Assembly (NCBI GenBank): GCA_038396605.1
Contig: CP121690.1
Location: forward strand, 2,016,500 to 2,080,499
Origin: Eubacteriales bacterium mix99
Lineage (GTDB): Bacteria > Bacillota > Clostridia > Caldicoprobacterales > DTU083
Length of the DNA stretch: 64,000 bases
Direction of reading: 5' to 3'
Positions 1 through 64,000 of this stretch are shown here, piece after piece. Position numbers and translations under genes: made by a program. Every line of letters begins with the position of its first letter. Positions within the stretch are counted from its first letter, which is position 1. The notes under the pieces are model-generated. The model was not told the DNA's origin. It was given only the letters and a program-made list of their open reading frames with translations, and did not search any database.

Positions 1-1
1 T

Positions 2-826
2 CTGAGGGACCGCCTGTTCCGGGAGACATATACCGATGTCAGCCTGCGGGTGGAGGAAACGGATTCGCCGGACGCATTCCGTGTTTCCGGAAGGGGCGAG
101 CTTCACCTTTCCATTCTGATTGAAACCATGCGCCGACAGGGATATGAATTTCAGGTGTCCAAGCCTACCGTGATTTATAAGGAGATTAACGGAAAGCTTC
201 ATGAGCCCATGGAGAGGCTTACCATTGACATCCCGGAGGAATTTACCGGAATTGTCATTGAAAAATTAGGTTCCCGCAAAGGGGAAATGATCAATATGGT
301 GAACAGCAACAATGGAAGCGTGCGGCTGGAGTTTACCATTCCCGCCCGGGGCCTGTTTGGGTATCGCCCCGAATTCCTGACCGATACGCGCGGAGAAGGA
401 ATCCTGAATTCGATCTTTGCCGGTTATGAGCCCTGCAAGGGGGATATCGAAACTCGGAACCAGGGTTCCCTGGTGGCATTTGAAACGGGAGTGTCCGTGG
501 CTTATGGCATTTTCAACGTACAGGACCGGGGTACCATGTTTATCGGACCGGGTGTGGAAGTCTATGAAGGCATGGTCGTCGGGGAAAACAACCGGCAGGG
601 TGATATTGAGGTCAACGTCTGCAAGAGAAAGCATGTCTCCAATATGCGGGCTTCCGGCTCGGATGAATCCCTGCGGCTGGTTGCACCGAAGCATCTTAGC
701 CTGGAGCAGGCCCTGGAGTTTATTGACGAAGACGAGCTGGTGGAGATTACGCCTAAAAATATCCGGATTCGCAAGGCGATGCTGAATACCGCCCAAAGGA
801 AAAAATCCCTGAACCGGATGCGGTAA
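2..826 (+). CDS. typA: GTP-binding protein TypA/BipA, C-terminal part (cut by window start)
   Basis: This is the C-terminal 274 residues of the ribosome-associated translational GTPase TypA/BipA; the reading frame is open from base 2 and the G domain lies outside the window. Family hallmarks are visible: the [21 protein letters not shown] block of the EF-G-like domain III, then the domain V-like stretch GSRKGEM and [20 protein letters not shown], and the TypA-specific C-terminal domain that includes [12 protein letters not shown] and ends in a basic tail (RKKSLNRMR). TypA acts on the 70S ribosome and in 50S assembly, especially in cold or stress. The gene ends with TAA and is followed by an intrinsic terminator. 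Family assignment is secure; only the N-terminus is missing because of the window edge. Confidence 0.96.
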
Positions 827-849
827 GACAGTAAAAAGAGTAAAGTCGG

Positions 850-884
850 AGCGGAGAGAAAATATGGTATTCCCTCCGCTTTTT
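850..884 (+). terminator. Intrinsic terminator of typA
   Basis: Stem AGCGGAG (850-856) pairs with CTCCGCT (874-880), followed by TTTT and a T-rich stretch, 24 bases after the typA stop codon. Confidence 0.75.
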
Positions 885-981
885 CGTAATAATAAATATT
901 TTATTGGATACGCTATGGTTAGCAAACCACATCATGGATAAGGCATACAGCATACAATTTTATTATTTGGGGCTTTTTTCT

Positions 982-1011
982 ATGGCAACTGGATGGGAGC
1001 TATGTTATAAT
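982..1011 (+). promoter_or_regulatory. Putative sigma-A promoter of the small P-loop gene
   Basis: A perfect -10 TATAAT at 1006-1011 has a weak -35 (ATGGCA, 982-987) 18 bases upstream. The next start codon with a GGGAGG ribosome binding site is at 1060. Confidence 0.5.
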
Positions 1012-1059
1012 GAAATCAGTAGAAGTCCCTAATATAATCTATAATGGGAGGCGGTTCAC

Positions 1060-1470
1060 ATGATAAAGTTTATCATTGGTCCCAAGGGTACCGGGAAGAC
1101 CAAAACTCTGGTTGAGATGGCGAACAAATCGCTGAAGGAATGCAAGGGCGAGATTGTGTTCATCAACGGAGAGAACCGGCACATGATTGAGCTCAACCAC
1201 AGGATCCGGTTCATCAACGCCAGAGAATTTGGCATTCGGGAGCTGAATGTTTTCTATGGTTTCCTTGCGGGAATTATTGCACGCAACTATGATACGGATC
1301 AGATTTACATCGATGGGCTTCTGGACATCATTGGCAAGGACAAAAAGGAGATTGAGCGATTCATTTTCGATGTAAAGAAGTTGTCCGACAGATTCGATAT
1401 ACGCTTTACCATAACAATGAACGGAAATCCTGATAGCGTACCGGCTTTTCTGAAGGAATACATCGCATAG
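1060..1470 (+). CDS. Small P-loop ATP-binding protein of unknown function
   Basis: This 136-residue soluble protein starts with MIKFIIGPKGTGKTK, a clear Walker A motif (GPKGTGKT, residues 7-14). A hydrophobic strand ending in acid (DQIYIDG, about residue 85) may be the Walker B motif. I see no transmembrane segment and no second domain. Similar small Clostridial proteins are often loosely labelled PilT-like, but the sequence gives no reason to link it to pili. The ATG start has GGGAGG nine bases upstream and a TATAAT promoter behind it. It forms a single-gene transcript between two terminators (850-884 and 1487-1517). ATP or GTP binding is likely; the cellular role is unknown. Confidence 0.75.
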   Translation: MIKFIIGPKGTGKTKTLVEMANKSLKECKGEIVFINGENRHMIELNHRIRFINAREFGIRELNVFYGFLAGIIARNYDTDQIYIDGLLDIIGKDKKEIERFIFDVKKLSDRFDIRFTITMNGNPDSVPAFLKEYIA

Positions 1471-1486
1471 GAAAAGCAGATGCTTC

Positions 1487-1517
1487 AGCCGAGGGAGATT
1501 TCCTTGGCTTTCTTTTT
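1487..1517 (+). terminator. Intrinsic terminator of the small P-loop gene
   Basis: AGCCGAGGGA (1487-1496) and TTCCTTGGCT (1500-1509) form a 10-bp stem with two G-U pairs and a 3-base loop, followed by TTCTTTTT. Confidence 0.75.
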
Positions 1518-1727
1518 GCAGTCGTTTCCCATTTCTGTGGTGCCTTTTTCAGCAGACATTCTGCACAATATCTTTCCCTTTCTTATCATTTATGATCTGG
1601 CTATATTACTCTGCGGAATCATTGCTTTCTTTCCAAAGATCCTGGCTTTTGTTTTTCTTTTCGACTTATTATTTGATTTAAGCGAATTTTTTGCACTATT
1701 ATGGACAAATAAATCTACATTTTTATG
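1518..1727. other. Intergenic stretch without a supported gene
   Basis: Between the terminator at 1487-1517 and the promoter at 1728 the sequence is T-rich. A hydrophobic open frame on the plus strand runs through the terminator stem and lacks a ribosome binding site. Short open frames on the minus strand also lack start signals. I see no repeat or RNA motif here. Confidence 0.6.
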
Positions 1728-1756
1728 TTGACAAAGTACAAAATACTTGATACAGT
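1728..1756 (+). promoter_or_regulatory. Sigma-A promoter of the lplABC-like operon
   Basis: A consensus -35 TTGACA (1728-1733) is separated by 17 bases from a -10 TACAGT (1751-1756). The leader of about 140 bases up to the lipoprotein start holds no recognisable riboswitch. Confidence 0.7.
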
Positions 1757-1897
1757 GTTTATGAATTAAACCATAATTATTGTTCCTTTCCTGTATATGC
1801 ATGCGGCATTGTTTGATACGAAAATTGCAGGCGCTGGCGGAAGCCTTTGCGCATACAATTTTGTTCAAAAAAATATAATATCAGGGAGGTAAGGTTT

Positions 1898-3679
1898 ATG
1901 AAAGCAAAAAAGCTCTTGTCTGCTTTGTTGGTTGCTGTGATGATTCTATCGTCTGCGGCTTGTTCCCATTCCGACAAAAATGTTGGATCGGATGCAACGC
2001 CGGATTCTGCAGGCCCACCAAAGAACAACACAGAGAATTCAGGGGATAAGACTTCCCCCGCTTCGAACAGCGATGAAGACCTCAGTGATGCTGTTCGCGG
2101 CAACACTTCCCCTGATCAGAAGACAATCGATGCGGTAAACGACTCGTTAAACGACAGTTATTTGGGGGACCTTTATGAGACGGAAATTCCTTCTGATTAT
2201 TCTGCTTATCCTGACAACAATAAAAAGCCCATTGAAGTCTGGATGCCGATTGATGCATTTTTGTCCACGCTGATACCGTCTTTGGACGACTTTGAGGTTT
2301 ATGGGCATGCTCAGAAACTCACAGGCATTAAGGTAAAATTTACTTCCCCGGTAGTAGGACAGGAAGATGATCAGTTTAACATCATGATCACCTCCGGTGA
2401 TCTTCCCGACATAATTGTGGAAGCCGACAAATATAAAGGGGGACTGACAGCAGGCTGGCAGGACGGTGCTTATCTGGATCTGACGGATATCCTGGAAGAA
2501 AAAGCGCCCAACTATGCGCAATTCCGTTCTTCGGATGAAAACCGCAGAAGAACAACGGTTACGGACGATGGCAAGCTTTTGGGTTTCCATGGTCTTTCAC
2601 CTTATCCCGAGTGGATGTGGTTTGGCGCTCTGGTCAAGCAGGAGGCTCTGGATAAAACCGGTTTTCAGGCAAAAGACATTGTTACCATACAGGATTGGGA
2701 AGATTTTTTGGTTGCTGCAAAGGCAAAAGGTTATAAGGAGCCTTTGAATTATGGTTCCACTTACGGTCAGATTTTCACTGATATCATTAACGGAGCCTAT
2801 GGTGTCTGGGACTGGACTTTTGTGGACGATAGCGGCAAAATCGGTTGGGGTCCCGAGCAGCCAAAGGCGAAAGAATATCTGAAACTTATGGCAAAGTGGC
2901 AGTCCATGGGGCTGATCAATGCGGACTGGACCACAGCAGACTTCAATCAGCGCATGGCGGAGGCGGTCTCCGATGATTGCGCCATGATGATGGATTCTCC
3001 TGATACCATGTGGGGATTCTGGAAATCCGGTGACCTGGATGAAGACTTCGTTGGCATACTCAATCCCGTTTTAAAAGAGGGCGACACCCCGCAGACCAGA
3101 TATAAAAACTGGGCGAATACAGGGCGCCCCACAGCAATTACAACGCAGTGTGAAGACGTGGATACTGCCATGGCCTGGCTGGACTTCGGTTATACGAAAA
3201 AGGGCTGGGAAATGCTGAACTGGGGGGAATACGGAAGTGTGCATCTGGTAAATGAAGAGGGGCGCCCATATTATCATAAGGAAAGTCTCATGTATAATGA
3301 CCCGGACAAGCAGCCTTTGGCGAATTTGATCTGGAAATACCGTGTACATGGCGGGCCCAATATCCGTGATGAACATTTCTCCAATCCATTGATTATACAG
3401 GAGGGCAGCTATTCAGGTGATATCCGTGCTTATTGGACGGAAAATATGGAAACAAAACACGCTGTGCCTCCGATTTCCTTTACAACAAAGGAAGCTTCCC
3501 GTGAAGCAAAGATTGCTACACAGCTGGACACCATGCGCAAGGAATACTTTGCCAAAATAATAATGGGCCAGCTTTCTGTGGATGCTTTTGACGAATTCAA
3601 AAAAAAGGCGGAAAGTGCTGGCCTGGAAGAGTTCCTTAGTCTTCATCAGACTGCATACGACCGCTATATGGCCCGGTAA
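1898..3679 (+). CDS. lplA: Extracellular sugar-binding lipoprotein, LplA/YtcQ type
   Basis: This 594-residue lipoprotein is the substrate-binding subunit of a CUT1-type carbohydrate ABC importer. The signal peptide has a basic start (MKAKK), a hydrophobic core and lipobox SSAAC with the lipidated Cys at residue 22. A Ser/Asn/Asp-rich linker of about 70 residues follows, then a long SBP_bac_1-type domain. The chosen ATG (1898) sits behind AGGGAGGTAAGG; a longer frame upstream lacks such a site. The large size and two downstream LplB/LplC-like permeases match Bacillus LplA/YtcQ systems, which usually import oligosaccharides such as uronate-containing glycans. No ATPase gene is present, as expected because these systems share MsmX-like ATPases encoded elsewhere. 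The substrate cannot be read from the sequence. Confidence 0.88.
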   Translation: MKAKKLLSALLVAVMILSSAACSHSDKNVGSDATPDSAGPPKNNTENSGDKTSPASNSDEDLSDAVRGNTSPDQKTIDAVNDSLNDSYLGDLYETEIPSDYSAYPDNNKKPIEVWMPIDAFLSTLIPSLDDFEVYGHAQKLTGIKVKFTSPVVGQEDDQFNIMITSGDLPDIIVEADKYKGGLTAGWQDGAYLDLTDILEEKAPNYAQFRSSDENRRRTTVTDDGKLLGFHGLSPYPEWMWFGALVKQEALDKTGFQAKDIVTIQDWEDFLVAAKAKGYKEPLNYGSTYGQIFTDIINGAYGVWDWTFVDDSGKIGWGPEQPKAKEYLKLMAKWQSMGLINADWTTADFNQRMAEAVSDDCAMMMDSPDTMWGFWKSGDLDEDFVGILNPVLKEGDTPQTRYKNWANTGRPTAITTQCEDVDTAMAWLDFGYTKKGWEMLNWGEYGSVHLVNEEGRPYYHKESLMYNDPDKQPLANLIWKYRVHGGPNIRDEHFSNPLIIQEGSYSGDIRAYWTENMETKHAVPPISFTTKEASREAKIATQLDTMRKEYFAKIIMGQLSVDAFDEFKKKAESAGLEEFLSLHQTAYDRYMAR

Positions 3680-3766
3680 ATTTTTGAGTTGCAGAAGAAG
3701 CCGTTGAATAGGTGCATTGTTTTATTTAACGGCCTTTCTGTTTGCAACAGGGAAGGGAGGATAAGC

Positions 3767-4720
3767 ATGTCTGTTCCGATGAGTACCTGGAAGGGTACAG
3801 CTCCTGTCAGGCAAGGCAAAATTGCGAGGGACTTTCATAAAAACTGGTTTCCGTATCTTGCCTTTGTACCGGTCCTGATTTGGTTTATTGTCTTCTGTTA
3901 TGGCCCGATGTGGGGTGTTTTGATTGCATTTAAGGATTTCAAACCGCTTTTGGGGTTTGCAAAAAGCGAATGGGTTGGGCTTCAGCATTTTCGGGATTTT
4001 ATATCCGGCCCGGATTTTGGCCGGCAGTTTCGCAATACGGTCCTGCTAAGCCTGTGGTGCCTTGCAATTGGGTTTCCAATTCCGATTTTATTGGCGATCA
4101 TGATTAACGAACTGCGGGGAAGATTTTTTAAAAAATCTGTTCAAACGATTACCTATATGCCGCATTTTATCTCCATTGTGGTCATTTGTGGTATCATTCA
4201 CATTTTCACACAGCCTTACGGGCTGTTGACAAATCTGATTTCCTTTTTTACCGGAGCCACTGCAAATCGTTCCCTGCTCGGGGAAGCCGGCTTGTTCCGG
4301 CCTGTCTATACTCTCTCCGGTGTATGGCAGAATATGGGTTGGGACAGTATTATCTACCTTGCTGCCATGTCAAATATCTCTCCGGAACTTTACGAATCCG
4401 CTGATCTGGACGGTGCCGGAAGGGTAGGAAAGATATGGCATATAACGCTGCCGGGTATCCGTCCCACTATTCTGATTCTTCTTATTTTTGCTGTTGGCGG
4501 CATGATGAATTCCAACTGGGAAAAAATTATTCTGTTGTACAATCCATTGACGTATGAAACAGCAGATGTTTTTTCCACCTATGTTTATCGCAGGGGAATC
4601 CGGGAGGGGAGCTTCAGCTTTTCAACCGCTGTCGGGCTCTTTAACTCGGTTATTAATTTTATTTTATTGTTGTTTACAAACGCGATTTCCCGACGATTTT
4701 CCGAAACAAGCCTTTGGTAA
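3767..4720 (+). CDS. lplB: Carbohydrate ABC transporter permease, LplB/YteP type
   Basis: This 317-residue inner-membrane permease of the CUT1 family has about six transmembrane segments, the first around residues 28-50 (FPYLAFVPVLIWFIVF). The EAA loop that contacts the ATPase is visible as ESADLDGAGRVGKIWHITLPGI near residues 210-235. The ATG at 3767 follows GGGAGG; an upstream in-frame TTG at 3689 has no good ribosome binding site and would add residues that do not resemble the family. It lies 87 bases after the binding protein and 15 bases before the second permease, so the three genes form one operon. Family placement is secure; the transported sugar is unknown. Confidence 0.9.
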   Translation: MSVPMSTWKGTAPVRQGKIARDFHKNWFPYLAFVPVLIWFIVFCYGPMWGVLIAFKDFKPLLGFAKSEWVGLQHFRDFISGPDFGRQFRNTVLLSLWCLAIGFPIPILLAIMINELRGRFFKKSVQTITYMPHFISIVVICGIIHIFTQPYGLLTNLISFFTGATANRSLLGEAGLFRPVYTLSGVWQNMGWDSIIYLAAMSNISPELYESADLDGAGRVGKIWHITLPGIRPTILILLIFAVGGMMNSNWEKIILLYNPLTYETADVFSTYVYRRGIREGSFSFSTAVGLFNSVINFILLLFTNAISRRFSETSLW

Positions 4721-4735
4721 GGAGGTACGAATTAC

Positions 4736-5647
4736 ATGACAGGATATAAACGAAAAACCAGTGCTGATGTGGTTTTTGACATCGTTAACGTGCTGTTGCT
4801 CCTGATAATAACCATACTGTGTCTTTATCCGGTATGGCATGTTGTTATGGCTTCCTTCAGCAATCCAACCAGGCTTTCTACTCACAGAGGGGTACTTTTC
4901 GCTCCGCTTGCTCCTTCCACATTGGAAGGATACAAAGTACTGCTGAAGGATTCCAAGATCCTCACGAGTTATCGCAATACCCTGGTGTATGTGGGCCTTG
5001 GAACGCTTTTCAATATGGCATTCACAATTCTGGGGGCCTATACGCTTTCAAGAAAAAGTCTGTATTGGAAAAAAGCCCTTATGGTTATCATTACGATCAC
5101 CATGTTTTTCAGCGGCGGCCTGATTCCGTGGTTTTTGCTGGTGAAAAACATCGGGCTTTACAACAACCTGTGGGCCATGATTCTTCCAACGGCACTGAAC
5201 ACCTGGAATATGATTGTATTGCGCACCGGTTTTGAGAGCGTTCCGCAGGATTTGGAAGAAGCAGCTGAAATTGATGGAGCCTCACAGGCATATATATTAT
5301 TCAAAATCATAGTGCCATTGTCCAAGCCTGTTTTGGCGGTAATCCTGCTTTACTACTTTGTAGGCAACTGGAATTCCTGGTTCAATCCAATGATTCTGCT
5401 GAAAGACCGCGAGCGTTTTCCACTGCAACTGGTGATAAAGGAAATTCTTGTGCAAAATGACACTGCCGGCGGTGCCACCAGCGGCGGTACACAAATTGTT
5501 GTTTCCAGCGTACAGGGCACCACAGCATACAGGGAACTGATCAAGTACTGCACGATTGTTATTTCCACTCTGCCTGTTTTATGCATTTATCCGTTCCTCC
5601 AGAAATACTTTACAAAAGGTGTTTTTGTGGGATCTTTGAAAGGATGA
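4736..5647 (+). CDS. lplC: Carbohydrate ABC transporter permease, LplC/YtcP type
   Basis: This 303-residue second permease of the same importer has about six membrane helices. Its EAA loop reads EEAAEIDGASQAYILFKIIV around residues 180-200. The C-terminus IYPFLQKYFTKGVFVGSLKG is typical of the MalG/LplC/YtcP branch, where the last residues reach the ATPase. The ATG is placed by AAGGAGGT overlapping the stop of lplB. No glycoside hydrolase, regulator or ATPase gene follows; only a 40-codon open frame with a membrane-like stretch is found downstream. The importer therefore looks like a stand-alone unit that borrows an ATPase. Confidence 0.9.
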   Translation: MTGYKRKTSADVVFDIVNVLLLLIITILCLYPVWHVVMASFSNPTRLSTHRGVLFAPLAPSTLEGYKVLLKDSKILTSYRNTLVYVGLGTLFNMAFTILGAYTLSRKSLYWKKALMVIITITMFFSGGLIPWFLLVKNIGLYNNLWAMILPTALNTWNMIVLRTGFESVPQDLEEAAEIDGASQAYILFKIIVPLSKPVLAVILLYYFVGNWNSWFNPMILLKDRERFPLQLVIKEILVQNDTAGGATSGGTQIVVSSVQGTTAYRELIKYCTIVISTLPVLCIYPFLQKYFTKGVFVGSLKG

Positions 5648-5666
5648 CGGAAAATGGGGTGAAAGA

Positions 5667-5789
5667 TTGCAAAATTGTGTTAAGATATTGATGATTCTAT
5701 TGTTCACAGGTTTTCTGTTTATGACTATAACACAGGCTAAAATGGAAAAATTTTGGATTCATGCGGTAAGCAGAAAGAGCATAGGATAG
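5667..5789 (+). CDS. Possible short membrane peptide or gene remnant after lplC
   Basis: A 40-codon frame starts with TTG five bases after GGGGTGA and encodes a peptide with one hydrophobic stretch (ILMILLFTGFLFMTITQA). It resembles the start of a secreted or membrane protein but stops after 40 residues. Genes at this position in lpl-type operons often encode glycosidases or sensor kinases, so a decayed gene is possible. A chance open frame is equally possible. Nothing else in 5648-5900 looks coding. Confidence 0.25.
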   Translation: MQNCVKILMILLFTGFLFMTITQAKMEKFWIHAVSRKSIG

Positions 5790-5900
5790 AATATGGAGAG
5801 GGCCGTTTCAGTCAGGATGGTTTGTTTATATGTATCATAGAGCGGATCCGGGGGAAAAGTCCGTGGGAATTGTACCATGGAAATGAGTGGGAGTGAGTGA

Positions 5901-6242
5901 ATGAAAGTATGTCATAGGGAGGATACGGTCTATATTGAGCTGGAAGGGGATATTTCCTTCAGCAACGCACAGGAAATCCGAAAAACCATTATAGATAATC
6001 TATTGCCTGCAGACCGGAAGGCTGTCGTCAATTTGTCCAGAGTGGATTTTATGGACAGCTCAGGCCTTGGCTTATTCATAACATTGCTGAAAAGGATGAA
6101 AGGACGGGGTGGAAAGTTGATTCTGGAATATCCCCAGCTGGGGATACAGAAATTTCTGGAGATTACCCGCATGGATGAGCTGATGGAGATTCGCAAGGCA
6201 GAGGAGTCGAAAACCGGAGACTGGCCGGAGGCCAAAAAATAA
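5901..6242 (+). CDS. STAS-domain anti-sigma factor antagonist (SpoIIAA/RsbV-like)
   Basis: This 113-residue protein is a single STAS domain. The conserved motif DFMDSSGLGLF (about residues 49-59) contains the serine phosphorylated by RsbW/SpoIIAB-type kinases in this family. Known members release a sigma factor by sequestering an anti-sigma kinase when unphosphorylated. No anti-sigma kinase or sigma factor is adjacent, so it is not the canonical spoIIA operon, and the partner must lie elsewhere. The C-terminus is charged and unconserved. The ATG follows GGGAGTGAGTG. A terminator directly after the stop makes the gene monocistronic. Possible roles include general stress control or a PP2C-driven switch; the MASE3-PP2C phosphatase at 17750 is the kind of enzyme that could act on it. 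Confidence 0.85.
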   Translation: MKVCHREDTVYIELEGDISFSNAQEIRKTIIDNLLPADRKAVVNLSRVDFMDSSGLGLFITLLKRMKGRGGKLILEYPQLGIQKFLEITRMDELMEIRKAEESKTGDWPEAKK

Positions 6243-6269
6243 GCGGTGAAACAACTGCTTATTTTTTTT
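6237..6269 (+). terminator. Intrinsic terminator of the STAS gene
   Basis: AAATAAGC (6237-6244) pairs with GCTTATTT (6257-6264), followed by a T run. The stem overlaps the TAA stop codon. Confidence 0.8.
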
Positions 6270-6287
6270 GCCCTTTTTACTTTTTTA

Positions 6288-6332
6288 TTGACTTTCCGGG
6301 CTTCCCTGTATATCATGTAACCAGATAGTTAC
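6288..6332 (+). promoter_or_regulatory. Promoter with palindromic operator of the TetR operon
   Basis: The -35 TTGACT (6288-6293) and -10 TATCAT (6311-6316) are 17 bases apart. Immediately after the -10 lies the inverted repeat GTAAC-N6-GTTAC (6317-6332), a size and position typical of TetR-family self-repression. The role of the repeat is inferred from this placement. Confidence 0.65.
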
Positions 6333-6349
6333 TTATGGGAGGGGTTGGA

Positions 6350-7015
6350 TTGACAGCAGCGAGAATCAGGGATTCTGTCCGGACCAGAAAAAACATCCTC
6401 CATTCGGCAGAACTGGAATTTGCAGAAAAAGGGTTTTATGGAGCCCGGGTGGATCGGATTGCGGAACGGGCAGACATCAACAAGCGAATGATTTACGAAT
6501 ATTTTGGCGGAAAGGAGAAGCTGTACCGCACCGTATTGGTTCATGTGTATGGCAGGCTTGGGGAGCAGGAGGTGGGACTGCTGACACAGGATATGGGCTG
6601 CATTGAGGCGATGGAGAAGCTGATTCGGCTGCATTTTGAATTTCTTCAGGGGAACCCCACCTATGTGAGATTGATTCTCTGGGAAAACCTGAATCAGGGA
6701 AAACATTTTCAAAAAAACGATTTCAGGGACGCCCGGGACCCATCTTTGATACAAATCCGAAAAGTCATCCGGAAAGGAAAGGCGGAAGGCGTCTTCCGGG
6801 AATCGGTGGAGGAAGACCAGTTCCTGCTGTCTCTCATCACCTTCAGTTTCCCTTATTTTTCAAATCGTTATACCCTTTCCAAACTGCTGGGGATGTCGAT
6901 GGACAAAGCGGAAGATCTGAACAAAAGAGTGAATCACGTTACTGAAATCCTGCTGTCGTATTTATGCAGGGAGGATTACAGGAAAAAGAAACCATCAAAC
7001 AAAAACGGGAGGTAA
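6350..7015 (+). CDS. TetR/AcrR-family transcriptional regulator
   Basis: This 221-residue protein has an N-terminal TetR helix-turn-helix domain (about residues 8-58), with the usual run from RKNILHSAELEFAEKGF to DINKRMIYEYFGGKEKLY. The rest is a divergent all-helical ligand-binding and dimerisation domain. The start is taken as TTG at 6350, because GGGAGGGG ends six bases upstream; the ATG at 6335 lies ahead of that site and has none of its own. The promoter carries a palindrome just past the -10, so autoregulation is likely. The gene is six bases upstream of an SDR/DapA-like pair, which it probably controls. The ligand is unknown. Confidence 0.88.
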   Translation: MTAARIRDSVRTRKNILHSAELEFAEKGFYGARVDRIAERADINKRMIYEYFGGKEKLYRTVLVHVYGRLGEQEVGLLTQDMGCIEAMEKLIRLHFEFLQGNPTYVRLILWENLNQGKHFQKNDFRDARDPSLIQIRKVIRKGKAEGVFRESVEEDQFLLSLITFSFPYFSNRYTLSKLLGMSMDKAEDLNKRVNHVTEILLSYLCREDYRKKKPSNKNGR

Positions 7016-7021
7016 AATTTC

Positions 7022-8038
7022 ATGTGGAAGGAAGAGACATTGAACGAGTTCCTGACGACTCCTTCAGAAAAGCTGCTGGAGGATGTTTCAAAAATCAAAG
7101 GCGACATTATGATCCTGGGAGCCGGGGGAAAGATGGGGCCTACCCTGAGTCTTCTGGCGAAAAAAGCAGTGGAAAAGGCGGGCAGAGGACAAAAAATTCT
7201 TGCAGTATCACGGTTTACGGATCCCCTCGCCACGAAGCTGTTGAATGACAACGGGGTGGAAACGATTGCCGTGGATCTGCTGGAGCAGGGAGCGCTGGAC
7301 TCCCTGCCGGATGCAGAAAATGTGATTTACATGGCAGGCAGAAAATTTGGTACAGCAGGGCAGGAGTCCCGAACCTGGGCAATGAATGTCTGGCTGCCGG
7401 CCCTGGTGGCGGAACGATACCGACATTCCAATATTGTTGTTTTTTCATCAGGAAATATTTATCCCATGCTGCCTGTCTGGTCCGGCGGGGCAACGGAAGA
7501 GACGTCTCCCATGCCAAACGGGGAGTATTCCATGTCCTGCCTGGGAAGGGAAAGGGTATTTGAATATGGTTCCCTGAAGTATCACACCCCTGTATTTTTT
7601 TATCGCCTGAACTTTTCAATTGATCTTCGGTATGGCGTACTCTGTGATATTGCATCCGATATCATGGCAGGCCAGCCGGTATCCGTGAACATGCCGTGCT
7701 TTAACTGCATCTGGCAGGGGGATGCCAACGAAATGGCCCTGCGTGCCCTGCTTCATACCGCAAGCCCGGCAGAGCGGATGAACATTACCGGTCCGGAAAC
7801 GGTTTCCGTACGGTTTGCTGCCACGGAGCTGGGAAAGCTGCTTCATAAGCAAGTACGGTTTGAAGGGGAGGAATCGGACAGTGCATTTCTGAATAACTCT
7901 TCGAAAGCAATGAAAACCTTTGGGTATCCGTCGGTTTCCCTGCGGACCATGCTGCAGTGGCAGGCAGAATGGACTCTGTCCGGCGGGCGTACCTTGAATA
8001 AGCCGACTCATTTTGAGGAAAGAAAGGGGAAATACTGA
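7022..8038 (+). CDS. NAD(P)-dependent epimerase/dehydratase family protein (extended SDR)
   Basis: This 338-residue enzyme has an extended-SDR Rossmann fold. The nucleotide-binding motif GAGGKMG is at about residues 34-40, and the region from FSSGNIYP to GEYSMSCLGRERVFEY matches the catalytic Ser and YxxxK neighbourhood, although the usual YxxxK reads YSMSC and then G-R. That departure means the dehydrogenase chemistry is uncertain. The ATG follows GGGAGGTAAAATTTC. The stop codon overlaps the next start by one base (TGATG), which indicates translational coupling to the DapA-like aldolase. Such SDR/DapA-like pairs occur near sugar transporters in Firmicutes; oxidation then aldol cleavage of a sugar acid is a reasonable but unproven reading. 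Confidence 0.75.
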   Translation: MWKEETLNEFLTTPSEKLLEDVSKIKGDIMILGAGGKMGPTLSLLAKKAVEKAGRGQKILAVSRFTDPLATKLLNDNGVETIAVDLLEQGALDSLPDAENVIYMAGRKFGTAGQESRTWAMNVWLPALVAERYRHSNIVVFSSGNIYPMLPVWSGGATEETSPMPNGEYSMSCLGRERVFEYGSLKYHTPVFFYRLNFSIDLRYGVLCDIASDIMAGQPVSVNMPCFNCIWQGDANEMALRALLHTASPAERMNITGPETVSVRFAATELGKLLHKQVRFEGEESDSAFLNNSSKAMKTFGYPSVSLRTMLQWQAEWTLSGGRTLNKPTHFEERKGKY

Positions 8039-9105
8039 TGACAATTCGACAGGATGCCCTGAAACGTTTTCGGGAAGGCACGGTGATCCCGGCTCATCCC
8101 CTTGCACTGAATCCGGACAGGAAGCTGGATGAACGGCGACAGCGGGCTCTTTCCCGATATTATCTGGATGCCGGGGCGGGAGGCCTGGCGGTGGCGGTGC
8201 ATACAACGCAGTTTGCCATTCGGGATCCCCGGATTGGATTGCTGGAGCCGGTGCTGAAGATCGCATCAGAAGAAATGGATGCCTGTGAAGGGAAAACCGG
8301 GAAAGGGATATTCCGGGTGGCGGGCGTCTGCGGGCCTGTGGATCAGGCCGTAAGCGAGGCGGAGCTGGCACAGAAGCTTGGGTATGATGCTGCATTGCTG
8401 AGCCCCGGAGGACTGGCGCAGCTGAGTGAGAACGATTTGATCCGGCGCACGGAGGAAGTGGCTTCCGTGCTCCCGGTTGTGGGTTTTTATCTTCAGCCTT
8501 CGGTAGGCGGCAGGATTTTTTCCTATGATTATTGGCAGAGACTCTGCGATATTCCCGGCGTGATCGGCATCAAATGCGCCTCCTTCAATCGATACCAGAC
8601 CATTGACGTGGTACGTGCCGTGGCCTTGTCAGACCGCAGGGAGGACATTGCCCTGTATACGGGAAATGACGATCACATTGTCATGGATCTGCTTACCGAA
8701 TATCGGTTCTGCAGGGGCGGGAAGGAATACAAACAGAGATTTACAGGGGGACTGCTGGGCCATTGGGCAGTGTGGACCCATACGGCAGTGAAAATTTTTC
8801 AACGGCTGAAGGAAGCAGGAAAAAAGGATGCCATTCCCGCAGAGCTTCTGACGCTTGCTGCGCAGGTAACCGACGCCAATGCCGCTTTCTTTGATACGGC
8901 CAACGAATTCAAAGGCTGTATTGCCGGAGTTCATGAAGTGCTTCGGCGGCAGGGCCTGATGAAAGGCATCTGGTGCCTGGATGCGGAGGAAACCCTTTCC
9001 CCGGGTCAGTCGGAGGAAATTGACCGGGTGATGCGCATGTATCCTCACCTGAATGACGATGAATTTGTAAGGGAAAATTTAAAGAAGTGGCTGGAACGAT
9101 CGTAA
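8038..9105 (+). CDS. Dihydrodipicolinate synthase/N-acetylneuraminate lyase family aldolase
   Basis: This 355-residue protein is a (beta/alpha)8 barrel of the DapA/NanA class I aldolase family. The Schiff-base lysine is expected in VIGIKCASFNRY (about residue 183), and the preceding strand VVGFYLQPSVGG replaces the usual YN(V/I)P tyrosine motif. It is about 60 residues longer than true DapA (290 residues), and a genuine dapA lies at 45026-45904, so this is a paralogue with a different substrate. It is translationally coupled to the SDR upstream and under the same TetR promoter. A keto-acid or deoxy-sugar-acid lyase role is inferred from family and context only. Confidence 0.75.
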   Translation: MTIRQDALKRFREGTVIPAHPLALNPDRKLDERRQRALSRYYLDAGAGGLAVAVHTTQFAIRDPRIGLLEPVLKIASEEMDACEGKTGKGIFRVAGVCGPVDQAVSEAELAQKLGYDAALLSPGGLAQLSENDLIRRTEEVASVLPVVGFYLQPSVGGRIFSYDYWQRLCDIPGVIGIKCASFNRYQTIDVVRAVALSDRREDIALYTGNDDHIVMDLLTEYRFCRGGKEYKQRFTGGLLGHWAVWTHTAVKIFQRLKEAGKKDAIPAELLTLAAQVTDANAAFFDTANEFKGCIAGVHEVLRRQGLMKGIWCLDAEETLSPGQSEEIDRVMRMYPHLNDDEFVRENLKKWLERS

Positions 9106-9165
9106 TATCCTTCTCCTTATGATCCGCATTCTGCTGTTTTTGTCATTTACCTGTCATCATGCACT

Positions 9166-9194
9166 TATTTCATGGATATGGAATAACATATAGA
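9166..9194 (+). promoter_or_regulatory. Possible sigma-E-like promoter of cotJABC
   Basis: CATATAGA at 9187-9194 resembles the sigma-E -10 (CATACANT), with a T/A-rich TATTTCA about 14 bases upstream. cotJ is a sigma-E gene in Bacillus. The match is weak and rests mainly on the gene's known class. Confidence 0.25.
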
Positions 9195-9233
9195 TGTAGA
9201 TATCGCATTGGATCATAGGAAGGAGTGCATTGT

Positions 9234-9446
9234 ATGGCGTACGAAGATTATCAGGAGCAGCCGGAGGGACAGGATTCCGTGCAGACACGGTTTCCCGCCC
9301 AGCCAAACTGTCAACTGGCAAGAGCTTACGTGCTGGATCAGCCGTATGCGAGAGTCCTTTCACCGGAGGAAGCCCTTCATCAGGGCACTCTTTTTGAGGA
9401 TCTGGTCATGCCGTATATGATGAGATGTCAGGAGGGATTGCAATGA
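9234..9446 (+). CDS. cotJA: Spore coat-associated protein CotJA
   Basis: This 70-residue protein matches CotJA. It has the conserved LARAYVLDQPY segment, followed by the SPEEALHQGTLFEDLVMPY segment that CotJA proteins share. In Bacillus the CotJ proteins assemble into the inner spore coat, and CotJA and CotJC depend on each other. The ATG follows AAGGAGTGCATTGT. The stop codon overlaps the cotJB start (ATGA at 9443-9446). The gene order cotJA-cotJB-cotJC is complete here and is strong evidence that the organism forms endospores. Confidence 0.92.
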   Translation: MAYEDYQEQPEGQDSVQTRFPAQPNCQLARAYVLDQPYARVLSPEEALHQGTLFEDLVMPYMMRCQEGLQ

Positions 9447-9700
9447 TGGATCAAAAACAGGCGCTTCTTAATAAAATCCGGGCATATGAATTTGCTGCAG
9501 TGGAATTAAACCTGTTTCTTGACAGTCATCCCGACAATCAAAGAGCTTTGAACGATTTTAATGCCTATGCCGGGCAAATAGCCGCATTGAAGCAGGAATA
9601 TGAGAGAATGTACGGCCCTCTCATTAATTTTGGCTTTGGTTCCGGCAGCAGGTGTCCATGGCAGTGGATCAATGACCCATGGCCCTGGGACATAAATTGA
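9443..9700 (+). CDS. cotJB: Spore coat protein CotJB
   Basis: This 85-residue protein matches CotJB: a helical N-terminal half (YEFAAVELNLFLDSHPDN) and a C-terminal Trp/Pro-rich end (CPWQWINDPWPWDIN) are characteristic. The start at 9443 is set by AGGAGGG and by the ATGA overlap with cotJA; an earlier in-frame GTG is inside cotJA and precedes the ribosome binding site. Together with CotJA and CotJC it forms a coat sub-complex. The aromatic tail is the most conserved part of the family. Confidence 0.92.
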   Translation: MMDQKQALLNKIRAYEFAAVELNLFLDSHPDNQRALNDFNAYAGQIAALKQEYERMYGPLINFGFGSGSRCPWQWINDPWPWDIN

Positions 9701-9719
9701 GGGATAGGAGGTATGATGT

Positions 9720-10292
9720 ATGTGGTTATATGAGAAAAAACTGGAGTATCCGGTCAGGATCAAAAACCCGGACCCAAGAATGGCCAGCTGTGTAATCAGC
9801 CAGTATGGTGGTCCTGACGGAGAATTGTCAGCATCCCTGCGATATCTTAACCAACGATATCATATGCCGATCCCGGAGGCCAGCGCTATGTTGAATGATA
9901 TCGGAACAGAAGAACTTGCCCACTTTGAAATGGTGGGTTCGATGGTTCACCAATTGATGAAAGACGCACCCGCGGATGAGTTCAAGGATTCCGGATTGGG
10001 TCCGTGGTATGCGGATCATGAGCGTTCCAACTGGCCCGCTACCGGCACAGGGGTACCTTTTACCGCAGCCTATTTTGCGTCAAAGGGAGATCCCATTGCG
10101 GACCTGACAGAGGATTTGGCAGCCGAGCAGAAAGCAAGGGCAACCTACGAAAATTTGCTGGATATGGCGGATGATCCGGATGTCATTGATCCTCTCCGCT
10201 GGCTGAGGGAGAGGGAAATTGTCCACTACCAGCGCTTCGGCGAAATTCTGAATAAGCTGTATGAGGAGCAGGACAGGAAAAAGTACTATTAA
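9720..10292 (+). CDS. cotJC: Spore coat protein CotJC, manganese-catalase family
   Basis: This 190-residue protein belongs to the manganese catalase ferritin-like family. Metal-ligand helices carry GTEELAHFEMV (about residues 60-70) and the late REREIVHYQRFGE (about residues 163-175), which supply the Glu/His ligands of a di-manganese site. It ends the cotJABC operon, 19 bases after cotJB, and is followed by a strong terminator. CotJC may protect the developing spore from peroxide, though in Bacillus it is chiefly studied as a coat component. Identity is secure; enzymatic activity is inferred from the conserved ligands. Confidence 0.93.
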   Translation: MWLYEKKLEYPVRIKNPDPRMASCVISQYGGPDGELSASLRYLNQRYHMPIPEASAMLNDIGTEELAHFEMVGSMVHQLMKDAPADEFKDSGLGPWYADHERSNWPATGTGVPFTAAYFASKGDPIADLTEDLAAEQKARATYENLLDMADDPDVIDPLRWLREREIVHYQRFGEILNKLYEEQDRKKYY

Positions 10293-10308
10293 TTCAGGAG
10301 GCACGATA

Positions 10309-10340
10309 AATGGCCCGTTTTTACGGGCCATTGTTATTTT
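10309..10340 (+). terminator. Intrinsic terminator of cotJABC
   Basis: AATGGCCCG (10309-10317) pairs with CGGGCCATT (10324-10332), followed by GTTATTTTT. Confidence 0.85.
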
Positions 10341-10506
10341 TCAGACTTTTTTGCCGATAACTATTATTAATGCCATTGAAGGGGCTTTGCCGGACCATTC
10401 AGATGATTGGAGTCTTTGCTGAGTGAGACGGGACAAATCCGTTTATAATATGTAAAGAACGAAAGTTGGTCAGGTTTTCGATATTCTGAAAGAAGGAGCG
10501 GATGGA

Positions 10507-12252
10507 TTGGACAAACATATCGTAGCGGATATTCTGAATGAAATTGGCTTTTATCTGGAATGGAAAGGGGAAAGCCCGTTTAAAACCCGTGCTTATGAAA
10601 ATGGAGCCAGAGCCGTGGAGTCCCTGGACGAGGATCTGGAAACCCTGATTCAGGAAAACAGACTGGGCAATGTCCGGGGCATTGGAAAGGCTTTGGAACA
10701 AAAAATAAGCGAATTGGTGACAACAGGGCATTTAAAATATTATGAAGACCTGAAAGCAGAGTTTCCATCCGGCTTGTTCGAGCTTCTGAAGATTCCGGGT
10801 CTGGGCGCCAAAAAAGTCCGTGCCCTTTATGACACACTTGGGATTACCACCATCGGGGAGCTGGAATATGCATGTCGGGAAAATCGTCTGGTGGGTCTGC
10901 CCGGGTTTGGGGAAAAAACGCAGCAAAATATTCTGAAAGGGATTGCCCATGTCCGTACCGGAGCCGACCGATATTTGCTTTCCGAAGCCGGTGTAATGGC
11001 TTATTCCATCCTGAAAAAGGGTAGGAACTGTCCGCAGATCCAGTCGATACAGATTGCAGGGAGTCTGCGCAGAAGCCGGGAGACGGTAAAGGATATTGAT
11101 ATATTGGCTTCTTCGGACCGGCCGAAGGATGTCATGGAGTATTTTGTATCCCTGCCGGATGTGGCGGATGTTACCGGACAGGGGGAGACCAAAACCAGTG
11201 TCCGCCTGCAGGGAGGAATTGCCATGGATTTGCGGGTGGTATCTCCGGAACAATATCCCTATGCCCTTCAGCACTTTACGGGAAGCAGGGAGCATAACAC
11301 CAGGCTGCGGCATCTGGCAAAGTCCATGGGCCTGAAAATGAATGAATATGGTCTGTTCCGCGGAGAAGATGGACAAAGGGTTTCCTGTGCAGACGAAGAA
11401 GAGATATACCAGGCCCTGGGGATGCCCTATATTCCTCCTGAATTACGGGAGGATACGGGAGAAGTCGAGGCGGCCCTGGAGGACAGGCTGCCAAAGCTGG
11501 TGGAGAGCGGGGATCTTCAGGGAATCTTTCATATGCACAGCCGGTACAGTGACGGCAGTGATACCCTGATGGCTCTTGCAGAGGAGACGCGCAGACAGGG
11601 ATATCACTATATGGGGATATCGGATCACAGCCGTTCTGCCTATTATGCCCGGGGCCTGAAGGAAGAGGATGTTATCCGGCAGCAGGAAGAGATCGATAAG
11701 CTCAATGCAGGATGGGACGATTTCCATATCTTCAGGGGAATCGAATCTGATATTCTTCCGGATGGATCCTTGGATTACCCGGATGATTTTATTGATTGCT
11801 TTGACTTTGTGATTGCATCGGTTCATTCAAATTTTCGCATGGACAGGAGCAGCATGACCAATCGGATCCTGAAAGCACTGGAGAATCCGCACACCACAAT
11901 TCTGGGGCATCCGACAGGCAGGCTGCTTCTGTCCCGGGACGGATATGAACTGGAAATGGAACGCATTCTGGAGAAGGCGGCAGAAAAGGAAGTTGTAATC
12001 GAGATCAACGCCAATCCCCACCGGCTGGACCTGGACTGGCGCTGGTGCAAAAAAGTGAGGGAAATGGGCATTCGGTTGATAATCAATCCGGACGCTCACA
12101 GTGTAGCCGAAATTTCCAATACGGGGTTTGGCACGGCAGTGGCCCGAAAAGGCTGGTGTGAAAGAAAGGACATATTGAATTGCCTGGATACGGCCGGCAT
12201 GAAGGAATTTCTGAGAAAGCGAAAGCTTGATTATAACCGGAAAATCCTTTGA
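10507..12252 (+). CDS. polX: DNA polymerase/3'-5' exonuclease PolX
   Basis: This 581-residue protein has the PolX layout. An N-terminal helix-hairpin-helix 8-kDa-like region (about 1-150) contains two HhH motifs (NVRGIGKALEQK and LPGFGEKTQQ). The family X polymerase palm (about 150-320) has DIDILASS, with the two catalytic aspartates, and DLRVV with the third. A C-terminal PHP domain (about 335-581) shows HMHSRYSDG, GISDHS and NPDAHS metal-binding motifs of the 3'-5' exonuclease. It fills and trims gaps in base-excision repair. The start is TTG, ten bases after AAGGAG; an overlapping ATG (10502) is out of frame. A short gap separates it from hflX, so they may be co-transcribed. Confidence 0.95.
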   Translation: MDKHIVADILNEIGFYLEWKGESPFKTRAYENGARAVESLDEDLETLIQENRLGNVRGIGKALEQKISELVTTGHLKYYEDLKAEFPSGLFELLKIPGLGAKKVRALYDTLGITTIGELEYACRENRLVGLPGFGEKTQQNILKGIAHVRTGADRYLLSEAGVMAYSILKKGRNCPQIQSIQIAGSLRRSRETVKDIDILASSDRPKDVMEYFVSLPDVADVTGQGETKTSVRLQGGIAMDLRVVSPEQYPYALQHFTGSREHNTRLRHLAKSMGLKMNEYGLFRGEDGQRVSCADEEEIYQALGMPYIPPELREDTGEVEAALEDRLPKLVESGDLQGIFHMHSRYSDGSDTLMALAEETRRQGYHYMGISDHSRSAYYARGLKEEDVIRQQEEIDKLNAGWDDFHIFRGIESDILPDGSLDYPDDFIDCFDFVIASVHSNFRMDRSSMTNRILKALENPHTTILGHPTGRLLLSRDGYELEMERILEKAAEKEVVIEINANPHRLDLDWRWCKKVREMGIRLIINPDAHSVAEISNTGFGTAVARKGWCERKDILNCLDTAGMKEFLRKRKLDYNRKIL

Positions 12253-12324
12253 GGTTTTTCGATGGACCAGGTATGATACAGGCGGGCGGATAAGAAAGGT
12301 TCAGCAGAAAGGCAGGGATGAAAT

Positions 12325-14097
12325 ATGATCAATGGGAATACAACGGGATTATCCAAACACGATCTATCCCGATTGGAAAGTATAAATGAACGATCAGTGG
12401 ACAGGGAAGATTATCTTTCCGAGGAACTGATCCGGCTGCTTTGTGAATGGACCGGTCAGATCAATCGGGAGATATCCGTTACTCTGAACCGAAGAGGAGA
12501 GATTCTGGACGTTTCCATCGGGGAACACGATCAGGTCTCCCTGCCCGACAAAGGATTGCGGCGAAGTGAGACGCGCCTGAGCGGAACCCGATGCATCCAT
12601 ACCCATCCCGACGGCAGCGGAAGGCTGTCCCGGGTGGATCTGAATTCCCTTCGGCAAATGCGGTTTGATGCCATAACTGCCATAGGGGTCCGGGACGGAG
12701 TGTTTTCGGAGAGCTATACGGCTTTTCTGAATCCCCCCGGGGAATCGGAGGAGCCCTGCACGATTTATGGGCCTGTTCCCATGGAGGAGCTTTGCGGTAC
12801 GGACCTGATGCGGGAGATCCGGAGGCGGGATCCGCTGATTGGCATTCCTGCGGCGATTCGTCCTTCGACGGAGGAAGACGAGCGGGCGGTTCTTATCGGC
12901 CTGGATGATCATGGGGAAGGGCTTGCATCGGTCTATGAACTGGAGGAACTGGCAAGGACAGCCGGTGCAGAAGTACTGTACAAAACCACGCAGAACCGGA
13001 AGGCACCCGAACCGGGCACTTATATCGGAACGGGAAAAGCGTCTGAACTGGCACTTCTGTGTCAGTCCCGGAATGCCAATCTGGTAATAGCGGACGATGA
13101 GCTTTCCGCGGCGCAGATCAAAAATCTCGAGGACATACTGGGGGTGAAGGTAATTGATCGCACCGCACTTATTCTCGATATCTTTTCCAGGCATGCCGTA
13201 TCCAGGGAAGGTAAGCTGCAGGTGGAACTGGCCCAGCTCAAATATCGTCTTCCAAGGCTGACCGGCATGGGGATTGCTCTTTCCCGGCTGGGCGGAGGCA
13301 TTGGCACAAGAGGGCCGGGGGAAAAAAAGCTGGAAACCGACCGGCGCCACATTTATAGGCGGATTCATGAAATTGAAACAGAGCTGGAAAAGGTCCGGGC
13401 AAGAAGAGGCGCCCTGCGGACAAAGCGCGAAAAGCACAGGATTCCCATTGTTGCCCTGGCCGGCTACACCAATGCCGGAAAGAGCACACTGCTGAATGCC
13501 CTGACCGGCAGCGACGTCCTGGTGGAAGATAAGCTGTTTGCCACGCTGGATCCGGTTTCCAGGGGAATCAGCCTGCCGGATGGCCGGCGGTTTCTTCTGA
13601 TTGATACCGTGGGCTTCATTGATAAGCTGCCTCATGATCTGGTGGAGGCTTTTCATTCGACTCTGGAGGAAGTGGTAAAGGCAGACTTGCTGCTGCATAT
13701 TGTGGATGCAGGTTCGCCGAACCTGATGGATCAAATGGCGGTGGTCCGTCGGGTGCTGAGGAAGCTGGGAGCATCTCAGAAAATCATCACGGTATACAAC
13801 AAAATGGATACGGTGACGGATCCGGCCATGCTTCCCGTTGAAAAGCCGCAGGCATTCCTTTCCGCCCGCAATGGGGAAGGACTGGAGGAGCTTCTTGCGT
13901 TGATCCGGGAAAATCTGCCGGGACAGACCCATCATCTGCAGCTGGTTGTGCCGTATGACCACGGGACCGTCCGATCCCTGCTCCATGAGGAGGGCAATAT
14001 TCTTGCGGAGGAATTTATGGAAAACGGCGTTCGGATGGAGGTTGAAGTGGATGATGCCCTGTACGGCAGGGTTAAAAATTTTGTAAAAATGGTTTAA
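12325..14097 (+). CDS. hflX: GTPase HflX with an N-terminal JAMM-like extension
   Basis: This 590-residue HflX is about 160 residues longer than Escherichia coli HflX. The canonical part starts near residue 188 (VLIGLD), with the GTP_bdg_N domain, the glycine-rich GGIGTRGPGEKKLETDRR linker, and a G domain with GYTNAGKS (G1, about 379-386), DTVGF (G3) and NKMD (G4). It splits or rescues stalled 70S ribosomes. The N-terminal extension contains HTHP...S..D at His92, His94, Ser102 and Asp105, an exact HxHx7Sx2D JAMM/RadC-like metal motif, after a beta-hairpin region with a candidate Glu49. Whether it is catalytic is unknown. The ATG follows GCAGGGATGAAAT. Confidence 0.93.
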   Translation: MINGNTTGLSKHDLSRLESINERSVDREDYLSEELIRLLCEWTGQINREISVTLNRRGEILDVSIGEHDQVSLPDKGLRRSETRLSGTRCIHTHPDGSGRLSRVDLNSLRQMRFDAITAIGVRDGVFSESYTAFLNPPGESEEPCTIYGPVPMEELCGTDLMREIRRRDPLIGIPAAIRPSTEEDERAVLIGLDDHGEGLASVYELEELARTAGAEVLYKTTQNRKAPEPGTYIGTGKASELALLCQSRNANLVIADDELSAAQIKNLEDILGVKVIDRTALILDIFSRHAVSREGKLQVELAQLKYRLPRLTGMGIALSRLGGGIGTRGPGEKKLETDRRHIYRRIHEIETELEKVRARRGALRTKREKHRIPIVALAGYTNAGKSTLLNALTGSDVLVEDKLFATLDPVSRGISLPDGRRFLLIDTVGFIDKLPHDLVEAFHSTLEEVVKADLLLHIVDAGSPNLMDQMAVVRRVLRKLGASQKIITVYNKMDTVTDPAMLPVEKPQAFLSARNGEGLEELLALIRENLPGQTHHLQLVVPYDHGTVRSLLHEEGNILAEEFMENGVRMEVEVDDALYGRVKNFVKMV

Positions 14098-14198
14098 TCG
14101 ATACCGGGCTGGGGTAATATAGATTTATGTGTGTTGCGAGTAACAAGAGACAGTTTTCTGGTGGGAACTTCAACATGACAATATGAGGAGGAATTATT

Positions 14199-14387
14199 TT
14201 GAAAGCACATGTGGATCCGGATTTGTGCATCAGCTGCGGGCTGTGCATCAGCACCTGCGGGGATGTATTTCACTGGGGGGATGACGAGAAGGCTGAAGCC
14301 ATAGAAGAGGATGTTCCGACGGAACTGGAGGACTCGGTCCGGGAGGCCATCGAAAGTTGTCCTACGGAAGCCATCGGGGAAGTTTGA
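14199..14387 (+). CDS. Single [4Fe-4S] ferredoxin
   Basis: This 62-residue acidic protein has the motif CISCGLC (Cys10, Cys13, Cys16) and a distal SCPTEAI (Cys54), which bind one [4Fe-4S] cluster. An extra Cys20 follows the first motif, as in Thermotoga-type and Bacillus-type mono-cluster ferredoxins that can carry a disulfide. The start is TTG behind GAGGAGGAA. It is an electron carrier; no dedicated partner enzyme is adjacent, so it is probably a general housekeeping ferredoxin. The gene stands alone between hflX and a bidirectional terminator. Confidence 0.92.
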   Translation: MKAHVDPDLCISCGLCISTCGDVFHWGDDEKAEAIEEDVPTELEDSVREAIESCPTEAIGEV

Positions 14388-14456
14388 GCAAGCCTGCAAA
14401 ATGCGCGGAGGATGAGGTAGTCCAGAGAATATGGAAAAGCGCAGGTTTCGCAGCAG

Positions 14457-14503
14457 AAAAGAAGGAGAGGGAATGCCGTTTTCGACATTTCCTCTCCTTT
14501 TCC
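14457..14503. terminator. Bidirectional terminator between the ferredoxin gene and glyQS
   Basis: AAGGAGAGGGAATG (14462-14475) and CATTTCCTCTCCTT (14486-14499) form a 14-bp stem with one G-U pair. T-rich tracts lie on both strands beyond the stem. Confidence 0.7.
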
Positions 14504-14570
14504 GGGTGCAAACTATATTTTGTACTTTGGGTTGATTCCTCTTACCGCCTGCAGCGGTAGACGGCATTTG

Positions 14571-15956
14571 TTAAAAAGCCGTTTTTTCCTCCAGCCAGCC
14601 GATCAATTCGTTGGTGGAAAGGCGGATCTGTTCCATGGTGTCGCGATCCCTTATGGTTACGGTATCATCCTCCAGTGTGTCAAAGTCCACGGTGATGCAG
14701 AAGGGAGTGCCAATCTCATCTTCCCTGCGGTACCGCTTTCCAATGCTGCCGATTTCATCATAGTCCACATTGAGTTTTCCGGCCAGTTTTCTGGTAAGAG
14801 CTTCTGTGGGTTTCCGAAGTTTTTTGGTGAGCGGCAGGATGGCTGCCTGATAAGGCGCCAGGGCGGGATGAAGCTTCATTACGACGCGCTTGTCTCCGTT
14901 GTCCAGCGTCTCTTCTGTATAGCTTTCGCTCAGGAAAGCAAGGGCAACCCGGTCTGCCCCGAGGGAAGGCTCAATGCAGTAAGGAACGTATTGCTCGTTG
15001 GTGGCGGGATCCAGATAGTTCAGATTTTCCCCGGAGTATTTTGCGTGCTGCTTCAGGTCATAATCCGTACGGTTGGCAATTCCCCATAGTTCTCCCCAGC
15101 CAAAAGGAAACCGGTACTCAATATCCGTTGTTGCCTTGCTGTAGTGGGATAGTTCCTCTTTTTCATGATCCCTCAGCCGGATATGTTCCCCGGACAGTCC
15201 AAGATCGAGAAGCCAGTTTTTACAGAATTCCTTCCAGTAATGAAACCATTCCATATCGTCTCCCGGTTTGCAGAAAAACTCCATCTCCATTTGTTCAAAT
15301 TCCCTGGTTCGGAAGGTAAAATTCCCGGGGGTAATCTCATTCCGGAATGCCTTGCCAATCTGTCCGATCCCAAATGGGATCTTTTTTCTGGAAGAACGCA
15401 GCACGTTCTTGAAGTTTACGAAGATGCCCTGAGCAGTTTCCGGCCGGAGGTACAGTTCCGACCGGGAATCTTCCGTTACTCCCTGCCAGGTTTTGAACAT
15501 CATGTTGAACTGACGGATGGAAGTAAAGTTGGACTTGCCGCATTCCGGGCAGATAACATGGTTTTCCCGGATATACTCCTCCATCCTTGTATTGGACCAT
15601 CCGTCCGCCGTACCGTCGGACACCCCTTTTTTTATCATATCCTCTTCAATTAACTGGTCTGCACGGAACCGTGCCTTGCACTCCCTGCAGTCCATCAGCG
15701 GATCATTGAAGTTTCCCACATGACCGGATGCCACCCAGGTCTTTGGATTCATCAGCACGGCAGCATCCATGCCGATATTGTACGGGCTTTCCTGTATGAA
15801 TTTTTTCCACCAGGCCCGTTTCACGTTGTTTTTGAATTCCACTCCAAGCGGGCCATAGTCCCAGCTGTTGGCCAGGCCGCCGTATATTTCCGAGCCGGGG
15901 TAAATAAAGCCCCGTCCCCTGCAAAGAGCGATCAGTTTTTCCATCTTGTTTTCCAT
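14571..15956 (-). CDS. glyQS: Glycyl-tRNA synthetase, dimeric alpha2 type
   Basis: This 461-residue class II enzyme charges tRNA-Gly. It begins [20 protein letters not shown], typical of the eukaryote/Gram-positive-type alpha2 GlyRS. An insertion with zinc-ligand-like cysteines ([10 protein letters not shown] and [10 protein letters not shown]) lies near residues 90-155. Motif 2 ([25 protein letters not shown]) and motif 3 ([13 protein letters not shown]) are evident, and the C-terminal anticodon-binding domain follows. The start is fixed by AAAGGAGA upstream; the longer open frame runs through the T-box leader and is not coding. Expression is governed by the glycine T-box described separately. 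Confidence 0.96.
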
Positions 15957-15981
15957 CGACGTTTGTCTCCTTTCCTGGCAA

Positions 15982-16180
15982 TAAAAAAGCCCTTCTTCCC
16001 ATAAAGGGACGAAAGACTTGTCTTCCGCGGTTCCACCCTTTTTGATTCCCAGAGGGAATCCTCTTTTTCCTGCAGCTCGGGGATGCCTTCCTATCTGCCT
16101 GCCGCCGGGTTTCCACCCCACCCGGTTCTCTGCTGACAAGGGACAGATACTACTCCTTCCCGTCAAAGCTGCTTATCTTC
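15982..16180 (-). ncRNA. T-box riboswitch leader of glyQS
   Basis: On the minus strand the leader contains the T-box core AGGGTGGAACCGCGG (centred near 16032), which pairs with the uncharged tRNA acceptor end. It ends in a terminator stem GTCCCTT/AAGGGC with a six-base T run (15983-15988). A Stem I region lies between about 16075 and 16175. The position just upstream of glyQS implies a glycine specifier codon; I have not identified it base by base. Confidence 0.9.
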
Positions 16181-16186
16181 AGACTC

Positions 16187-16215
16187 ATTATTGCTAAATA
16201 CGAGAGAATTGTCAA
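16187..16215 (-). promoter_or_regulatory. Sigma-A promoter of the T-box/glyQS transcript
   Basis: On the minus strand, -35 TTGACA (16215-16210) and -10 AATAAT (16192-16187) are 17 bases apart, placing the transcript start just before the T-box. Confidence 0.75.
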
Positions 16216-16364
16216 GTATAACTTGCCCTTTTTGCAAAGATCATGTACAATATACCTAATAATTTTAAATCATCATCAGGCTGGATTGGACCGGGGCAAA
16301 TCAGGAACCGATACCTGCCGGTTACTTTATCTGAATACGAATTAGAACGGAGAAGTGGGGAAAC

Positions 16365-16637
16365 ATGATTGAAAAGGAATTTATCATTAAGAATGAAACC
16401 GGACTGCATGCCAGGTCTGCTGCCATGCTGATCAAGACAGCAGGCAGCTTTATGTCGGATGTCAGCATTATCCGGGACGATAAAACAGGAAATGCTAAAA
16501 GCCTTTTGTCTGTATTGGCCCTGGGGATCTTCAAGGGAACCAGGATAAAGATCCAGGTCAGCGGTCCTGATGAAGTCGCAGCTCTTTACAAAATCAGCAA
16601 GCTGATAGAAAACAACTTTTCTGAAGAAGAGGAATAA
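16365..16637 (+). CDS. ptsH: Phosphocarrier protein HPr
   Basis: This 90-residue protein is HPr of the phosphotransferase system. The active-site histidine lies in ETGLHARSAAMLIKTA (His16 here), and the regulatory serine in NAKSLLSVLALGI (about Ser47), target of HPr kinase/phosphorylase in Firmicutes. Presence of the histidine argues against a Crh-like regulator. The C-terminus is acidic. The gene is not next to ptsI; isolated HPr genes are common in Clostridia. It begins with ATG after GAAGTGGGG. It may carry phosphate for sugar uptake and, as HPr-Ser-P, serve CcpA-dependent repression. Confidence 0.92.
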   Translation: MIEKEFIIKNETGLHARSAAMLIKTAGSFMSDVSIIRDDKTGNAKSLLSVLALGIFKGTRIKIQVSGPDEVAALYKISKLIENNFSEEEE

Positions 16638-16766
16638 AAAACCCATGAATAAATAGCCGGAAGATCTCACATTTTGGAAATAAATTGAAACAGCCAGGAA
16701 TTCATACTTTCTCTATAGAATAAATAATAAGTAAAGAACAGATTCTGTAATTGACGGGAGGAGTCC

Positions 16767-16796
16767 ATGCCGTGTGGAAGTCCTGGCACTCAATGA
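16767..16796 (+). CDS. Possible nine-codon leader peptide coupled to the acetyltransferase gene
   Basis: ATG at 16767, four bases after GGGAGGAG, opens a frame encoding MPCGSPGTQ and stops with TGA at 16794-16796. That stop overlaps the ATG at 16793 of the acetyltransferase as ATGA. The only strong ribosome binding site in this region sits before the leader ATG. The alternative is a GTG start of the acetyltransferase at 16772 using the same site. Confidence 0.35.
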   Translation: MPCGSPGTQ

Positions 16797-17311
16797 CAGG
16801 CACCGGTGAAAATCTGATCATACGGCCGGCCTATCCGGAGGATGCCGCAGCATTTCTGGAGACCCTGGAGGAAGTATGTCAGGAAGGGATCTATTTTCTG
16901 GAAGATCATGCTGTGCGGTCCGTTCCGGAGCAGGAGAAAATGATACGGCATCTGGATCGCTCCAGGAATCTGATCGCGGTGGCTGTTTTGAATAGCCGGA
17001 TCGTCGGAGGAATTGCTGTTTTTGCAGGAGGAATGTCTCAAAAGTCCCGAAATTTTTGTACTTTGGGGATTCATGTGATCAAAGAAGCGCGGACTATGGG
17101 AATTGGGTCCGCGCTTTTGGCCTACGGAATGGATTGGGCAAAGGAAAGAAATTATCATAAGTTATGTCTCAGTGTATTTTCCACCAATGTCCGTGCGATT
17201 TCCCTGTATCGTAAAATGGGTTTTCTTGTGGAAGGCTGCCGGAAGGAACAGTTTTATTTCAGAAATCGATGGGTAGATGAAGTGCTGATGGCCAAATTCC
17301 TTCAGAAATGA
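16793..17311 (+). CDS. GNAT-family N-acetyltransferase
   Basis: This 172-residue protein is a GNAT acetyltransferase. It starts with NLIIRPAYPEDAAAF, the typical first strand. The acetyl-CoA-binding motif A is ARTMGIGSALLAYGMDWA (about residues 100-118), and motif B is FSTNVRAISLYRKMGF (about residues 130-145). Family members related to RimI or phosphinothricin acetyltransferase acetylate small amines or protein N-termini; the substrate here is not readable. The start is uncertain: ATG 16793 has no own ribosome binding site but overlaps a short upstream frame, while GTG 16772 lies about nine bases after GGAGG and would add seven residues. Confidence 0.82.
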   Translation: MTGTGENLIIRPAYPEDAAAFLETLEEVCQEGIYFLEDHAVRSVPEQEKMIRHLDRSRNLIAVAVLNSRIVGGIAVFAGGMSQKSRNFCTLGIHVIKEARTMGIGSALLAYGMDWAKERNYHKLCLSVFSTNVRAISLYRKMGFLVEGCRKEQFYFRNRWVDEVLMAKFLQK

Positions 17312-17414
17312 TCTCCATGTGACAAGTCTTTTGTAGGAAACGCATTGTAGAATCAGGTATAAAATGTAAATCCTAGGGAATCATTAAACTAGCTTGTACG
17401 AAAGGGTGGGAACA

Positions 17415-17678
17415 TTGCGGACCGGAGATCGCATCAAGGAATATACCATAGAGGCCAACCGAAAACTGAATGGTCCTTATACGGGAACAAAACAGGCGAT
17501 TCACCTGATTGCCGGAGAAAAGGCCGGAGAATTCATGGTGGCAGGTGACATCGGACTGAGCAGGGAGGAAAAGGCCCTGCTGATCGGTTTTATCGCCGGG
17601 GGAATGATGCAGAGCTTTTCCCTTGGCTATGCCGTCGGAAAGGTGGAAGGGGAAACAAGGAAACAAATTCATCTATAG
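17415..17678 (+). CDS. Conserved-looking protein of unknown function
   Basis: This 87-residue protein is not recognised. It starts with TTG at 17415 after AAAGGGTGGG and reads MRTGDRIKEYTIEANRK; an upstream TTG (17394) precedes the ribosome binding site. It has mixed charged and hydrophobic segments, with a Gly-rich hydrophobic stretch LIGFIAGGMMQSFSLGYAVG (about residues 57-76) that could be a short membrane helix or a buried glycine-rich helix. There is no signal peptide and no cysteine. It stands alone before the MASE3-PP2C operon, which has its own promoter. No function is suggested. Confidence 0.6.
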   Translation: MRTGDRIKEYTIEANRKLNGPYTGTKQAIHLIAGEKAGEFMVAGDIGLSREEKALLIGFIAGGMMQSFSLGYAVGKVEGETRKQIHL

Positions 17679-17683
17679 GAAAA

Positions 17684-17713
17684 TTGTATTATCTGGGTAT
17701 TTTATGTTATAAT
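17684..17713 (+). promoter_or_regulatory. Promoter of the MASE3-PP2C/ECF operon
   Basis: TTGTAT (17684-17689) and a perfect TATAAT (17708-17713) are 18 bases apart, 36 bases before the start codon. Confidence 0.65.
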
Positions 17714-17749
17714 CAGATATCGTAAAGGAAGGGATATCGGAGGGGGATT

Positions 17750-19441
17750 ATGGGGACTCAGAGATTTCGGAAGGATCGGTTTCTTTTTCTTGCTGTCTTT
17801 CTTTTTTCGGCTGTTCTGTATGGCCTGGTGCGTTGGCTGGATCCATATCTGTATCATATTTTTCATATGGATGATTTTCTGACCATTCATACTTGTCTGG
17901 AGCTTCTGAGTATTGTTATGTCCTTTTGTATTTTTTTAATTTCCCATTATACATTTGAGCGCTGCAGGCGCCTGCGGACGCTCATTTTTTCATGCACTTT
18001 TCTGTCAGTCGGCCTGCTGGATCTGTTCCATACGCTCAGCTACAATGGCATGCCAAAGTTTCTGACCCCGTCTTCCGTACCGAAGGCAACGTCCTTCTGG
18101 ATTGCTGCCCGTCTTACTTCCTGTATCGGGATGCTGCTTGCCGGCCTGGTACGGGACAGAGCCACAAGGGTCAGCCGAAGACTCTGTGCCTCGGTTTCCC
18201 TGGTTTACAGCGGAGTCCTGCTTTATCTCCTGACCTACCGGCTGGATCAGATTCCACCCCTGTTTATTGAAGGGCAGGGGCTGACTCCCCTGAAGATCCA
18301 CCTGGAATATCTGATTATTGCTGTTTTTTTAATCAGCCTGGGGCTCTTCTATCGGAGTTACAGATGGGAGAAGGGGGAGGAAGGATACCGGTATGTCATT
18401 CTTTCGATCTTGCTGAGTATTTTCAGTGAGATGGCATTTACGCAGTACTGCAATGTATATGATTCCTATAATCTGCTGGGGCATATTTATAAAATTGCTG
18501 CCTATTATTTCTTGTTCAAGGCAAAGTTTGTATTGAATGTTCAGAAGCCCTATCGTGCTTTACATAAGACAGAGCAGAAGCTTAGCCGGTATGCGGACGA
18601 CCTGGAAGATCAGGTGAAGCAGAGAACGAAAGAGATTACGGTGGCCAATGAAAAGCTGATAAAGGATCTGAATTATGCCAGGAACATTCAGAGTGCGCTG
18701 CTGCCCGCCAGTTTTCCCACTGCGGATGGCCTTGAATTTTACGCCAGCTACCTGCCCTGTGAAAAAATAGGCGGGGATTTCTACAATGTATACCGGCTGG
18801 ATGATGAAAATGTGGGGATCCTGATCGGCGATGTGGCAGGCCATGGCGTTTCCGCCGCCATGATTACCGTCTTCATCAACCAGAATATTCATGTCCGCAG
18901 GGAATATGACGACGGGCACATCCGGGTTCTGTCCCCCAAGCAGGTCCTGAATAATCTCTATTATACCTATAACCGGATGCCGTTTCCTGAGGAAGTCTAT
19001 ACTGTGCTTTTTTATGGAATCTATCATTTGAAGAGCCGGGTATTGACTTATTGTTCCGCAGGAATGAATGTTTCTCCCCTTGTTCTGGAGAAAAGCGGGG
19101 AAGTCCGACCGATCCCCATTGTGGGCCTGCCAATCTGCAAGCTGGCGGGGATTGTAAGCCCTTCCTATGAAAACCGGAGGCTTCAGCTGGAGGAGGGGGA
19201 CAGCCTTTTGTTCTTTACGGATGGGCTGATTGAAATTGACCGGAAGAAGCCGGATCAATTCAATGAGTCCAATCTGATGGAGTTCCTGAAAGGAATGAAG
19301 AACACGACTGCGGAAGAAACGACGGGATATCTGCTGGATCTGTATCAGGCAATATTGGGGGGGAATCAAATGATCGATGATGTAACGGTACTTGTTATGA
19401 AAATAAGGGAGTACGATGGAAAGAAGGTGGAATTGTTATGA
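17750..19441 (+). CDS. Membrane MASE3-sensor PP2C-type serine phosphatase (SpoIIE/RsbU-like)
   Basis: This 563-residue protein has an N-terminal MASE3 membrane sensor (about residues 10-265, roughly seven helices; diagnostic LDLFHTLSYNGMPKF near residue 90). A coiled-coil linker follows (about 270-305), then a PP2C/SpoIIE phosphatase domain (about 310-555). Metal-binding aspartates are seen in KIGGDFYNV, IGDVAGHGVSAAM, FTDGLIE and IDDVTVLV. Such enzymes dephosphorylate STAS antagonists like RsbV/SpoIIAA; a STAS protein is encoded at 5901, though any pairing is speculative. The gene overlaps the next one by ATGA, so they are translated together. Confidence 0.9.
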   Translation: MGTQRFRKDRFLFLAVFLFSAVLYGLVRWLDPYLYHIFHMDDFLTIHTCLELLSIVMSFCIFLISHYTFERCRRLRTLIFSCTFLSVGLLDLFHTLSYNGMPKFLTPSSVPKATSFWIAARLTSCIGMLLAGLVRDRATRVSRRLCASVSLVYSGVLLYLLTYRLDQIPPLFIEGQGLTPLKIHLEYLIIAVFLISLGLFYRSYRWEKGEEGYRYVILSILLSIFSEMAFTQYCNVYDSYNLLGHIYKIAAYYFLFKAKFVLNVQKPYRALHKTEQKLSRYADDLEDQVKQRTKEITVANEKLIKDLNYARNIQSALLPASFPTADGLEFYASYLPCEKIGGDFYNVYRLDDENVGILIGDVAGHGVSAAMITVFINQNIHVRREYDDGHIRVLSPKQVLNNLYYTYNRMPFPEEVYTVLFYGIYHLKSRVLTYCSAGMNVSPLVLEKSGEVRPIPIVGLPICKLAGIVSPSYENRRLQLEEGDSLLFFTDGLIEIDRKKPDQFNESNLMEFLKGMKNTTAEETTGYLLDLYQAILGGNQMIDDVTVLVMKIREYDGKKVELL

Positions 19442-19971
19442 ACAGATCAATCCGATGGATTGCCAGGACAGCTATTTTACTGGCACTGACGGTGATGTTT
19501 CAATCGCTTCGGCTGTGGATTCCTGCCATTCCTTCCAACATAAGCCAGACTGTTGTGGGTTCCCTTGTGAATCTGTGTCTCATTGTTGCGGCTGTTATGA
19601 TGGGAATCAGGGGAGGACTGATTATTGCCCTTGCCGCTCCCATTATCGCATTGATTCAGGGATTTACGCCATCCCCTGTTCTGGTGGTTCCCATTGCCTT
19701 TGGCAATTTCGTTCTGGTGGTGATGGCGTCTCTTCTGTATGATAAGAATCCGATTCTGGCCGTCGTCACCGGTGCCGTGCTGAAATTCATCACGTTGTAT
19801 CTTGGTGTGGTGAAGATTGTCCTGCCTTTTTTCCTGCCCAATGCTCCGGATAAAATGCGCGCGGCACTTTCTGCTCAATTCAGCTGGCCACAGCTGGTTA
19901 CTGCAGGGATCGGAGGAGTCCTGGCGGTTGGGATTCTGACTGTTTTAAGAAAATCGGTCCGGGAAGAATAG
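19438..19971 (+). CDS. ECF-type transporter S component (substrate-binding membrane protein)
   Basis: This 177-residue integral membrane protein has about five or six helices. The N-terminal helix IARTAILLALTVMFQSLRLW and the following loop resemble S components of energy-coupling factor vitamin transporters, which dock onto a shared EcfAAT module. No EcfA or EcfT gene is adjacent, as is usual for group II systems. The substrate is not evident: no vitamin riboswitch precedes it and it sits in an operon with a MASE3-PP2C phosphatase. The ATG overlaps the upstream stop (ATGA). The alternative is an unrelated small membrane protein. Confidence 0.65.
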   Translation: MNRSIRWIARTAILLALTVMFQSLRLWIPAIPSNISQTVVGSLVNLCLIVAAVMMGIRGGLIIALAAPIIALIQGFTPSPVLVVPIAFGNFVLVVMASLLYDKNPILAVVTGAVLKFITLYLGVVKIVLPFFLPNAPDKMRAALSAQFSWPQLVTAGIGGVLAVGILTVLRKSVREE

Positions 19972-19976
19972 GAAAA

Positions 19977-20026
19977 AAGAGGCAAGGCAGCAGACAGCCC
20001 TTTTCTGCCACCTTATTCTGCCTCTT
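19977..20026 (-). terminator. Intrinsic terminator for the minus-strand repeat protein gene
   Basis: AAGAGGCA (19977-19984) pairs with TGCCTCTT (20019-20026), with an inner GGCAG/CTGCC pairing. On the minus strand the stem is followed by a T run. It overlaps the last codons of the minus-strand gene and lies just past the plus-strand ECF gene, so it may serve both. Confidence 0.6.
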
Positions 20027-21128
20027 CCGGCTTACCGGGATCCGGACCGGACCCGGTGCCGGAGGAATCCTTTGTCTGTGACAGCAGCTGAGCCATCCGG
20101 ACCATCATTTCCATGGACTCATTTTGCTTATCCGTCAGTTCTGTGGAAGGCGGAGCCTGCATCATGGTATTTTCAGCATCTTTTTGCTTCTCCCTGTTCT
20201 GTGTGTCCTCTTCCCCTGCTTCCTCCTTTTGGCTTTCCTTTTTGGTGGATTCCATTGTTTGTGCGATTTTCAGGATTTGCAGGAGCTGATCGGCTTTATC
20301 CCCGAATTCCTGAGGCAGGATGGGTCGGATGATATAAAGAATTTCCCCGAAGGATTCTGTGGGAGACGTATTTTGTACGCCGGCTATGGATTGTCTGTTT
20401 TGATAATTCCGGATATTCCGGTTCAGCTGATCCACCGTGTGATAGGTTCCCATGATCTGATCCAGTTTCCTTTGGTTGTCCGGGTCAACATAAGGTTTTA
20501 TTGCCTTCATGAGCTCTATCTTTCTTGCATCCGGATCAGACGGCACATTTACTGCACTGTTCCAGATTTTTTGCGGATAGGTATGGTTCAGGGTACTCCG
20601 AATGGAACTCAGTGCATCCAGAATTCCTGTAATGGTGTAAACGGCGTCCTGCTGCTGTTCCTCCAGATAAGGGCAAATCGCATGCAGCATCTCTATGTTT
20701 TTCGGATTGTCCAGCAGGTTTTCAAAGGCGGATTCCATGGATTCCATACCGTAAGTCCGGGGAAGCCGTGCTTTTTTCATTCTTGGCCATATCAGGAGCC
20801 AGCCAATCAAAAGAAGAAAAAATGTGGTCGGAGGAACAAATGTCCGGCTTTGCTTCTTCACCGGTTTTAAAGGCTGCTGCAGGGGCAGGGGTTCATTTTC
20901 CTCCACCGGAATCCTGTTTGTATGTATTGATGGTTCTCTTGCCTGCTGCTCCGAAGCCGATGACCTTTTCCCGTTTTCCTTATTGGCGGGCTTCCTGACG
21001 GACGGGTTCTTGTCTTCTGTGGATTTGCCCGACAGCGGTGGTTCTGCATCGGGGAAAAGATCCCGCCTTGGTATGAATTCCTGAGGCGATTTTCTGTTAT
21101 AGGCGGAATCATTGATTCTTTGAATCAT
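20013..21128 (-). CDS. Single-span membrane protein with three internal helical repeats, function unknown
   Basis: This 371-residue protein is not recognised. Residues 1-95 are charged and Pro/Ser-rich, and one membrane helix lies at about 101-115 (TFFLLLIGWLLIW). Beyond it three related segments occur, near residues 148-172 (AICPYLEEQQQDA), 207-231 (AIKPYVDPDNQRK) and 263-287 (IIRPILPQEFGDK), spaced 55-60 residues. The tail (about 290-371) is acidic and disordered-looking. The same Pro-centred motif ends the divergently encoded 73-residue protein at 21309. The ATG at 21128 follows GAGGAGGGA; an earlier ATG (21143) overlaps that site. The lack of a cleavable signal suggests a membrane anchor, perhaps with a sporulation or envelope role. 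Confidence 0.7.
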   Translation of the reverse strand: MIQRINDSAYNRKSPQEFIPRRDLFPDAEPPLSGKSTEDKNPSVRKPANKENGKRSSASEQQAREPSIHTNRIPVEENEPLPLQQPLKPVKKQSRTFVPPTTFFLLLIGWLLIWPRMKKARLPRTYGMESMESAFENLLDNPKNIEMLHAICPYLEEQQQDAVYTITGILDALSSIRSTLNHTYPQKIWNSAVNVPSDPDARKIELMKAIKPYVDPDNQRKLDQIMGTYHTVDQLNRNIRNYQNRQSIAGVQNTSPTESFGEILYIIRPILPQEFGDKADQLLQILKIAQTMESTKKESQKEEAGEEDTQNREKQKDAENTMMQAPPSTELTDKQNESMEMMVRMAQLLSQTKDSSGTGSGPDPGKPEEAE

Positions 21129-21308
21129 CGTATCCCTCCTCACAATGATAGAACAATTATCCTAATCTATCATACGCGATTTCCCGCACGATGTGCAGCA
21201 TTAATTTGCAAACCATTTCCTGTTGCGGATCCTGATTTTCTGTGTCAATTGCAGGTGGTACGAATAGGATGGTATAGATGGAAAAGAGCGATTTAAAGGA
21301 GGGATAGT

Positions 21309-21530
21309 ATGGAGTTCAATACCCAGGATATGAACAGGATGTCGCAGATAGCCCGGCAGATGCAGGGAAAATCAGAAGATGAAGTGGTAAGGGAACTGGC
21401 CCGGATGATTCGTTCCGGGGAGGGAGGTTTGACGCCGGCGAAGGCGGAACAGATGCTCCGGACGGTCCTGCCCATGCTGAACAATGAGCAAAGGAGAAAA
21501 ATACAAAAACTGATCCGCGAGCTTCAATGA
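21309..21530 (+). CDS. Small helical protein sharing a motif with the divergent membrane protein
   Basis: This 73-residue soluble, helical protein is not recognised. Its C-terminal half TVLPMLNNEQRRKIQKLIREL follows the pattern of the three repeats in the divergently transcribed 371-residue membrane protein (hydrophobic pair, x, Pro, hydrophobic, Leu/Val, then polar run with Gln/Arg/Lys, then amphipathic helix). Its N-terminal half contains a run of Met/Gln-rich helix (NRMSQIARQMQ). The ATG follows AAAGGAGGGA. A functional link between the two proteins is an inference from motif sharing and adjacency. Confidence 0.7.
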   Translation: MEFNTQDMNRMSQIARQMQGKSEDEVVRELARMIRSGEGGLTPAKAEQMLRTVLPMLNNEQRRKIQKLIRELQ

Positions 21531-21611
21531 GGATAAATTGAGGACTCTCCTTTAACATCTTCACCTTGATATACATAAGATATATCAGGTAGGAAGAAAG
21601 GGGGGATATCC

Positions 21612-22865
21612 TTGAAGAGTCTGTCGGGGATGACAATGCTGCCTTTTCTGTTTGGAAACAGCAGTAAGGGCAGGGAAAAGATAGATGGCAGACTGCTTAA
21701 AAAGACCAGGACTTTAGGCCTGAGCAGTATTCCCGCCATTGTATTTTCCAAAGAGAAGGAAGAGGAAACAAACAGCTGCAAGAAGTATCTGGAAAGCAAA
21801 GGCGTGAAGATAAAATATGATCTTCCTTTTATCAATGCTTATGCCGTTGTGATAGAAGGCGGCAAGCTGGAAGATACAGCAAAAGCGGACATCGTGCAGT
21901 ATATTTCAGATGATATTGAAATGAGCTCGCTTTTAAACGTAGCCGCCCAGGAGGTTGGGGCCAGAGCAATCAATAATACAGGATATACAGGGAAGGGTGT
22001 CGGTATTGCAATATTGGATACCGGTATTTACCCACATCAGGATTTCATAAGACCAAGGAACCGGATCATAGCATTTAAGGATTTTGTCAACAACAAATTG
22101 TCCCCTTATGATGACAACGGACATGGCACCTTTGTTGCCGGCGTTGCAGCAGGAAGTGGATATGCATCCAGCGGCAAATATAAGGGAATTGCACCGGAGG
22201 CCAACCTGATCGGAGTGAAGGTCATGGATAAGAATGGCTCCGGCAATTCATCCGATATTCTGGCAGGCATGCAATGGGTTGCGGATCATCAGAAGGAACA
22301 TAAAATAAAGGTACTGTCACTTTCTCTGGGTGCACAGCCTTCCGGTTCCCGGTTGGATCCTCTTGCGGCGGCGGTTGAAGAAATCTGGAGAAGAGGGATC
22401 GTAGTAGTTGCAGCGGCAGGGAATGCCGGTCCCAAGCAAAATACCATAGCCACTCCGGGCGTGAGCCCGCTCATCTTAACGGTCGGAGCGGTGGACGATA
22501 ATCGAACCCCAAAGTACGAAGATGATAAGATAGCAGAGTTTTCAAGCCGGGGTCCCGTAAACCGAAATCTTGTAAAGCCGGATATCGTGGCACCTGGTGT
22601 AGGCATCACCGCAACGGATGCGGATTTGGAATATACAGGTTCCCGCCGGCCGGAAGCTCTGAAAATACCCTATAAAAGTATGTCCGGTACCTCTGTGGCA
22701 ACGCCGGTTGTTTCCGGCGCAGCTGCCCTGCTTGTCGGAAGGAATCCGGGAATGACGCCGTCTGAGGTAAAAGATGCTTTGACGAAAAATGCTTTTCAAA
22801 TGAATGTGAGTAAATATGCACAGGGAAAAGGAATATTGAATATTCGGAAGTCCATGGGTATTTAA
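21612..22865 (+). CDS. Subtilisin-like serine protease (S8 family), no signal peptide
   Basis: This 417-residue protein is an S8 peptidase with the full catalytic triad: Asp in AILDTGIY (about residue 136), His in NGHGTFVAG (about 174) and Ser in SGTSVATP (about 360). The oxyanion Asn is in AAAGNAGP. Residues 35-105 form an I9-like propeptide (AIVFSKEKEE to YISDD). There is no signal peptide or membrane segment, so it resembles AprX/intracellular-type subtilases. Proteases of this kind in Clostridia can act in sporulating cells, but no promoter class could be read. The start is TTG after GAAAGGGGGGA. Confidence 0.9.
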   Translation: MKSLSGMTMLPFLFGNSSKGREKIDGRLLKKTRTLGLSSIPAIVFSKEKEEETNSCKKYLESKGVKIKYDLPFINAYAVVIEGGKLEDTAKADIVQYISDDIEMSSLLNVAAQEVGARAINNTGYTGKGVGIAILDTGIYPHQDFIRPRNRIIAFKDFVNNKLSPYDDNGHGTFVAGVAAGSGYASSGKYKGIAPEANLIGVKVMDKNGSGNSSDILAGMQWVADHQKEHKIKVLSLSLGAQPSGSRLDPLAAAVEEIWRRGIVVVAAAGNAGPKQNTIATPGVSPLILTVGAVDDNRTPKYEDDKIAEFSSRGPVNRNLVKPDIVAPGVGITATDADLEYTGSRRPEALKIPYKSMSGTSVATPVVSGAAALLVGRNPGMTPSEVKDALTKNAFQMNVSKYAQGKGILNIRKSMGI

Positions 22866-22866
22866 C

Positions 22867-22900
22867 CGGGAGGAGGTTCGTTTCCTCCCGCTTCCCATCT
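22867..22900 (+). terminator. Probable terminator of the subtilase gene
   Basis: CGGGAGGA pairs with TCCTCCCG within 22868-22890, followed by a pyrimidine-rich stretch with a short T run further on (CATCTTTTTG). The T tract is displaced, so efficiency is uncertain. Confidence 0.5.
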
Positions 22901-22955
22901 TTTTGCTGTTTTACAGGAATTAATCCTGTCTATTATTCTTCATGGGAGGATTTTC

Positions 22956-23819
22956 ATGGTAAATCGGAACGGGATGACAGGAGAACGCAGATCTCCATAT
23001 GAGATACTGGTAATCGGCGATATTATGCTGGATCAATATGTGCTGAACCGGGAGACAGACCTGTGCCGGAAGGCCCATGCATTGATGCCGGATCCGGACG
23101 GAATCATCTGCTGCCTCGGAGGAGCAGCCAGTGTGGCTGCAAATATCAGAAGCATAGGCGGGAAAGTCACTCTGGCAGGTGTGGTTGGGAAGGATGAAGA
23201 AGGGGAAAAGATTCGGAAGATACTGGGCCAAAAGAGCATTCCTGCTATTCTGGGAGTGGAAGATTCCTGGTGTACAGCGGGAAACCTTTGGAACACCGCC
23301 GGGGAGTTGTCACCTGCTTCCCGGGACGGGGAAGATACACGGGAATTTGTATCCGATATCTTTCATGATGTGCTGCGATTGGTGGCCTTGATCGCAAACG
23401 ATATTCGTCTTGTAACGATATTGGATTACGAAAGGGGTGTCATTTCGGAAGGGCTGCTGTGTGCTGTCCGGGAATTTTGTGAGCCCGGGGAAATCCCTGT
23501 CCTTGTCGGCACAAGCAGAAAGGATTTGCCCAACTATCGGGGAAGCGATGTCATCCGACTCGATTTTACCGATACGCAGGCCATATTCCTGGCGGGCTTG
23601 TCCATGGGGATTTCCATGGGACTTCCAAGGGAAACAGCTGGCAAAATTGCGGATGAGCTGGTTCTGGAAACCGTCGGCAGGAGAACGTCCCACAGCGAAA
23701 AGAATTCACCTGATAAAGGAAATTTCTCCGGGATGGGAGCCAGGACAGCAAAAGCTGAGGACTGGAGAAGCATTGCGGAGCGCGTCCTTCCCGGCGAATC
23801 GGTTAACCGCCCCGGCTGA
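22956..23819 (+). CDS. PfkB-family sugar kinase-like protein lacking the GAGD catalytic motif
   Basis: This 287-residue protein has the PfkB/RfaE N-terminal half: EILVIGDIMLDQYV (first strand with substrate Asp) and LGGAASVAANIRSIGGKVTLAGVVGKDEEG (PfkB signature 1 with its Gly-Gly). The middle part, where ATP-binding strands are expected, is partly conserved (LVTILDYERGVIS). The C-terminal anion-hole and catalytic-base motif (T/A)GAGD is not found; the region reads RLDFTDTQAIFLAGLSMGI. It is therefore either a non-catalytic relative or a diverged enzyme. Its 3' end overlaps the convergent cysteine desulfurase gene by 17 bases. The ATG follows GGGAGGATTTTC. Confidence 0.7.
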   Translation: MVNRNGMTGERRSPYEILVIGDIMLDQYVLNRETDLCRKAHALMPDPDGIICCLGGAASVAANIRSIGGKVTLAGVVGKDEEGEKIRKILGQKSIPAILGVEDSWCTAGNLWNTAGELSPASRDGEDTREFVSDIFHDVLRLVALIANDIRLVTILDYERGVISEGLLCAVREFCEPGEIPVLVGTSRKDLPNYRGSDVIRLDFTDTQAIFLAGLSMGISMGLPRETAGKIADELVLETVGRRTSHSEKNSPDKGNFSGMGARTAKAEDWRSIAERVLPGESVNRPG

Positions 23820-24942
23820 TTTCGTACAATGCCCGGACACACTGTTTTACTTCCTCCAAAGTATTGAAAATACCAAAGCTGAAACGTACCGTGCCCTGAT
23901 TCATGGTACCGATGGTTTCATGGGCAAGCGGACAGCAATGAAGTCCGCCTCTGGTTGCAATGTCATAGCGTTCATCCAGCAGATTGGAGACCTCGGACGA
24001 ATCCTTATCTCCAACATTGACGGATACGATGCCGGTTTTGCCTTTTCCGGAAGGCTGGTACATTTTGATTCCGCTGATATGCGAGAGGGCTTCCAGAAAG
24101 AACTTTTCCAATCGCTGTTCCCGGGCCAGCAGTTTGGATGGGCTCTGGTCCAGAATATATTTTACACCGGCTGCCAGTCCTGCGATGCCGGGAGTATTCA
24201 GCGTTCCGGATTCATATTTATCCGGCAGCAGATCCGGCTGGTCCAGGCTCTCGGACTGACTGCCGGTCCCGCCTTCCCGGACCGTGTCCAGTTTTACATC
24301 CGGATGAATGTACAGGCCTCCTGTGCCCTGCGGCCCCAGTAGTCCCTTGTGACCCGGGAAGGCCATCAGATCCACCGGCAGGGCAGACAGATCAATGGGA
24401 AGGATTCCGGCTGTCTGGGCCGCGTCCACCAGATAAGGAATCCCGTGATCCCTGGCAATATTGCCGATTTCTTCAATCGGTAGAATGGCGCCTGTGACAT
24501 TGGAGGCGTGAGTGGTGACAATCAGACGGGTGTTGGGCCGGATTGCCTTTCGGATATCCCCGGGATCCAGGATTCCCTCCGGACTGCACTGCACAAGGGT
24601 CAGTTCCAGGCCCTGCTTTTCCAGTTTTTTTAACGGCCTGGCGACGGCATTGTGTTCCATGGATGTGGTGATTACGTGATCTCCCGGAGCCACCAGGCCC
24701 TTGATGGCCAGATTGAGACTGTCGGTACAATTATAGGTGAAGATAATCCGGAAGGGATCGCTCAGATGGAACAGCTCGCAGAGCATTTCTCGGGCACACA
24801 GCAGGATCTGCCCAGCCTGAACGGCCATTTTGTGTCCGGATCTGCCCGGGTTTGCACCGTATTTTTCCATACATTCCATTACCGCCTGGCAGACAGCCGG
24901 TGGCTTGGGCCAGGTTGTCGCAGCATTGTCCATATATATCAT
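23803..24942 (-). CDS. Cysteine desulfurase (class V aminotransferase family)
   Basis: This 379-residue PLP enzyme removes sulfur from cysteine (or selenium from selenocysteine). Motifs include the start MIYMDNAATTWPKP, the PLP-contacting HNAVARPLK, DAAQTAG, and the lysine-containing FPGHKGLLGPQGTGG that forms the Schiff base. The C-terminal catalytic cysteine sits in RGGLHCCPLAHETIG. This matches the 'cysteine desulfurase family' group of Firmicutes that is separate from NifS/IscS/SufS and often sits next to DUF3343 genes, as here (divergent, 91 bases away). Start ATG at 24942 follows GGGGGAAATACC. Role in thiolation or selenium delivery is inferred. Confidence 0.9.
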   Translation of the reverse strand: MIYMDNAATTWPKPPAVCQAVMECMEKYGANPGRSGHKMAVQAGQILLCAREMLCELFHLSDPFRIIFTYNCTDSLNLAIKGLVAPGDHVITTSMEHNAVARPLKKLEKQGLELTLVQCSPEGILDPGDIRKAIRPNTRLIVTTHASNVTGAILPIEEIGNIARDHGIPYLVDAAQTAGILPIDLSALPVDLMAFPGHKGLLGPQGTGGLYIHPDVKLDTVREGGTGSQSESLDQPDLLPDKYESGTLNTPGIAGLAAGVKYILDQSPSKLLAREQRLEKFFLEALSHISGIKMYQPSGKGKTGIVSVNVGDKDSSEVSNLLDERYDIATRGGLHCCPLAHETIGTMNQGTVRFSFGIFNTLEEVKQCVRALYEISRGG

Positions 24943-25033
24943 GGTATTTCCCCCAATTATATATTGTAACAACTTTCTTTCCTAACCAATATATTAAATC
25001 AGGGAATATTATAGAACCAAAGGAGTGAAGCAA

Positions 25034-25306
25034 ATGCCCTATCAGGAAACGTTTGACATCCTGTCGTTTCGTTCCAGACAGCATGCCCTCCATTTTGCTC
25101 AGATTCTTCAGGATCAAGGCATTCCGACGCAGGTTATGTCTACCCCAAAGGAAGTTGCAGTGGGCTGTGGTTTGTCTCTTCGGTTTTCACCTTATATGAC
25201 CGGGCGAATCCTTCCGTTGTGCAGGCAGTATAACACTCCTGTCATTGGGTGTTATCATGTGGCAAGAATGGGCGCCAACACCATCATCACCCGCATTCCC
25301 CTGTAG
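25034..25306 (+). CDS. DUF3343 protein, putative Se/S carrier-like
   Basis: This 90-residue protein starts MPYQETFDILSFRSRQHALHFAQIL and contains STPKEVAVGCGLSLRF, the DUF3343 pattern with a single conserved Cys between Gly residues. DUF3343 proteins are annotated as putative Se/S carriers because they occur with selenium and sulfur transfer genes. The divergent cysteine desulfurase supports a sulfur-relay role: the Cys could receive a persulfide. ATG at 25034 is ten bases after AAGGAG; the GTG at 25025 is too close to that site. A strong terminator lies downstream. Confidence 0.85.
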   Translation: MPYQETFDILSFRSRQHALHFAQILQDQGIPTQVMSTPKEVAVGCGLSLRFSPYMTGRILPLCRQYNTPVIGCYHVARMGANTIITRIPL

Positions 25307-25383
25307 GGCAGCAGAAAGCTGTGGATGTCAGTCCGTTCCCGGTATCCATGTGGCTTGCAAAAGGCAGGAAGTTTTGCACTGCA

Positions 25384-25424
25384 GGCTGAAAAAAAGGGAA
25401 CCGGTTTGTAAACCGTTTCCCTTT
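25384..25424 (-). terminator. Terminator of the CAP-domain gene
   Basis: A hairpin at 25393-25424 (AAAGGGAA-x-CGGTT paired with AACCG-x-TTCCCTTT) is followed on the minus strand by a run of seven T. It lies directly beyond the plus-strand terminator, so two convergent terminators stand back to back. Confidence 0.75.
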
Positions 25425-25427
25425 GCG

Positions 25428-25480
25428 ATAGTTGAAATCCATTCCGTTCAAGTGGAAAGGATTTCAACTATTTTATTTTT
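25428..25480 (+). terminator. Terminator of the DUF3343 gene
   Basis: ATAGTTGAAATCC (25428-25440) and GGATTTCAACTAT (25459-25471) form a 13-bp stem followed by TTTATTTTT on the plus strand. Confidence 0.85.
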
Positions 25481-25491
25481 GTTGCTTTTCC

Positions 25492-26265
25492 TCATTTTCC
25501 GATAAACATCTGGGTGTAATATCTGCCGTCTACAATCCCGATTCCGATATGGGTAAAGCTGGAGTTCATAATATTTTCCCTGTGTCCTTCCGAATTCATC
25601 AAACTGGTATGGGCACCTTCCACGCTGCTGTTCAGGGCAATGTTTTCTCCTGCTGTGCGGTATGTGATGCCGAAGCTCTTCATCATATCAAAAGGACTTC
25701 CATACGTGGGGGAAGTATGGGAAAAGTAGCCGTTGTCCTTCATATCCTGTGACTTGATCCTGGCAACGCGGCTGAGCTCCGGATCGATTGTCAGGGGAGA
25801 CACACCGGCTTTCTGACGTTCCTGGTTGACCAGCTGAATCATTTTCTGCTCTTCTGCGCTCAGTTGATAGCCGGAAGACTGTCCCGGGTTCTGCGTGGGT
25901 TTTGGAGTGGGAGCCGGAGTCGGCTTTGCAGTGGGAACCGGAGTCGGCTTTGTGGTGGGAGCCGGAGTCGGCTTTGTGGTGGGAGCCGGAGTCGGCTTTG
26001 TGGTGGGAGCCGGAGTTGGCTCTGTTGTTGAGCCGGGTGTCGGTTTTTTGCAGTCGGCAGGATTGTGTCTCACCGGGATCCATTTCCATCCATTAAAAAT
26101 GGTGTATGTAATCCGGTTGCAGAATCCTTTCCATAGGGAGACGGTGCATGTGTTGCCGGTATTCCGGGATCCGGAGGTATCTGCTGCCAAAGCCCCCTGC
26201 AGCGGAACCAGCAGAACAGCCAGAACGGTTGACAGGAGAAGCAGTTTCTTGATATTTTTCTTCAT
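25492..26265 (-). CDS. Secreted CAP/SCP-domain protein with Pro/Thr-rich repeat linker (YkwD-like)
   Basis: This 257-residue protein has a signal peptide (KKLLLLSTVLAVLLV, cleavage probably after ALA-A near residue 28). A 40-residue segment with two cysteines follows, then a linker of tandem KPTPAPTT units (about residues 75-125), and a C-terminal CAP domain (about 135-257). CAP motifs are NGYFSHTSP, GENIA, HRENIMN and IGIGIVDGRYYTQMF. YkwD/SpoYkwD proteins of sporulating Firmicutes share this layout. The linker is encoded by five 24-bp DNA repeats. The upstream region carries a sigma-A-like promoter and a 22-bp palindrome. Function of bacterial CAP proteins is still largely unknown. Confidence 0.9.
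   Translation of the reverse strand: MKKNIKKLLLLSTVLAVLLVPLQGALAADTSGSRNTGNTCTVSLWKGFCNRITYTIFNGWKWIPVRHNPADCKKPTPGSTTEPTPAPTTKPTPAPTTKPTPAPTTKPTPVPTAKPTPAPTPKPTQNPGQSSGYQLSAEEQKMIQLVNQERQKAGVSPLTIDPELSRVARIKSQDMKDNGYFSHTSPTYGSPFDMMKSFGITYRTAGENIALNSSVEGAHTSLMNSEGHRENIMNSSFTHIGIGIVDGRYYTQMFIGK
25907..26026. repeat. Five tandem 24-bp repeats inside the CAP gene
   Basis: Units start at 25907, 25931, 25955, 25979 and 26003. The core GTGGGAGCCGGAGTCGGCTT varies at few positions. Each unit encodes eight residues (KPTPAPTT) of the extracellular linker, so changes in copy number would keep the frame. Confidence 0.95.
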
Positions 26266-26291
26266 AAGGTTTTCCTCACTTTCTCTGATTG

Positions 26292-26313
26292 ATCATTACG
26301 TGCACGTAATGAT
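26292..26313. promoter_or_regulatory. 22-bp perfect palindrome in the CAP gene leader
   Basis: The half-site ATCATTACGTG is followed by its exact complement. It lies about 12 bases past the predicted -10 of the CAP promoter (minus strand), in the untranslated leader. No loop bases separate the arms, which fits a dimeric DNA-binding protein better than an RNA hairpin. Confidence 0.6.
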
Positions 26314-26324
26314 TTAGTAATAGA

Positions 26325-26353
26325 ATCGTAACATGTGTCAAAAATTATGTCAA
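26325..26353 (-). promoter_or_regulatory. Promoter of the CAP gene
   Basis: On the minus strand, TTGACA (26353-26348) and TACGAT (26330-26325) are 17 bases apart. A second TTGACA lies at 26341-26336 with a poorer -10. Confidence 0.55.
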
Positions 26354-26471
26354 CCGGTCCGGGCCATGTAATGTTTCCCAACACGGAGCAGGGGCAGCAG
26401 ATCCGGAAGATCCTGGTTGAAATCTGTTTTTTCATGGGGCTATCCGGGTATATAAAGGATTGTTTCCTTCA

Positions 26472-26500
26472 TGGACTTCAAACCGTTCGTATAGTATAAT
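26472..26500 (+). promoter_or_regulatory. Promoter of nth
   Basis: TGGACT (26472-26477) and a perfect TATAAT (26495-26500) are 17 bases apart, 65 bases before the start codon. Confidence 0.6.
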
Positions 26501-26564
26501 ACGGACAAGAGAAAATGTTTTTGGCTATCTTGATTGTGGATATTTCAACAGAACTATAGAAAGA

Positions 26565-27224
26565 ATGGATAATACAATGGATTCAATTGACAGGGAAAAT
26601 CACAAAAAGATACTGGAGCTGCTGGAGCAGCACTATACTGATGCCGTTACGGCGCTGGATTTTGCCAACCCCTTTGAACTGCTGATTGCCACCATGCTGG
26701 CTGCTCAATGTACGGACAGGCAGGTGAACAAGGTCACAGAGGGATTGTTTCAGGAATATCCCGGCCCCAGGGAGATGGCTGCCCTGACACCGGAGGAGAT
26801 GGGGCAGAAGATCCACAGCTGTGGATTTTACCGGACCAAAAGTAAAAATATCATACAAACCTGTAAGATCCTGATGGAGCAGTACGGAGGGCAGGTGCCG
26901 GATAATATGGAGTCCCTGACGTCCCTGCCCGGGGTAGGGAGAAAGACGGCAAATGTCGTATTGAGCAACGCCTTTGGAAAGGATGCCATCGCAGTGGATA
27001 CCCATGTATTCCGGGTTTCCAACCGTTTGGGCCTGGCAGATGCCGACAATGTTCTGGATACGGAGAAGCAGCTGATGGAGAACATTCCCAAGAAGAAATG
27101 GTCCCGTGCGCATCATTGGCTGATTTATCATGGACGGAGGATCTGCAAGGCCAGGAAGCCGGATTGTGAAAATTGTTTTTTGCAGTCCCTGTGCAAATAT
27201 CGTCGGAATCTGGAGGAAAAATAG
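26565..27224 (+). CDS. nth: Endonuclease III (DNA glycosylase/AP lyase)
   Basis: This 219-residue base-excision repair enzyme removes oxidised pyrimidines and nicks AP sites. The helix-hairpin-helix LPGVGRKTANVVL carries the catalytic lysine (about Lys127), and VDTHVFRVSNRLGL carries the catalytic aspartate (about Asp145). The [4Fe-4S] motif C-x6-C-x2-C-x5-C closes the protein (CKARKPDCENC to LC). The start is taken as ATG 26565; the frame extends upstream but overlaps the promoter region. ATG 26577 is an alternative because the ribosome binding site (GAAAG) is weak. Confidence 0.95.
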   Translation: MDNTMDSIDRENHKKILELLEQHYTDAVTALDFANPFELLIATMLAAQCTDRQVNKVTEGLFQEYPGPREMAALTPEEMGQKIHSCGFYRTKSKNIIQTCKILMEQYGGQVPDNMESLTSLPGVGRKTANVVLSNAFGKDAIAVDTHVFRVSNRLGLADADNVLDTEKQLMENIPKKKWSRAHHWLIYHGRRICKARKPDCENCFLQSLCKYRRNLEEK

Positions 27225-27273
27225 GAAGAAACTTTAGTTTGTTTTATGCATTGGAAGCAGAGGAGGAATGCTT

Positions 27274-28110
27274 TTGAAGACATACGGTCTGGTGGGCTCC
27301 AGTGGTACAGGAAAGAGCTTTCATGCGGTTGGGCTGGCCAATACGAGAGGAATTCCCTGTGTGATTGATGACGGTCTGTTGATCGAAGGCACCAGGATTC
27401 TGGCTGGGATCTCTGCCAAGAAGGAAGCCACACGGCTTTCTGCCATCCGGAGAGCATTGTTCATGGATCCGGAACATGCGGAAAAGGTCAGGGAAGCCAT
27501 CCGCCTGAAAAAGCCATCCTCGGTTCTGGTTCTCGGCACTTCCAAAAAGATGATTGAACGGATTGCACAGCGGCTGCAGCTTCTTCCGGTCGAAGAATGG
27601 ATCCGGATTGAGGACATTGCCTCAAAACGCGATATCCATCGGGCACAAAAAAATCGAAAGGAAGAGGGAAAGCATATTATCCCTGTACCTACTTTCGAGG
27701 TTCAGAAGGACTTTTCCGGGTATTTCATCGATCCGCTTCGGATCTTCCGGTCCAGAGGAAAGGGCAGACAGGATGCCGCGGAGAAAACAGTGGTCCGGCC
27801 TACTTACAGTTATTTTGGCAGGTTTTATATTGCGGATTCTGCAGTGGAATCCATTGCCCTTTATGGCGCCCAAAACGTGGAAGGAGTTTGCAGGGTTCAA
27901 AGATGCGAGATCAGCAGCCAGGTGGATGGAATTTGCATTCATATTATTATATCGGTATATTATGGATTTCCGATACACCGGACTCTGGTGCAGATCCAGC
28001 GATGTGTCCGGGAAAGCATCACCTATATGACCGGGCTGAATGTTCTGGATATCAATGTGGAGGCGAGGAAGTTGATTACGCCGAAAGAAACGGAAAAAGC
28101 AAAAGTCTGA
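27274..28110 (+). CDS. P-loop ATPase fused to an Asp23/Gls24-like domain
   Basis: This 278-residue protein starts with a Walker A motif (GSSGTGKS, residues 8-15) and a compact nucleotide-binding domain up to about residue 140. A basic linker follows. Residues 185-270 match the Asp23/Gls24 (DUF322) envelope-stress domain: YIADSAVESIALYGAQNVEGV, a strand-rich middle, and MTGLNVLDINVEARK. Stand-alone Asp23-domain proteins occur in AmaP/Asp23 membrane complexes and in YloU; fusion with an ATPase is less familiar, though seen in Clostridia. The TTG at 27274 is eight bases after AGAGGAGG; the ATG at 27268 is too close. Role unknown; cytoplasmic. Confidence 0.82.
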   Translation: MKTYGLVGSSGTGKSFHAVGLANTRGIPCVIDDGLLIEGTRILAGISAKKEATRLSAIRRALFMDPEHAEKVREAIRLKKPSSVLVLGTSKKMIERIAQRLQLLPVEEWIRIEDIASKRDIHRAQKNRKEEGKHIIPVPTFEVQKDFSGYFIDPLRIFRSRGKGRQDAAEKTVVRPTYSYFGRFYIADSAVESIALYGAQNVEGVCRVQRCEISSQVDGICIHIIISVYYGFPIHRTLVQIQRCVRESITYMTGLNVLDINVEARKLITPKETEKAKV

Positions 28111-28139
28111 GCCCATAATGAAGAATGATGGATTCCAAG

Positions 28140-28169
28140 TTGCAAATATCATTATGATTGTGTTATAAT
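28140..28169 (+). promoter_or_regulatory. Promoter of gdhA
   Basis: TTGCAA (28140-28145) and a perfect TATAAT (28164-28169) are 18 bases apart. The leader to the gdhA start is about 135 bases. Confidence 0.7.
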
Positions 28170-28191
28170 CACTTTCGAAGCTTAAAAATGA

Positions 28192-29646
<1,455 letters not shown>

Positions 29647-29673
29647 GTCGTATGCCCTGAGTCCGGCCTGCTC

Positions 29674-29725
29674 AAAAAAGCCACAGGCAGCTCAATTCTT
29701 TGAAAGAGTTGCCTGTGGCTTTTTT
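29674..29725. terminator. Strong terminator after gdhA
   Basis: AAAAAAGCCACAGGC (from 29674) pairs with GCCTGTGGCTTTTTT (to 29725). A-run and T-run flanks make it potentially bidirectional. Confidence 0.9.
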
Positions 29726-29793
29726 GTATGTCCTTTTTTGTGGATTTTTGGGGAAAAGGGCATTATAATGGAGGGGAAGCGGGGGGACAGGAT

Positions 29794-30750
29794 TTGAAGA
29801 TTACATCAGATGGAGATATGGTACGAATCAGCGGAATCACGGACTTTTATCCGGAACATGTTTTTGACTGCGGACAGGCATTTCGCTGGAACAGGGATGG
29901 AGACGCATATGTGGGAGTGGTGCAGGACCAGGTTCTCCGGGTAACTTATTGTGCCGGGAGCAATGCTTTGATACTGGAACATTGTGATCCGGACTGGTAT
30001 GATCGCTATATGAGGCATTATCTGGGTTTGGACCTGGATTATGGAAGGATCAGGGAAGAGCTCTCCGCCGATCCGGTTCTGAAAAAGGCGGTTCGATACG
30101 GCTGGGGCATGCGCATCCTGAATCAGGATCCATGGGAAACCCTGATATCCTTTATCCTGTCCGCCAACAACAACATCAAAAGGATCAAGGGAATCATTGA
30201 GAAGCTATCGGAGAAATATGGAAGGGAAATTCATTGGAAAGGCCGGACATATTATACTTTTCCTACTCCTGCGGCATTGTCCCGGGCCGGGGAAGAATCT
30301 CTCCGTGCCTGTGGATGCGGTTATCGCGGACCTTATATTGCAAAGACCGCTCGCATGGTTTCGGAAGGACAGATTTCCCTTTCCGGGATACGGGATATGT
30401 CTTATCCGGAGGCGCATAAGGCTTTGCTTGTCTGCGCAGGGGTAGGAGACAAGGTGGCCGACTGCGTTTTGCTCTATTCCATGGAAAAGTCGGAGGCATT
30501 TCCCATCGATGTATGGGTGAAACGGGTGATGGAATACTATTACATCGGGCGGAAGGTAACGGCCCGGCAGGTTCGATCCTTTGCCTCTGAAAAGTTTGGG
30601 AAACTTTCCGGAGTGGCTCAGCAGTATCTGTTTTATTATGCCAGGGAGCAAAAAATCGGGAAGCCGGACAAGGGGACCGTTCGATTGCCTCCATCAGAAA
30701 GGCCGTTTGGAGGGAGCACGAATCCGCCGGAACAGGCGATTTCACCTTGA
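29794..30750 (+). CDS. ogg: 8-oxoguanine DNA glycosylase/AP lyase (OGG1 type)
   Basis: This 318-residue protein belongs to the OGG1/AlkA-like HhH-GPD family. The N-terminal OGG_N domain (about 1-110) includes FDCGQAFRWNRDGDAYVGVV. The HhH motif CAGVGDKVADCVLLYSMEKSEAFPIDVWVKRV holds the catalytic lysine (about Lys220) and aspartate (about Asp239). It removes 8-oxoguanine opposite cytosine. The TTG at 29794 follows GGGGGGACAG; the longer frame upstream starts inside the preceding terminator's T run. A TATAAT at 29764-29769 may be its -10. Confidence 0.93.
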   Translation: MKITSDGDMVRISGITDFYPEHVFDCGQAFRWNRDGDAYVGVVQDQVLRVTYCAGSNALILEHCDPDWYDRYMRHYLGLDLDYGRIREELSADPVLKKAVRYGWGMRILNQDPWETLISFILSANNNIKRIKGIIEKLSEKYGREIHWKGRTYYTFPTPAALSRAGEESLRACGCGYRGPYIAKTARMVSEGQISLSGIRDMSYPEAHKALLVCAGVGDKVADCVLLYSMEKSEAFPIDVWVKRVMEYYYIGRKVTARQVRSFASEKFGKLSGVAQQYLFYYAREQKIGKPDKGTVRLPPSERPFGGSTNPPEQAISP

Positions 30751-30775
30751 CAATAACCGACATTTTTGTTAAACT
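30747..30775 (+). promoter_or_regulatory. Promoter of guaBA
   Basis: TTGACA (30747-30752) and TAAACT (30770-30775) are 17 bases apart. The -35 overlaps the last codons of the upstream glycosylase gene. A small hairpin, GTCCTG-TTA-CAGGAC, follows at 30799-30813. No purine riboswitch is seen before guaB. Confidence 0.6.
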
Positions 30776-30825
30776 TATTTTTAATATTTGTATGTTTGTA
30801 TGTCCTGTTACAGGACTGCTGTTGA

Positions 30826-32364
<1,539 letters not shown>

Positions 32365-32399
32365 AACGATTTGTGAAATGTGAAAAGAGGAATGTAGGA

Positions 32400-33935
32400 A
32401 TGTCAAAGGAAACCGTTCTTGTACTGGATTTTGGAGGACAGTACAACCAGCTGATTGCCCGAAGAGTCCGGGAGGCGAATGTATACTGTGAAATTCTGCC
32501 GTTTCATACGCCCATCGGCCGGATCCGGGAGAAGGATCCAAAGGGAATCATTTTTACCGGAAGCCCCTCCAGTGTGGACCGCAGGGATGCACCGGTCTGT
32601 GATCCGGAAGTGTTCGAACTGGGTGTCCCAATTCTGGGAATTTGCTATGGGACGCAGCTGATCGGCCGGCATTATGGGGGAACGATCGCAAAAGCGGGTG
32701 AGAGGGAATATGGCAAATCCGTCGTGAAGTTTGACACCGGCAGCCCGTTGTTTCATGACACGGCTCCTGAAAGTGTCTGCTGGATGAGTCATACGTACCA
32801 GGTGGATTCCCTGCCGAAAGGATTCCGTACCATAGCATCCACGGATACCTGTCCCATTGCGGGAATGGAAAACGCAGGCCGGAAAGTTTATGGAGTACAA
32901 TTTCATCCGGAGGTGGCCCATACCCAATTCGGGAATCGGATCCTGAAAAACTTTCTGTATGATATTTGCGGCTGCAGCGGCGACTGGACCATGGCCAGTT
33001 TTGTCCAGGAATCTGTAAAGGCACTGAAGGAGCAGATTGGAGATAAGAAAGTGCTTTGTGCCCTGTCCGGCGGCGTGGACAGCTCGGTGTCCGCTGTTCT
33101 GGTTCACAAGGCAATCGGCGACAACCTGACCTGCATTTTTGTGGACCATGGACTGATGCGCAAGGACGAAGGGGATCAGGTGGAAAAGGCCTTCCGGCAG
33201 CGGTTTCACATGAATTTGATCCGGGTCAATGCGGAAGAACGGTTTCTGACCCGTCTGAAAGGGATTACGGATCCGGAAGCCAAAAGGAAGATTGTTGGTG
33301 AGGAATTCATTCGGGTATTTGAAGAAGAAGCAAAAAAGATCGGTGCCGTGGATTATCTGGTCCAGGGGACGATTTATCCGGATGTGGTGGAAAGTGGTAT
33401 CGGGGAGGCGGCTGTGATCAAAAGTCATCACAATGTAGGCGGCCTGCCGGAGCATATTGATTTCAAGGGGATCATTGAGCCTTTGCGGAATCTGTTCAAG
33501 GATGAGGTGCGCAAGGTAGGTGAAGAGCTGGGGGTTCCTGAGGAACTGGTCTGGCGTCAGCCTTTCCCGGGACCGGGACTTGCCATTCGGGTGATTGGCG
33601 ATATCACAAAGGAAAAGCTGGATATTTTGCGGGAAGCCGATGCCATATTCCGGGAGGAAATTGCCAGGGCCGGACTGAATCGGAGAATCTGGCAGTATTT
33701 TGCCGTGCTGACGAATATAAAAAGTGTAGGTGTCATGGGGGATGAAAGAACCTATGATTATACAATAGCCCTTCGGGCGATTACCAGTGTGGATGCCATG
33801 ACAGCGGACTGGGCGAGAATCCCTTATGAAGTGCTGGAGAAGGTGTCCAACCGGATCGTCAACGGGGTAAAGCATGTGAACCGTGTGGTGTATGATATTA
33901 CCGGCAAACCGCCGGCAACGATTGAATATGAATAA
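32400..33935 (+). CDS. guaA: GMP synthase (glutamine-hydrolysing)
   Basis: This 511-residue enzyme converts XMP to GMP. The N-terminal class I amidotransferase has the nucleophile in GICYGTQ and His/Glu in [14 protein letters not shown]. The ATP-pyrophosphatase domain begins with LSGGVDSSV, and the C-terminal dimerisation domain ends KPPATIEYE, the invariant GuaA terminus. The start ATG 32400 follows AGGAATGTAGGA and removes 13 residues from a longer frame. It pairs with guaB as an operon for guanine nucleotide synthesis from salvaged or de novo IMP. A terminator lies 25 bases downstream. Confidence 0.97.
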
Positions 33936-33960
33936 ATAAACCTTTCGACATCTCTCGGGA

Positions 33961-33987
33961 CGCCGATGCGGAAGCATCGGCGGTTTT
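33961..33987 (+). terminator. Terminator of guaBA
   Basis: CGCCGATGC (33961-33969) and GCATCGGCG (33974-33982) form a 9-bp stem with a GGAA-type tetraloop, followed by GTTTT. Confidence 0.8.
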
Positions 33988-34045
33988 AGAGGAAATCGAG
34001 TGTATTTCATGGGAGCTGTGTCCGAATGGCGGTGGAGTCTTCCTA

Positions 34046-35371
34046 TCACCGTTCTGTCCATTGCGGTGCTGCTTTTTGTCTCCGCTCCGCCTTTTGCGGA
34101 TAATCAGATTTTTTATAAGTGCGTCGCGGGTAATTGGGCTGTGGATAATTGGATTCTTGAAGAAGGAGATCTCTGGCCCGTACGTTTTTCTGACCATGGG
34201 GAATTACTTTCCAATTCTTTGTCCGATGCAAAAGGGAGATCACATTCAGTGGCAGCCAGGAGGCTGTAAACAAGGGGTAACACAGAACCGTCTTTAGGAT
34301 CTTCCGATCCCGGTATCCCCCCACCCATGCAAGGGCCGCAGCCAACAGGATGCATCCAAGCCAGGAAAACACCAGTCCCACACCAAAGCTGGCACAGAGT
34401 GAGAGGAAGGAGCCATTGCCCACAGCTTTAAAGAAGGAAAGCAGGGGAGGGCAAATGGATGCCACCTGTACAAACGATCCGTTGATGATCATAATGGTAT
34501 CCCAGGCCCTGCGTCCGCCGGTGCGGACGGATGCGGAAAGCAGCTCCGGGGTCTTCTTCTGTGAGACATCCATAATTCCGCTGCACCAACGCATTCTCTG
34601 GATCATGGAAATCGCAAAGGAATTCGTTGCTTCATCGAAGGTAATGGCTTTTGGTACGAAACAGATCCGATACCCATGAAGGACACAGAACGTGTAGAAC
34701 TCTGCATCTTCCGCTATGGTGTCGGTATTCCATCCACCCATTTTTTCCAGTACTTCCCGGTGAACGGCAAACCCTGTGCCATTGAGTCGGGCGGATAAGC
34801 CGCAGTTTGTCCTGGCACGGTTGAAAAACAGATCCATCAATGTGAAATAAAGCCCGTAGCATCCGGATATCCAGGAGTCATAAGGATTTTTTACCTTCAT
34901 TGCACCTTTGGCGATGCGAACCCCGGAGCTCAGTGCATCGTTCATACGGGAAAGAAAATTTGGACCTGCTATGTTGTCTGCATCAAATACACAAAAAGCG
35001 TCGTAGTTCTGAGGCAGGAGACAGGCAATCGCTTCATGCAGTACATCTCCTTTTTTGGTCACTCTTCCCATACAATGAAGGATTTTTGCACCGGCAGTGC
35101 GGGCTGTCTTTTCTGTTTGATCCGTACAGTTGTTTGGAATCACAAAAATGTCGTAAAGGTCGTCCGGATAATTCTGCGCCCTGAGGCTGTGAATCAGATT
35201 TCCGATCACCTCTTCTTCATTCCGTGCAGCAATCAGGCAGGCAAAGCGCGTCTGGGGCGTATGGTGTTGGAAGCCCTTGTTTCGCCGAAAGGCAAAAACT
35301 GCAATCACGACAAAGTATGCGCTGTATGCTTTTAAGCAAAGTGCTAAAATGGAAGCAAGCGAGTCGAGCAT
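34046..35371 (-). CDS. Membrane glycosyltransferase family 2 protein
   Basis: This 441-residue protein is a processive-type GT2. It has an N-terminal membrane helix, then the catalytic domain with CLIAARNEEEVIGNL, the DxD motif in VFDADNIAGP, the acidic TIAEDAEF and the acceptor motif IQRMRWCSG (QxxRW type). Two or three membrane helices lie at about 295-390. The C-terminal 60 residues are basic with Tyr-Pro pairs (NYPQPNYPRRTY). QxxRW enzymes make polysaccharides such as hyaluronan or poly-GlcNAc; the product here is unknown. The start is ATG 35371 after AAAGGCGG. It lies downstream of the two-component operon and its upstream region has the same CTTAA repeats. Confidence 0.88.
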   Translation of the reverse strand: MLDSLASILALCLKAYSAYFVVIAVFAFRRNKGFQHHTPQTRFACLIAARNEEEVIGNLIHSLRAQNYPDDLYDIFVIPNNCTDQTEKTARTAGAKILHCMGRVTKKGDVLHEAIACLLPQNYDAFCVFDADNIAGPNFLSRMNDALSSGVRIAKGAMKVKNPYDSWISGCYGLYFTLMDLFFNRARTNCGLSARLNGTGFAVHREVLEKMGGWNTDTIAEDAEFYTFCVLHGYRICFVPKAITFDEATNSFAISMIQRMRWCSGIMDVSQKKTPELLSASVRTGGRRAWDTIMIINGSFVQVASICPPLLSFFKAVGNGSFLSLCASFGVGLVFSWLGCILLAAALAWVGGYRDRKILKTVLCYPLFTASWLPLNVISLLHRTKNWKVIPHGQKNVRARDLLLQESNYPQPNYPRRTYKKSDYPQKAERRQKAAPQWTER

Positions 35372-35405
35372 TGATAAATAACCGCCTTTCATTTGGTATG
35401 GTACA

Positions 35406-35461
35406 AGTTTAGCAGACAGTTTTTAAGCTGCGGCAATGGTTTTGTTTAAGAATTTGTTAAG
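35406..35461 (-). promoter_or_regulatory. Promoter region of the glycosyltransferase gene with CTTAA direct repeat
   Basis: On the minus strand a direct repeat CTTAA-N6-CTTAA (35461-35446) lies 34 bases upstream of a -10 TAAACT (35411-35406). The -35 position has no consensus, as expected for an activator-dependent promoter. The repeat overlaps the stop codon of the histidine kinase gene. Confidence 0.55.
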
Positions 35462-37307
35462 AAGACCGATCCAGAGGAATTCGAAATTCCGCTTTGAAAA
35501 GGTCTCCGTCCACATCCAGACGAAATTCACCATTCTGCAGTTCCACAAGGCTTTTGGCGATGTTCAGGCCCAGTCCGCTGCCTTCGCTTGTACGGGAACT
35601 GTCTCCGCGTACAAAGCGTTCCGTCAACTCTTCCACGCTGATGTTCAACCGATTGTGGGAAACGTTTTTAAAGGAAAGGGCAGCGAACCCGTCTTCCTCT
35701 GTGATATCAATATACAGTCTTGTGTCGCACTGGGCATACTTGCAGACATTGGAAAGCAGGTTGTCCAAAATACGCCACATCAGTGTTCCGTCGGCAAAGC
35801 AGAACAGGGGAGCATCCGGCCGGGTAATGACGGGCTCGATCTGCGCCTCATTCAGGCGCTCCTCGTATTCGCCGACTGCCTGGTCGATGAGTTCCTTTAC
35901 ACTGCAGCGGGAAGGATGGCAGGGCAGGTTCCCGGTAGATGCCCTGGACATTTCAATCAGATCTTCCGTCAGCTTTTTCAGCTTGTGCGCCTGACGGTTG
36001 AGCACCTGCAGATACCCGTGCTGCTGTTCCGGGGCGGGGTCTCTTTGAAGCAGATCCACGTAGTTGATGATGGAGGTAAGCGGCGTTTTGATGTCATGGG
36101 AAACATTGGAGATCAATTCGGTCTTGAGCCGCTCCGATTTGAGCTGCTGTTCGACGGCAATGCTCATTCCGTTTCCGATGGCGTTGAGATTCTCACCATG
36201 GCGTTTCAGGTCCCAGAACATATGGCTCGTATCGACTTTAAGATTCAGATCGCCGGCGGCCAGCTTTTCACCTGCTTTTTGCAGGCTGCGAAGCTGGAGG
36301 GAAACAGCGCATGCTGCAAAGACCAGCAGCCCCAGAAGAAAACATAATTGCCCGAAGGCATAATGCGAGGAAAGTTGCAGGATGAACAGGGCAATCACGC
36401 CAAAACTTATCATGGTGCGCCATACCATCGGCAGGGAACGGCAGTCACGGAGAATTCCCTGCATGAGCCGATGCAGGAAATTACAGAGCAAGTGGCAGAC
36501 CATGTAGATAATGGTATTATGCCACCACTTTCCAAGCTTGATTCGTGCACAAAGCGTCATCCATGCAGCCAGAAGAAGCACGGCACAGCCTGTTATGCAG
36601 GCAATCAGAGCAATGACAGACCATTTATCGAAGAAATCTCGCATGCCATTTGTACTTTCATAAGCAACTAAAATTATAAAAAAGCCAGCCAGACAGACAA
36701 GGACCAGGTATAGATCAAAGGGGATCTTCTCCTGCCATCCGGCAGCTGCTTCCCCGGTTCCGCTGCGCCTGCCGGCTGTGCGGCCCAAAAAGAGAACGAG
36801 GATCAGAAGCAGTACGATACCGATTCCACAGACAGCCGCTGCAAGTTTACTCATACTGTACATGGTTACAAACAGCCGGTTTCCCCGGTAAAGCCTGTCC
36901 TGTGCAGTGAGTTCGGCGGTAAGGAAACTCCGGATGATGATCCCGTTGTATTTTCCCTGATGTATGGGATGATCCGCTTTTCCATGATTGTTGTACAAAA
37001 CGGAACCATCTTTTTGATATATGGCAAACCGATAATTGGATACCTTGTTCTGAGCGGAAGAAAAGTTTTTCAGCTCAGAAAGTTCCATTGTGCTGTAATG
37101 ATGCCACAGCTCATTTTCTTCCTGTGAGACTGCATTTCTGCATATAGCAGTATCGGCAAAGGAAAAGCCCGGTTTATCATGCCAGCCTTCATCATAAGCC
37201 AGGATTGCTGATGCGCCATAAGCTGCCAGGACCGGAACCATCACAATGGCAAGAAAAAAAGCTGCAGCCTTTATCCAGAAGTTTCCCGACCAATCAGTGC
37301 CTGCCAT
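35457..37307 (-). CDS. Sensor histidine kinase with multi-span membrane region
   Basis: This 616-residue kinase has an N-terminal helix (about 12-34), an extracellular region of about 110 residues, then about six more membrane helices (from about residue 150 to 335). A HAMP-like segment (LQKAGEKLAAGDLNLKV) follows. The H box is SNVSHDIKTPLTSIINYV (His about 401), the N box DNLLSNVCKYA, and the G box GSGLGLNIAKSL. The start overlaps the response-regulator gene by 14 bases, so the two are coupled. The extra helices are more than the usual two and suggest sensing in or at the membrane. The ligand is unknown. Confidence 0.92.
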   Translation of the reverse strand: MAGTDWSGNFWIKAAAFFLAIVMVPVLAAYGASAILAYDEGWHDKPGFSFADTAICRNAVSQEENELWHHYSTMELSELKNFSSAQNKVSNYRFAIYQKDGSVLYNNHGKADHPIHQGKYNGIIIRSFLTAELTAQDRLYRGNRLFVTMYSMSKLAAAVCGIGIVLLLILVLFLGRTAGRRSGTGEAAAGWQEKIPFDLYLVLVCLAGFFIILVAYESTNGMRDFFDKWSVIALIACITGCAVLLLAAWMTLCARIKLGKWWHNTIIYMVCHLLCNFLHRLMQGILRDCRSLPMVWRTMISFGVIALFILQLSSHYAFGQLCFLLGLLVFAACAVSLQLRSLQKAGEKLAAGDLNLKVDTSHMFWDLKRHGENLNAIGNGMSIAVEQQLKSERLKTELISNVSHDIKTPLTSIINYVDLLQRDPAPEQQHGYLQVLNRQAHKLKKLTEDLIEMSRASTGNLPCHPSRCSVKELIDQAVGEYEERLNEAQIEPVITRPDAPLFCFADGTLMWRILDNLLSNVCKYAQCDTRLYIDITEEDGFAALSFKNVSHNRLNISVEELTERFVRGDSSRTSEGSGLGLNIAKSLVELQNGEFRLDVDGDLFKAEFRIPLDRSS

Positions 37308-38004
37308 ATCCCTGTTCCTCCATTTTATAGCCGAGCCCCCAGACCACTTTCAGATAACGTGGGTCGGAGGGGTTGGCCTCAATCTTTTGCCGGAGATGCC
37401 GGATGTGAACGGCGACGGATCTTTCCGAGCCGATCGACTCTTCCTTCCATACCGATTCATAGATCTGTTCGCTGGAATAGATACGTCCGGGATTTTTAAT
37501 CAGGAGATTCAAAATCTGAAATTCCAGAGGGGTAAGAGTAACAGGTACGCCGTCCACTGTGACAGATTTGGTTATTTCATTGAGCGAAATGCCGCCTGTT
37601 GCATAAGTACCGGGAGAGCTGGTTTCCGTTTTCGATCCGAGCATGGTATACCGGCGCAGCTGGGATTTCACGCGGGCCAGGACTTCTACCGCATCGAACG
37701 GCTTTGTGATGTAATCATCCGCACCAATATCAAGGCCCAGCACCTTATCACTGCACTCACTTTTTGCTGTCAGCAGAATGATCGGGACATTGCTTTCCCG
37801 GCGCAGTGCTGCGGTTGCAGAAATCCCATCCATTTTGGGCATCATAATATCCATCAGAATCAGGTGAATGTCATGATTGCGGACAACGTCGATTGCCTCT
37901 TCACCATTATAGCCCTCAAAGAGGGTGTAATCCCTTCCGGAAAGATATATTTTCAATGCGGCAACAATGTCGCGATCGTCATCACAGATCAGAATGTTGT
38001 ACAA
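37294..38004 (-). CDS. OmpR/PhoB-family response regulator
   Basis: This 236-residue regulator has a receiver domain (1-118) with the acidic pocket CDDD, phosphorylation site Asp52 in LILMDIMMPKMDG, and Lys in DYITKPFDA. A winged-helix domain (about 133-232) carries the Trans_reg_C pattern LTPLEFQILNLLIKNPGRIYS and SVAVHIRHLRQKIE, ending GLGYKME. The start is TTG after GTGAGGTGAA. It heads the operon with the kinase. The family binds direct repeats with about 11-bp spacing; such repeats of CTTAA occur upstream of this gene and of the glycosyltransferase, predicting autoregulation and a target. Confidence 0.94.
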   Translation of the reverse strand: MYNILICDDDRDIVAALKIYLSGRDYTLFEGYNGEEAIDVVRNHDIHLILMDIMMPKMDGISATAALRRESNVPIILLTAKSECSDKVLGLDIGADDYITKPFDAVEVLARVKSQLRRYTMLGSKTETSSPGTYATGGISLNEITKSVTVDGVPVTLTPLEFQILNLLIKNPGRIYSSEQIYESVWKEESIGSERSVAVHIRHLRQKIEANPSDPRYLKVVWGLGYKMEEQGYGRH

Positions 38005-38024
38005 CCCGATTCACCTCACATCCT

Positions 38025-38082
38025 ATCATACCATTTTCGCATGGAAAAAGGAAAGATGCATATTTGTTAAGTATTCATTAAG
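38025..38082 (-). promoter_or_regulatory. Promoter region of the two-component operon with CTTAA direct repeat
   Basis: On the minus strand a direct repeat CTTAA-N6-CTTAA (38082-38067) lies 36 bases upstream of a -10 TATGAT (38030-38025). The -35 position is poor (TTCCTT). Layout and sequence match the repeat before the glycosyltransferase. Confidence 0.6.
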
Positions 38083-38151
38083 ATTCCCATGTCATACGTA
38101 TTGTAAACAGGAAGTGTTGTATTCCGTAATGATTTGCAGGCATATACTGCA

Positions 38152-38170
38152 GTTAAAGTGTATACTTAAC
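38152..38170. promoter_or_regulatory. Second TTAA-type inverted repeat upstream of the two-component operon
   Basis: GTTAAAGTGTATACTTAAC is a near-perfect inverted repeat. Its minus strand begins GTTAAGTAT, identical to the first nine bases of the box at 38066 on the plus strand. Before the IS insertion it would have been roughly 65-70 bases upstream of the sortase promoter. Confidence 0.35.
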
Positions 38171-38224
38171 GGGACATTTTCCTCTGATGCCGTCTGCTTC
38201 CAGACAGAATCAGGTTTCATACCG

Positions 38225-38233
38225 GGACGGGAC
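38225..38233. repeat. Left 9-bp target-site duplication of the IS element
   Basis: GGACGGGAC directly precedes the left inverted repeat and recurs exactly after the right one (40113-40121). Confidence 0.9.
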
Positions 38234-38257
38234 GTTAGCGTAAAGTTACCGTAGGGA
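38234..38257 (+). repeat. Left terminal inverted repeat of the IS element
   Basis: Pairs with 40089-40112 at 19 of 24 positions; outermost matching core TAGCGT and inner TGTAGGGA/CGTAGGGA. Confidence 0.85.
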
Positions 38258-38290
38258 TTAAGAGTAATAAATTACCATAAGGATTGAAAA

Positions 38291-38353
38291 GAAGGTGGCA
38301 TCCTGCTAAAATATTGATCATCAACAAAAATATCAAGAAAGGGTGCCACCTTC
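38291..38353 (+). promoter_or_regulatory. Inverted repeat sequestering the transposase ribosome binding site
   Basis: GAAGGTGGCA (38291-38300) pairs exactly with TGCCACCTTC (38344-38353). The second arm sits between the ribosome binding site (GAAAGGG, 38336-38342) and the ATG at 38355. In a transcript reading in from outside, the stem would hide the start. Confidence 0.6.
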
Positions 38354-38354
38354 C

Positions 38355-39773
38355 ATGTACAGTATACAAGATTTTAACGAGTTTGCAAGAAAAACAGAAA
38401 ATAAGGTAAGAAAATTTTTAAGGGAAGGTAAGGATCTGGCGGAACTGACTCTGGGGCTGCAGGAGGATCTGTTTGAACTTGGTCGGAATATACTGGTGGA
38501 GACTCTTGAGGGGATGGATGAACAGCTTCGAAAGTCCGGGGTCAGGAAAAACAATTGGGAGATTGTCAGGAAAGATGAGACAGGGATCTTAACGACCTTT
38601 GGAACGATCAAGTATAATAGAACGTATTTTAAGCCAAAGAGTGGTGGCAAAAGGAAATATCTCGTTGATGAGCTTGTTGGTCTTAAGCCACATGACAGAG
38701 TGAGTGCAGATGTGGTGATCAATGTGGTGGAAGAGGCCATAGACAGCAGCTACAGGAAAGGTGGAGAAAGAGCCGGATATATGGATGAAATAAGCAAGCA
38801 GGCTGTTATGGATAAAATACATAACCTTGAGATCAGCGAACATGAGCATAAGGTGGACAAGAAGAGGGATGTCAGGATACTGTATGTTGAAGCAGATGAA
38901 GATCATGTTTCCCTGCAGGGAGAAGACGATAAAAGCAAGATAGCTATGCCCAGGCTGGTTTATGTTCATGAAGGCGTAGATCCCGAAAAAAGCAGCCAAA
39001 CGAGGACCAGACTTAAAAACGTTAAATATTTTGGCGGCATGTATGATGAGAGTGAGGATCTGTGGCTGGAGGTCATAGAATATATAGACAAGCAGTACAA
39101 CATGGATTTCATTGAAACCATATACCTTTCCGGGGATGGGGCATCATGGATTAAGGCCGGGCTTGACTGGATTCCCAAAAGCAAGTTTGTGCTGGACAAT
39201 TTTCATCTTAAGAAATATATGATAACTGCGACTGCACACTTAAACGATGGAGACATCTATCAGGAGTTGAAGGATGCATTGGATTGGCCGGACAAGGACA
39301 TGGTCAAGGATGTTTTCAAGAAGATCCTCAAACGAACGGTTTCCAAAACGAAGAGGAAGGCAGTTAAGGATGCCAGACGGTACATATTGAATAACTGGCA
39401 TGGAATAGAGATAAAGGCTGATAAGGGCCATGAACTGATAGGATGCAGTGCCGAAGGTCATATAAGCCATGTGTTTTCAAGCAGGCTAAGCAGCAGGCCT
39501 AAGGGATGGTCTGAAAAAGGTGTTGCCAGGATGTCCAAACTTATCGTATATAAGAAAAATGGCGGCAGGATCTATGACCTGGTTATGGCACAGAAGCTTA
39601 AGGAGAAGGAGAACAGGAAACATGAATTGCAGGATGAATTAATCAAGGAAGTAAGGAAATCATCAGAAAGCAGATATGCTGGTTCATGGAGTAGCAGCCC
39701 AACTGTAATTACCATGGGGAAAAAGACAGGGCTGTTTAATGAGATGAGGAGTATGGCCGGAATACGCTATTAG
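38355..39773 (+). CDS. ISLre2-family transposase
   Basis: This 472-residue protein matches the ISLre2 (UPF0236) transposase family. The N-terminal third is helical and contains GTIKYNRTYFKPK (the family's zinc-less beta region). The catalytic core includes YVEADEDHVSLQ (first acidic residue), the strand LSGDGASWIKAGLDWIP with the second Asp, DNFHLKKY, and a C-terminal helical region ending FNEMRSMAGIRY. All expected parts are present with no frameshift. The start is taken at ATG 38355; a GTG at 38343 abuts the ribosome binding site. Codon use is more A-rich than in neighbouring genes, which fits recent arrival. Confidence 0.93.
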   Translation: MYSIQDFNEFARKTENKVRKFLREGKDLAELTLGLQEDLFELGRNILVETLEGMDEQLRKSGVRKNNWEIVRKDETGILTTFGTIKYNRTYFKPKSGGKRKYLVDELVGLKPHDRVSADVVINVVEEAIDSSYRKGGERAGYMDEISKQAVMDKIHNLEISEHEHKVDKKRDVRILYVEADEDHVSLQGEDDKSKIAMPRLVYVHEGVDPEKSSQTRTRLKNVKYFGGMYDESEDLWLEVIEYIDKQYNMDFIETIYLSGDGASWIKAGLDWIPKSKFVLDNFHLKKYMITATAHLNDGDIYQELKDALDWPDKDMVKDVFKKILKRTVSKTKRKAVKDARRYILNNWHGIEIKADKGHELIGCSAEGHISHVFSSRLSSRPKGWSEKGVARMSKLIVYKKNGGRIYDLVMAQKLKEKENRKHELQDELIKEVRKSSESRYAGSWSSSPTVITMGKKTGLFNEMRSMAGIRY

Positions 39774-39827
39774 GCCCTTCATAAAGCTCGTTATGGCGTT
39801 TTTAATAGCCGGGACGACATAGATCAA

Positions 39828-39996
39828 GCGTTTATGCCGCGAAAGCTGCTTGATAACGAGAAGTCGGTGTGGTAGCATTGAGGTACGGCAGCAACCGCTC
39901 CAAAGCCTATCCCGCTGTTAGAGATGGCTGCTGCCGACATCTGCCGTAAGCCACACCGGCAGAGGCTCGTTGTCAAGCAGATCGTGGAATAAATGC
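39828..39996 (+). ncRNA. Long imperfect hairpin between the transposase gene and right IS end
   Basis: Nested complementary arms are visible: 39828-39841 with 39983-39996; CTGCTTGATAACGAG (39846-39860) with 39966-39980 (one G-T); CGGTGTGG (39865-39872) with CCACACCG (39951-39958); TACGGCAG (39884-39891) with CTGCCGTA (39941-39948). Together they make a rod of about 169 bases with a branched top. Whether it acts as RNA or as a DNA cruciform is unknown. Confidence 0.55.
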
Positions 39997-40088
39997 AGCT
40001 GACAAGATTGATTGCTGTTAAAATTAATGAAATCAATCAAGACCACTGTTGCTAGTAAGAATATTTCAGGATGTCTCTATTCTTTCTT

Positions 40089-40112
40089 TCCCTACAGTAA
40101 ATTGACGCTATC
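40089..40112 (-). repeat. Right terminal inverted repeat of the IS element
   Basis: Complement of the left end (38234-38257) with five mismatches; followed at once by the duplicated GGACGGGAC. Confidence 0.85.
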
Positions 40113-40121
40113 GGACGGGAC
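40113..40121. repeat. Right 9-bp target-site duplication of the IS element
   Basis: Exact copy of 38225-38233. It ends eight bases before the -35 of the sortase promoter. Confidence 0.9.
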
Positions 40122-40128
40122 CTTGCTC

Positions 40129-40158
40129 TTGACATGGGATCCGTCCCTTCGGTACAAT
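40129..40158 (+). promoter_or_regulatory. Promoter of the sortase gene
   Basis: TTGACA (40129-40134) and TACAAT (40153-40158) are 18 bases apart. The leader to the start codon is about 100 bases. Confidence 0.7.
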
Positions 40159-40261
40159 GTATTTGTTGGCTGCTGTGGAATATTGCCTGATGAAGCCGAA
40201 GGATAGATCAAAAGGAATGAAAAATATAAAGATATAGCGAAAGATAGGATTGGAGGTTTCC

Positions 40262-40990
40262 ATGCGAACCTTTCTCATCATTATTTGTGCAGTTGTCTTT
40301 CTTTTTTCCGTGTTTCAGATTGCACAGTATTTGTTGGATGCGAAACATACGGAGGATCTCTATACTGATATTGCGGAAACCTACCATAAAGGGGAAATGG
40401 ATCACCGGGCTGCCGGTCCGGATGGGGAGAACTCACCAGACAGGAACAGTCTGGAGGATGTCCGTAAGATCAATTCGGATGTGGTAGGCTGGATCTCCAT
40501 TCCCGGTACAAAAATAGATTATCCTGTTGTTCAGGGAGAAGACAATGACTATTATCTTCATCATGATATTCATGGCAGGCAAAACAAGCACGGAACAATT
40601 TTTATGGATCATGCCAATCATCCCGGGGAAGACCGAAACCTTGTTATTTATGGTCATCATATGAAGGACGGCACCATGTTTCATGATTTAAAGAGATTCA
40701 AGAAGAAGGATTTTTATGACAGGAATAAATCAATCCTTCTGAATATAGAGGGGAAAGCGGTTGAATATGAAATATTCTCAGTCTATATCGTCAATGCGTC
40801 TTCCCTGCATCTCAAAGTATCCTTTCCGGATGCGTCTGCCTATCGCTCCTATTTTACGGAAGCAAAAGCAAAGTCCATGTATTCTTCGGATATGGTTTTT
40901 TCGGAGGATCGAACCATGCTTACCCTGTTTACCTGTACTTACGAGGAGAAGGATGCCAGACTGATTCTGCATGCCTTTCCGGCAGAGTAA
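40262..40990 (+). CDS. srtB: Class B sortase
   Basis: This 242-residue membrane-anchored transpeptidase attaches proteins to the cell wall or to pili. It has an N-terminal membrane helix (about 3-25) and an extracellular sortase barrel. The catalytic residues are His132 in VIYGHHM, Cys225 in LFTCTYE and Arg233 in DARLIL, the class B arrangement. The motif NSDVVGWISIPGTKIDYPVVQ is also typical of SrtB. No sortase substrate with an NPQTN/NVQTG-like signal is seen nearby. ATG 40262 follows TTGGAGG. A terminator follows 29 bases after the stop. Confidence 0.93.
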   Translation: MRTFLIIICAVVFLFSVFQIAQYLLDAKHTEDLYTDIAETYHKGEMDHRAAGPDGENSPDRNSLEDVRKINSDVVGWISIPGTKIDYPVVQGEDNDYYLHHDIHGRQNKHGTIFMDHANHPGEDRNLVIYGHHMKDGTMFHDLKRFKKKDFYDRNKSILLNIEGKAVEYEIFSVYIVNASSLHLKVSFPDASAYRSYFTEAKAKSMYSSDMVFSEDRTMLTLFTCTYEEKDARLILHAFPAE

Positions 40991-41018
40991 TGGTCTGTCC
41001 GGCAGAAACGGAAAGGGG

Positions 41019-41045
41019 AAAAAGCGGCAGATCGCTTTTTTTACT
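41019..41045 (+). terminator. Terminator of srtB
   Basis: AAAAAGCG (41019-41026) and CGCTTTTT (41033-41040) with further T residues. Confidence 0.8.
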
Positions 41046-41099
41046 TTTATAAATCCTGAACATTAAATGCGAAATAATTAAAAATGTTCAGAAAAAGCA

Positions 41100-41128
41100 T
41101 TGACAGGGCAGAATTCTTTTGGTATATT
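41100..41128 (+). promoter_or_regulatory. Promoter of the first purine riboswitch
   Basis: TTGACA (41100-41105) and TATATT (41123-41128) are 17 bases apart, 14 bases before the aptamer. Confidence 0.75.
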
Positions 41129-41142
41129 GAATATGACAAGGA

Positions 41143-41215
41143 TATACTCATATAATCCCGATAATTGGTTTGGGAGTTTCTACTGGGCGGCCGGAACCGC
41201 CTGACTATGAGTGGA
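41143..41215 (+). ncRNA. Guanine-type purine riboswitch aptamer without expression platform
   Basis: The P1 arms ACTCATA and TATGAGT close a three-way junction. J2/3 contains the conserved GTTTCTAC, and P3 is GGGCGG/CCGCC-like. J3/1 reads CTATGAG with C at the base that pairs with the ligand, so guanine or hypoxanthine rather than adenine is expected. The aptamer is intact, but the sequence turns directly into the truncated purD with no terminator or antiterminator. Confidence 0.9.
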
Positions 41216-41827
41216 TATCGCTGGTTTTCTCCCAGCCCGTACTATACGCCGGATGTGGCATCCTGGGTGGAACATTCGATGATCCGGCTGACGGTGGAGG
41301 CAATGAACCGGGAAGGCAGAACCTTTCGTGGGGTGCTTTATTTTGGGCTGATGCTGACTCCCGACGGGCCAAGGGTATTGGAGTACAATGCCAGATTCGG
41401 GGATCCGGAGGCCCAGGTGGTGCTGCCGAGGCTGAAGTCCGACCTGCTGGAGATCATGGAGGCTATAACGGAGAAACGTCTGGACAAGATTTCCATAGAG
41501 TGGGAAAAAGAGGCTGCGGTTTGTGTCGTGGCAGCATCCGGCGGATATCCGGGAAGATATAAGAAAGGTCTGCCGATCCATGGATTGGAACAGGCGGAAA
41601 AGGAGCACGATATCCTGCTGTTCCATGCAGGCACAAAGCGGACCGAAGCGGGTCTGGTGACAGATGGAGGCAGGGTGCTGGGAGTAACGGCCCTGGGGGA
41701 TACAGCGGAAGACGCTGCGGAGAAGGCATACCGGCAGATCGGCGCCATCTGCTTCCAGGATATGCAGTATCGAAAGGATATCGGAACGAAAAAAACAGAA
41801 AGGGAAAAGGAATGGTTGAAAAAATGA
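41216..41827 (+). pseudogene. purD: 5'-truncated purD (phosphoribosylamine-glycine ligase)
   Basis: Homology to PurD starts abruptly at FSPSPYYTPDV (about 41224) and continues to the normal C-terminus: RTFRGVLYFGLMLTPDGPRVLEYNARFGDPEAQVVLPRL, the ATP-grasp C-terminal half with the Glu/Asn Mg2+ ligands, and the C-domain. About 200 of 420 residues remain; the N-domain and the GGMG loop are missing. Reading upstream, the frame runs into the riboswitch, with only a TTG (41165) and an ATG (41207) inside the aptamer and no ribosome binding site. The gene is very likely inactive. The junction looks like a deletion joining a pur-operon riboswitch to its last gene. Confidence 0.85.
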
Positions 41828-41846
41828 ATTTTCTGTCGCAATCTGC

Positions 41847-41875
41847 TTGACTTCATGGGGGGAATGAGTTAAATT
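41847..41875 (+). promoter_or_regulatory. Promoter of the second purine riboswitch/permease transcript
   Basis: TTGACT (41847-41852) and TAAATT (41870-41875) are 17 bases apart. Confidence 0.6.
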
Positions 41876-41931
41876 AAGTATGTGGTATGACAAATGAAAA
41901 TTTATGGATGGAGGAATCTATCCATAGGATA

Positions 41932-42004
41932 CCCACTCATATTAGCCTGCAAATCTGGTGCAGGAGTTTCTACGTGGCGACCGAATCGCCTACGCTATGA
42001 GTGT
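41932..42004 (+). ncRNA. Guanine-type purine riboswitch of the permease gene
   Basis: P1 is CACTCATA (41934-41941) with TATGAGTG (41996-42003). P2 is CCTGCA/TGCAGG, J2/3 is GTTTCTAC, and P3 is GTGGCGA/TCGCCTAC-like. J3/1 has CTATGAG with the guanine-specific C. The expression platform follows: a 9-bp terminator stem with T run at 42051-42084, so ligand binding should switch transcription off. Confidence 0.95.
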
Positions 42005-42050
42005 TCAGGGGCCTGGAGTGCAGCAGCCAACAGCTGTTGCACAGACAGGG

Positions 42051-42084
42051 AGCAGCCGAGGGACACTTATCGGCTGCTTTTTTT
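42051..42084 (+). terminator. Riboswitch-controlled terminator before the purine permease
   Basis: AGCAGCCGA (42051-42059) and TCGGCTGCT (42070-42078) followed by TTTTTTG. The intervening sequence between aptamer and terminator contains GCAGCAGCC repeats that could form the antiterminator. Confidence 0.85.
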
Positions 42085-42183
42085 GTTGAGACCATACCTG
42101 GCTCTGTATTTGGGAGAGATGGAAATTATTTCAGATTAGGAGCAAGGAATCAGGGGAATAAAATTATATAGGGGGAATTAGGA

Positions 42184-43593
42184 ATGGAGAAGTTTTTCAA
42201 GCTCGAAGAGAATGGTACCAATGCCCGAACCGAAACTCTTGCTGGTTTCACCACTTTCTTTGCCATGGCTTATATCATCATGGTTAATCCCAGTATGCTG
42301 AGTCAGACGGGAATGCCGTGGGGCGCAGTATTTCTTTCCACCATCATCGCTTCCGTTATCGGAACGCTGGTCATGGGTCTGGTGGCCAATGTACCTTATG
42401 CTCTGGCTCCCGGCATGGGACTGAATGCGTTTTTTGTCTTTACGGTTGTTTTCAATCTGGGATTCAAATGGCAGGAAGCACTGGCCATGGTTTTTGTCTG
42501 CGGTCTGGTGAATATTTTCATTACCGTGACAAAGATCCGGAAGCTTATCATTAAGGCAATCCCGGAAAGCCTTCAGACTGCCATCGGCGGAGGCATCGGT
42601 ATTTTCATTGCCTATATCGGCATCAAAAATGCAGGATTTCTGACGTTCACTTCGGATCCCGGGACCTACAATCTGCTGGACAGCGGCACCGTTGTTGCCA
42701 GTTCTGCTGCGGTACCGGCGTTGTCTCCCATGAACACACCTGCCATACTGCTTGCGATATTTGGATTGGTCCTGATGACGGTTCTTCTTGTAAAAAAGGT
42801 AAAAGGAGCTATCATTATTGGCATTGTTGTAACCGCCCTGCTCGGCATTCCCTGCGGCGTAACCAAAATGGGTGAGACCGTAAGCTTTGTCGAAGCATGG
42901 AATCAGCTCCCCCGGACGTTCGGAGCAGCGTTCGGCAATCCCGGCCTCCTGTCCCTCTTCAAGGATCCCGCCAGGATTCCGCTTGTATTGATCACGATCT
43001 TTTCCTTCAGTCTGTCCGATACGTTTGATACCATTGGTACCTTCATCGGAACCGGACGCAAAACCGGAATCTTTTCCATGGAAGATGAAAAGGCATTGGA
43101 GTCCGGCTCCGGATTCAAATCCAAGATGGACAAGGCTTTGTTTGCAGATTCCATTGCCACTTCCATTGGTGCTGTGCTCGGCACATCCAATACCACAACC
43201 TATGTGGAAAGTGCGGCAGGGATCGGAGCAGGCGGCCGTACCGGTCTGACCAGCGTAGTGGTGGCCATTCTGTTTGCAGTCAGTGCATTCCTTGCCCCTG
43301 TACTCAGTGCGGTTCCCAATGCGGCTACCGCTCCCGCCCTTATTATCGTCGGCATTATGATGCTGTCTGCATTCAAGGACATCAAATGGGATGACATTGA
43401 TGTGGCAATCCCGGCTTTCTTTGCCGGTATCTTCATGGCGATCTGCTACAGCATCTCCTATGGAATTGCCACTGGCTTCATCTTCTACTGTGTTGTGAAA
43501 ATTGTCCGGGGAGAAGCCAAAGGGATCAATCCGATTCTGTGGATTGCAACCATCCTGTTTATCCTGAACTTTGTTCTTCTGGCCATTATCTAG
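42184..43593 (+). CDS. pbuG: Hypoxanthine/guanine permease, AzgA/PbuG subfamily (NCS2)
   Basis: This 469-residue membrane protein has about 12-14 helices. It belongs to the AzgA/PbuG branch of NCS2 transporters: NARTETLAGFTTFFAMAYIIMVNP at the start, NVPYALAPGMGLNAFF, SLSDTFDTIGTFIGTG and SIGAVLGTSNTTTYVESAAGI. The last carries the conserved TTYVES. These carriers import hypoxanthine, guanine or adenine with protons. The guanine riboswitch upstream supports a hypoxanthine/guanine substrate. ATG follows GGGGGAATTAGG. With purD truncated next door, salvage by this protein may be essential. Confidence 0.95.
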   Translation: MEKFFKLEENGTNARTETLAGFTTFFAMAYIIMVNPSMLSQTGMPWGAVFLSTIIASVIGTLVMGLVANVPYALAPGMGLNAFFVFTVVFNLGFKWQEALAMVFVCGLVNIFITVTKIRKLIIKAIPESLQTAIGGGIGIFIAYIGIKNAGFLTFTSDPGTYNLLDSGTVVASSAAVPALSPMNTPAILLAIFGLVLMTVLLVKKVKGAIIIGIVVTALLGIPCGVTKMGETVSFVEAWNQLPRTFGAAFGNPGLLSLFKDPARIPLVLITIFSFSLSDTFDTIGTFIGTGRKTGIFSMEDEKALESGSGFKSKMDKALFADSIATSIGAVLGTSNTTTYVESAAGIGAGGRTGLTSVVVAILFAVSAFLAPVLSAVPNAATAPALIIVGIMMLSAFKDIKWDDIDVAIPAFFAGIFMAICYSISYGIATGFIFYCVVKIVRGEAKGINPILWIATILFILNFVLLAII

Positions 43594-43687
43594 AAACAAT
43601 AAATTCGGATCCTGCGGCGAAACAGCCGCATTGATCGTAAGTCCATAGCAGCAAATAAAAATACGATTCATGAAAGCAGGAGAGTAT

Positions 43688-43725
43688 AAAAAAGCTTTTC
43701 CCGGATCTCCGGGAAAAGCTTTTTT
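43688..43725. terminator. Bidirectional terminator between pbuG and the dapB operon
   Basis: A 17-bp perfect stem, AAAAAAGCTTTTCCCGG (43688-43704) with its complement (43709-43725), with A and T flanks suited to both strands. Confidence 0.92.
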
Positions 43726-43783
43726 ACCATTCTTATTCACTTTTTTATATTCATTTCCTCACTGCACGCCAGGAGAGTCGTCC

Positions 43784-45004
43784 TTACAGGCGGAACGCCT
43801 CCATAATGGATTCCACAGCACGTTTTTCATCTTCGCGGGGAAGGACAATAAAAATTTTTGTTTCTGAAGTGCTGATCATTTTCATCCGGATGTCCTGCTC
43901 TGCCATGATTTCAAAGATTCTTGAGGCGACTCCGGACTGTCTTTCCATACCGGAACCCTCTATGGTCAGACGGGCAATATCGGAGCAGGCATCGGCTTTT
44001 ACAGAGGAGTCCCGGACTTTGCATTCCTCCAGAATCTGCATGGCATGATTCAGCTCCTGCTGCGGCAGGGTGAAGGAAAGGCGGATACCACCGTTTTCTG
44101 GTACCGCTTGACTGATCAGATTGATGACAATGTTGTGCTGTGCCAGCTTCCCGAAAATCTTTGCTGCAAATGTCGGATCATCCGAGCCGCAGTTTACAGT
44201 GACCATGGCTTCTTCATTGTTTGTATGGATATTCGTAATGGCATTCTGATCCAGCATGATATCCTTCATGTTGTACAGGCCTGTCTTTTTGCCTGCCAGA
44301 TATTGAACAGTTGTCAAAGCCCCAAGTGCGAAAATCTGCTTTGACTGCGCCTGGTGCGTGATTTCCAGTGTTTCATCCGGCCCGGCGAAAAGGACCGAAT
44401 GTTCCCCGGCAATGGTGCCGCCCCGTATGGAATGGATCCCGATTTCATCTATGGAACGCTTGTCGGATCTGGAATGTCTCCCGTAAACATAGTGCCTGGA
44501 GTTTAAAAACGCCCTGTTTGCCGCTTCTGCCAGGGAGTAGGCTGTGCCGCTGGGAGAGTCCACTTTCTGATTGTGATGTTTCTCGATGATTTCAATATCA
44601 AAGCGTTCTCCCAGAACCGAAGCGGCCTGGTTTACCAGCTCATACATCAGATTCACACCCATGGCCATGTTGGCCGCCTGGAAAATTGCAATTTCCTTCG
44701 ATGCCTGTCGGATTTGCTCCATATTCCGCTCAGACAGTCCCGTGGTGGCAATGACCAGGGGCGTTTTGCTTTTCCCTGCATATTCCAGCAGATCGGGCAG
44801 GGCGGAAGGAGAGGAAAAGTCCAGAATCACGTCTCCCTGTTCCGTCATGTCTGAAAATCTTTCATACACGGGGAAAGGATTGGATTTATTTCCGGAATAC
44901 TTATCAATTCCGGCAACGATCCGGATGTCCGGATTCGTATTTGCTGCACCGACAACGGTTTGACCCATTTTTCCGTTGCAGCCGTGCAGAATCAATTTTA
45001 TCAT
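43784..45004 (-). CDS. dapB: Dihydrodipicolinate reductase fused to two C-terminal ACT domains
   Basis: This 406-residue protein makes tetrahydrodipicolinate for lysine and DAP. Residues 1-250 are a normal DapB: HGCNGKMGQTV (nucleotide loop), IATTGL, FQAANMAMGVNL, and the catalytic/substrate motif EKHHNQKVDSPSGTA (His143, His144, Lys147). Residues 260-406 are extra and match the tandem ACT domains of aspartokinase: PTFAAKIFGKLAQHNIVINLI with RLSFTLPQQEL, then SGVASRIFEIMAEQDIRMKMISTSETKIFIV. DapB is usually about 250 residues. The fusion could make DapB lysine-regulated. It is the third gene of asd-dapA-dapB, with ATG after CGGAGG. Confidence 0.92.
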   Translation of the reverse strand: MIKLILHGCNGKMGQTVVGAANTNPDIRIVAGIDKYSGNKSNPFPVYERFSDMTEQGDVILDFSSPSALPDLLEYAGKSKTPLVIATTGLSERNMEQIRQASKEIAIFQAANMAMGVNLMYELVNQAASVLGERFDIEIIEKHHNQKVDSPSGTAYSLAEAANRAFLNSRHYVYGRHSRSDKRSIDEIGIHSIRGGTIAGEHSVLFAGPDETLEITHQAQSKQIFALGALTTVQYLAGKKTGLYNMKDIMLDQNAITNIHTNNEEAMVTVNCGSDDPTFAAKIFGKLAQHNIVINLISQAVPENGGIRLSFTLPQQELNHAMQILEECKVRDSSVKADACSDIARLTIEGSGMERQSGVASRIFEIMAEQDIRMKMISTSETKIFIVLPREDEKRAVESIMEAFRL

Positions 45005-45025
45005 AGGTAAAATACCTCCGTTCGG

Positions 45026-45904
45026 TTACATTAATCCATATTCGTGCATTTGCTGTTTCAGCAGGGACAGATGATTTTCCGCCATATCGGCAAGAGGCAG
45101 GCGAAGCGGACCCATATCGAATCCCATGAGATTTATGGCCGTTTTGACCGGAATGGGATTGACTTCACAGAACAAGGCGTCGATGAGGGGAAGAAGCTTC
45201 AGCTGCAGATCCAGGCTCTCCTTCACATGGCCGGCCAGAAACTCCGCCACCATCTGATGGGTATCCCGGGGAGCAACATTGGCCACGACGGAGACAACTC
45301 CTTTCCCACCGGCAGCCAGCAGCGGAACCACCATATTGTCGTTTCCTGAATAGATGTCAATCGATTCGCCGCAGAGGCGACGCATCTCCAATACCTGGGC
45401 AATGTCCCCGCTGGCTTCCTTGATGCCAATGATGTGCGGCAGCCTGGAAAGCTCCTTCAATGCTGTGGGGGATACGTTCATACCGGTCCGGCCGGGCACA
45501 TTGTAGATGATAATGGGAATATGGACGGCATCATTGATTTCCCGGTAATGGGCAATGAGCCCTCTTGCGTTGGTTTTGTTATAGTAGGGGGTAACTGCCA
45601 GGACGGCATCCGCTCCCAGCTTTTCCGCTTCCATGGAGGCTCGGACGACTTCGGCAGTATGATTTCCTCCGACTCCGGCCAGCACCGGCAGCCGTTTTGC
45701 GGTTTTCTCCACGGTATATCGGATGACGGAGGCTTTTTCCTCCCTGGACATGGTAGCCGGCTCTCCGGTTGTACCACAGACCAGCAAAGCATCTGTCCCC
45801 TGTTCCATCTGGAATGCAATGGTTTTGCCCAGAGCTTCCAGGTTGATTCCTTCCTGGCTGAACGGTGTCGCCATGGCGACACAGGAACCGGTAAAAAGAC
45901 TCAT
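45026..45904 (-). CDS. dapA: 4-Hydroxy-tetrahydrodipicolinate synthase
   Basis: This 292-residue enzyme condenses pyruvate with aspartate semialdehyde. It is the normal DapA length. Motifs: VCGTTGEPATMSREEK, the tyrosine in IIIYNVPGRTGMN, the Schiff-base lysine in IIGIKEASGDIAQV, and SGNDNMVVPLL. It stands between asd and dapB, 69 bases after asd and 21 bases before dapB. The context supports a genuine lysine-pathway enzyme, unlike the longer DapA paralogue at 8038. Confidence 0.96.
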   Translation of the reverse strand: MSLFTGSCVAMATPFSQEGINLEALGKTIAFQMEQGTDALLVCGTTGEPATMSREEKASVIRYTVEKTAKRLPVLAGVGGNHTAEVVRASMEAEKLGADAVLAVTPYYNKTNARGLIAHYREINDAVHIPIIIYNVPGRTGMNVSPTALKELSRLPHIIGIKEASGDIAQVLEMRRLCGESIDIYSGNDNMVVPLLAAGGKGVVSVVANVAPRDTHQMVAEFLAGHVKESLDLQLKLLPLIDALFCEVNPIPVKTAINLMGFDMGPLRLPLADMAENHLSLLKQQMHEYGLM

Positions 45905-45973
45905 GATAACGTCACCTTTCCTTTCTTTATTCTGTCAATTGTCAATCTGCTCTTTTTTGTCTGTCTGGTTCTT

Positions 45974-47011
45974 TCAGTCTGTCTGCCAACTGTTTTCCTG
46001 TCTTAATTTTCCCTTTTGCCAGAAATCAATCAGCCGCTGTGCGATTTGTACGGTGTTGGTCGCCGCTCCCTTGCGGATATTGTCTGCCACGACCCAGAGG
46101 TTCACGCCACTGTTCACGCTTTCATCCCGGCGGATTCTCCCGACAAAGATCTCATCCCGGTCCGCGGTGTCAATTGGCATGGGGTAGCGGCATTTGGCCG
46201 GATCGTCCACCACCACAATGCCTTCTGCATGGGAAAGGGCCTGTTTCAGATCATCGAGTTCAAATTCCTTTTCAAACTCCACATTGATGGATTCACTGTG
46301 GCAGTAGAATACAGGTACCCGTACGGCGGTGGCTGTGATGGCAAGTGAGGAATCCCCCAGTATTTTTCTTGTCTCGTTTACCAACTTCATTTCTTCCCTG
46401 GTATAGCCATTCTCCAGAAAATCATCGATGTGAGGCAGACAGTTTCCGAAAATGGGATGCGGGAATTTCTTCGGCGCTTCTCCGTGCATGCCCCGTTCCA
46501 AATCGGAATAACCCTGCATTCCTGCTCCGGAGACCGCCTGATAGGTGGAATAGATGATCCTTTTGATCTGATAGCGGTCGTGCAGGGGCTTCAGCGGAAC
46601 GACCGCCTGAATGGTGGAGCAGTTGGGATTGGAAAGGATGCCGTGATGCCGGAGGATATCCTGAGGATTCACCTCGGGTACCACCAGGGGAACCTTCGGA
46701 TCCATTCTCCAGGCACTGCTGTTGTCAATGACGACAATTCCCTTCTCTGCAGCGATGGGAGCAAATTTCCTGCTGACTTCCGCTCCGGCGGAAAAGAGTG
46801 CAATGTCAATGTTCTTTCCGTCAAAACATGTCTCGGTCAGCTCTTCCACGGTAAACTCCCGCCCCATGAACGGACATTTTTTCCCTGCGGAACGGGCGGA
46901 CGCAAACAGGTAATAGTTTTCGACCGGCAGTTTTCTTTCCTGAAGCACCTGTAGAAATTTGCGTCCCACCATTCCGGTGGCTCCTACAATGGCGATGTTA
47001 TATTTTTTCAA
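45974..47011 (-). CDS. asd: Aspartate-semialdehyde dehydrogenase
   Basis: This 345-residue enzyme reduces aspartyl phosphate to the semialdehyde, the branch point to lysine, threonine and methionine. NADP-binding GATGMVGRKFLQVL opens the protein. The catalytic cysteine is in ILSNPNCSTIQAVV (about residue 126), and SGAGMQGYSDLE and the histidine region VPVFYCHSESINVEF follow. The start is TTG 47011 after GGGGGGAA; a longer frame begins in the leader. It heads the asd-dapA-dapB operon, behind a promoter, a structured leader and an internal terminator. Confidence 0.96.
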   Translation of the reverse strand: MKKYNIAIVGATGMVGRKFLQVLQERKLPVENYYLFASARSAGKKCPFMGREFTVEELTETCFDGKNIDIALFSAGAEVSRKFAPIAAEKGIVVIDNSSAWRMDPKVPLVVPEVNPQDILRHHGILSNPNCSTIQAVVPLKPLHDRYQIKRIIYSTYQAVSGAGMQGYSDLERGMHGEAPKKFPHPIFGNCLPHIDDFLENGYTREEMKLVNETRKILGDSSLAITATAVRVPVFYCHSESINVEFEKEFELDDLKQALSHAEGIVVVDDPAKCRYPMPIDTADRDEIFVGRIRRDESVNSGVNLWVVADNIRKGAATNTVQIAQRLIDFWQKGKLRQENSWQTD

Positions 47012-47132
47012 TGTCGTTTCCCCCCGTTTTCTGCCTTCCTGCATATTGAAACAGGAAGATACTTCCTTATCAAGCTATGCAGAAAGCAAGACAAAAAGTT
47101 CCGGATGCCCGTATCCTGTTTCCCCCGAAAAA

Positions 47133-47158
47133 CAAAAAACGGCTGATCTTATCAGCCG
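47133..47158 (-). terminator. Intrinsic terminator inside the asd leader (attenuator)
   Basis: On the minus strand CGGCTGA (47158-47152) pairs with TCAGCCG (47146-47140), followed by TTTTTTG. It lies about 90 bases past the predicted transcript start and 120 bases before asd, so transcription of the operon needs read-through. Confidence 0.75.
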
Positions 47159-47250
47159 CCTCAGACTCAAGCAGCATCACATAATATATGATATATGCCG
47201 CTTATAAAAGCAGTATGCTCCATCCACAGTCGGATGACCCGGAATCCTTT
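47159..47250 (-). promoter_or_regulatory. Structured leader of the asd-dapA-dapB operon
   Basis: On the minus strand, between transcript start and terminator, an imperfect hairpin joins GCGGCAT (47202-47196) with ATGCTGC (47177-47171), with inner ATCA/TGAT-like pairs. A GGAT/ATCC element precedes it. I do not recognise the lysine (L-box), T-box or SAM consensus. After the terminator a second two-tier hairpin, CTGCATA...TATGCAG with inner AGGAAG/CTTCCT, lies before asd (47043-47083). Confidence 0.5.
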
Positions 47251-47256
47251 TTTTTC

Positions 47257-47285
47257 ATCATAACATCACCGCTGTGGAATGTCAA
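47257..47285 (-). promoter_or_regulatory. Promoter of asd-dapA-dapB
   Basis: On the minus strand TTGACA (47285-47280) and TATGAT (47262-47257) are 17 bases apart. Confidence 0.8.
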
Positions 47286-47309
47286 TCGTTTCAAATAATT
47301 TGAAATGAT
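47285..47309. promoter_or_regulatory. 25-bp palindrome between the asd operon and the M20 gene
   Basis: The core TTTCAAATAATTTGAAA (47289-47305) is a perfect palindrome, flanked by ATC and GAT to make 25 bp with one mismatch. It abuts the asd -35 and lies about 30 bases upstream of a TATAAT for the divergent gene (47338-47343). This is a likely operator for both. Confidence 0.55.
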
Positions 47310-47425
47310 ATGAGGCCAGGGTTACAGGGTTGTATTGTATAATCGGTACATTTGGAATATAATAAAAATCGGGAAAAAGTCCTGCTTCATATGGGGAAAA
47401 AGAATCGGGGAGGGTTTCTCACATC

Positions 47426-48607
47426 ATGGAAGATATCACCTTGCAGCTGGACAGGGATATCCTGCAGTTGCAGGATAATGTCCTTCGTCATCGGCGTTGG
47501 CTTCATCGGCATCCGCAGACCGGTTTCCGGGAAGAGGATGCAAGGGATTACATTCTTCGGGCCTTAAGGGGCATGCATTTTGATAGGATCACTGTTTTGG
47601 CAGGGACTGGCATAAAAGCGGTCCTCCGGGGTACCGGTCCGGCCCGGACCCTGGCGTTTCGGGCGGATATGGATGCTTTGGCTGTTCCGGAGAAGACAGG
47701 GCTGGAGTTCGCCTCGGAGTATGACGGATTCATGCATGCGTGCGGGCATGACGGCCATATGGCCATGCTGCTGGGATTTGCACAATGGCTGTCCGAAAAC
47801 CGGGACCATCTGAAGGATAATGTGGTGCTGCTGTTCCAGCCTTCGGAGGAGTCCGTGGGAGGAGCTTCTCCCATGATACGGGAGGGCGCCCTGGACGATC
47901 CGGAGGTGGACGTTATCTTTGGTTATCATATCATGCCGGAGGTTCCCCAGGGCAAAGTCGGATTGAAGGCAGGTCCGCTGATGGCTTCCACCTGTGAGTT
48001 CGGGATTGACATAATGGGAAAAAGCGCACACGGGGCAATGCCGCAGAAGGGGATAGATGCCATTCTGGCGGCTTCTTATTATATTGCCATGCTGCAGGGG
48101 ATCCTGACCCGGAAGGTAGACCCTCTTTCCCAGGCACTGATTACCGTCGGAAAGCTGGAGGCGGGGCAGGCGAGGAACGTACTGGCCTCCAGGGCGCACA
48201 TGGAAGGCATTCTGCGCACCTTTGACAGCAGGGTTGCGGAAAGCGTCAAGCAGGACATGATGGATCTTCTTGCCGGACTGGAGCGGAGTTGCGGTGTAAC
48301 AACGGAATTTCGTGAGCTGGTCTATTATCCCCCTGTTGTCAATCATCCGGAATGGACAGCCCGGGTGAAGGAAATTCTTCCCCGGGACATGCTGTATCCC
48401 GTTCATCCCCTGATGATTGCGGAGGACTTTGCCTGGTATCAGCAGAAAGTTCCGGGGGTTTTTCTGTTCCTGGGGAGCCGGAACGAAGAGCTGGGATATA
48501 TCCATCCCCTTCATTCCGATCGGTTTCAGTTTGATGAGGAAATCCTGCTGACGGGGATCCAGCTGGATAAAAATATTCTGCTTGGGCTGGGTGGAATTGT
48601 GGAATGA
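47426..48607 (+). CDS. M20-family amidohydrolase (N-acyl-amino acid/N-acetyl-DAP deacetylase-like)
   Basis: This 393-residue metallohydrolase belongs to M20D. Metal and catalytic motifs: LAFRADMDALAV, HACGHDGHMAMLLGFA, QPSEESVGGASPMI and the late HPLMIAEDFAWY, plus the GKSAHGAMPQKGIDAI dimerisation lid. Relatives include N-acetyl-diaminopimelate deacetylase, hippurate hydrolase and indole-acetyl-amino acid hydrolases. Divergent location from the asd-dapA-dapB operon with a shared palindrome favours an N-acetyl-DAP deacetylase of the acetylase lysine pathway, but no tetrahydrodipicolinate acetyltransferase is present here. ATG follows GGGGAGGG by eleven bases. Confidence 0.85.
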   Translation: MEDITLQLDRDILQLQDNVLRHRRWLHRHPQTGFREEDARDYILRALRGMHFDRITVLAGTGIKAVLRGTGPARTLAFRADMDALAVPEKTGLEFASEYDGFMHACGHDGHMAMLLGFAQWLSENRDHLKDNVVLLFQPSEESVGGASPMIREGALDDPEVDVIFGYHIMPEVPQGKVGLKAGPLMASTCEFGIDIMGKSAHGAMPQKGIDAILAASYYIAMLQGILTRKVDPLSQALITVGKLEAGQARNVLASRAHMEGILRTFDSRVAESVKQDMMDLLAGLERSCGVTTEFRELVYYPPVVNHPEWTARVKEILPRDMLYPVHPLMIAEDFAWYQQKVPGVFLFLGSRNEELGYIHPLHSDRFQFDEEILLTGIQLDKNILLGLGGIVE

Positions 48608-48610
48608 TCA

Positions 48611-48639
48611 TTGAATAATTGGTCAAACTCTGTTACAAT
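48611..48639 (+). promoter_or_regulatory. Promoter of the DUF624 gene
   Basis: TTGAAT (48611-48616) and TACAAT (48634-48639) are 17 bases apart. Confidence 0.6.
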
Positions 48640-48697
48640 GTTTAAAATAGTTACCTGAAGAGGAAACAACAAATCACGATAGAGGAAGGATGTTCGC

Positions 48698-49645
48698 ATG
48701 GCTGGCGGTTTTTTTAATAAAATGTATTATGGCAATCCCAACAAGCCGGATTTGAAAAAGGAAGATGTCAAAACCGGACGTTTCAAAACTTTCTTTACGG
48801 TACTGCAGATCCGGTTCTGGCAGCTGATTCAGCTGAATCTGCTGTATTCCGTATTCTGGATCCCGGCATTTGTGGTGCTGCAGGGCCAGCTGCTGATTAT
48901 GCAGGAGACCGGGGAGCCGATCAGTCTGCTGTTTTATTTGCTGATGATTCCCTGTCTGATGCTGATTGGTCCGGCGACGGCTTCGGTATCCTATATTCTT
49001 CGCAATTGGGCAAGGGATGAACATTCCTGGGTATGGAGTGATTTCAAGGATGCCTGGAAGGGGAACTGGAAGCAGGGATTGTTCATGGGACTGATCGATG
49101 GGATTGCACTTCTTTTGTTTGGCGTGAACTTTGTATTCTATGGTCAGATGGCAGGAAAGAATTTACTCTATGCGTTTTTATATTATTTCATGATCATGAT
49201 TGCCATCCTTTTTACCATGATGAATATGTTTGTTTTTCCCATGATGGTGACCTATCGCCTGAAATTGAAGCAAATCATCAAAAATTCCTTTATTCTGACT
49301 ATGGTAAAGCTTCCTTTTGCATTCCTGATTTTTCTTCTTTCTGCGGCAATTTTCATTGTAACACTAGCCTATCTGCTTTCAATTCCCTTTTTTGTGGTAG
49401 GCCTGACATTTCCGGGACTTATCATTGCTTCCTATGTAAACTGGATTTTTGACAAATACATCAATCCCAAGGTTACGGATCAGAAGGATCCGGAAAACGA
49501 TAATGCAGAAATTGCGGATGCGGGCAATGGCAATGCGGGCGGTACAGGCAGGGACCACGCAGAAATTGAGAAGGGAGACGAGGGCAGCGCAGAAGTCGGG
49601 AATATGGGGAAGGAACCCCCGGAGGATGGCAGTCCGGAAAGTTGA
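48698..49645 (+). CDS. YesL/DUF624-family membrane protein
   Basis: This 315-residue protein has about five or six membrane helices (starting about residue 38) and matches DUF624/YesL: the start MAGGFFNKMYYGNPNKPDLKKED and the GPATASVSYILRNWARDEHSWVWSDFKDAWKGNWKQG segment are typical. YesL proteins accompany carbohydrate uptake loci, yet their function is unknown. The C-terminal 65 residues are hydrophilic, rich in Asp/Glu/Gly/Asn, and look like a low-complexity tail not usual for the family. ATG follows AGGAAGGATG. Confidence 0.85.
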   Translation: MAGGFFNKMYYGNPNKPDLKKEDVKTGRFKTFFTVLQIRFWQLIQLNLLYSVFWIPAFVVLQGQLLIMQETGEPISLLFYLLMIPCLMLIGPATASVSYILRNWARDEHSWVWSDFKDAWKGNWKQGLFMGLIDGIALLLFGVNFVFYGQMAGKNLLYAFLYYFMIMIAILFTMMNMFVFPMMVTYRLKLKQIIKNSFILTMVKLPFAFLIFLLSAAIFIVTLAYLLSIPFFVVGLTFPGLIIASYVNWIFDKYINPKVTDQKDPENDNAEIADAGNGNAGGTGRDHAEIEKGDEGSAEVGNMGKEPPEDGSPES

Positions 49646-49815
49646 AACGCGGATCCTGACCATGCAGTCCGTGAGGATGGAGGCAATCCTGTGGATCCGG
49701 TTCCTACGGAAGGAAACATGCCTGAAAAGAGCGTGGGGATGGTATGAAATGATACGGGATGATGTATATTCTCGGGGCTTTCAACCATACTAACTCCGGA
49801 GAGAGGAGGGGTGGT

Positions 49816-50037
49816 ATGGAATCGGGAAAGAAGAAAGAGAAGAAGCAGGAAAAGCAGGAAGATCCGATGAAACTGGAAATCGCTGCAGGACTGGGCCTTT
49901 TGGATCAGGTCCGGAAGGAAGGATGGGGCAGCCTGTCGGCAAAGGAGACCGGCAGGATAGGCGGTCTTCTTGCCATGCGCAGGAAGGAGCAAAGGCAGAA
50001 ATCTTTCGGAAGCAGTGAAAAGGACGGCCTTTCCTGA
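49816..50037 (+). CDS. Alpha/beta-type small acid-soluble spore protein-like
   Basis: This 73-residue protein resembles Clostridial SASP variants. The core is LEIAAGLGLLDQVRKEGWGSLSAKETGRIGGLL, where E-x-A-x-x-L-G and the later S-x-x-x-T/N-G-x-x-G pattern are shared with SASPs that coat spore DNA in the A-like form. The N-terminal 18 residues are a lysine/glutamate repeat (KKKEKKQEKQE). The ATG 49816 follows AGAGGAGGGGTGGT; an earlier in-frame start precedes that site. The GPR protease site (E-I-A) is present. It supports a spore-forming host. Confidence 0.7.
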   Translation: MESGKKKEKKQEKQEDPMKLEIAAGLGLLDQVRKEGWGSLSAKETGRIGGLLAMRRKEQRQKSFGSSEKDGLS

Positions 50038-50059
50038 CGATGGGAGGGCAGGATAGGGT

Positions 50060-50848
50060 ATGTATCAGGAATTTGCCTATCTTTATGATACATTAATGAA
50101 GAGTGTGGATTATGAAAAATGGACGGATCAAATCGAAGCCATCTTCCGGCGGTACGGAGTAAAGCCAAAAGCCATTGTCGATCTGGCCTGTGGGACCGGA
50201 GGATTTACAAATTCCCTTGCAAAAAGAGGCTATCCGGTCATCGGAGTGGACCAGTCCGTGGACATGCTGAATGTTGCAAGTGAAAAATCCAGGGATTCCG
50301 GACGGAAAATTCCTTATATCTGTCAGGATATCACGGAACTGGAGTTGCACCACCCGGTGGATGCCATGGTGTGCATGTGTGACGGATTCAATTATATGCT
50401 GGATTCCATGGAATTTAAAAAGTGCCTGCAGGGAATTTACCGTTTTTTGAATCCCGGAGGCATTTTGATTTTTGACATCAGCTCCCATTACAAGCTGTCT
50501 GCCGTGGTGGCAAATCATACCATGGCGGATCCGGATAAGAATATCAGCCTGATCTGGCTGAATCAGTTTGACAGAAACTCCGGAATCCTGGAAATGAATC
50601 TTACCTTTTTTATCCGGCAGGAAGGTGGCTTGTACAGGAGAGTGGAGGAAACGCAGCTTCAAAAGGCATACCGGCAGGATGAAATTCTACAGTTGCTGAA
50701 GTCCTGCGGATTTTCCGGAACGGAATGTTTTGCACCGCTTTCTTTGGCCGCTCCGGGAAAAAAAAGCCAGAGAATTGTTTTTGCGGCAGTCCGCAGGCAA
50801 TTGGAGGCGGCAAATATCCGGAATGATTCTGCAGGCAACGGTTTATAA
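50060..50848 (+). CDS. Class I SAM-dependent methyltransferase
   Basis: This 262-residue protein has a Methyltransf_25/11-like fold: motif I VDLACGTGGFTNSLAKRGYPVIGVD (about residues 38-62), post-I DQSVDMLNVA, and motif II region ICQDITELELHHPVDAMVCMCD. The start MYQEFAYLYDTLMKSVDYEKW matches a common Firmicutes group, for which no substrate is established. The ATG follows GGGAGGGCAGGATAGGG. It lies 22 bases after the SASP-like gene and may be co-transcribed with it. Confidence 0.9.
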   Translation: MYQEFAYLYDTLMKSVDYEKWTDQIEAIFRRYGVKPKAIVDLACGTGGFTNSLAKRGYPVIGVDQSVDMLNVASEKSRDSGRKIPYICQDITELELHHPVDAMVCMCDGFNYMLDSMEFKKCLQGIYRFLNPGGILIFDISSHYKLSAVVANHTMADPDKNISLIWLNQFDRNSGILEMNLTFFIRQEGGLYRRVEETQLQKAYRQDEILQLLKSCGFSGTECFAPLSLAAPGKKSQRIVFAAVRRQLEAANIRNDSAGNGL

Positions 50849-50881
50849 TAGAAGTATGTTAGAAAAATATGAGAATACTGA

Positions 50882-50911
50882 ATTGACTTTTGTCAATTCG
50901 TATGGTAAACT
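50882..50911 (+). promoter_or_regulatory. Promoter of the cold-shock gene with palindromic -35
   Basis: TTGACT (50883-50888) and TAAACT (50906-50911) are 17 bases apart. The -35 is part of an inverted repeat ATTGAC-TTTT-GTCAAT (50882-50897). Confidence 0.7.
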
Positions 50912-50944
50912 GAATTTAGAATCAATTTTAGGAGGATTGTTCAA

Positions 50945-51145
50945 GTGGAAAAAGGGAAAGTCAAATGGTTTAATGCTACTAAAGGCTTTGGTTTCATTGA
51001 AAGAGAAGATGGCAGCGATATATTCGTTCATTATTCTGCTATCAATGCAGAAGGTTTTAGAACATTAACAGAGGGACAGGAAGTCACCTTCGATGTGGTG
51101 GAAGGCGAGAAAGGCCTGCAGGCTTCCAATGTTCAGGTGGTTTAA
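50945..51145 (+). CDS. Cold-shock-domain protein (CspA family)
   Basis: This 66-residue protein is a single cold-shock domain. RNP1 is KGFGFIE and RNP2 is DIFVHYSAI, with [12 protein letters not shown] at the start. It binds single-stranded RNA/DNA and melts RNA structure. The start codon is GTG, nine bases after AGGAGG. A consensus-like promoter with a palindrome over the -35 precedes it, and a 15-bp terminator follows, so it is transcribed alone. The leader is short, about 30 bases, unlike the long cold-responsive leaders of E. coli cspA. Confidence 0.97.
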
Positions 51146-51168
51146 ATAGAAAACGTATTGTAAGCCAG

Positions 51169-51203
51169 CAAATACCCCGGTGAATGTTTCACCGGGGTAT
51201 TTC
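51169..51203 (+). terminator. Terminator of the cold-shock gene
   Basis: AAATACCCCGGTGAA (51169-51183) pairs perfectly with TTCACCGGGGTATTT (51187-51201). The T tract is short. Confidence 0.8.
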
Positions 51204-51383
51204 CATAGATGGAGTTTCCAATCAATTCCCAGGTCCCATTCCAATTCCGAAAATTCGGTTCCTGATGGTGGAGGCCGGAAATGGTTTATGATATAATGGA
51301 AACAGGTCATTTTCTTCCTGAACGAAACGCAATTAGGACAGGGAGAAAAGCAGCTTTGGAGAGGTGGCCTGAGGGAGGCAAAT

Positions 51384-53126
51384 ATGGCAAAGGAATTGTT
51401 TGCGAAAAAAGCCAACAAAGTCGTTCCGTTTGAACAAAACGGCGAATTTTTTTATCGAAAAGCAAGACAGCATGTTGAAAACAACAATTATATAAATGCT
51501 CTGAGCTATTATCGGAAAGCCATTGAAAAGGATCCGGAGAATTCAGAATATTCCCTGGATCTGGCAGAGGCCTTTACGGAAATGGGATATTTTCATGAGT
51601 CCAATCAGATTCTCTTTTCCGTGATGCAGAAGGATGCTTCCCGGGTTGAGTGCTTTTATGGCATAGGGTGCAATCTATTGGGCCTTCAGGAATATTCCAG
51701 GGCGGAGGAATGTCTGGAAAAATATCTGGATCTGGATGAATTCGGTCCATATTCCGAAGAAGCGCAGAATCTTCTTGAAGTCTTGCAAAGCCAGGAGTTC
51801 TATCTTGATCTGATGAACGATTTTGATCCCGGTAAGGAGAAAACATTCAACCACGCCGTAAGGGGAAAGGATTTTCTCGATCAGGGAGATTACAAGCGTG
51901 CAATCCGGGAATTGAGCAAGGTTGTGAAGAAAGAGCCGGATTTGATTTTTGCCAAAAACAATCTGGCGTTGGCTTATTTCTGCACCGGAAAATCGGACCA
52001 AGCCATTGAAATTTCCAGGGAAGTGCTTGCTGAGTATCCGCAGAACATCCATGCCAGCTGCAACGTCGCATTGTTTCTTTATGAAAAGGGAGAGAAGAAA
52101 GTCTGCGACAAGTATATGGATCAGGTTTTGAGCCAGAAGGTCGAGGATCCGGAAGAGCTGTACAAAATAGCGGTTACCCTGTGTGAAATGAAAAAACACC
52201 GGAAGGCAAATCAGATATTGAAGCAGATTCTGCAATACAAGCCCTATGACACCAACCTGCTTCACTATACGGCTGTTTCCTGTTACAACCTCAAGGCATT
52301 CCGGGCAGCTTACGACTATTGGGACAAAGTGGAGAAACTTGCTCCCAACAATACCATCAGCAGCTATTACAAGCATTATGTAAAGGGAATGATGAGCGGA
52401 GAGCGGAAATTCAAGGAGCTTCCTTATCATTTTCAGGTTCCGTATGATGAAATGATCCGAAGGGTCAAAAAAATCAATGAACTGCTGAAGCTGCCCAGAA
52501 CGGACCTGGTGGACAAGTGGAGAAAAGGAGACAGTCTGCTTTCCCTTTTGAATTGGGGACTGGATCTGAATGATGTCCTGGTCCGAAAGGCAATTTTGCA
52601 CGTTGTGGCTTCTTTCCGGGATGAGAAGGCAGAGCGGTTCCTGCGGGAATTTATTCTGCGCAGGTCGGAAGGGGAGGATATGATCCGGGAAGCCCTGGCT
52701 CTCTTGAAGGAAATGAATGCCCCTGAGCCGTTTCTTGCCTATGTGGACGATAATATGGTGGAAGTCAAGGTCCGTACTGCCCGGAAGCAGGGGCATGACA
52801 AGGAAGAAATCCTGAAGGAAATTCCCGATATGGCCATTTCCGGCATGAAGGCGCTGTACCTGAAGGACTTTGAGCAGGATGTCCGGGAAATTTGGAATTG
52901 TATTGTATATTATTGGAAGATACAGAATAACATGCCGGAGATCCGGAAAGCGGCAGGCTGGGCAGCGGCGCTGGAGCTGTTCTATTGTGTTCAGGAAGAT
53001 ATGCCCATAAATCGGACGGCTCTGGCGGATTCCTATCACGTTGCCTATTCCACCATGATGAACCACTATCGGTACATCTGTGAAGTGATTGAAAATACCG
53101 AAGTGTTGAATTCCTCCAGGGAGTAA
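51384..53126 (+). CDS. Tetratricopeptide-repeat protein
   Basis: This 580-residue soluble protein has TPR units over its first two-thirds. Clear examples are near residues 22-55 (NNYINALSYYRKAIEKDPEN), 165-200 (GDYKRAIRELSKVVKKEPDL) and 200-235 (GKSDQAIEISREVLAEYPQN). The C-terminal third (about 390-580) is helical and shows no TPR consensus. No signal peptide, membrane helix or enzymatic motif is seen. It is likely a scaffold or regulator that binds other proteins. A TATAAT at 51292-51297 may be its -10. ATG follows GAGGGAGGCAAAT. Confidence 0.88.
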   Translation: MAKELFAKKANKVVPFEQNGEFFYRKARQHVENNNYINALSYYRKAIEKDPENSEYSLDLAEAFTEMGYFHESNQILFSVMQKDASRVECFYGIGCNLLGLQEYSRAEECLEKYLDLDEFGPYSEEAQNLLEVLQSQEFYLDLMNDFDPGKEKTFNHAVRGKDFLDQGDYKRAIRELSKVVKKEPDLIFAKNNLALAYFCTGKSDQAIEISREVLAEYPQNIHASCNVALFLYEKGEKKVCDKYMDQVLSQKVEDPEELYKIAVTLCEMKKHRKANQILKQILQYKPYDTNLLHYTAVSCYNLKAFRAAYDYWDKVEKLAPNNTISSYYKHYVKGMMSGERKFKELPYHFQVPYDEMIRRVKKINELLKLPRTDLVDKWRKGDSLLSLLNWGLDLNDVLVRKAILHVVASFRDEKAERFLREFILRRSEGEDMIREALALLKEMNAPEPFLAYVDDNMVEVKVRTARKQGHDKEEILKEIPDMAISGMKALYLKDFEQDVREIWNCIVYYWKIQNNMPEIRKAAGWAAALELFYCVQEDMPINRTALADSYHVAYSTMMNHYRYICEVIENTEVLNSSRE

Positions 53127-53211
53127 TCCAACCGGTAATCCTGTTGTCATAAGTTTTCTTCCCCGGAAATAGGGTGGATAATGAGTATGGAGGTTCATCC
53201 GGAGGGAAGAA

Positions 53212-54255
53212 ATGAGGGAAAACAGGCAATCTTCACGCAGATATGGTTTTCAGATCGCCATGGCTTACATCGGGACGGTAGTCGGAGCGGGTTTTGCAAC
53301 CGGGCAGGAGATTCTGCAGTTTTTTACACGGTTTGGTGCTTCCTCCTACTGGGGAATTTTCATCGCCGGACTGTTGTTTATCCTGGTAGGCCGGAAGGTA
53401 TTGCTGTACGGCAGCGAGCTGCGTGCCGGCTCCTACAGCGTTTTGATCCGTCATGTGTTTGGAGTTGCCGCTCCGCTGGTCAATTTATATCTTGTCGTTT
53501 CCTATGTGCTGCTGTGCGGCGCCATGTTTGCCGGAGCCGGGGCATTGTTTGAAGAACAATGGAAAATCCCCTATTTCGTCGGAGCCCTGGTGACCGCTGT
53601 CCTAACGCTTTTTGTTACCCTGTGGGGGGTCCAGGGTGTTCTGGCAGTCAATACGGTGATTGTTCCGCTGTTGATCACATCTTCCGTCCTTGCCTTTGTT
53701 CATACGGTACGAAATCAATTTCTTCCTGCGGCGTCCCTGGAGGTCGTTGCACTGCCGGGAATCTTCCCGATTGTCCGGACGGGTCTGACTTATGCTTCCT
53801 TCAATCTGGTGTTGTCCATCGGGGTATTGGCACCGATGGGAGGCGCCACGCAGGACAGAAAATCCCTGTCCTTCGGCAGCCTGCTGGGAGGGGGCCTCCT
53901 GACCATTCTTTTGTGTATGGGAAATTATTCTCTTTTGCATTACATCCCGGAAGTGTTTGACAGGCAAATCCCTCAGCTGCTGATCGTGCAGGAAATGGGA
54001 AAGGCTTTCGTAACTTTTTATAGTCTGGTGGTATGGATGGAGATATTTTCCACATCAGTGGGCAATCTTTTTTCCATTCATACCATGATTCAGGAAAAAT
54101 TCAAAACCAAATCAGCACTTCCGGCGATTGCAGCAACGGCGGCTGGGCTGATCATCTGTGCCATGGGATTTTCCAATATCATTTCCCGTTTTTATCCTAT
54201 ATTGGGCATTATAGGATTTGTATTATCCGTCCTGATTTTGATCCTGAAAGAGTGA
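53212..54255 (+). CDS. YkvI-family membrane protein (APC-superfamily transporter-like)
   Basis: This 347-residue protein has about ten membrane helices. The N-terminal YGFQIAMAYIGTVVGAGFATGQEILQFFTRFG is the YkvI signature, similar to the first unwound helix of LeuT/APC transporters (VGAGFATGQE). It probably carries a small solute, perhaps an amino acid, but no substrate is established for the family. The ATG follows GAGGGAAGAA. It is convergent with cca, separated by 14 bases, with a hairpin terminator overlapping the cca end. Confidence 0.85.
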   Translation: MRENRQSSRRYGFQIAMAYIGTVVGAGFATGQEILQFFTRFGASSYWGIFIAGLLFILVGRKVLLYGSELRAGSYSVLIRHVFGVAAPLVNLYLVVSYVLLCGAMFAGAGALFEEQWKIPYFVGALVTAVLTLFVTLWGVQGVLAVNTVIVPLLITSSVLAFVHTVRNQFLPAASLEVVALPGIFPIVRTGLTYASFNLVLSIGVLAPMGGATQDRKSLSFGSLLGGGLLTILLCMGNYSLLHYIPEVFDRQIPQLLIVQEMGKAFVTFYSLVVWMEIFSTSVGNLFSIHTMIQEKFKTKSALPAIAATAAGLIICAMGFSNIISRFYPILGIIGFVLSVLILILKE

Positions 54256-54269
54256 ACCTCTCCCATTGC

Positions 54270-55580
54270 TTAGCTGAAAGGCCGGAATTGGGGGCTTCTT
54301 TTCAGCTTTTCGAGCAGAATGGTTCGCTCATTCTCTTCCGGCTTTTCCAGGACCCATTCATAGGCCTGTCGGAGTGCCCGGCCGATCTTTTTTCCGTCTT
54401 CTGTTCCGATCCCGGCCGAAAGAACATCCTTTCCGTTTATCGCCAGATCCGAAGGAAATACGGGATCCTTGGCTGTCCGTATGACATCCAGAAGCCGGAC
54501 GGCTTCCGAATGCCTTTTTTTCCTCTCAGGATTCCCACAGGGATCCTGCACGGCTTCATACCATTGAAGGATTTGTTCCATATCCGAAGGATTTCCGGCT
54601 CCCAGCAGTTTTCGCATGGAATACGGCGTCAGGTCCATGGTACAGAGACGGGAGTATCCGGACAGCAGATGCCGGATGTGTTGTATGGATTTTTTGCTTA
54701 TACGCAGATTGCGAAGAGTACGCTGCAGCTGCATCGGATCTGCAGATGGGCGATACATCTGCAGCAGGGCCGCCAGCCGGATATCGGCACTTTCGGGAAT
54801 CTTTTTAAGGACTTGCATTTCCTTCCCTGTACACGTTTTCGCTGCCTTTTTTTCCGTCGCGGCATGTGGATCGGTGCCGCCGGACAACAGAATGGGGAGG
54901 ATACCGGTCTGCTGAAGCAATCGGACCCCCTTGTCCGGATGCGGGGAAAGCAAAAGGCGGACAAGCTCTTCCCGCATTCTTTCCCGTGATATTCTGTTCA
55001 GCCAGGTCCGGCATTCCGCTATGGCCCTTTCGGTTTCCTCCATCAGTTCAAAGTCCAGCTGAGCGGCAAGCCGGATCGCACGCAGGACCCGCAGCGGATC
55101 TTCCCGGAACCGTTCCTGTGGATCTCCCACGGTGCGGATCCTTTTCTGTTCCAGGTCCTCTTTTCCATGAAAGGGATCGATCAGGCCGGATGCCAGAAAG
55201 GGATTGTATGCCATGGCGTTTATTGTAAAATCTCTGCGCGACAAATCGGATTCCAGATCCGGCACAAATGTCACATGATCGGGATGTCGGTTGTCCGAAT
55301 AACCGGATTCCCTTCGGAAGGTCGTGATCTCCACGGAAAGTCCGTCCATTCTTACGGCAATGGTACCGAACCGCTTTCCGGTTCGATAGGTCTGTTCCTT
55401 ATGAAAGACGGACTCAATCTTTTCCGGCGGGAGGGACGTAGCGATATCGTAGTCGGAAGCGGTCCGGCCCAGAATCTGATCCCGCAGTGCGCCGCCCACC
55501 AGATAAGCCTGTCCTCCGGAACGCATGATGTGCGTCAGGATGGATTCCACCGCTTCCGATATTTTTATCGTCGTGATCAT
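54270..55580 (-). CDS. cca: CCA tRNA nucleotidyltransferase (class II poly(A) polymerase family)
   Basis: This 436-residue enzyme adds or repairs the 3' CCA of tRNAs. Motifs: head domain AYLVGGALRDQILGRTASDYDIATS with the catalytic DxD, RFGTIAV, motif B ESDLSRRDFTINAMAYN, motif D EDPLRVLRAIRLAAQL, and the basic body domain. The start ATG overlaps the stop of the upstream SpoIID-domain gene (ATGA), so the two are coupled. Whether it adds all of CCA or only part cannot be told; a single-enzyme clostridial type is usual. Confidence 0.95.
   Translation of the reverse strand: MITTIKISEAVESILTHIMRSGGQAYLVGGALRDQILGRTASDYDIATSLPPEKIESVFHKEQTYRTGKRFGTIAVRMDGLSVEITTFRRESGYSDNRHPDHVTFVPDLESDLSRRDFTINAMAYNPFLASGLIDPFHGKEDLEQKRIRTVGDPQERFREDPLRVLRAIRLAAQLDFELMEETERAIAECRTWLNRISRERMREELVRLLLSPHPDKGVRLLQQTGILPILLSGGTDPHAATEKKAAKTCTGKEMQVLKKIPESADIRLAALLQMYRPSADPMQLQRTLRNLRISKKSIQHIRHLLSGYSRLCTMDLTPYSMRKLLGAGNPSDMEQILQWYEAVQDPCGNPERKKRHSEAVRLLDVIRTAKDPVFPSDLAINGKDVLSAGIGTEDGKKIGRALRQAYEWVLEKPEENERTILLEKLKRSPQFRPFS
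54272..54311 (+). terminator. Terminator of the ykvI-like gene
   Basis: AGCTGAAA (54272-54279) pairs with TTTCAGCT (54300-54307), followed by TTTT. The stem includes the last codons of the convergent cca gene. Confidence 0.55.
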
Positions 55581-57778
55581 TTGTTTGCATCCATTCCTTT
55601 CGTTTCCTTTTTGTATATGTTTCTCAATTGACTGCCCGGATAATAGTGTTCGATGATCTCCTGCCAGTCCTTTCCCATAAGGGTCAGACCATAGGTGCCG
55701 TATTGGCTCATGCCCACTCCATGGCCATACCCCCCGCCCCGGATCACAATGTCCAGGAGATTGCCTTCCTTGTCCCGCTCAAAGTCAAAGCAGGCAAAAG
55801 CACTGGGCAGCAGGGGAAAGTCTTTTTGCACCGTCCCATCGTGGCATTGGAGCTCCACCGGTTTTTTACCGCGCAGATAATTCACTGGCTGCAGGGCCAG
55901 GCGGATATTGTATTCCTTTATGACCTTGAAGATGCCATACGTGGTGGTGATCTCCAGTTCCATGATATTTCCGCCTTTCCCTCTTTGCAGCACCCCAATA
56001 TTCAGCAAAGTGCCCACGTCTTCCGGAATCGCCATGCTTCTGTAATCTCCATCCGAACATTTTGTCAGCACAAACAAAGGCTGCTGCCGGTATAAATCGG
56101 GCAGGCTTTTATTGAGAACGGCTTCCAGCTGTTCGCGGGTCATGGTAACGCTCCAGCGAAAAAAAGGAGAATACCGGTCAAATCCCGCAAGGTTTGCCTG
56201 GCTCAGAAAGGCACGGAAATTCTCTTCATGATACAGATCGGGAACATTGCCTTCGAACTGAGGGTTTGCGGTTAGATAAGGGACCTCTTCGGACGGAAAT
56301 TCATTTTGCCGATTGCTCCAGACCTCATGAAAATTGGCGGTGTATCCGAAAGAGGTGGAGAAAAACCGGGTATCAACGATATTGTCCTGATACTCCGCCA
56401 CAGCCCCGGATGTCTCGGTCACGGCCCGGGTGGCAATCGGTTCCTTACCAATGTTATTATATACCTGGCTGGCTGTGCTGTCATCCAGATGGGCTCCATA
56501 GGTCCGGTATCCGGAGGACTGCATGGCCCGGACGGCATAGGACCGTGCGGCAATTGCCTGAACCTTCAGCGCCTCCAGGCCAAACTTGACGGGCATTTCA
56601 CTGGGGACCACAAGGCACAGGTATTTTTCCAGATTCACTTCATTGATCAGGGTAAGCTGACCATTCAGGTTTGCCACCTCCAGGCTGCCCTGGTAAAGAG
56701 TACCAGCCGAAGGGTCTGTATGGCTTCTCCATATGGTTTTTACATACAGCGGTTTTTCCTGCTGTGTTGTAATGTACCATCGAAAAATGGAGGAATCCAG
56801 AACCTGCCCGTTTTTGCAGACCACTGTTTTTTTGCCGTCCGGTTTGAATTCTGCGGTTTCTCCCTTTTGAAAGGAAAGGGATTTCCCGTTGGGAACCGAC
56901 TGAACCGTGTAATTGTCCGGACAGGTTATTTCGATCCGGGAGTGAAGCGGGCTTTTATATTCACTGTCCTGAAGGAGAACCCGGATCCTTTCATAGGCAT
57001 CCGGCGGCTGTCCGGACAGAATTGCCATCCTGCCGATGTGATCCGGTGTGCAGTAAAGGGTGGCTCCGGCGGATCCGATGGGGATACCATAGGATCCGGA
57101 AAAAACAAATTGATTGCCTTCCCTTGAAAAAACGGGAAAATCCTGCTGTATTTTGAAATAGCCCAGGTCCCTGTCTTCCAATACCGTATCGGAAAGCGAC
57201 ATGACCCTGGACAGGGACACTGGCTGCAATGCCTGGATGTCAATCAGTTTTCCTTCCACCGTGTGGAAACTGACGGGCTGACCGATTTTTATCTCCATTG
57301 CGGGACGGGAATGGATTTCAACAATTTGATTGCCAAGATCCAAAGCCCATATGGTTTGATTCTTTTCATCCGCCTTTTTTGCAATGGGGATGCCATGGGT
57401 ATGGAAAGTTGTTTCAGGTAGCCCGGAGACCAGCCAGTGCTGCCCTCTTTTTACCATGGGAAGGGCGGTATGGATCTCTCCGGCAGGAAACAGGAGCGTA
57501 ATCCGAACATTTCCATGCTTTTTGTCTGCCCCTTCCCAATGGCCCACTGAAAACTGCCTGATTTCGGATTCCTGAGCCAGGGAGAGGAAGGGATGTTTTG
57601 ACAAGTCCGGTGTCAGCCACTCTATGCAATCCCGGCCTTCCGACAGTGCGGACAGGAACCGGTCGGCAGCTTTCTGCGGAGGCGACGGGAAGGAGCGAAA
57701 ATACCAGATTAGGCCACCTGCCATCAGTGCAGCCAGCAAAAACAAAGCGGGGAACAGGAAATGTTTTTTCATTTTCAT
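55577..57778 (-). CDS. SpoIID/LytB-domain protein with long N-terminal extension
   Basis: This 733-residue protein has an N-terminal membrane helix (about 6-27) and an extracytoplasmic region. Residues 35-115 resemble an NTF2/MecA_N-like domain (KAADRFLSALSEG). The SpoIID domain begins near residue 370 with YQGSLEVANLNGQLTLINEVNLEKYLCLVVPSEMP and includes EALKVQAIAARSYAVRAM and GYGHGVGMSQYGTYGLT. SpoIID is a lytic transglycosylase that cuts denuded glycan during engulfment; true SpoIID is about 340 residues, so this is a larger relative. The start is ATG behind GAGGTGA. It is coupled to cca by ATGA. Confidence 0.9.
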   Translation of the reverse strand: MKMKKHFLFPALFLLAALMAGGLIWYFRSFPSPPQKAADRFLSALSEGRDCIEWLTPDLSKHPFLSLAQESEIRQFSVGHWEGADKKHGNVRITLLFPAGEIHTALPMVKRGQHWLVSGLPETTFHTHGIPIAKKADEKNQTIWALDLGNQIVEIHSRPAMEIKIGQPVSFHTVEGKLIDIQALQPVSLSRVMSLSDTVLEDRDLGYFKIQQDFPVFSREGNQFVFSGSYGIPIGSAGATLYCTPDHIGRMAILSGQPPDAYERIRVLLQDSEYKSPLHSRIEITCPDNYTVQSVPNGKSLSFQKGETAEFKPDGKKTVVCKNGQVLDSSIFRWYITTQQEKPLYVKTIWRSHTDPSAGTLYQGSLEVANLNGQLTLINEVNLEKYLCLVVPSEMPVKFGLEALKVQAIAARSYAVRAMQSSGYRTYGAHLDDSTASQVYNNIGKEPIATRAVTETSGAVAEYQDNIVDTRFFSTSFGYTANFHEVWSNRQNEFPSEEVPYLTANPQFEGNVPDLYHEENFRAFLSQANLAGFDRYSPFFRWSVTMTREQLEAVLNKSLPDLYRQQPLFVLTKCSDGDYRSMAIPEDVGTLLNIGVLQRGKGGNIMELEITTTYGIFKVIKEYNIRLALQPVNYLRGKKPVELQCHDGTVQKDFPLLPSAFACFDFERDKEGNLLDIVIRGGGYGHGVGMSQYGTYGLTLMGKDWQEIIEHYYPGSQLRNIYKKETKGMDANK

Positions 57779-57962
57779 AGACTCACCTCATTGCCTGATT
57801 TATATATACCGGATCCGTAAAAGGATTATAACTGTACGGGCCGTTAATCCCGCAATTTCCCGGCAGAGCGAAAAAATTTATGCAAAATTGATGTGAAATT
57901 GAAATTAGGATATGGAGATGAGGGGGAATTCATGGTAAAATAGAACAAAGGGAGGGGACAAG

Positions 57963-59690
57963 ATGTTAAAAAAACGACAAATCATGATGGCGCTTCTGAT
58001 TATTTTTATATCATTATGGGGAAATAAACCGGCAGAGGCAAAGACGGCTGCTCCTTATTCCATAACAAATTATAAATCGAATGTTACATTGTATCCGGAT
58101 GGTTCCGCATACTTTGATGAGCATATTACATACCGGCTGCTTCAGGAAAAAGTCCGGATTGAAAAGCCCATACCCATGTCCAATGCTTCCGGGGTCGAGG
58201 AGATGAAGGTTTTCCGTCAGGAGCAAAAGGACTCAGCGGACAAATCAAAAGCAACGGATTTGATCTCCTTGAAGCAGTCCGCGGAAAGCGGGAAGAACAG
58301 CAGGGATGTCTACCGGTATTTTCCGGCGGATAAGAAGGAGGAGGTTTATCAGATTGCTGTTCCGTTCCATGGGAAAAAGCGGGAGGAAGTGACGCTTGTC
58401 TACCGCTATAAATTAAAGGATACCGTGTATCTCTATAAGGATACCGCTGCCTTTCTCTGGCAGTTCATCCTCCCGGAGCAGAAAGTGGAAATCCGGAACC
58501 TGTCCGTGCGGATTACACTGCCTGAAAAAATTGCAAAGGATCAGATGGATGGTTATGTAAGCGGTTCCGCCTATGCGGAAAAGGAAGAGTCCGGGAATGG
58601 AACCTTCCGGATTACTGCAGGGAAATTAGGACCGGAGGAAGCTTTGGAAGTCGCCCTGCTGCTGCCCAATTCCCTGTTTCCGGATGGAAGGAAAACCATT
58701 GAGGACAATGCGAAGGGCACCATCGTATCCAATATGGCGGAATGGGAGGACGAAGCCACACGTGCCCGGAAGGAAGAAGATCTGAAATTTTACGGCGGAT
58801 GGGCGATTGCAGTTCTGTCTGTGCTGTTGTCCTGCGGGACAGGCCTGCTGCTGTATTGGAAAGACCGGCGTAAGCCAGGGAAATCGGGAAAGGATAAAGC
58901 GAAGGGCCTGCCCAATGCTCCGTACACACCGGCGGAGCTGGGGGTTTTGCTCCATCAGGGGAAGATCGGGATCCGGGAATTTACGGCTACGGTACTGCAT
59001 TTGATTCAAACCGGATATCTGGAGCTGCATTTTGACGAAAAGAAGGAAGGAAGCCTGATCCGAAAAGAAAAGAACGGGGAGGAAAAGCTCCGGCCCCAGG
59101 AAGAGTATGCACTTCAATGGCTTGTTGCGGAGATGGGGGACGGAAAGGAATTGTCACTGGAAGCGCTGAACAGGCTTCTGGACAATTACTCCGGCCTTCA
59201 TCGGCAAAGAACCCTGAGGTGGGAAGACATGGTGAATCAGGAAGCTGCAAAATGGAAGTTTCAGGAAAGCGGGAAAAAGGATAAAGCCTGGGGATTGGGA
59301 GTCGTATTGATTGGCCTGTTGTCGGCAGGAGTGGCAGGATTTCCTCTGAAAAATCCCCGGGCAGGTATTTTATCCGTTCTGTTTGCCCTGGCTTTGGCCG
59401 GATATGTTCTGTCTCTTAAAAAAACGAGCGAATCCGGGATGTTCCAGATCGCCCAATGGCAGCAATTCAAGGATTTTCTACGCAGCCAGCTGTCGGGAGA
59501 TTCCACCGGACTGCCTCTTGCCATCTGGGAGCAGTATCTGGTTTATGCAGTACCGCTTGGTATGGCAAAGGAAGTATTGGAAAAGCTTCCTGACAGTTAT
59601 CCGCCCAGCAGTTTTGAGGACGGGAATCTGACGATACTCCATGCGGACAGCCGGTCCTGGCTCCTGAATATTCCTTCCGGACTGGAATAG
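57963..59690 (+). CDS. DUF2207-domain membrane protein
   Basis: This 575-residue protein has a signal peptide (about 1-26), an extracellular beta-rich DUF2207 domain (about 30-250, starting ITNYKSNVTLYPDGSAYFDEHITYRL), a membrane helix (about 278-298) and a cytoplasmic part. Two further membrane helices lie at about 445-490. The cytoplasmic region YTPAELGVLLHQGKIGIREFTATVLHLIQTGYLEL resembles the winged-helix part of the family. The function is unknown; DUF2207 proteins are widespread in Firmicutes and Actinobacteria. ATG follows AAGGGAGGGGACAAG. Confidence 0.88.
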   Translation: MLKKRQIMMALLIIFISLWGNKPAEAKTAAPYSITNYKSNVTLYPDGSAYFDEHITYRLLQEKVRIEKPIPMSNASGVEEMKVFRQEQKDSADKSKATDLISLKQSAESGKNSRDVYRYFPADKKEEVYQIAVPFHGKKREEVTLVYRYKLKDTVYLYKDTAAFLWQFILPEQKVEIRNLSVRITLPEKIAKDQMDGYVSGSAYAEKEESGNGTFRITAGKLGPEEALEVALLLPNSLFPDGRKTIEDNAKGTIVSNMAEWEDEATRARKEEDLKFYGGWAIAVLSVLLSCGTGLLLYWKDRRKPGKSGKDKAKGLPNAPYTPAELGVLLHQGKIGIREFTATVLHLIQTGYLELHFDEKKEGSLIRKEKNGEEKLRPQEEYALQWLVAEMGDGKELSLEALNRLLDNYSGLHRQRTLRWEDMVNQEAAKWKFQESGKKDKAWGLGVVLIGLLSAGVAGFPLKNPRAGILSVLFALALAGYVLSLKKTSESGMFQIAQWQQFKDFLRSQLSGDSTGLPLAIWEQYLVYAVPLGMAKEVLEKLPDSYPPSSFEDGNLTILHADSRSWLLNIPSGLE

Positions 59691-59698
59691 GCTTTGGT

Positions 59699-60535
59699 TT
59701 ATTGGCGCCACTTCAAATACTTTTTTTCCAGCCAGGCAACCCCCTGGTACATGATCGCCGCTGCAACCAGCATAATCGCAACGCTGGTCATCACCAGATC
59801 CAGCTGAAAGACCTGACCGCCGTATACGGCAAGATATCCCAGGCCGGCTTTGGATACCAGAAACTCCCCGACGATGACGCCGACCCAGGACATTCCCACA
59901 TTGATTTTTAATGCCGAGATAATGGTGGGAATACTGGCAGGGAGTACAACTTTAGTGAGTACCTGCCGCTTCGTGGCTCCAAAGGTCTTCAGCAGCTTGA
60001 TTTTATCCCTGCTGACTTCGAGAAAACCGCTGAGTACGCCGATAATGGTGACAATAATGGAGATCAGCAGGGTCATAACGAGTATGGCCCTGGTACCGGC
60101 ACCGATCCATACAATGATAATGGGGCCCAGTGCCACTTTGGGCAGACTGTTCAGTACAACCAGATACGGATCGGCTACCTTTGCAATAAAATCCGACCAC
60201 CACAGGATGATGGCGATAAGGGTACCCAGAATGGTTCCGACCAGAAACCCGACAATCGTTTCGTAAAGGGTAATGGAAACATGCTTCCACAGTTCTCCCG
60301 TCCGAAGGAGGTTTTGCAGGGTATGAAAGATTCGTGACGGCTGACTGGTGATGAAGGGATCGATCCATTTCAGGTCTGCCGCCACTTCCCAAAGAACCAG
60401 GAAGACAGTGAGAATGGCAACCTGTGTAGCCCGGATCGCGGTCTTCCTTCGTTTTACTTTCTTCAGATAAGCCAGATGTTCCGGAGATGCCGGCTTCCGG
60501 TCTGGAATTTGCGTATTTCTATTGGACATGGACAT
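59699..60535 (-). CDS. ABC transporter permease, NitT/TauT (SsuC) family
   Basis: This 278-residue permease has about six helices. The EAA motif is KLLKTFGATKRQVLTKVVLPASIPTIISAL (about residues 180-210), and the ending GVAWLEKKYLKWR is typical of SsuC/TauC/ThiX-like proteins. Start ATG 60535 is four bases after AAGGAG, ATG 60529 ten bases; the frame extends farther but has no site. It overlaps the ATPase gene by 17 bases. The pair could import sulfonates, a thiamine precursor, or another small organic anion. No substrate-binding protein gene is adjacent. Confidence 0.88.
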   Translation of the reverse strand: MSMSNRNTQIPDRKPASPEHLAYLKKVKRRKTAIRATQVAILTVFLVLWEVAADLKWIDPFITSQPSRIFHTLQNLLRTGELWKHVSITLYETIVGFLVGTILGTLIAIILWWSDFIAKVADPYLVVLNSLPKVALGPIIIVWIGAGTRAILVMTLLISIIVTIIGVLSGFLEVSRDKIKLLKTFGATKRQVLTKVVLPASIPTIISALKINVGMSWVGVIVGEFLVSKAGLGYLAVYGGQVFQLDLVMTSVAIMLVAAAIMYQGVAWLEKKYLKWRQ

Positions 60536-61295
60536 CCAGCTCCTTCCATATATGATTGAAATATTCCCGGAATTCCGAAGCTTTCCGCAGTTCCACAGGA
60601 TTCCGGTTCGGTCCGGACAGCCTGATATCATAAATGCTTTTTATGGTACCGGGCCGCTTGCTCAGTACCAGCACACGGCTGGTCATACTGATGACTTCCG
60701 AGATATCATGGGAAACCAGCAGTGCTGTTTTGCCTTCTTTCCGGATAATGCCGGCCACTTCGTCCGACAGTGCCAGCCGGGTCTGATAATCCAGCGCAGA
60801 GAAAGGCTCATCCAGCAGCAACACATCGGGATTGATGGCCAGGGTGCGGATCAGGGCGACCCTTTGCCGCATTCCGCCGGACAGCTGCTGGGGATAGTGA
60901 TTCCGAAAGTCTGCCAGGCCGTATGTTTCCAGCAAATGCAGCACTTTCTGCCTGCTTTCCTTATTGACCTTTCCCTGAATTTCCAGTCCCAGCATGACAT
61001 TTTGCAGGATCGTACGCCACTCAAACAGGTGATCCTGCTGCAACATGTATCCGACCTTGCCGGAAGGGCCATCCACTTCCTTTCCTTCCACAAGGACCGT
61101 CCCGGACGTCGGCTTCATCAGTCCGGCAATCAGGGATAAAATAGTGGTTTTACCACATCCGCTCGGCCCTATGATGCCGATGAATTCTCCTTTTGCAACT
61201 GAAAAGCAAATGTCTTCAAGGGCAGGAGTCTCCCCTTCGAGGCTTTGATAATTTAAATTTACATGATTCAGCGTTACGATGTTTTTTTCTTTCAT
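60519..61295 (-). CDS. ABC transporter ATP-binding protein, NitT/TauT (SsuB) family
   Basis: This 258-residue ATPase has Walker A GPSGCGKTT, Q-loop MLQQDHLF, signature LSGGMRQRVAL, Walker B VLLLDEPFSALD and H-loop LLVSHDISE. Best overall resemblance is SsuB/TauB/ThiZ. It is the first gene of a two-gene operon with the permease. A plausible minus-strand promoter (TTGTCT, then TATACA 17 bases on) lies near 61400. No TPP or other riboswitch motif was seen in the 250 bases upstream. The substrate remains open because the binding protein is missing from this window. Confidence 0.9.
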   Translation of the reverse strand: MKEKNIVTLNHVNLNYQSLEGETPALEDICFSVAKGEFIGIIGPSGCGKTTILSLIAGLMKPTSGTVLVEGKEVDGPSGKVGYMLQQDHLFEWRTILQNVMLGLEIQGKVNKESRQKVLHLLETYGLADFRNHYPQQLSGGMRQRVALIRTLAINPDVLLLDEPFSALDYQTRLALSDEVAGIIRKEGKTALLVSHDISEVISMTSRVLVLSKRPGTIKSIYDIRLSGPNRNPVELRKASEFREYFNHIWKELDVHVQ

Positions 61296-61546
61296 TCATG
61301 CCATACCTCCTCAAAAAGTCCCTGTTATATCCTATTCTGCGTCATCGAATATGTTCAGAAGGGACAGGGGGGATCCATGCGATTATCCTGTATAAAACGT
61401 GACCCTGTGTAAGACAATGGCAGAAGGATTTTTGCAATTTCTGTCGAATTATATCTTTCAACAGTGGACGGTCTCTGTTGGGATATTTTACAATTGAGAT
61501 CATTCCAGGCAGAAAAAATATGGGCAGAATAGAAGAAAGGTGCTGT

Positions 61547-62902
61547 ATGAAAGAAAAATTACATTTACGACAAAACTTACTGGTGGGCTCCCTGTTATTC
61601 GGATTGTTTTTTGGCGCAGGCAATTTAATTTTTCCGGTACAAATGGGACAGGCTGCAGGGAATCATACTTTGCCGGCGATGATCGGATTCCTGATCACCG
61701 GTGTGGGCCTGCCGGTACTGGGCGTGGTTGCCAGCGCGCTTTCAGGGAGTGAAAGCCTGTTTGATATGGCAAAGCCGGTAAGTTCCGGCTATGCGGTGTT
61801 GTTTACCTGTGCGCTGTACTTAACCATCGGACCATTGTTCGCAATTCCCCGTACCGCTACCGTTGCGTTTGAAGTGGGGCTTCACCCATTTGTTTCCGGA
61901 GAGCAGATCAAACCGGGTTTGTTCCTGTTTTCACTGGCCTTCTTCTCCCTGACTGTCTTTTTCACCCTGCGGCCCAGTCGAATCATGGATTGGATCGGAA
62001 AATACCTTACTCCTGCTTTTCTGATCCTTCTTTCCGTTTTGCTGATCGCTGTTTTTGCAAAGCCCATGGGAGATGCGGGCACATTTTCACCTCAGGGAGA
62101 TTACAAAGCGAAGCCTTTTTTTACCGGGCTGCTGGACGGGTACAATACGATGGATGCGCTGGCATCCCTGGCTTTTGCCATTATTATTATTTCCGGCATT
62201 CAGAATCTGGGCGTCCGAAAGCCGCATTCCATTGCAGTGGAGACCTGCAAGTCCGGTCTGGTCAGCGTCTTTCTGATGGGTATTATTTATGCAGCCCTGG
62301 CGTATATGGGAGCTGCCAGCCCTGGCAGCATCAGCCGGGCGGACAACGGCGGCCTGATCCTGTCCATGGTCAGCCGCCACTATTTTGGCATCCCCGGGCA
62401 GGTGCTGCTGGCGGCAATTGTAGCCGTTGCCTGTCTCAAGACAGCGATCGGACTGATTACCGCCTGTTCGGAAATGTTCTGCAAGCTGTTTCCCAAATCC
62501 GTATCCTACCGGGGGTATGTGACTTTGTTCACGCTTTTATCCTTTTTCATTGCCAATTTCGGATTAAACAACATCATACAATGGTCTGTACCGATTTTAA
62601 TGTTCCTTTATCCACTGGCGATTACTCTGATCCTGTTATCCCTGCTTGCTCCGTGGATTCACAGGCAGAGGGATATTTACCGATGGACCACGGGGTTTGC
62701 AGGGATTGCGGCTTTCTTTGATTTCTGCAAGGCTTTCCCGAAGCCTTTTCAGGAATTGCCGGCCGTAAAGCATCTGGTTCAGTTTGCAGAACGGATTCTG
62801 CCGGGTTTCGGGCTTGGATTTGGCTGGATTGTTCCCGCATTCTGCGGCTTTTTCATCGGATGGATCCTCCGGAGGATCTGCAAAAGGGAAAGCCCGGTTT
62901 AA
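61547..62902 (+). CDS. brnQ: Branched-chain amino acid:cation symporter BrnQ
   Basis: This 451-residue membrane protein has about 12 helices. The start region LVGSLLFGLFFGAGNLIFPVQMGQAAG is the LIVCS family signature. Other family features are IGPLFAIPRTATVAFEVG and GLLDGYNTMDALASLAFAIII. It imports leucine, isoleucine and valine with Na+ or H+. ATG 61547 follows AGAAAGGTGCTGT; the frame continues upstream without a site. No leucine T-box or other leader RNA was recognised. Confidence 0.93.
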   Translation: MKEKLHLRQNLLVGSLLFGLFFGAGNLIFPVQMGQAAGNHTLPAMIGFLITGVGLPVLGVVASALSGSESLFDMAKPVSSGYAVLFTCALYLTIGPLFAIPRTATVAFEVGLHPFVSGEQIKPGLFLFSLAFFSLTVFFTLRPSRIMDWIGKYLTPAFLILLSVLLIAVFAKPMGDAGTFSPQGDYKAKPFFTGLLDGYNTMDALASLAFAIIIISGIQNLGVRKPHSIAVETCKSGLVSVFLMGIIYAALAYMGAASPGSISRADNGGLILSMVSRHYFGIPGQVLLAAIVAVACLKTAIGLITACSEMFCKLFPKSVSYRGYVTLFTLLSFFIANFGLNNIIQWSVPILMFLYPLAITLILLSLLAPWIHRQRDIYRWTTGFAGIAAFFDFCKAFPKPFQELPAVKHLVQFAERILPGFGLGFGWIVPAFCGFFIGWILRRICKRESPV

Positions 62903-62917
62903 AGGCTTGTCTTTCCC
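62881..62917 (-). terminator. Terminator of the amino-acid ABC operon
   Basis: On the minus strand GGGAAAG (62917-62911) pairs with CTTTCCC (62892-62886), with inner AAGCC/GGCTT, followed by TTTT. It overlaps the last codons of brnQ on the other strand. Confidence 0.55.
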
Positions 62918-62968
62918 GGACTTTCCTTTCTGAACATACCAAATGGGTAACAAATGATCAGAAGGAGG

Positions 62969-63865
62969 TTATTCGACAGTGCCTCCCTCCACCACCAGGC
63001 TGTCAGGCCGGACCGCTTCTCCGTAAACAGGCGCCAGTGTTTCCTCATAATCTTTATGGAAGAAGTTTTCTCTGCCAAGGGTTTTGATTTCTTCATTCAG
63101 CCAGTTGAGCAGTTCTGTGTTGTCCTTCTGAACTGCCGGCGCGATGGTATCGACATTGCCAAGGCTTTCGATTCCCACGGTAAAGCCCTTGTTCTTAAGA
63201 GCCCAGGCAAGCACTTCTGTGTTATCTGTTGAGAAAGCATCGCCGCGTCCATCCAGCAGCGCATTGTAGGTTTCCGTGTATTGGTCGAACTTGAGCAATT
63301 CAACGCCAGGATAATTTTCGGTAAAATAAGTTTCTGCTGTGGTGCCTTTGGCGACGATCAGTGTTTTGCCCTTCAGCTGGGACATATCGGTGACCAGGGA
63401 TTTATCCGGACTGACAATACCGAGGGAAACCTTCATATACGGAAGAGCAAAATCCACGGACTGTGCCCGTTCTTCCGTGACGGTAAAGTTTGCCAGAATA
63501 ATATCCACTTTGGCGGTTTTCAGATACTCCACCCGACTGGCCGGTTCCACAGACACATACTCGACTTTTGCGCCCAGGTCCTTTCCGATTTGTTCTGCAA
63601 AATACACATCATAGCCCTGATAAGCGCCGTCGGAATCCACATACCCAAAGGGGGCTTTGTCGCTGAACACTCCGATTCGTATTTTTCCGCTTGTTTTGAT
63701 TTCATTTAGTGACCTTGCCATACCGGTATTGTCCTTCGCACTTGATGCAGCCCGGCTTCCGGAAGCTGTATCATCAGAAGATCCTGTGCCTTTGCAGCTG
63801 ACGAAAATCATTGGAACAATCATCAGCAGGGAAATCAGAGATAAAACCTTTTTGCGTCTTTTCAT
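62969..63865 (-). CDS. Amino-acid ABC transporter substrate-binding lipoprotein
   Basis: This 298-residue protein belongs to SBP family 3. It has a lipoprotein signal (MKRRKKVLSLISLL, lipobox FVSC with Cys24), a Ser/Asp-rich linker, and the domain start GKIRIGVFSDKAPFGYVDSDGAYQGYDVYFAEQIGKDL. The conserved DIILANFTVTEERAQSVDFALPYM follows. Close family types bind cysteine/cystine, aspartate/glutamate or glutamine; the ligand cannot be set. It is preceded by the ATPase gene (stop 15 bases upstream) and starts after GAAAGAGG. Gene order ATPase-SBP suggests that permeases lie beyond the window. Confidence 0.93.
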   Translation of the reverse strand: MKRRKKVLSLISLLMIVPMIFVSCKGTGSSDDTASGSRAASSAKDNTGMARSLNEIKTSGKIRIGVFSDKAPFGYVDSDGAYQGYDVYFAEQIGKDLGAKVEYVSVEPASRVEYLKTAKVDIILANFTVTEERAQSVDFALPYMKVSLGIVSPDKSLVTDMSQLKGKTLIVAKGTTAETYFTENYPGVELLKFDQYTETYNALLDGRGDAFSTDNTEVLAWALKNKGFTVGIESLGNVDTIAPAVQKDNTELLNWLNEEIKTLGRENFFHKDYEETLAPVYGEAVRPDSLVVEGGTVE

Positions 63866-63880
63866 AATACTGCCTCTTTC

Positions 63881-64000
63881 CTATTGAAAATTAAAAATAT
63901 TATTCAAAAACCTGTTCGCCCGCTCCGTTTTTGGATGGTGAAAGAATTCCCTCGGCTTGCTGTACTCAATGATTTCACCGTCGTCCATGAAAACAATATG
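63881..64000 (-). CDS. Amino-acid ABC transporter ATP-binding protein, C-terminal end (cut by window end)
   Basis: The last 39 codons of an ATPase are visible. They read IVFMDDGEIIEYSKPREFF then HHPKTERANRFLNNIF, the standard end of GlnQ/ArtP-type ATPases (VIFMDxGxIVE, then FFxxPKxxRTxxFL). The frame is open to base 64000. It is just upstream of the binding protein gene on the minus strand and clearly belongs to the same transporter. Confidence 0.88.
   Translation of the reverse strand, partial: HIVFMDDGEIIEYSKPREFFHHPKTERANRFLNNIFNFQ

Follow-up and report, generated by a model that had tools for sequence, protein, structure and literature searches.

A dihydrodipicolinate reductase with a C-terminal aspartokinase-type pair of ACT domains in Clostridia

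Composition of the DapB-ACT protein

The window, a stretch of 64,000 nucleotides of clostridial DNA, carries a dapB gene (dapB-ACT) whose product is a complete dihydrodipicolinate reductase followed by a tandem of aspartokinase-type ACT domains. Judging from sequence comparisons, we give about an even chance to the reading that this DapB may be feedback-controlled through the joined aspartokinase regulatory unit, with lysine or diaminopimelate as the likeliest signal, and regulation of DapB is most likely what the tail is used for. The DapB step is generally regarded as unregulated, and a feedback-controlled DapB, if real, would be an extra control point in a pathway of importance to cell walls, amino-acid production, and the design of antibacterials. 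A sensor domain carried on a metabolic enzyme is also found in other ACT-regulated biosynthetic enzymes, such as 3-phosphoglycerate dehydrogenase, threonine deaminase, and prephenate dehydratase; we know of no ACT domain described for DapB. The text available to us of PMC2530860, PMC10464499, PMC12925634, PMC5109050, PMC6262375, PMC11206623, PMC5584792, and PMC10383950 does not describe a DapB with ACT domains. No such description was found in the open-access literature searched, in which the architecture appears to be undescribed; subscription papers and preprints were outside the scope of the search, and a description there is possible.

The open reading frame spans exactly 43784-45004 on the minus strand, starts with ATG, and encodes 406 amino acids. 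It is the third gene of asd-dapA-dapB, all three on the minus strand, with dapA (45026-45904) as its upstream neighbor and asd (45974-47044) as the first gene of the presumed operon, and it gives the sole DapB_C match in the genome. The catalytic part, residues 1-250 (44255-45004, minus strand), matches Pfam DapB_N (2-113) and DapB_C (116-250) and scores 213.6 bits with the NCBIfam dapB model TIGR00036 (cut-off 122), where residues 1-250 align with positions 1-269 of 270. It thus shares with the DapB family the whole catalytic protein, the glycine-rich cofactor motif, and HHNQKxDSPSGT. The motifs GxxGxMG and HHxxKxDxPSGT are presumably those for cofactor and substrate; G8, G11, G14, H143, H144, K147, D149, and P151-T154 are invariant in 55 fused sequences, M13 is kept in at least 90% of them, and the HHNQKVDSPSGT motif of the catalytic part is intact.

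The remaining residues, 253-406 (43787-44248, minus strand), form the ACT pair according to Pfam, NCBIfam, and structure matches. Pfam finds ACT_9 in two stretches, ACT_7 (53.1 bits, cut-off 27), and ACT, and the best ACT-family stretches fall within residues 270-404. The best ACT_9 stretch (87.4 bits, cut-off 27) is the second ACT domain, residues 347-404 (43793-43966, minus strand), which contains the G358 loop and the STSE motif. The NCBIfam aspartate kinase models are confined to residues 238-406 and all stay below their cut-offs, and the amino-acid kinase catalytic domain PF00696 is absent from the protein in a Pfam search at E 1. The preliminary description, made from the window sequence, had proposed a normal DapB followed by tandem ACT domains on the aspartokinase plan, which is borne out by Pfam, NCBIfam, and the structure model. 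The extra C-terminal part that it reported is present, with a length of 154 residues rather than about 145, and MISTSETKIFIV (376-387), which it took for the ending of the protein, is followed by 19 further residues.

An AlphaFold model built from the 55 fused sequences has a mean pLDDT of 90.3 and a pTM of 0.72, with the arrangement between the domains uncertain. Its residues 1-252 match the DapB structure 5tem_A (Z 32.0, rmsd 1.8, 252 residues), and a Z score of 32 is reached on the Vibrio and E. coli enzymes. Residues 252-406 match the beta subunit of Corynebacterium glutamicum aspartokinase, 2dtj_B (Z 21.4, rmsd 1.5, 155 residues), followed by 3s1t_B (Z 21.2) and 2dt9_A (Z 20.8). Searched against solved-structure sequences at E 0.01, residues 250-406 match 16, all of them aspartokinases, whereas the DapB chains among the 50 structure matches listed have 215-278 residues and none has an ACT pair. 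Compared with the C. glutamicum LysC beta subunit (PDB 2dtj/3aaw), the tail has the same two ACT domains in the same length and order, with 30% identity and an rmsd of 1.5 Å over 155 residues; it differs in lacking a kinase domain, in being joined to DapB, and in several changed effector-site positions.

The dN/dS ratio against the nearest relative is 0.25 for the ACT part and 0.15 for the DapB part. This comparison indicates purifying selection on the ACT part, and a pseudogene-like tail was rejected on the ratio of 0.25.

Distribution and probable origin of the ACT pair

DapB_C was matched in 28 of 30 genomes of the window's order, and 23 of these 28 encode a long reading frame in which the same position matches an aspartokinase-type ACT; an ordinary short DapB is present in five (G003, G005, G007, G008, and G029). 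A frame error or a chimeric assembly was rejected, since the same unbroken frame recurs in these 23 genomes. In a class sample of 245 genomes, in which all counts are minima, the unbroken fusion was found in at least 16, and in other genomes dapB ends in a stop codon and is shortly followed by a separate ORF for an ACT pair. A scan of one genome per species with a pair of peptide patterns, one built around EGxGM[EA] and the other around TSETKI, gave 70 loci (L053-L122). The fusion is present in 59 of them, two of which are cut by a contig edge; the others are nine free ACT pairs right after dapB, one contig-edge ACT fragment, and one 44-residue edge match. Because these loci were picked by pattern, the conservation of motifs is given here, wherever this selection matters, from the 18 rows found by profile. 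Upstream asd and dapA on the same strand accompany 36 of the 59 fused loci of the pattern scan, many of the others being short contigs or non-Clostridia. The holders include Caldicoprobacter (with the thermophile C. algeriensis, L060), Mahella (Mahella sp., L062), Christensenella, Spirochaetales, and Desulfobulbaceae; the nearest is the MAG UBA4874 (L053), and G010 is a genome of the window's genus. Phage relatives were rejected: 27 records match, none over 80% of the query, and among the 10 matches listed the alignment ends at residue 250 to 269. The preliminary description had named a common and already characterized architecture as a point against it; the architecture is common in its order, and a characterization was not found.

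With DapB-linked ACT pairs as queries, the top matches of the class survey were fused pairs, free pairs beside dapB (frames of about 155-210 amino acids), and aspartokinase C-termini on the dapB contig. From the class lists we chose 20 operon-aspartokinase, 20 free-pair, and 20 candidate without-pair loci. In all 20 operon-aspartokinase loci the aspartokinase lies downstream of dapB on the same strand, either next to it or one gene further, and is a complete kinase, unlike dapB-ACT. The gene between them, present in several loci, is DapH by Pfam in L183, the only one tested, and those in L184, L185, L187, L191, and L194 resemble it by eye. In L189 the frames of dapB and the aspartokinase are 12 bases apart, stop codon included.

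In the ACT tree of 142 rows (the contig-edge fragment L086 was left out), all 66 fused rows fall into a single clade (97% bootstrap, 91% SH-aLRT). Adding 24 of the 25 free pairs gives the next larger group (99/99), and a wider one (95/94), which also takes in the 20 operon aspartokinases and the remaining free pair, is separate from the LysC-type and other aspartokinases. It is therefore well supported that the tail is most closely related to ACT pairs with genes beside dapB, whether free or within the aspartokinase that follows asd-dapA-dapB, in many cases after an intervening DapH gene. The claim that the tail has the aspartokinase ACT-pair fold and groups with aspartokinases beside dapB in other Clostridia thus holds in sequence, model, and tree. 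The order among the operon aspartokinases is supported only at 33/47, so the tree does not give the direction of change, and there are long branches among the fused rows. The simplest reading, not proven, is a path from the operon aspartokinase through a free ACT pair to the fusion. If true, this would be a traceable transplant of regulation from an enzyme to its operon neighbor, and the whole aspartokinase, the free sensor, and the fused sensor would be stage-like states in living relatives. In a further arrangement (L198:1745-3458), dapB and a complete aspartokinase are followed by a separate free ACT pair, which may represent an intermediate or a duplication.

The DapB tree (120 rows, a quick tree) shows the five short DapBs of the order nested among the fused ones, with at least three changes forced, and we conclude from this nesting that the ACT pair was lost repeatedly in the order. 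Repeated loss of the pair with DapB kept fits an add-on role. A tblastn search with the window's ACT part found no ACT remnants after the short DapBs at six loci of the order, giving only a 9-residue chance match. The fused DapBs are not one clade in this tree (seven changes, four forced, with the nesting of the short DapBs as part of the cause); 11 Spirochaetota rows form a group that lies among unfused rows with a fork support of 88. The fused DapB may have been transferred, or gained and lost repeatedly. In four Spirochaetota loci (L085, L088, L092, and L120), two dapA-dapB pairs adjoin each other in divergent orientation; one includes a short, distant DapB and the other DapB-ACT.

Effector site and proposed regulation

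If the pair acts as a sensor, it would bind a pathway end product (lysine or its precursor meso-diaminopimelate), pair with the ACT unit of a neighboring subunit, and lower the activity of DapB through the attached nucleotide-binding domain. We take D274, G277, and N374 to line the effector site of C. glutamicum aspartokinase. In the part of a review available to us, Q298, A279, and S381 are named as sites that affect feedback in this enzyme, and Q298G, I375P, and A279T are among the changes that relieve it. The LysC-type aspartokinases of the order keep D274, G277, A279, Q298, and N374 in 13 of 13 rows. In the DapB-linked ACT family, the positions of D274, G277, A279, and N374 are not conserved and Q298, S381, and E382 are mostly kept, Q298 in 20/20 operon aspartokinases, 16/25 free pairs, and 46/66 fusions. 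The window protein retains D275, A280, and Q299 and has T278 in place of G277 and R373 in place of N374; the lysine/threonine effector site of the C. glutamicum type (D274, G277, A279, Q298, and N374) is thus not present in full. Because several classical effector residues are changed, lysine and diaminopimelate are no more than the likeliest candidate ligands. The preliminary description had predicted lysine feedback on the reductase as control at an unusual step. Control at an unusual step is favored by the DapA marker described below; lysine itself is a candidate ligand only, since several of the effector positions have changed.

A DapB that is allosteric toward another effector, such as threonine, S-adenosylmethionine, dipicolinate, or a pathway intermediate, with a site changed before the fusion, is a less likely reading, to which we give somewhat better than one chance in five. 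Conservation of the positions D274, G277, A279, and N374 is already lacking in the operon aspartokinases and free pairs, and the fused family has gained acids beside the second ACT loop. Glutamate stands at the V350 position (window residue 349) in all 18 profile-found fusions, an acid at this position occurs in 0 of 33 aspartokinases (20 operon and 13 LysC-type), and the free pairs have Y, A, S, or F there in 21 of 25 rows. A further glutamate at position 355 (window 354), adjoining the loop, is found in 14 of the 18 fusions, and lysine at 375 in 27 of 66 fused rows. Such an acid may serve the amino group of a ligand or a contact with DapB. The acid at 349, the purifying selection on the ACT part, and the retained glycine and S381 of the second ACT also count in favor of the main feedback reading. 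In addition, the riboswitches before related operons and the DapA marker indicate lysine as the signal that is watched.

We consider it rather improbable that the ACT pair is a structural module that alters the oligomerization or stability of DapB and is no longer a sensor. ACT pairs dimerize readily, the first-ACT loop residues of the fused family vary widely, and the pair has been lost several times while DapB was kept. In addition, two genomes (G021 and G023, loci L034 and L036) have a fused DapB on a long branch whose second ACT lacks the TTSE motif, so that the sensor may be decaying in their family, which also tells against the feedback reading. Against this reading, the second-ACT glycine (G359, in 64/66 fused rows) and the TSE motif (S381 in 66/66) are strongly conserved, although 48 of the 66 rows were chosen by patterns that contain part of these motifs.

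Feedback on DapB would be placed in a lineage whose DapA bears a marker of lysine insensitivity. According to the part of PMC5109050 available to us, which cites another study, His or Glu at position 56 of DapA marks lysine-inhibited enzymes and Lys or Arg insensitive ones. The DapA of the window has Lys at position 56 (E. coli numbering). After identical DapA rows were collapsed, fused loci have Lys or Arg in 46 of 50 readable rows (three Gln, one Cys, and no His; one further row was unreadable), whereas His is found in all 40 free-pair rows and in 18 of 19 rows from outside the order counted as without pair. Two loci picked as without-pair candidates (L216 and L217) turned out to be free-pair loci, and L229 was counted as without pair despite a free pair 0.7 kb downstream; 16 fused and two free-pair loci have no adjacent upstream dapA in the sequence examined. 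All five genomes of the order that lost the ACT pair have Lys or Arg, and the 20 operon-aspartokinase loci have four Lys, five Leu, four Gln, three His, one Ile, and three unreadable rows. On the DapA tree, residue 56 needs just four changes and there are four independent pairs, of which about 0.8 is informative, giving no significance; a statistical test of fusion against residue 56 was rejected, as about one independent pair is informative. The association appears as a consistent picture resting on few independent events rather than a test. We hold only tentatively, at somewhat less than an even chance, the wider reading that these proteins form a widespread and hitherto undescribed class of allosteric DapBs, in which feedback would have shifted from DapA and aspartokinase to DapB, the sensor coming from an operon aspartokinase stripped of its kinase and the effector site being re-tuned.

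The genome has a single full aspartokinase (415 amino acids, NF006068 above its cut-off), and the preliminary description had suggested a check of its ACT domains. The enzyme retains its own ACT region, with one Pfam ACT match above cut-off (347-410) and the first ACT unmatched, so the fused pair is not obviously a relocated necessity. A role of the pair as a substitute for an ACT missing from this enzyme was rejected, because the enzyme keeps its ACT region and, among the 30 genomes of the order, fused and unfused ones alike have aspartokinases. A LysC-type aspartokinase is absent from the window genome and G010 and present in most other genomes of the family. The same enzyme bears on a reading to which we give about one chance in ten, in which the pair acts in trans as a beta-like subunit that docks on aspartokinase, so that step one of the pathway would be coupled to step four. 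The aspartokinase matches of the tail start at C. glutamicum position 251-252, the joined segment thus being the extent of the natural beta subunit, and other Clostridia have free pairs next to dapB. However, the sole full aspartokinase has its own ACT region and lies outside the DapB-linked ACT group, and 29 of 30 genomes of the order have an aspartokinase above cut-off.

The aspartokinase gene adjoins those for both subunits of dipicolinate synthase, of which subunit B exceeds its cut-offs and subunit A scores 254 bits where the cut-off is 261. In spore-forming bacteria DapB and dipicolinate synthase compete for the product of DapA, and braking DapB, as the feedback reading proposes, would spare the dipicolinate branch. 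The fused Spirochaetota and Desulfobacterota are, to our knowledge, not known as spore formers, so this branch is not a general reason for the fusion.

Operon leader and neighboring features

Upstream of asd, a promoter-like site, TTGACA-17-TATGAT (47257-47285, minus strand), precedes a structured leader RNA (47130-47252, minus strand) that ends in a terminator-like hairpin (47162-47136). The leader, like the promoter-like site and the hairpin, is conserved in the sister genome (L053), and its 123 bases fold better than every one of 200 shuffled sequences (z -3.95). The scan totals are about those expected by chance (promoters, 4 against 4.1; terminators, 5 against 4.1). The proposed leader terminator before the operon is thus favored by its conservation and folding but not by the scan total. 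The leader is single copy in the genome, and among 13 family genomes it is nearly full only in G010, the others matching over 17-33 bases. Rfam gave no match to the leader at gathering score and only four at E 10, each well short of its gathering score; on this basis, the presence of a known riboswitch in the leader was rejected.

Most of the related operons tested have a lysine riboswitch at the position that the leader occupies: it precedes asd in nine of 11 (seven fused and two free-pair) and is absent before asd in the window, L053, and L056. Because of these nine relatives, we regard the operon as lysine responsive. Lysine-riboswitch-controlled asd-dapA-dapB operons were known before, for example in Mahella australiensis (PMC5584792), whose operon, as given in the part of that paper available to us, has the same gene order as that of the window, which lacks the riboswitch; the phrase ACT domain is not used in that part. 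A single lysine riboswitch is present in the window genome, before genes that by eye resemble those for ABC-type amino-acid uptake.

Downstream, a near-palindromic terminator-like hairpin (43687-43726, listed on the plus strand by the scan) lies between dapB-ACT and a convergent permease gene. Two purine riboswitches are found on the plus strand. The first (41128-41227) overlaps the start of a purD-like ORF (41165-41827) that looks fragment-like by eye, and the second (41917-42017) precedes the xanthine/uracil-type permease gene (42184-43593, Pfam). Farther away, the ORF at 38343-39773 (plus strand, 476 amino acids) is, by eye, presumably a UPF0236-type transposase.
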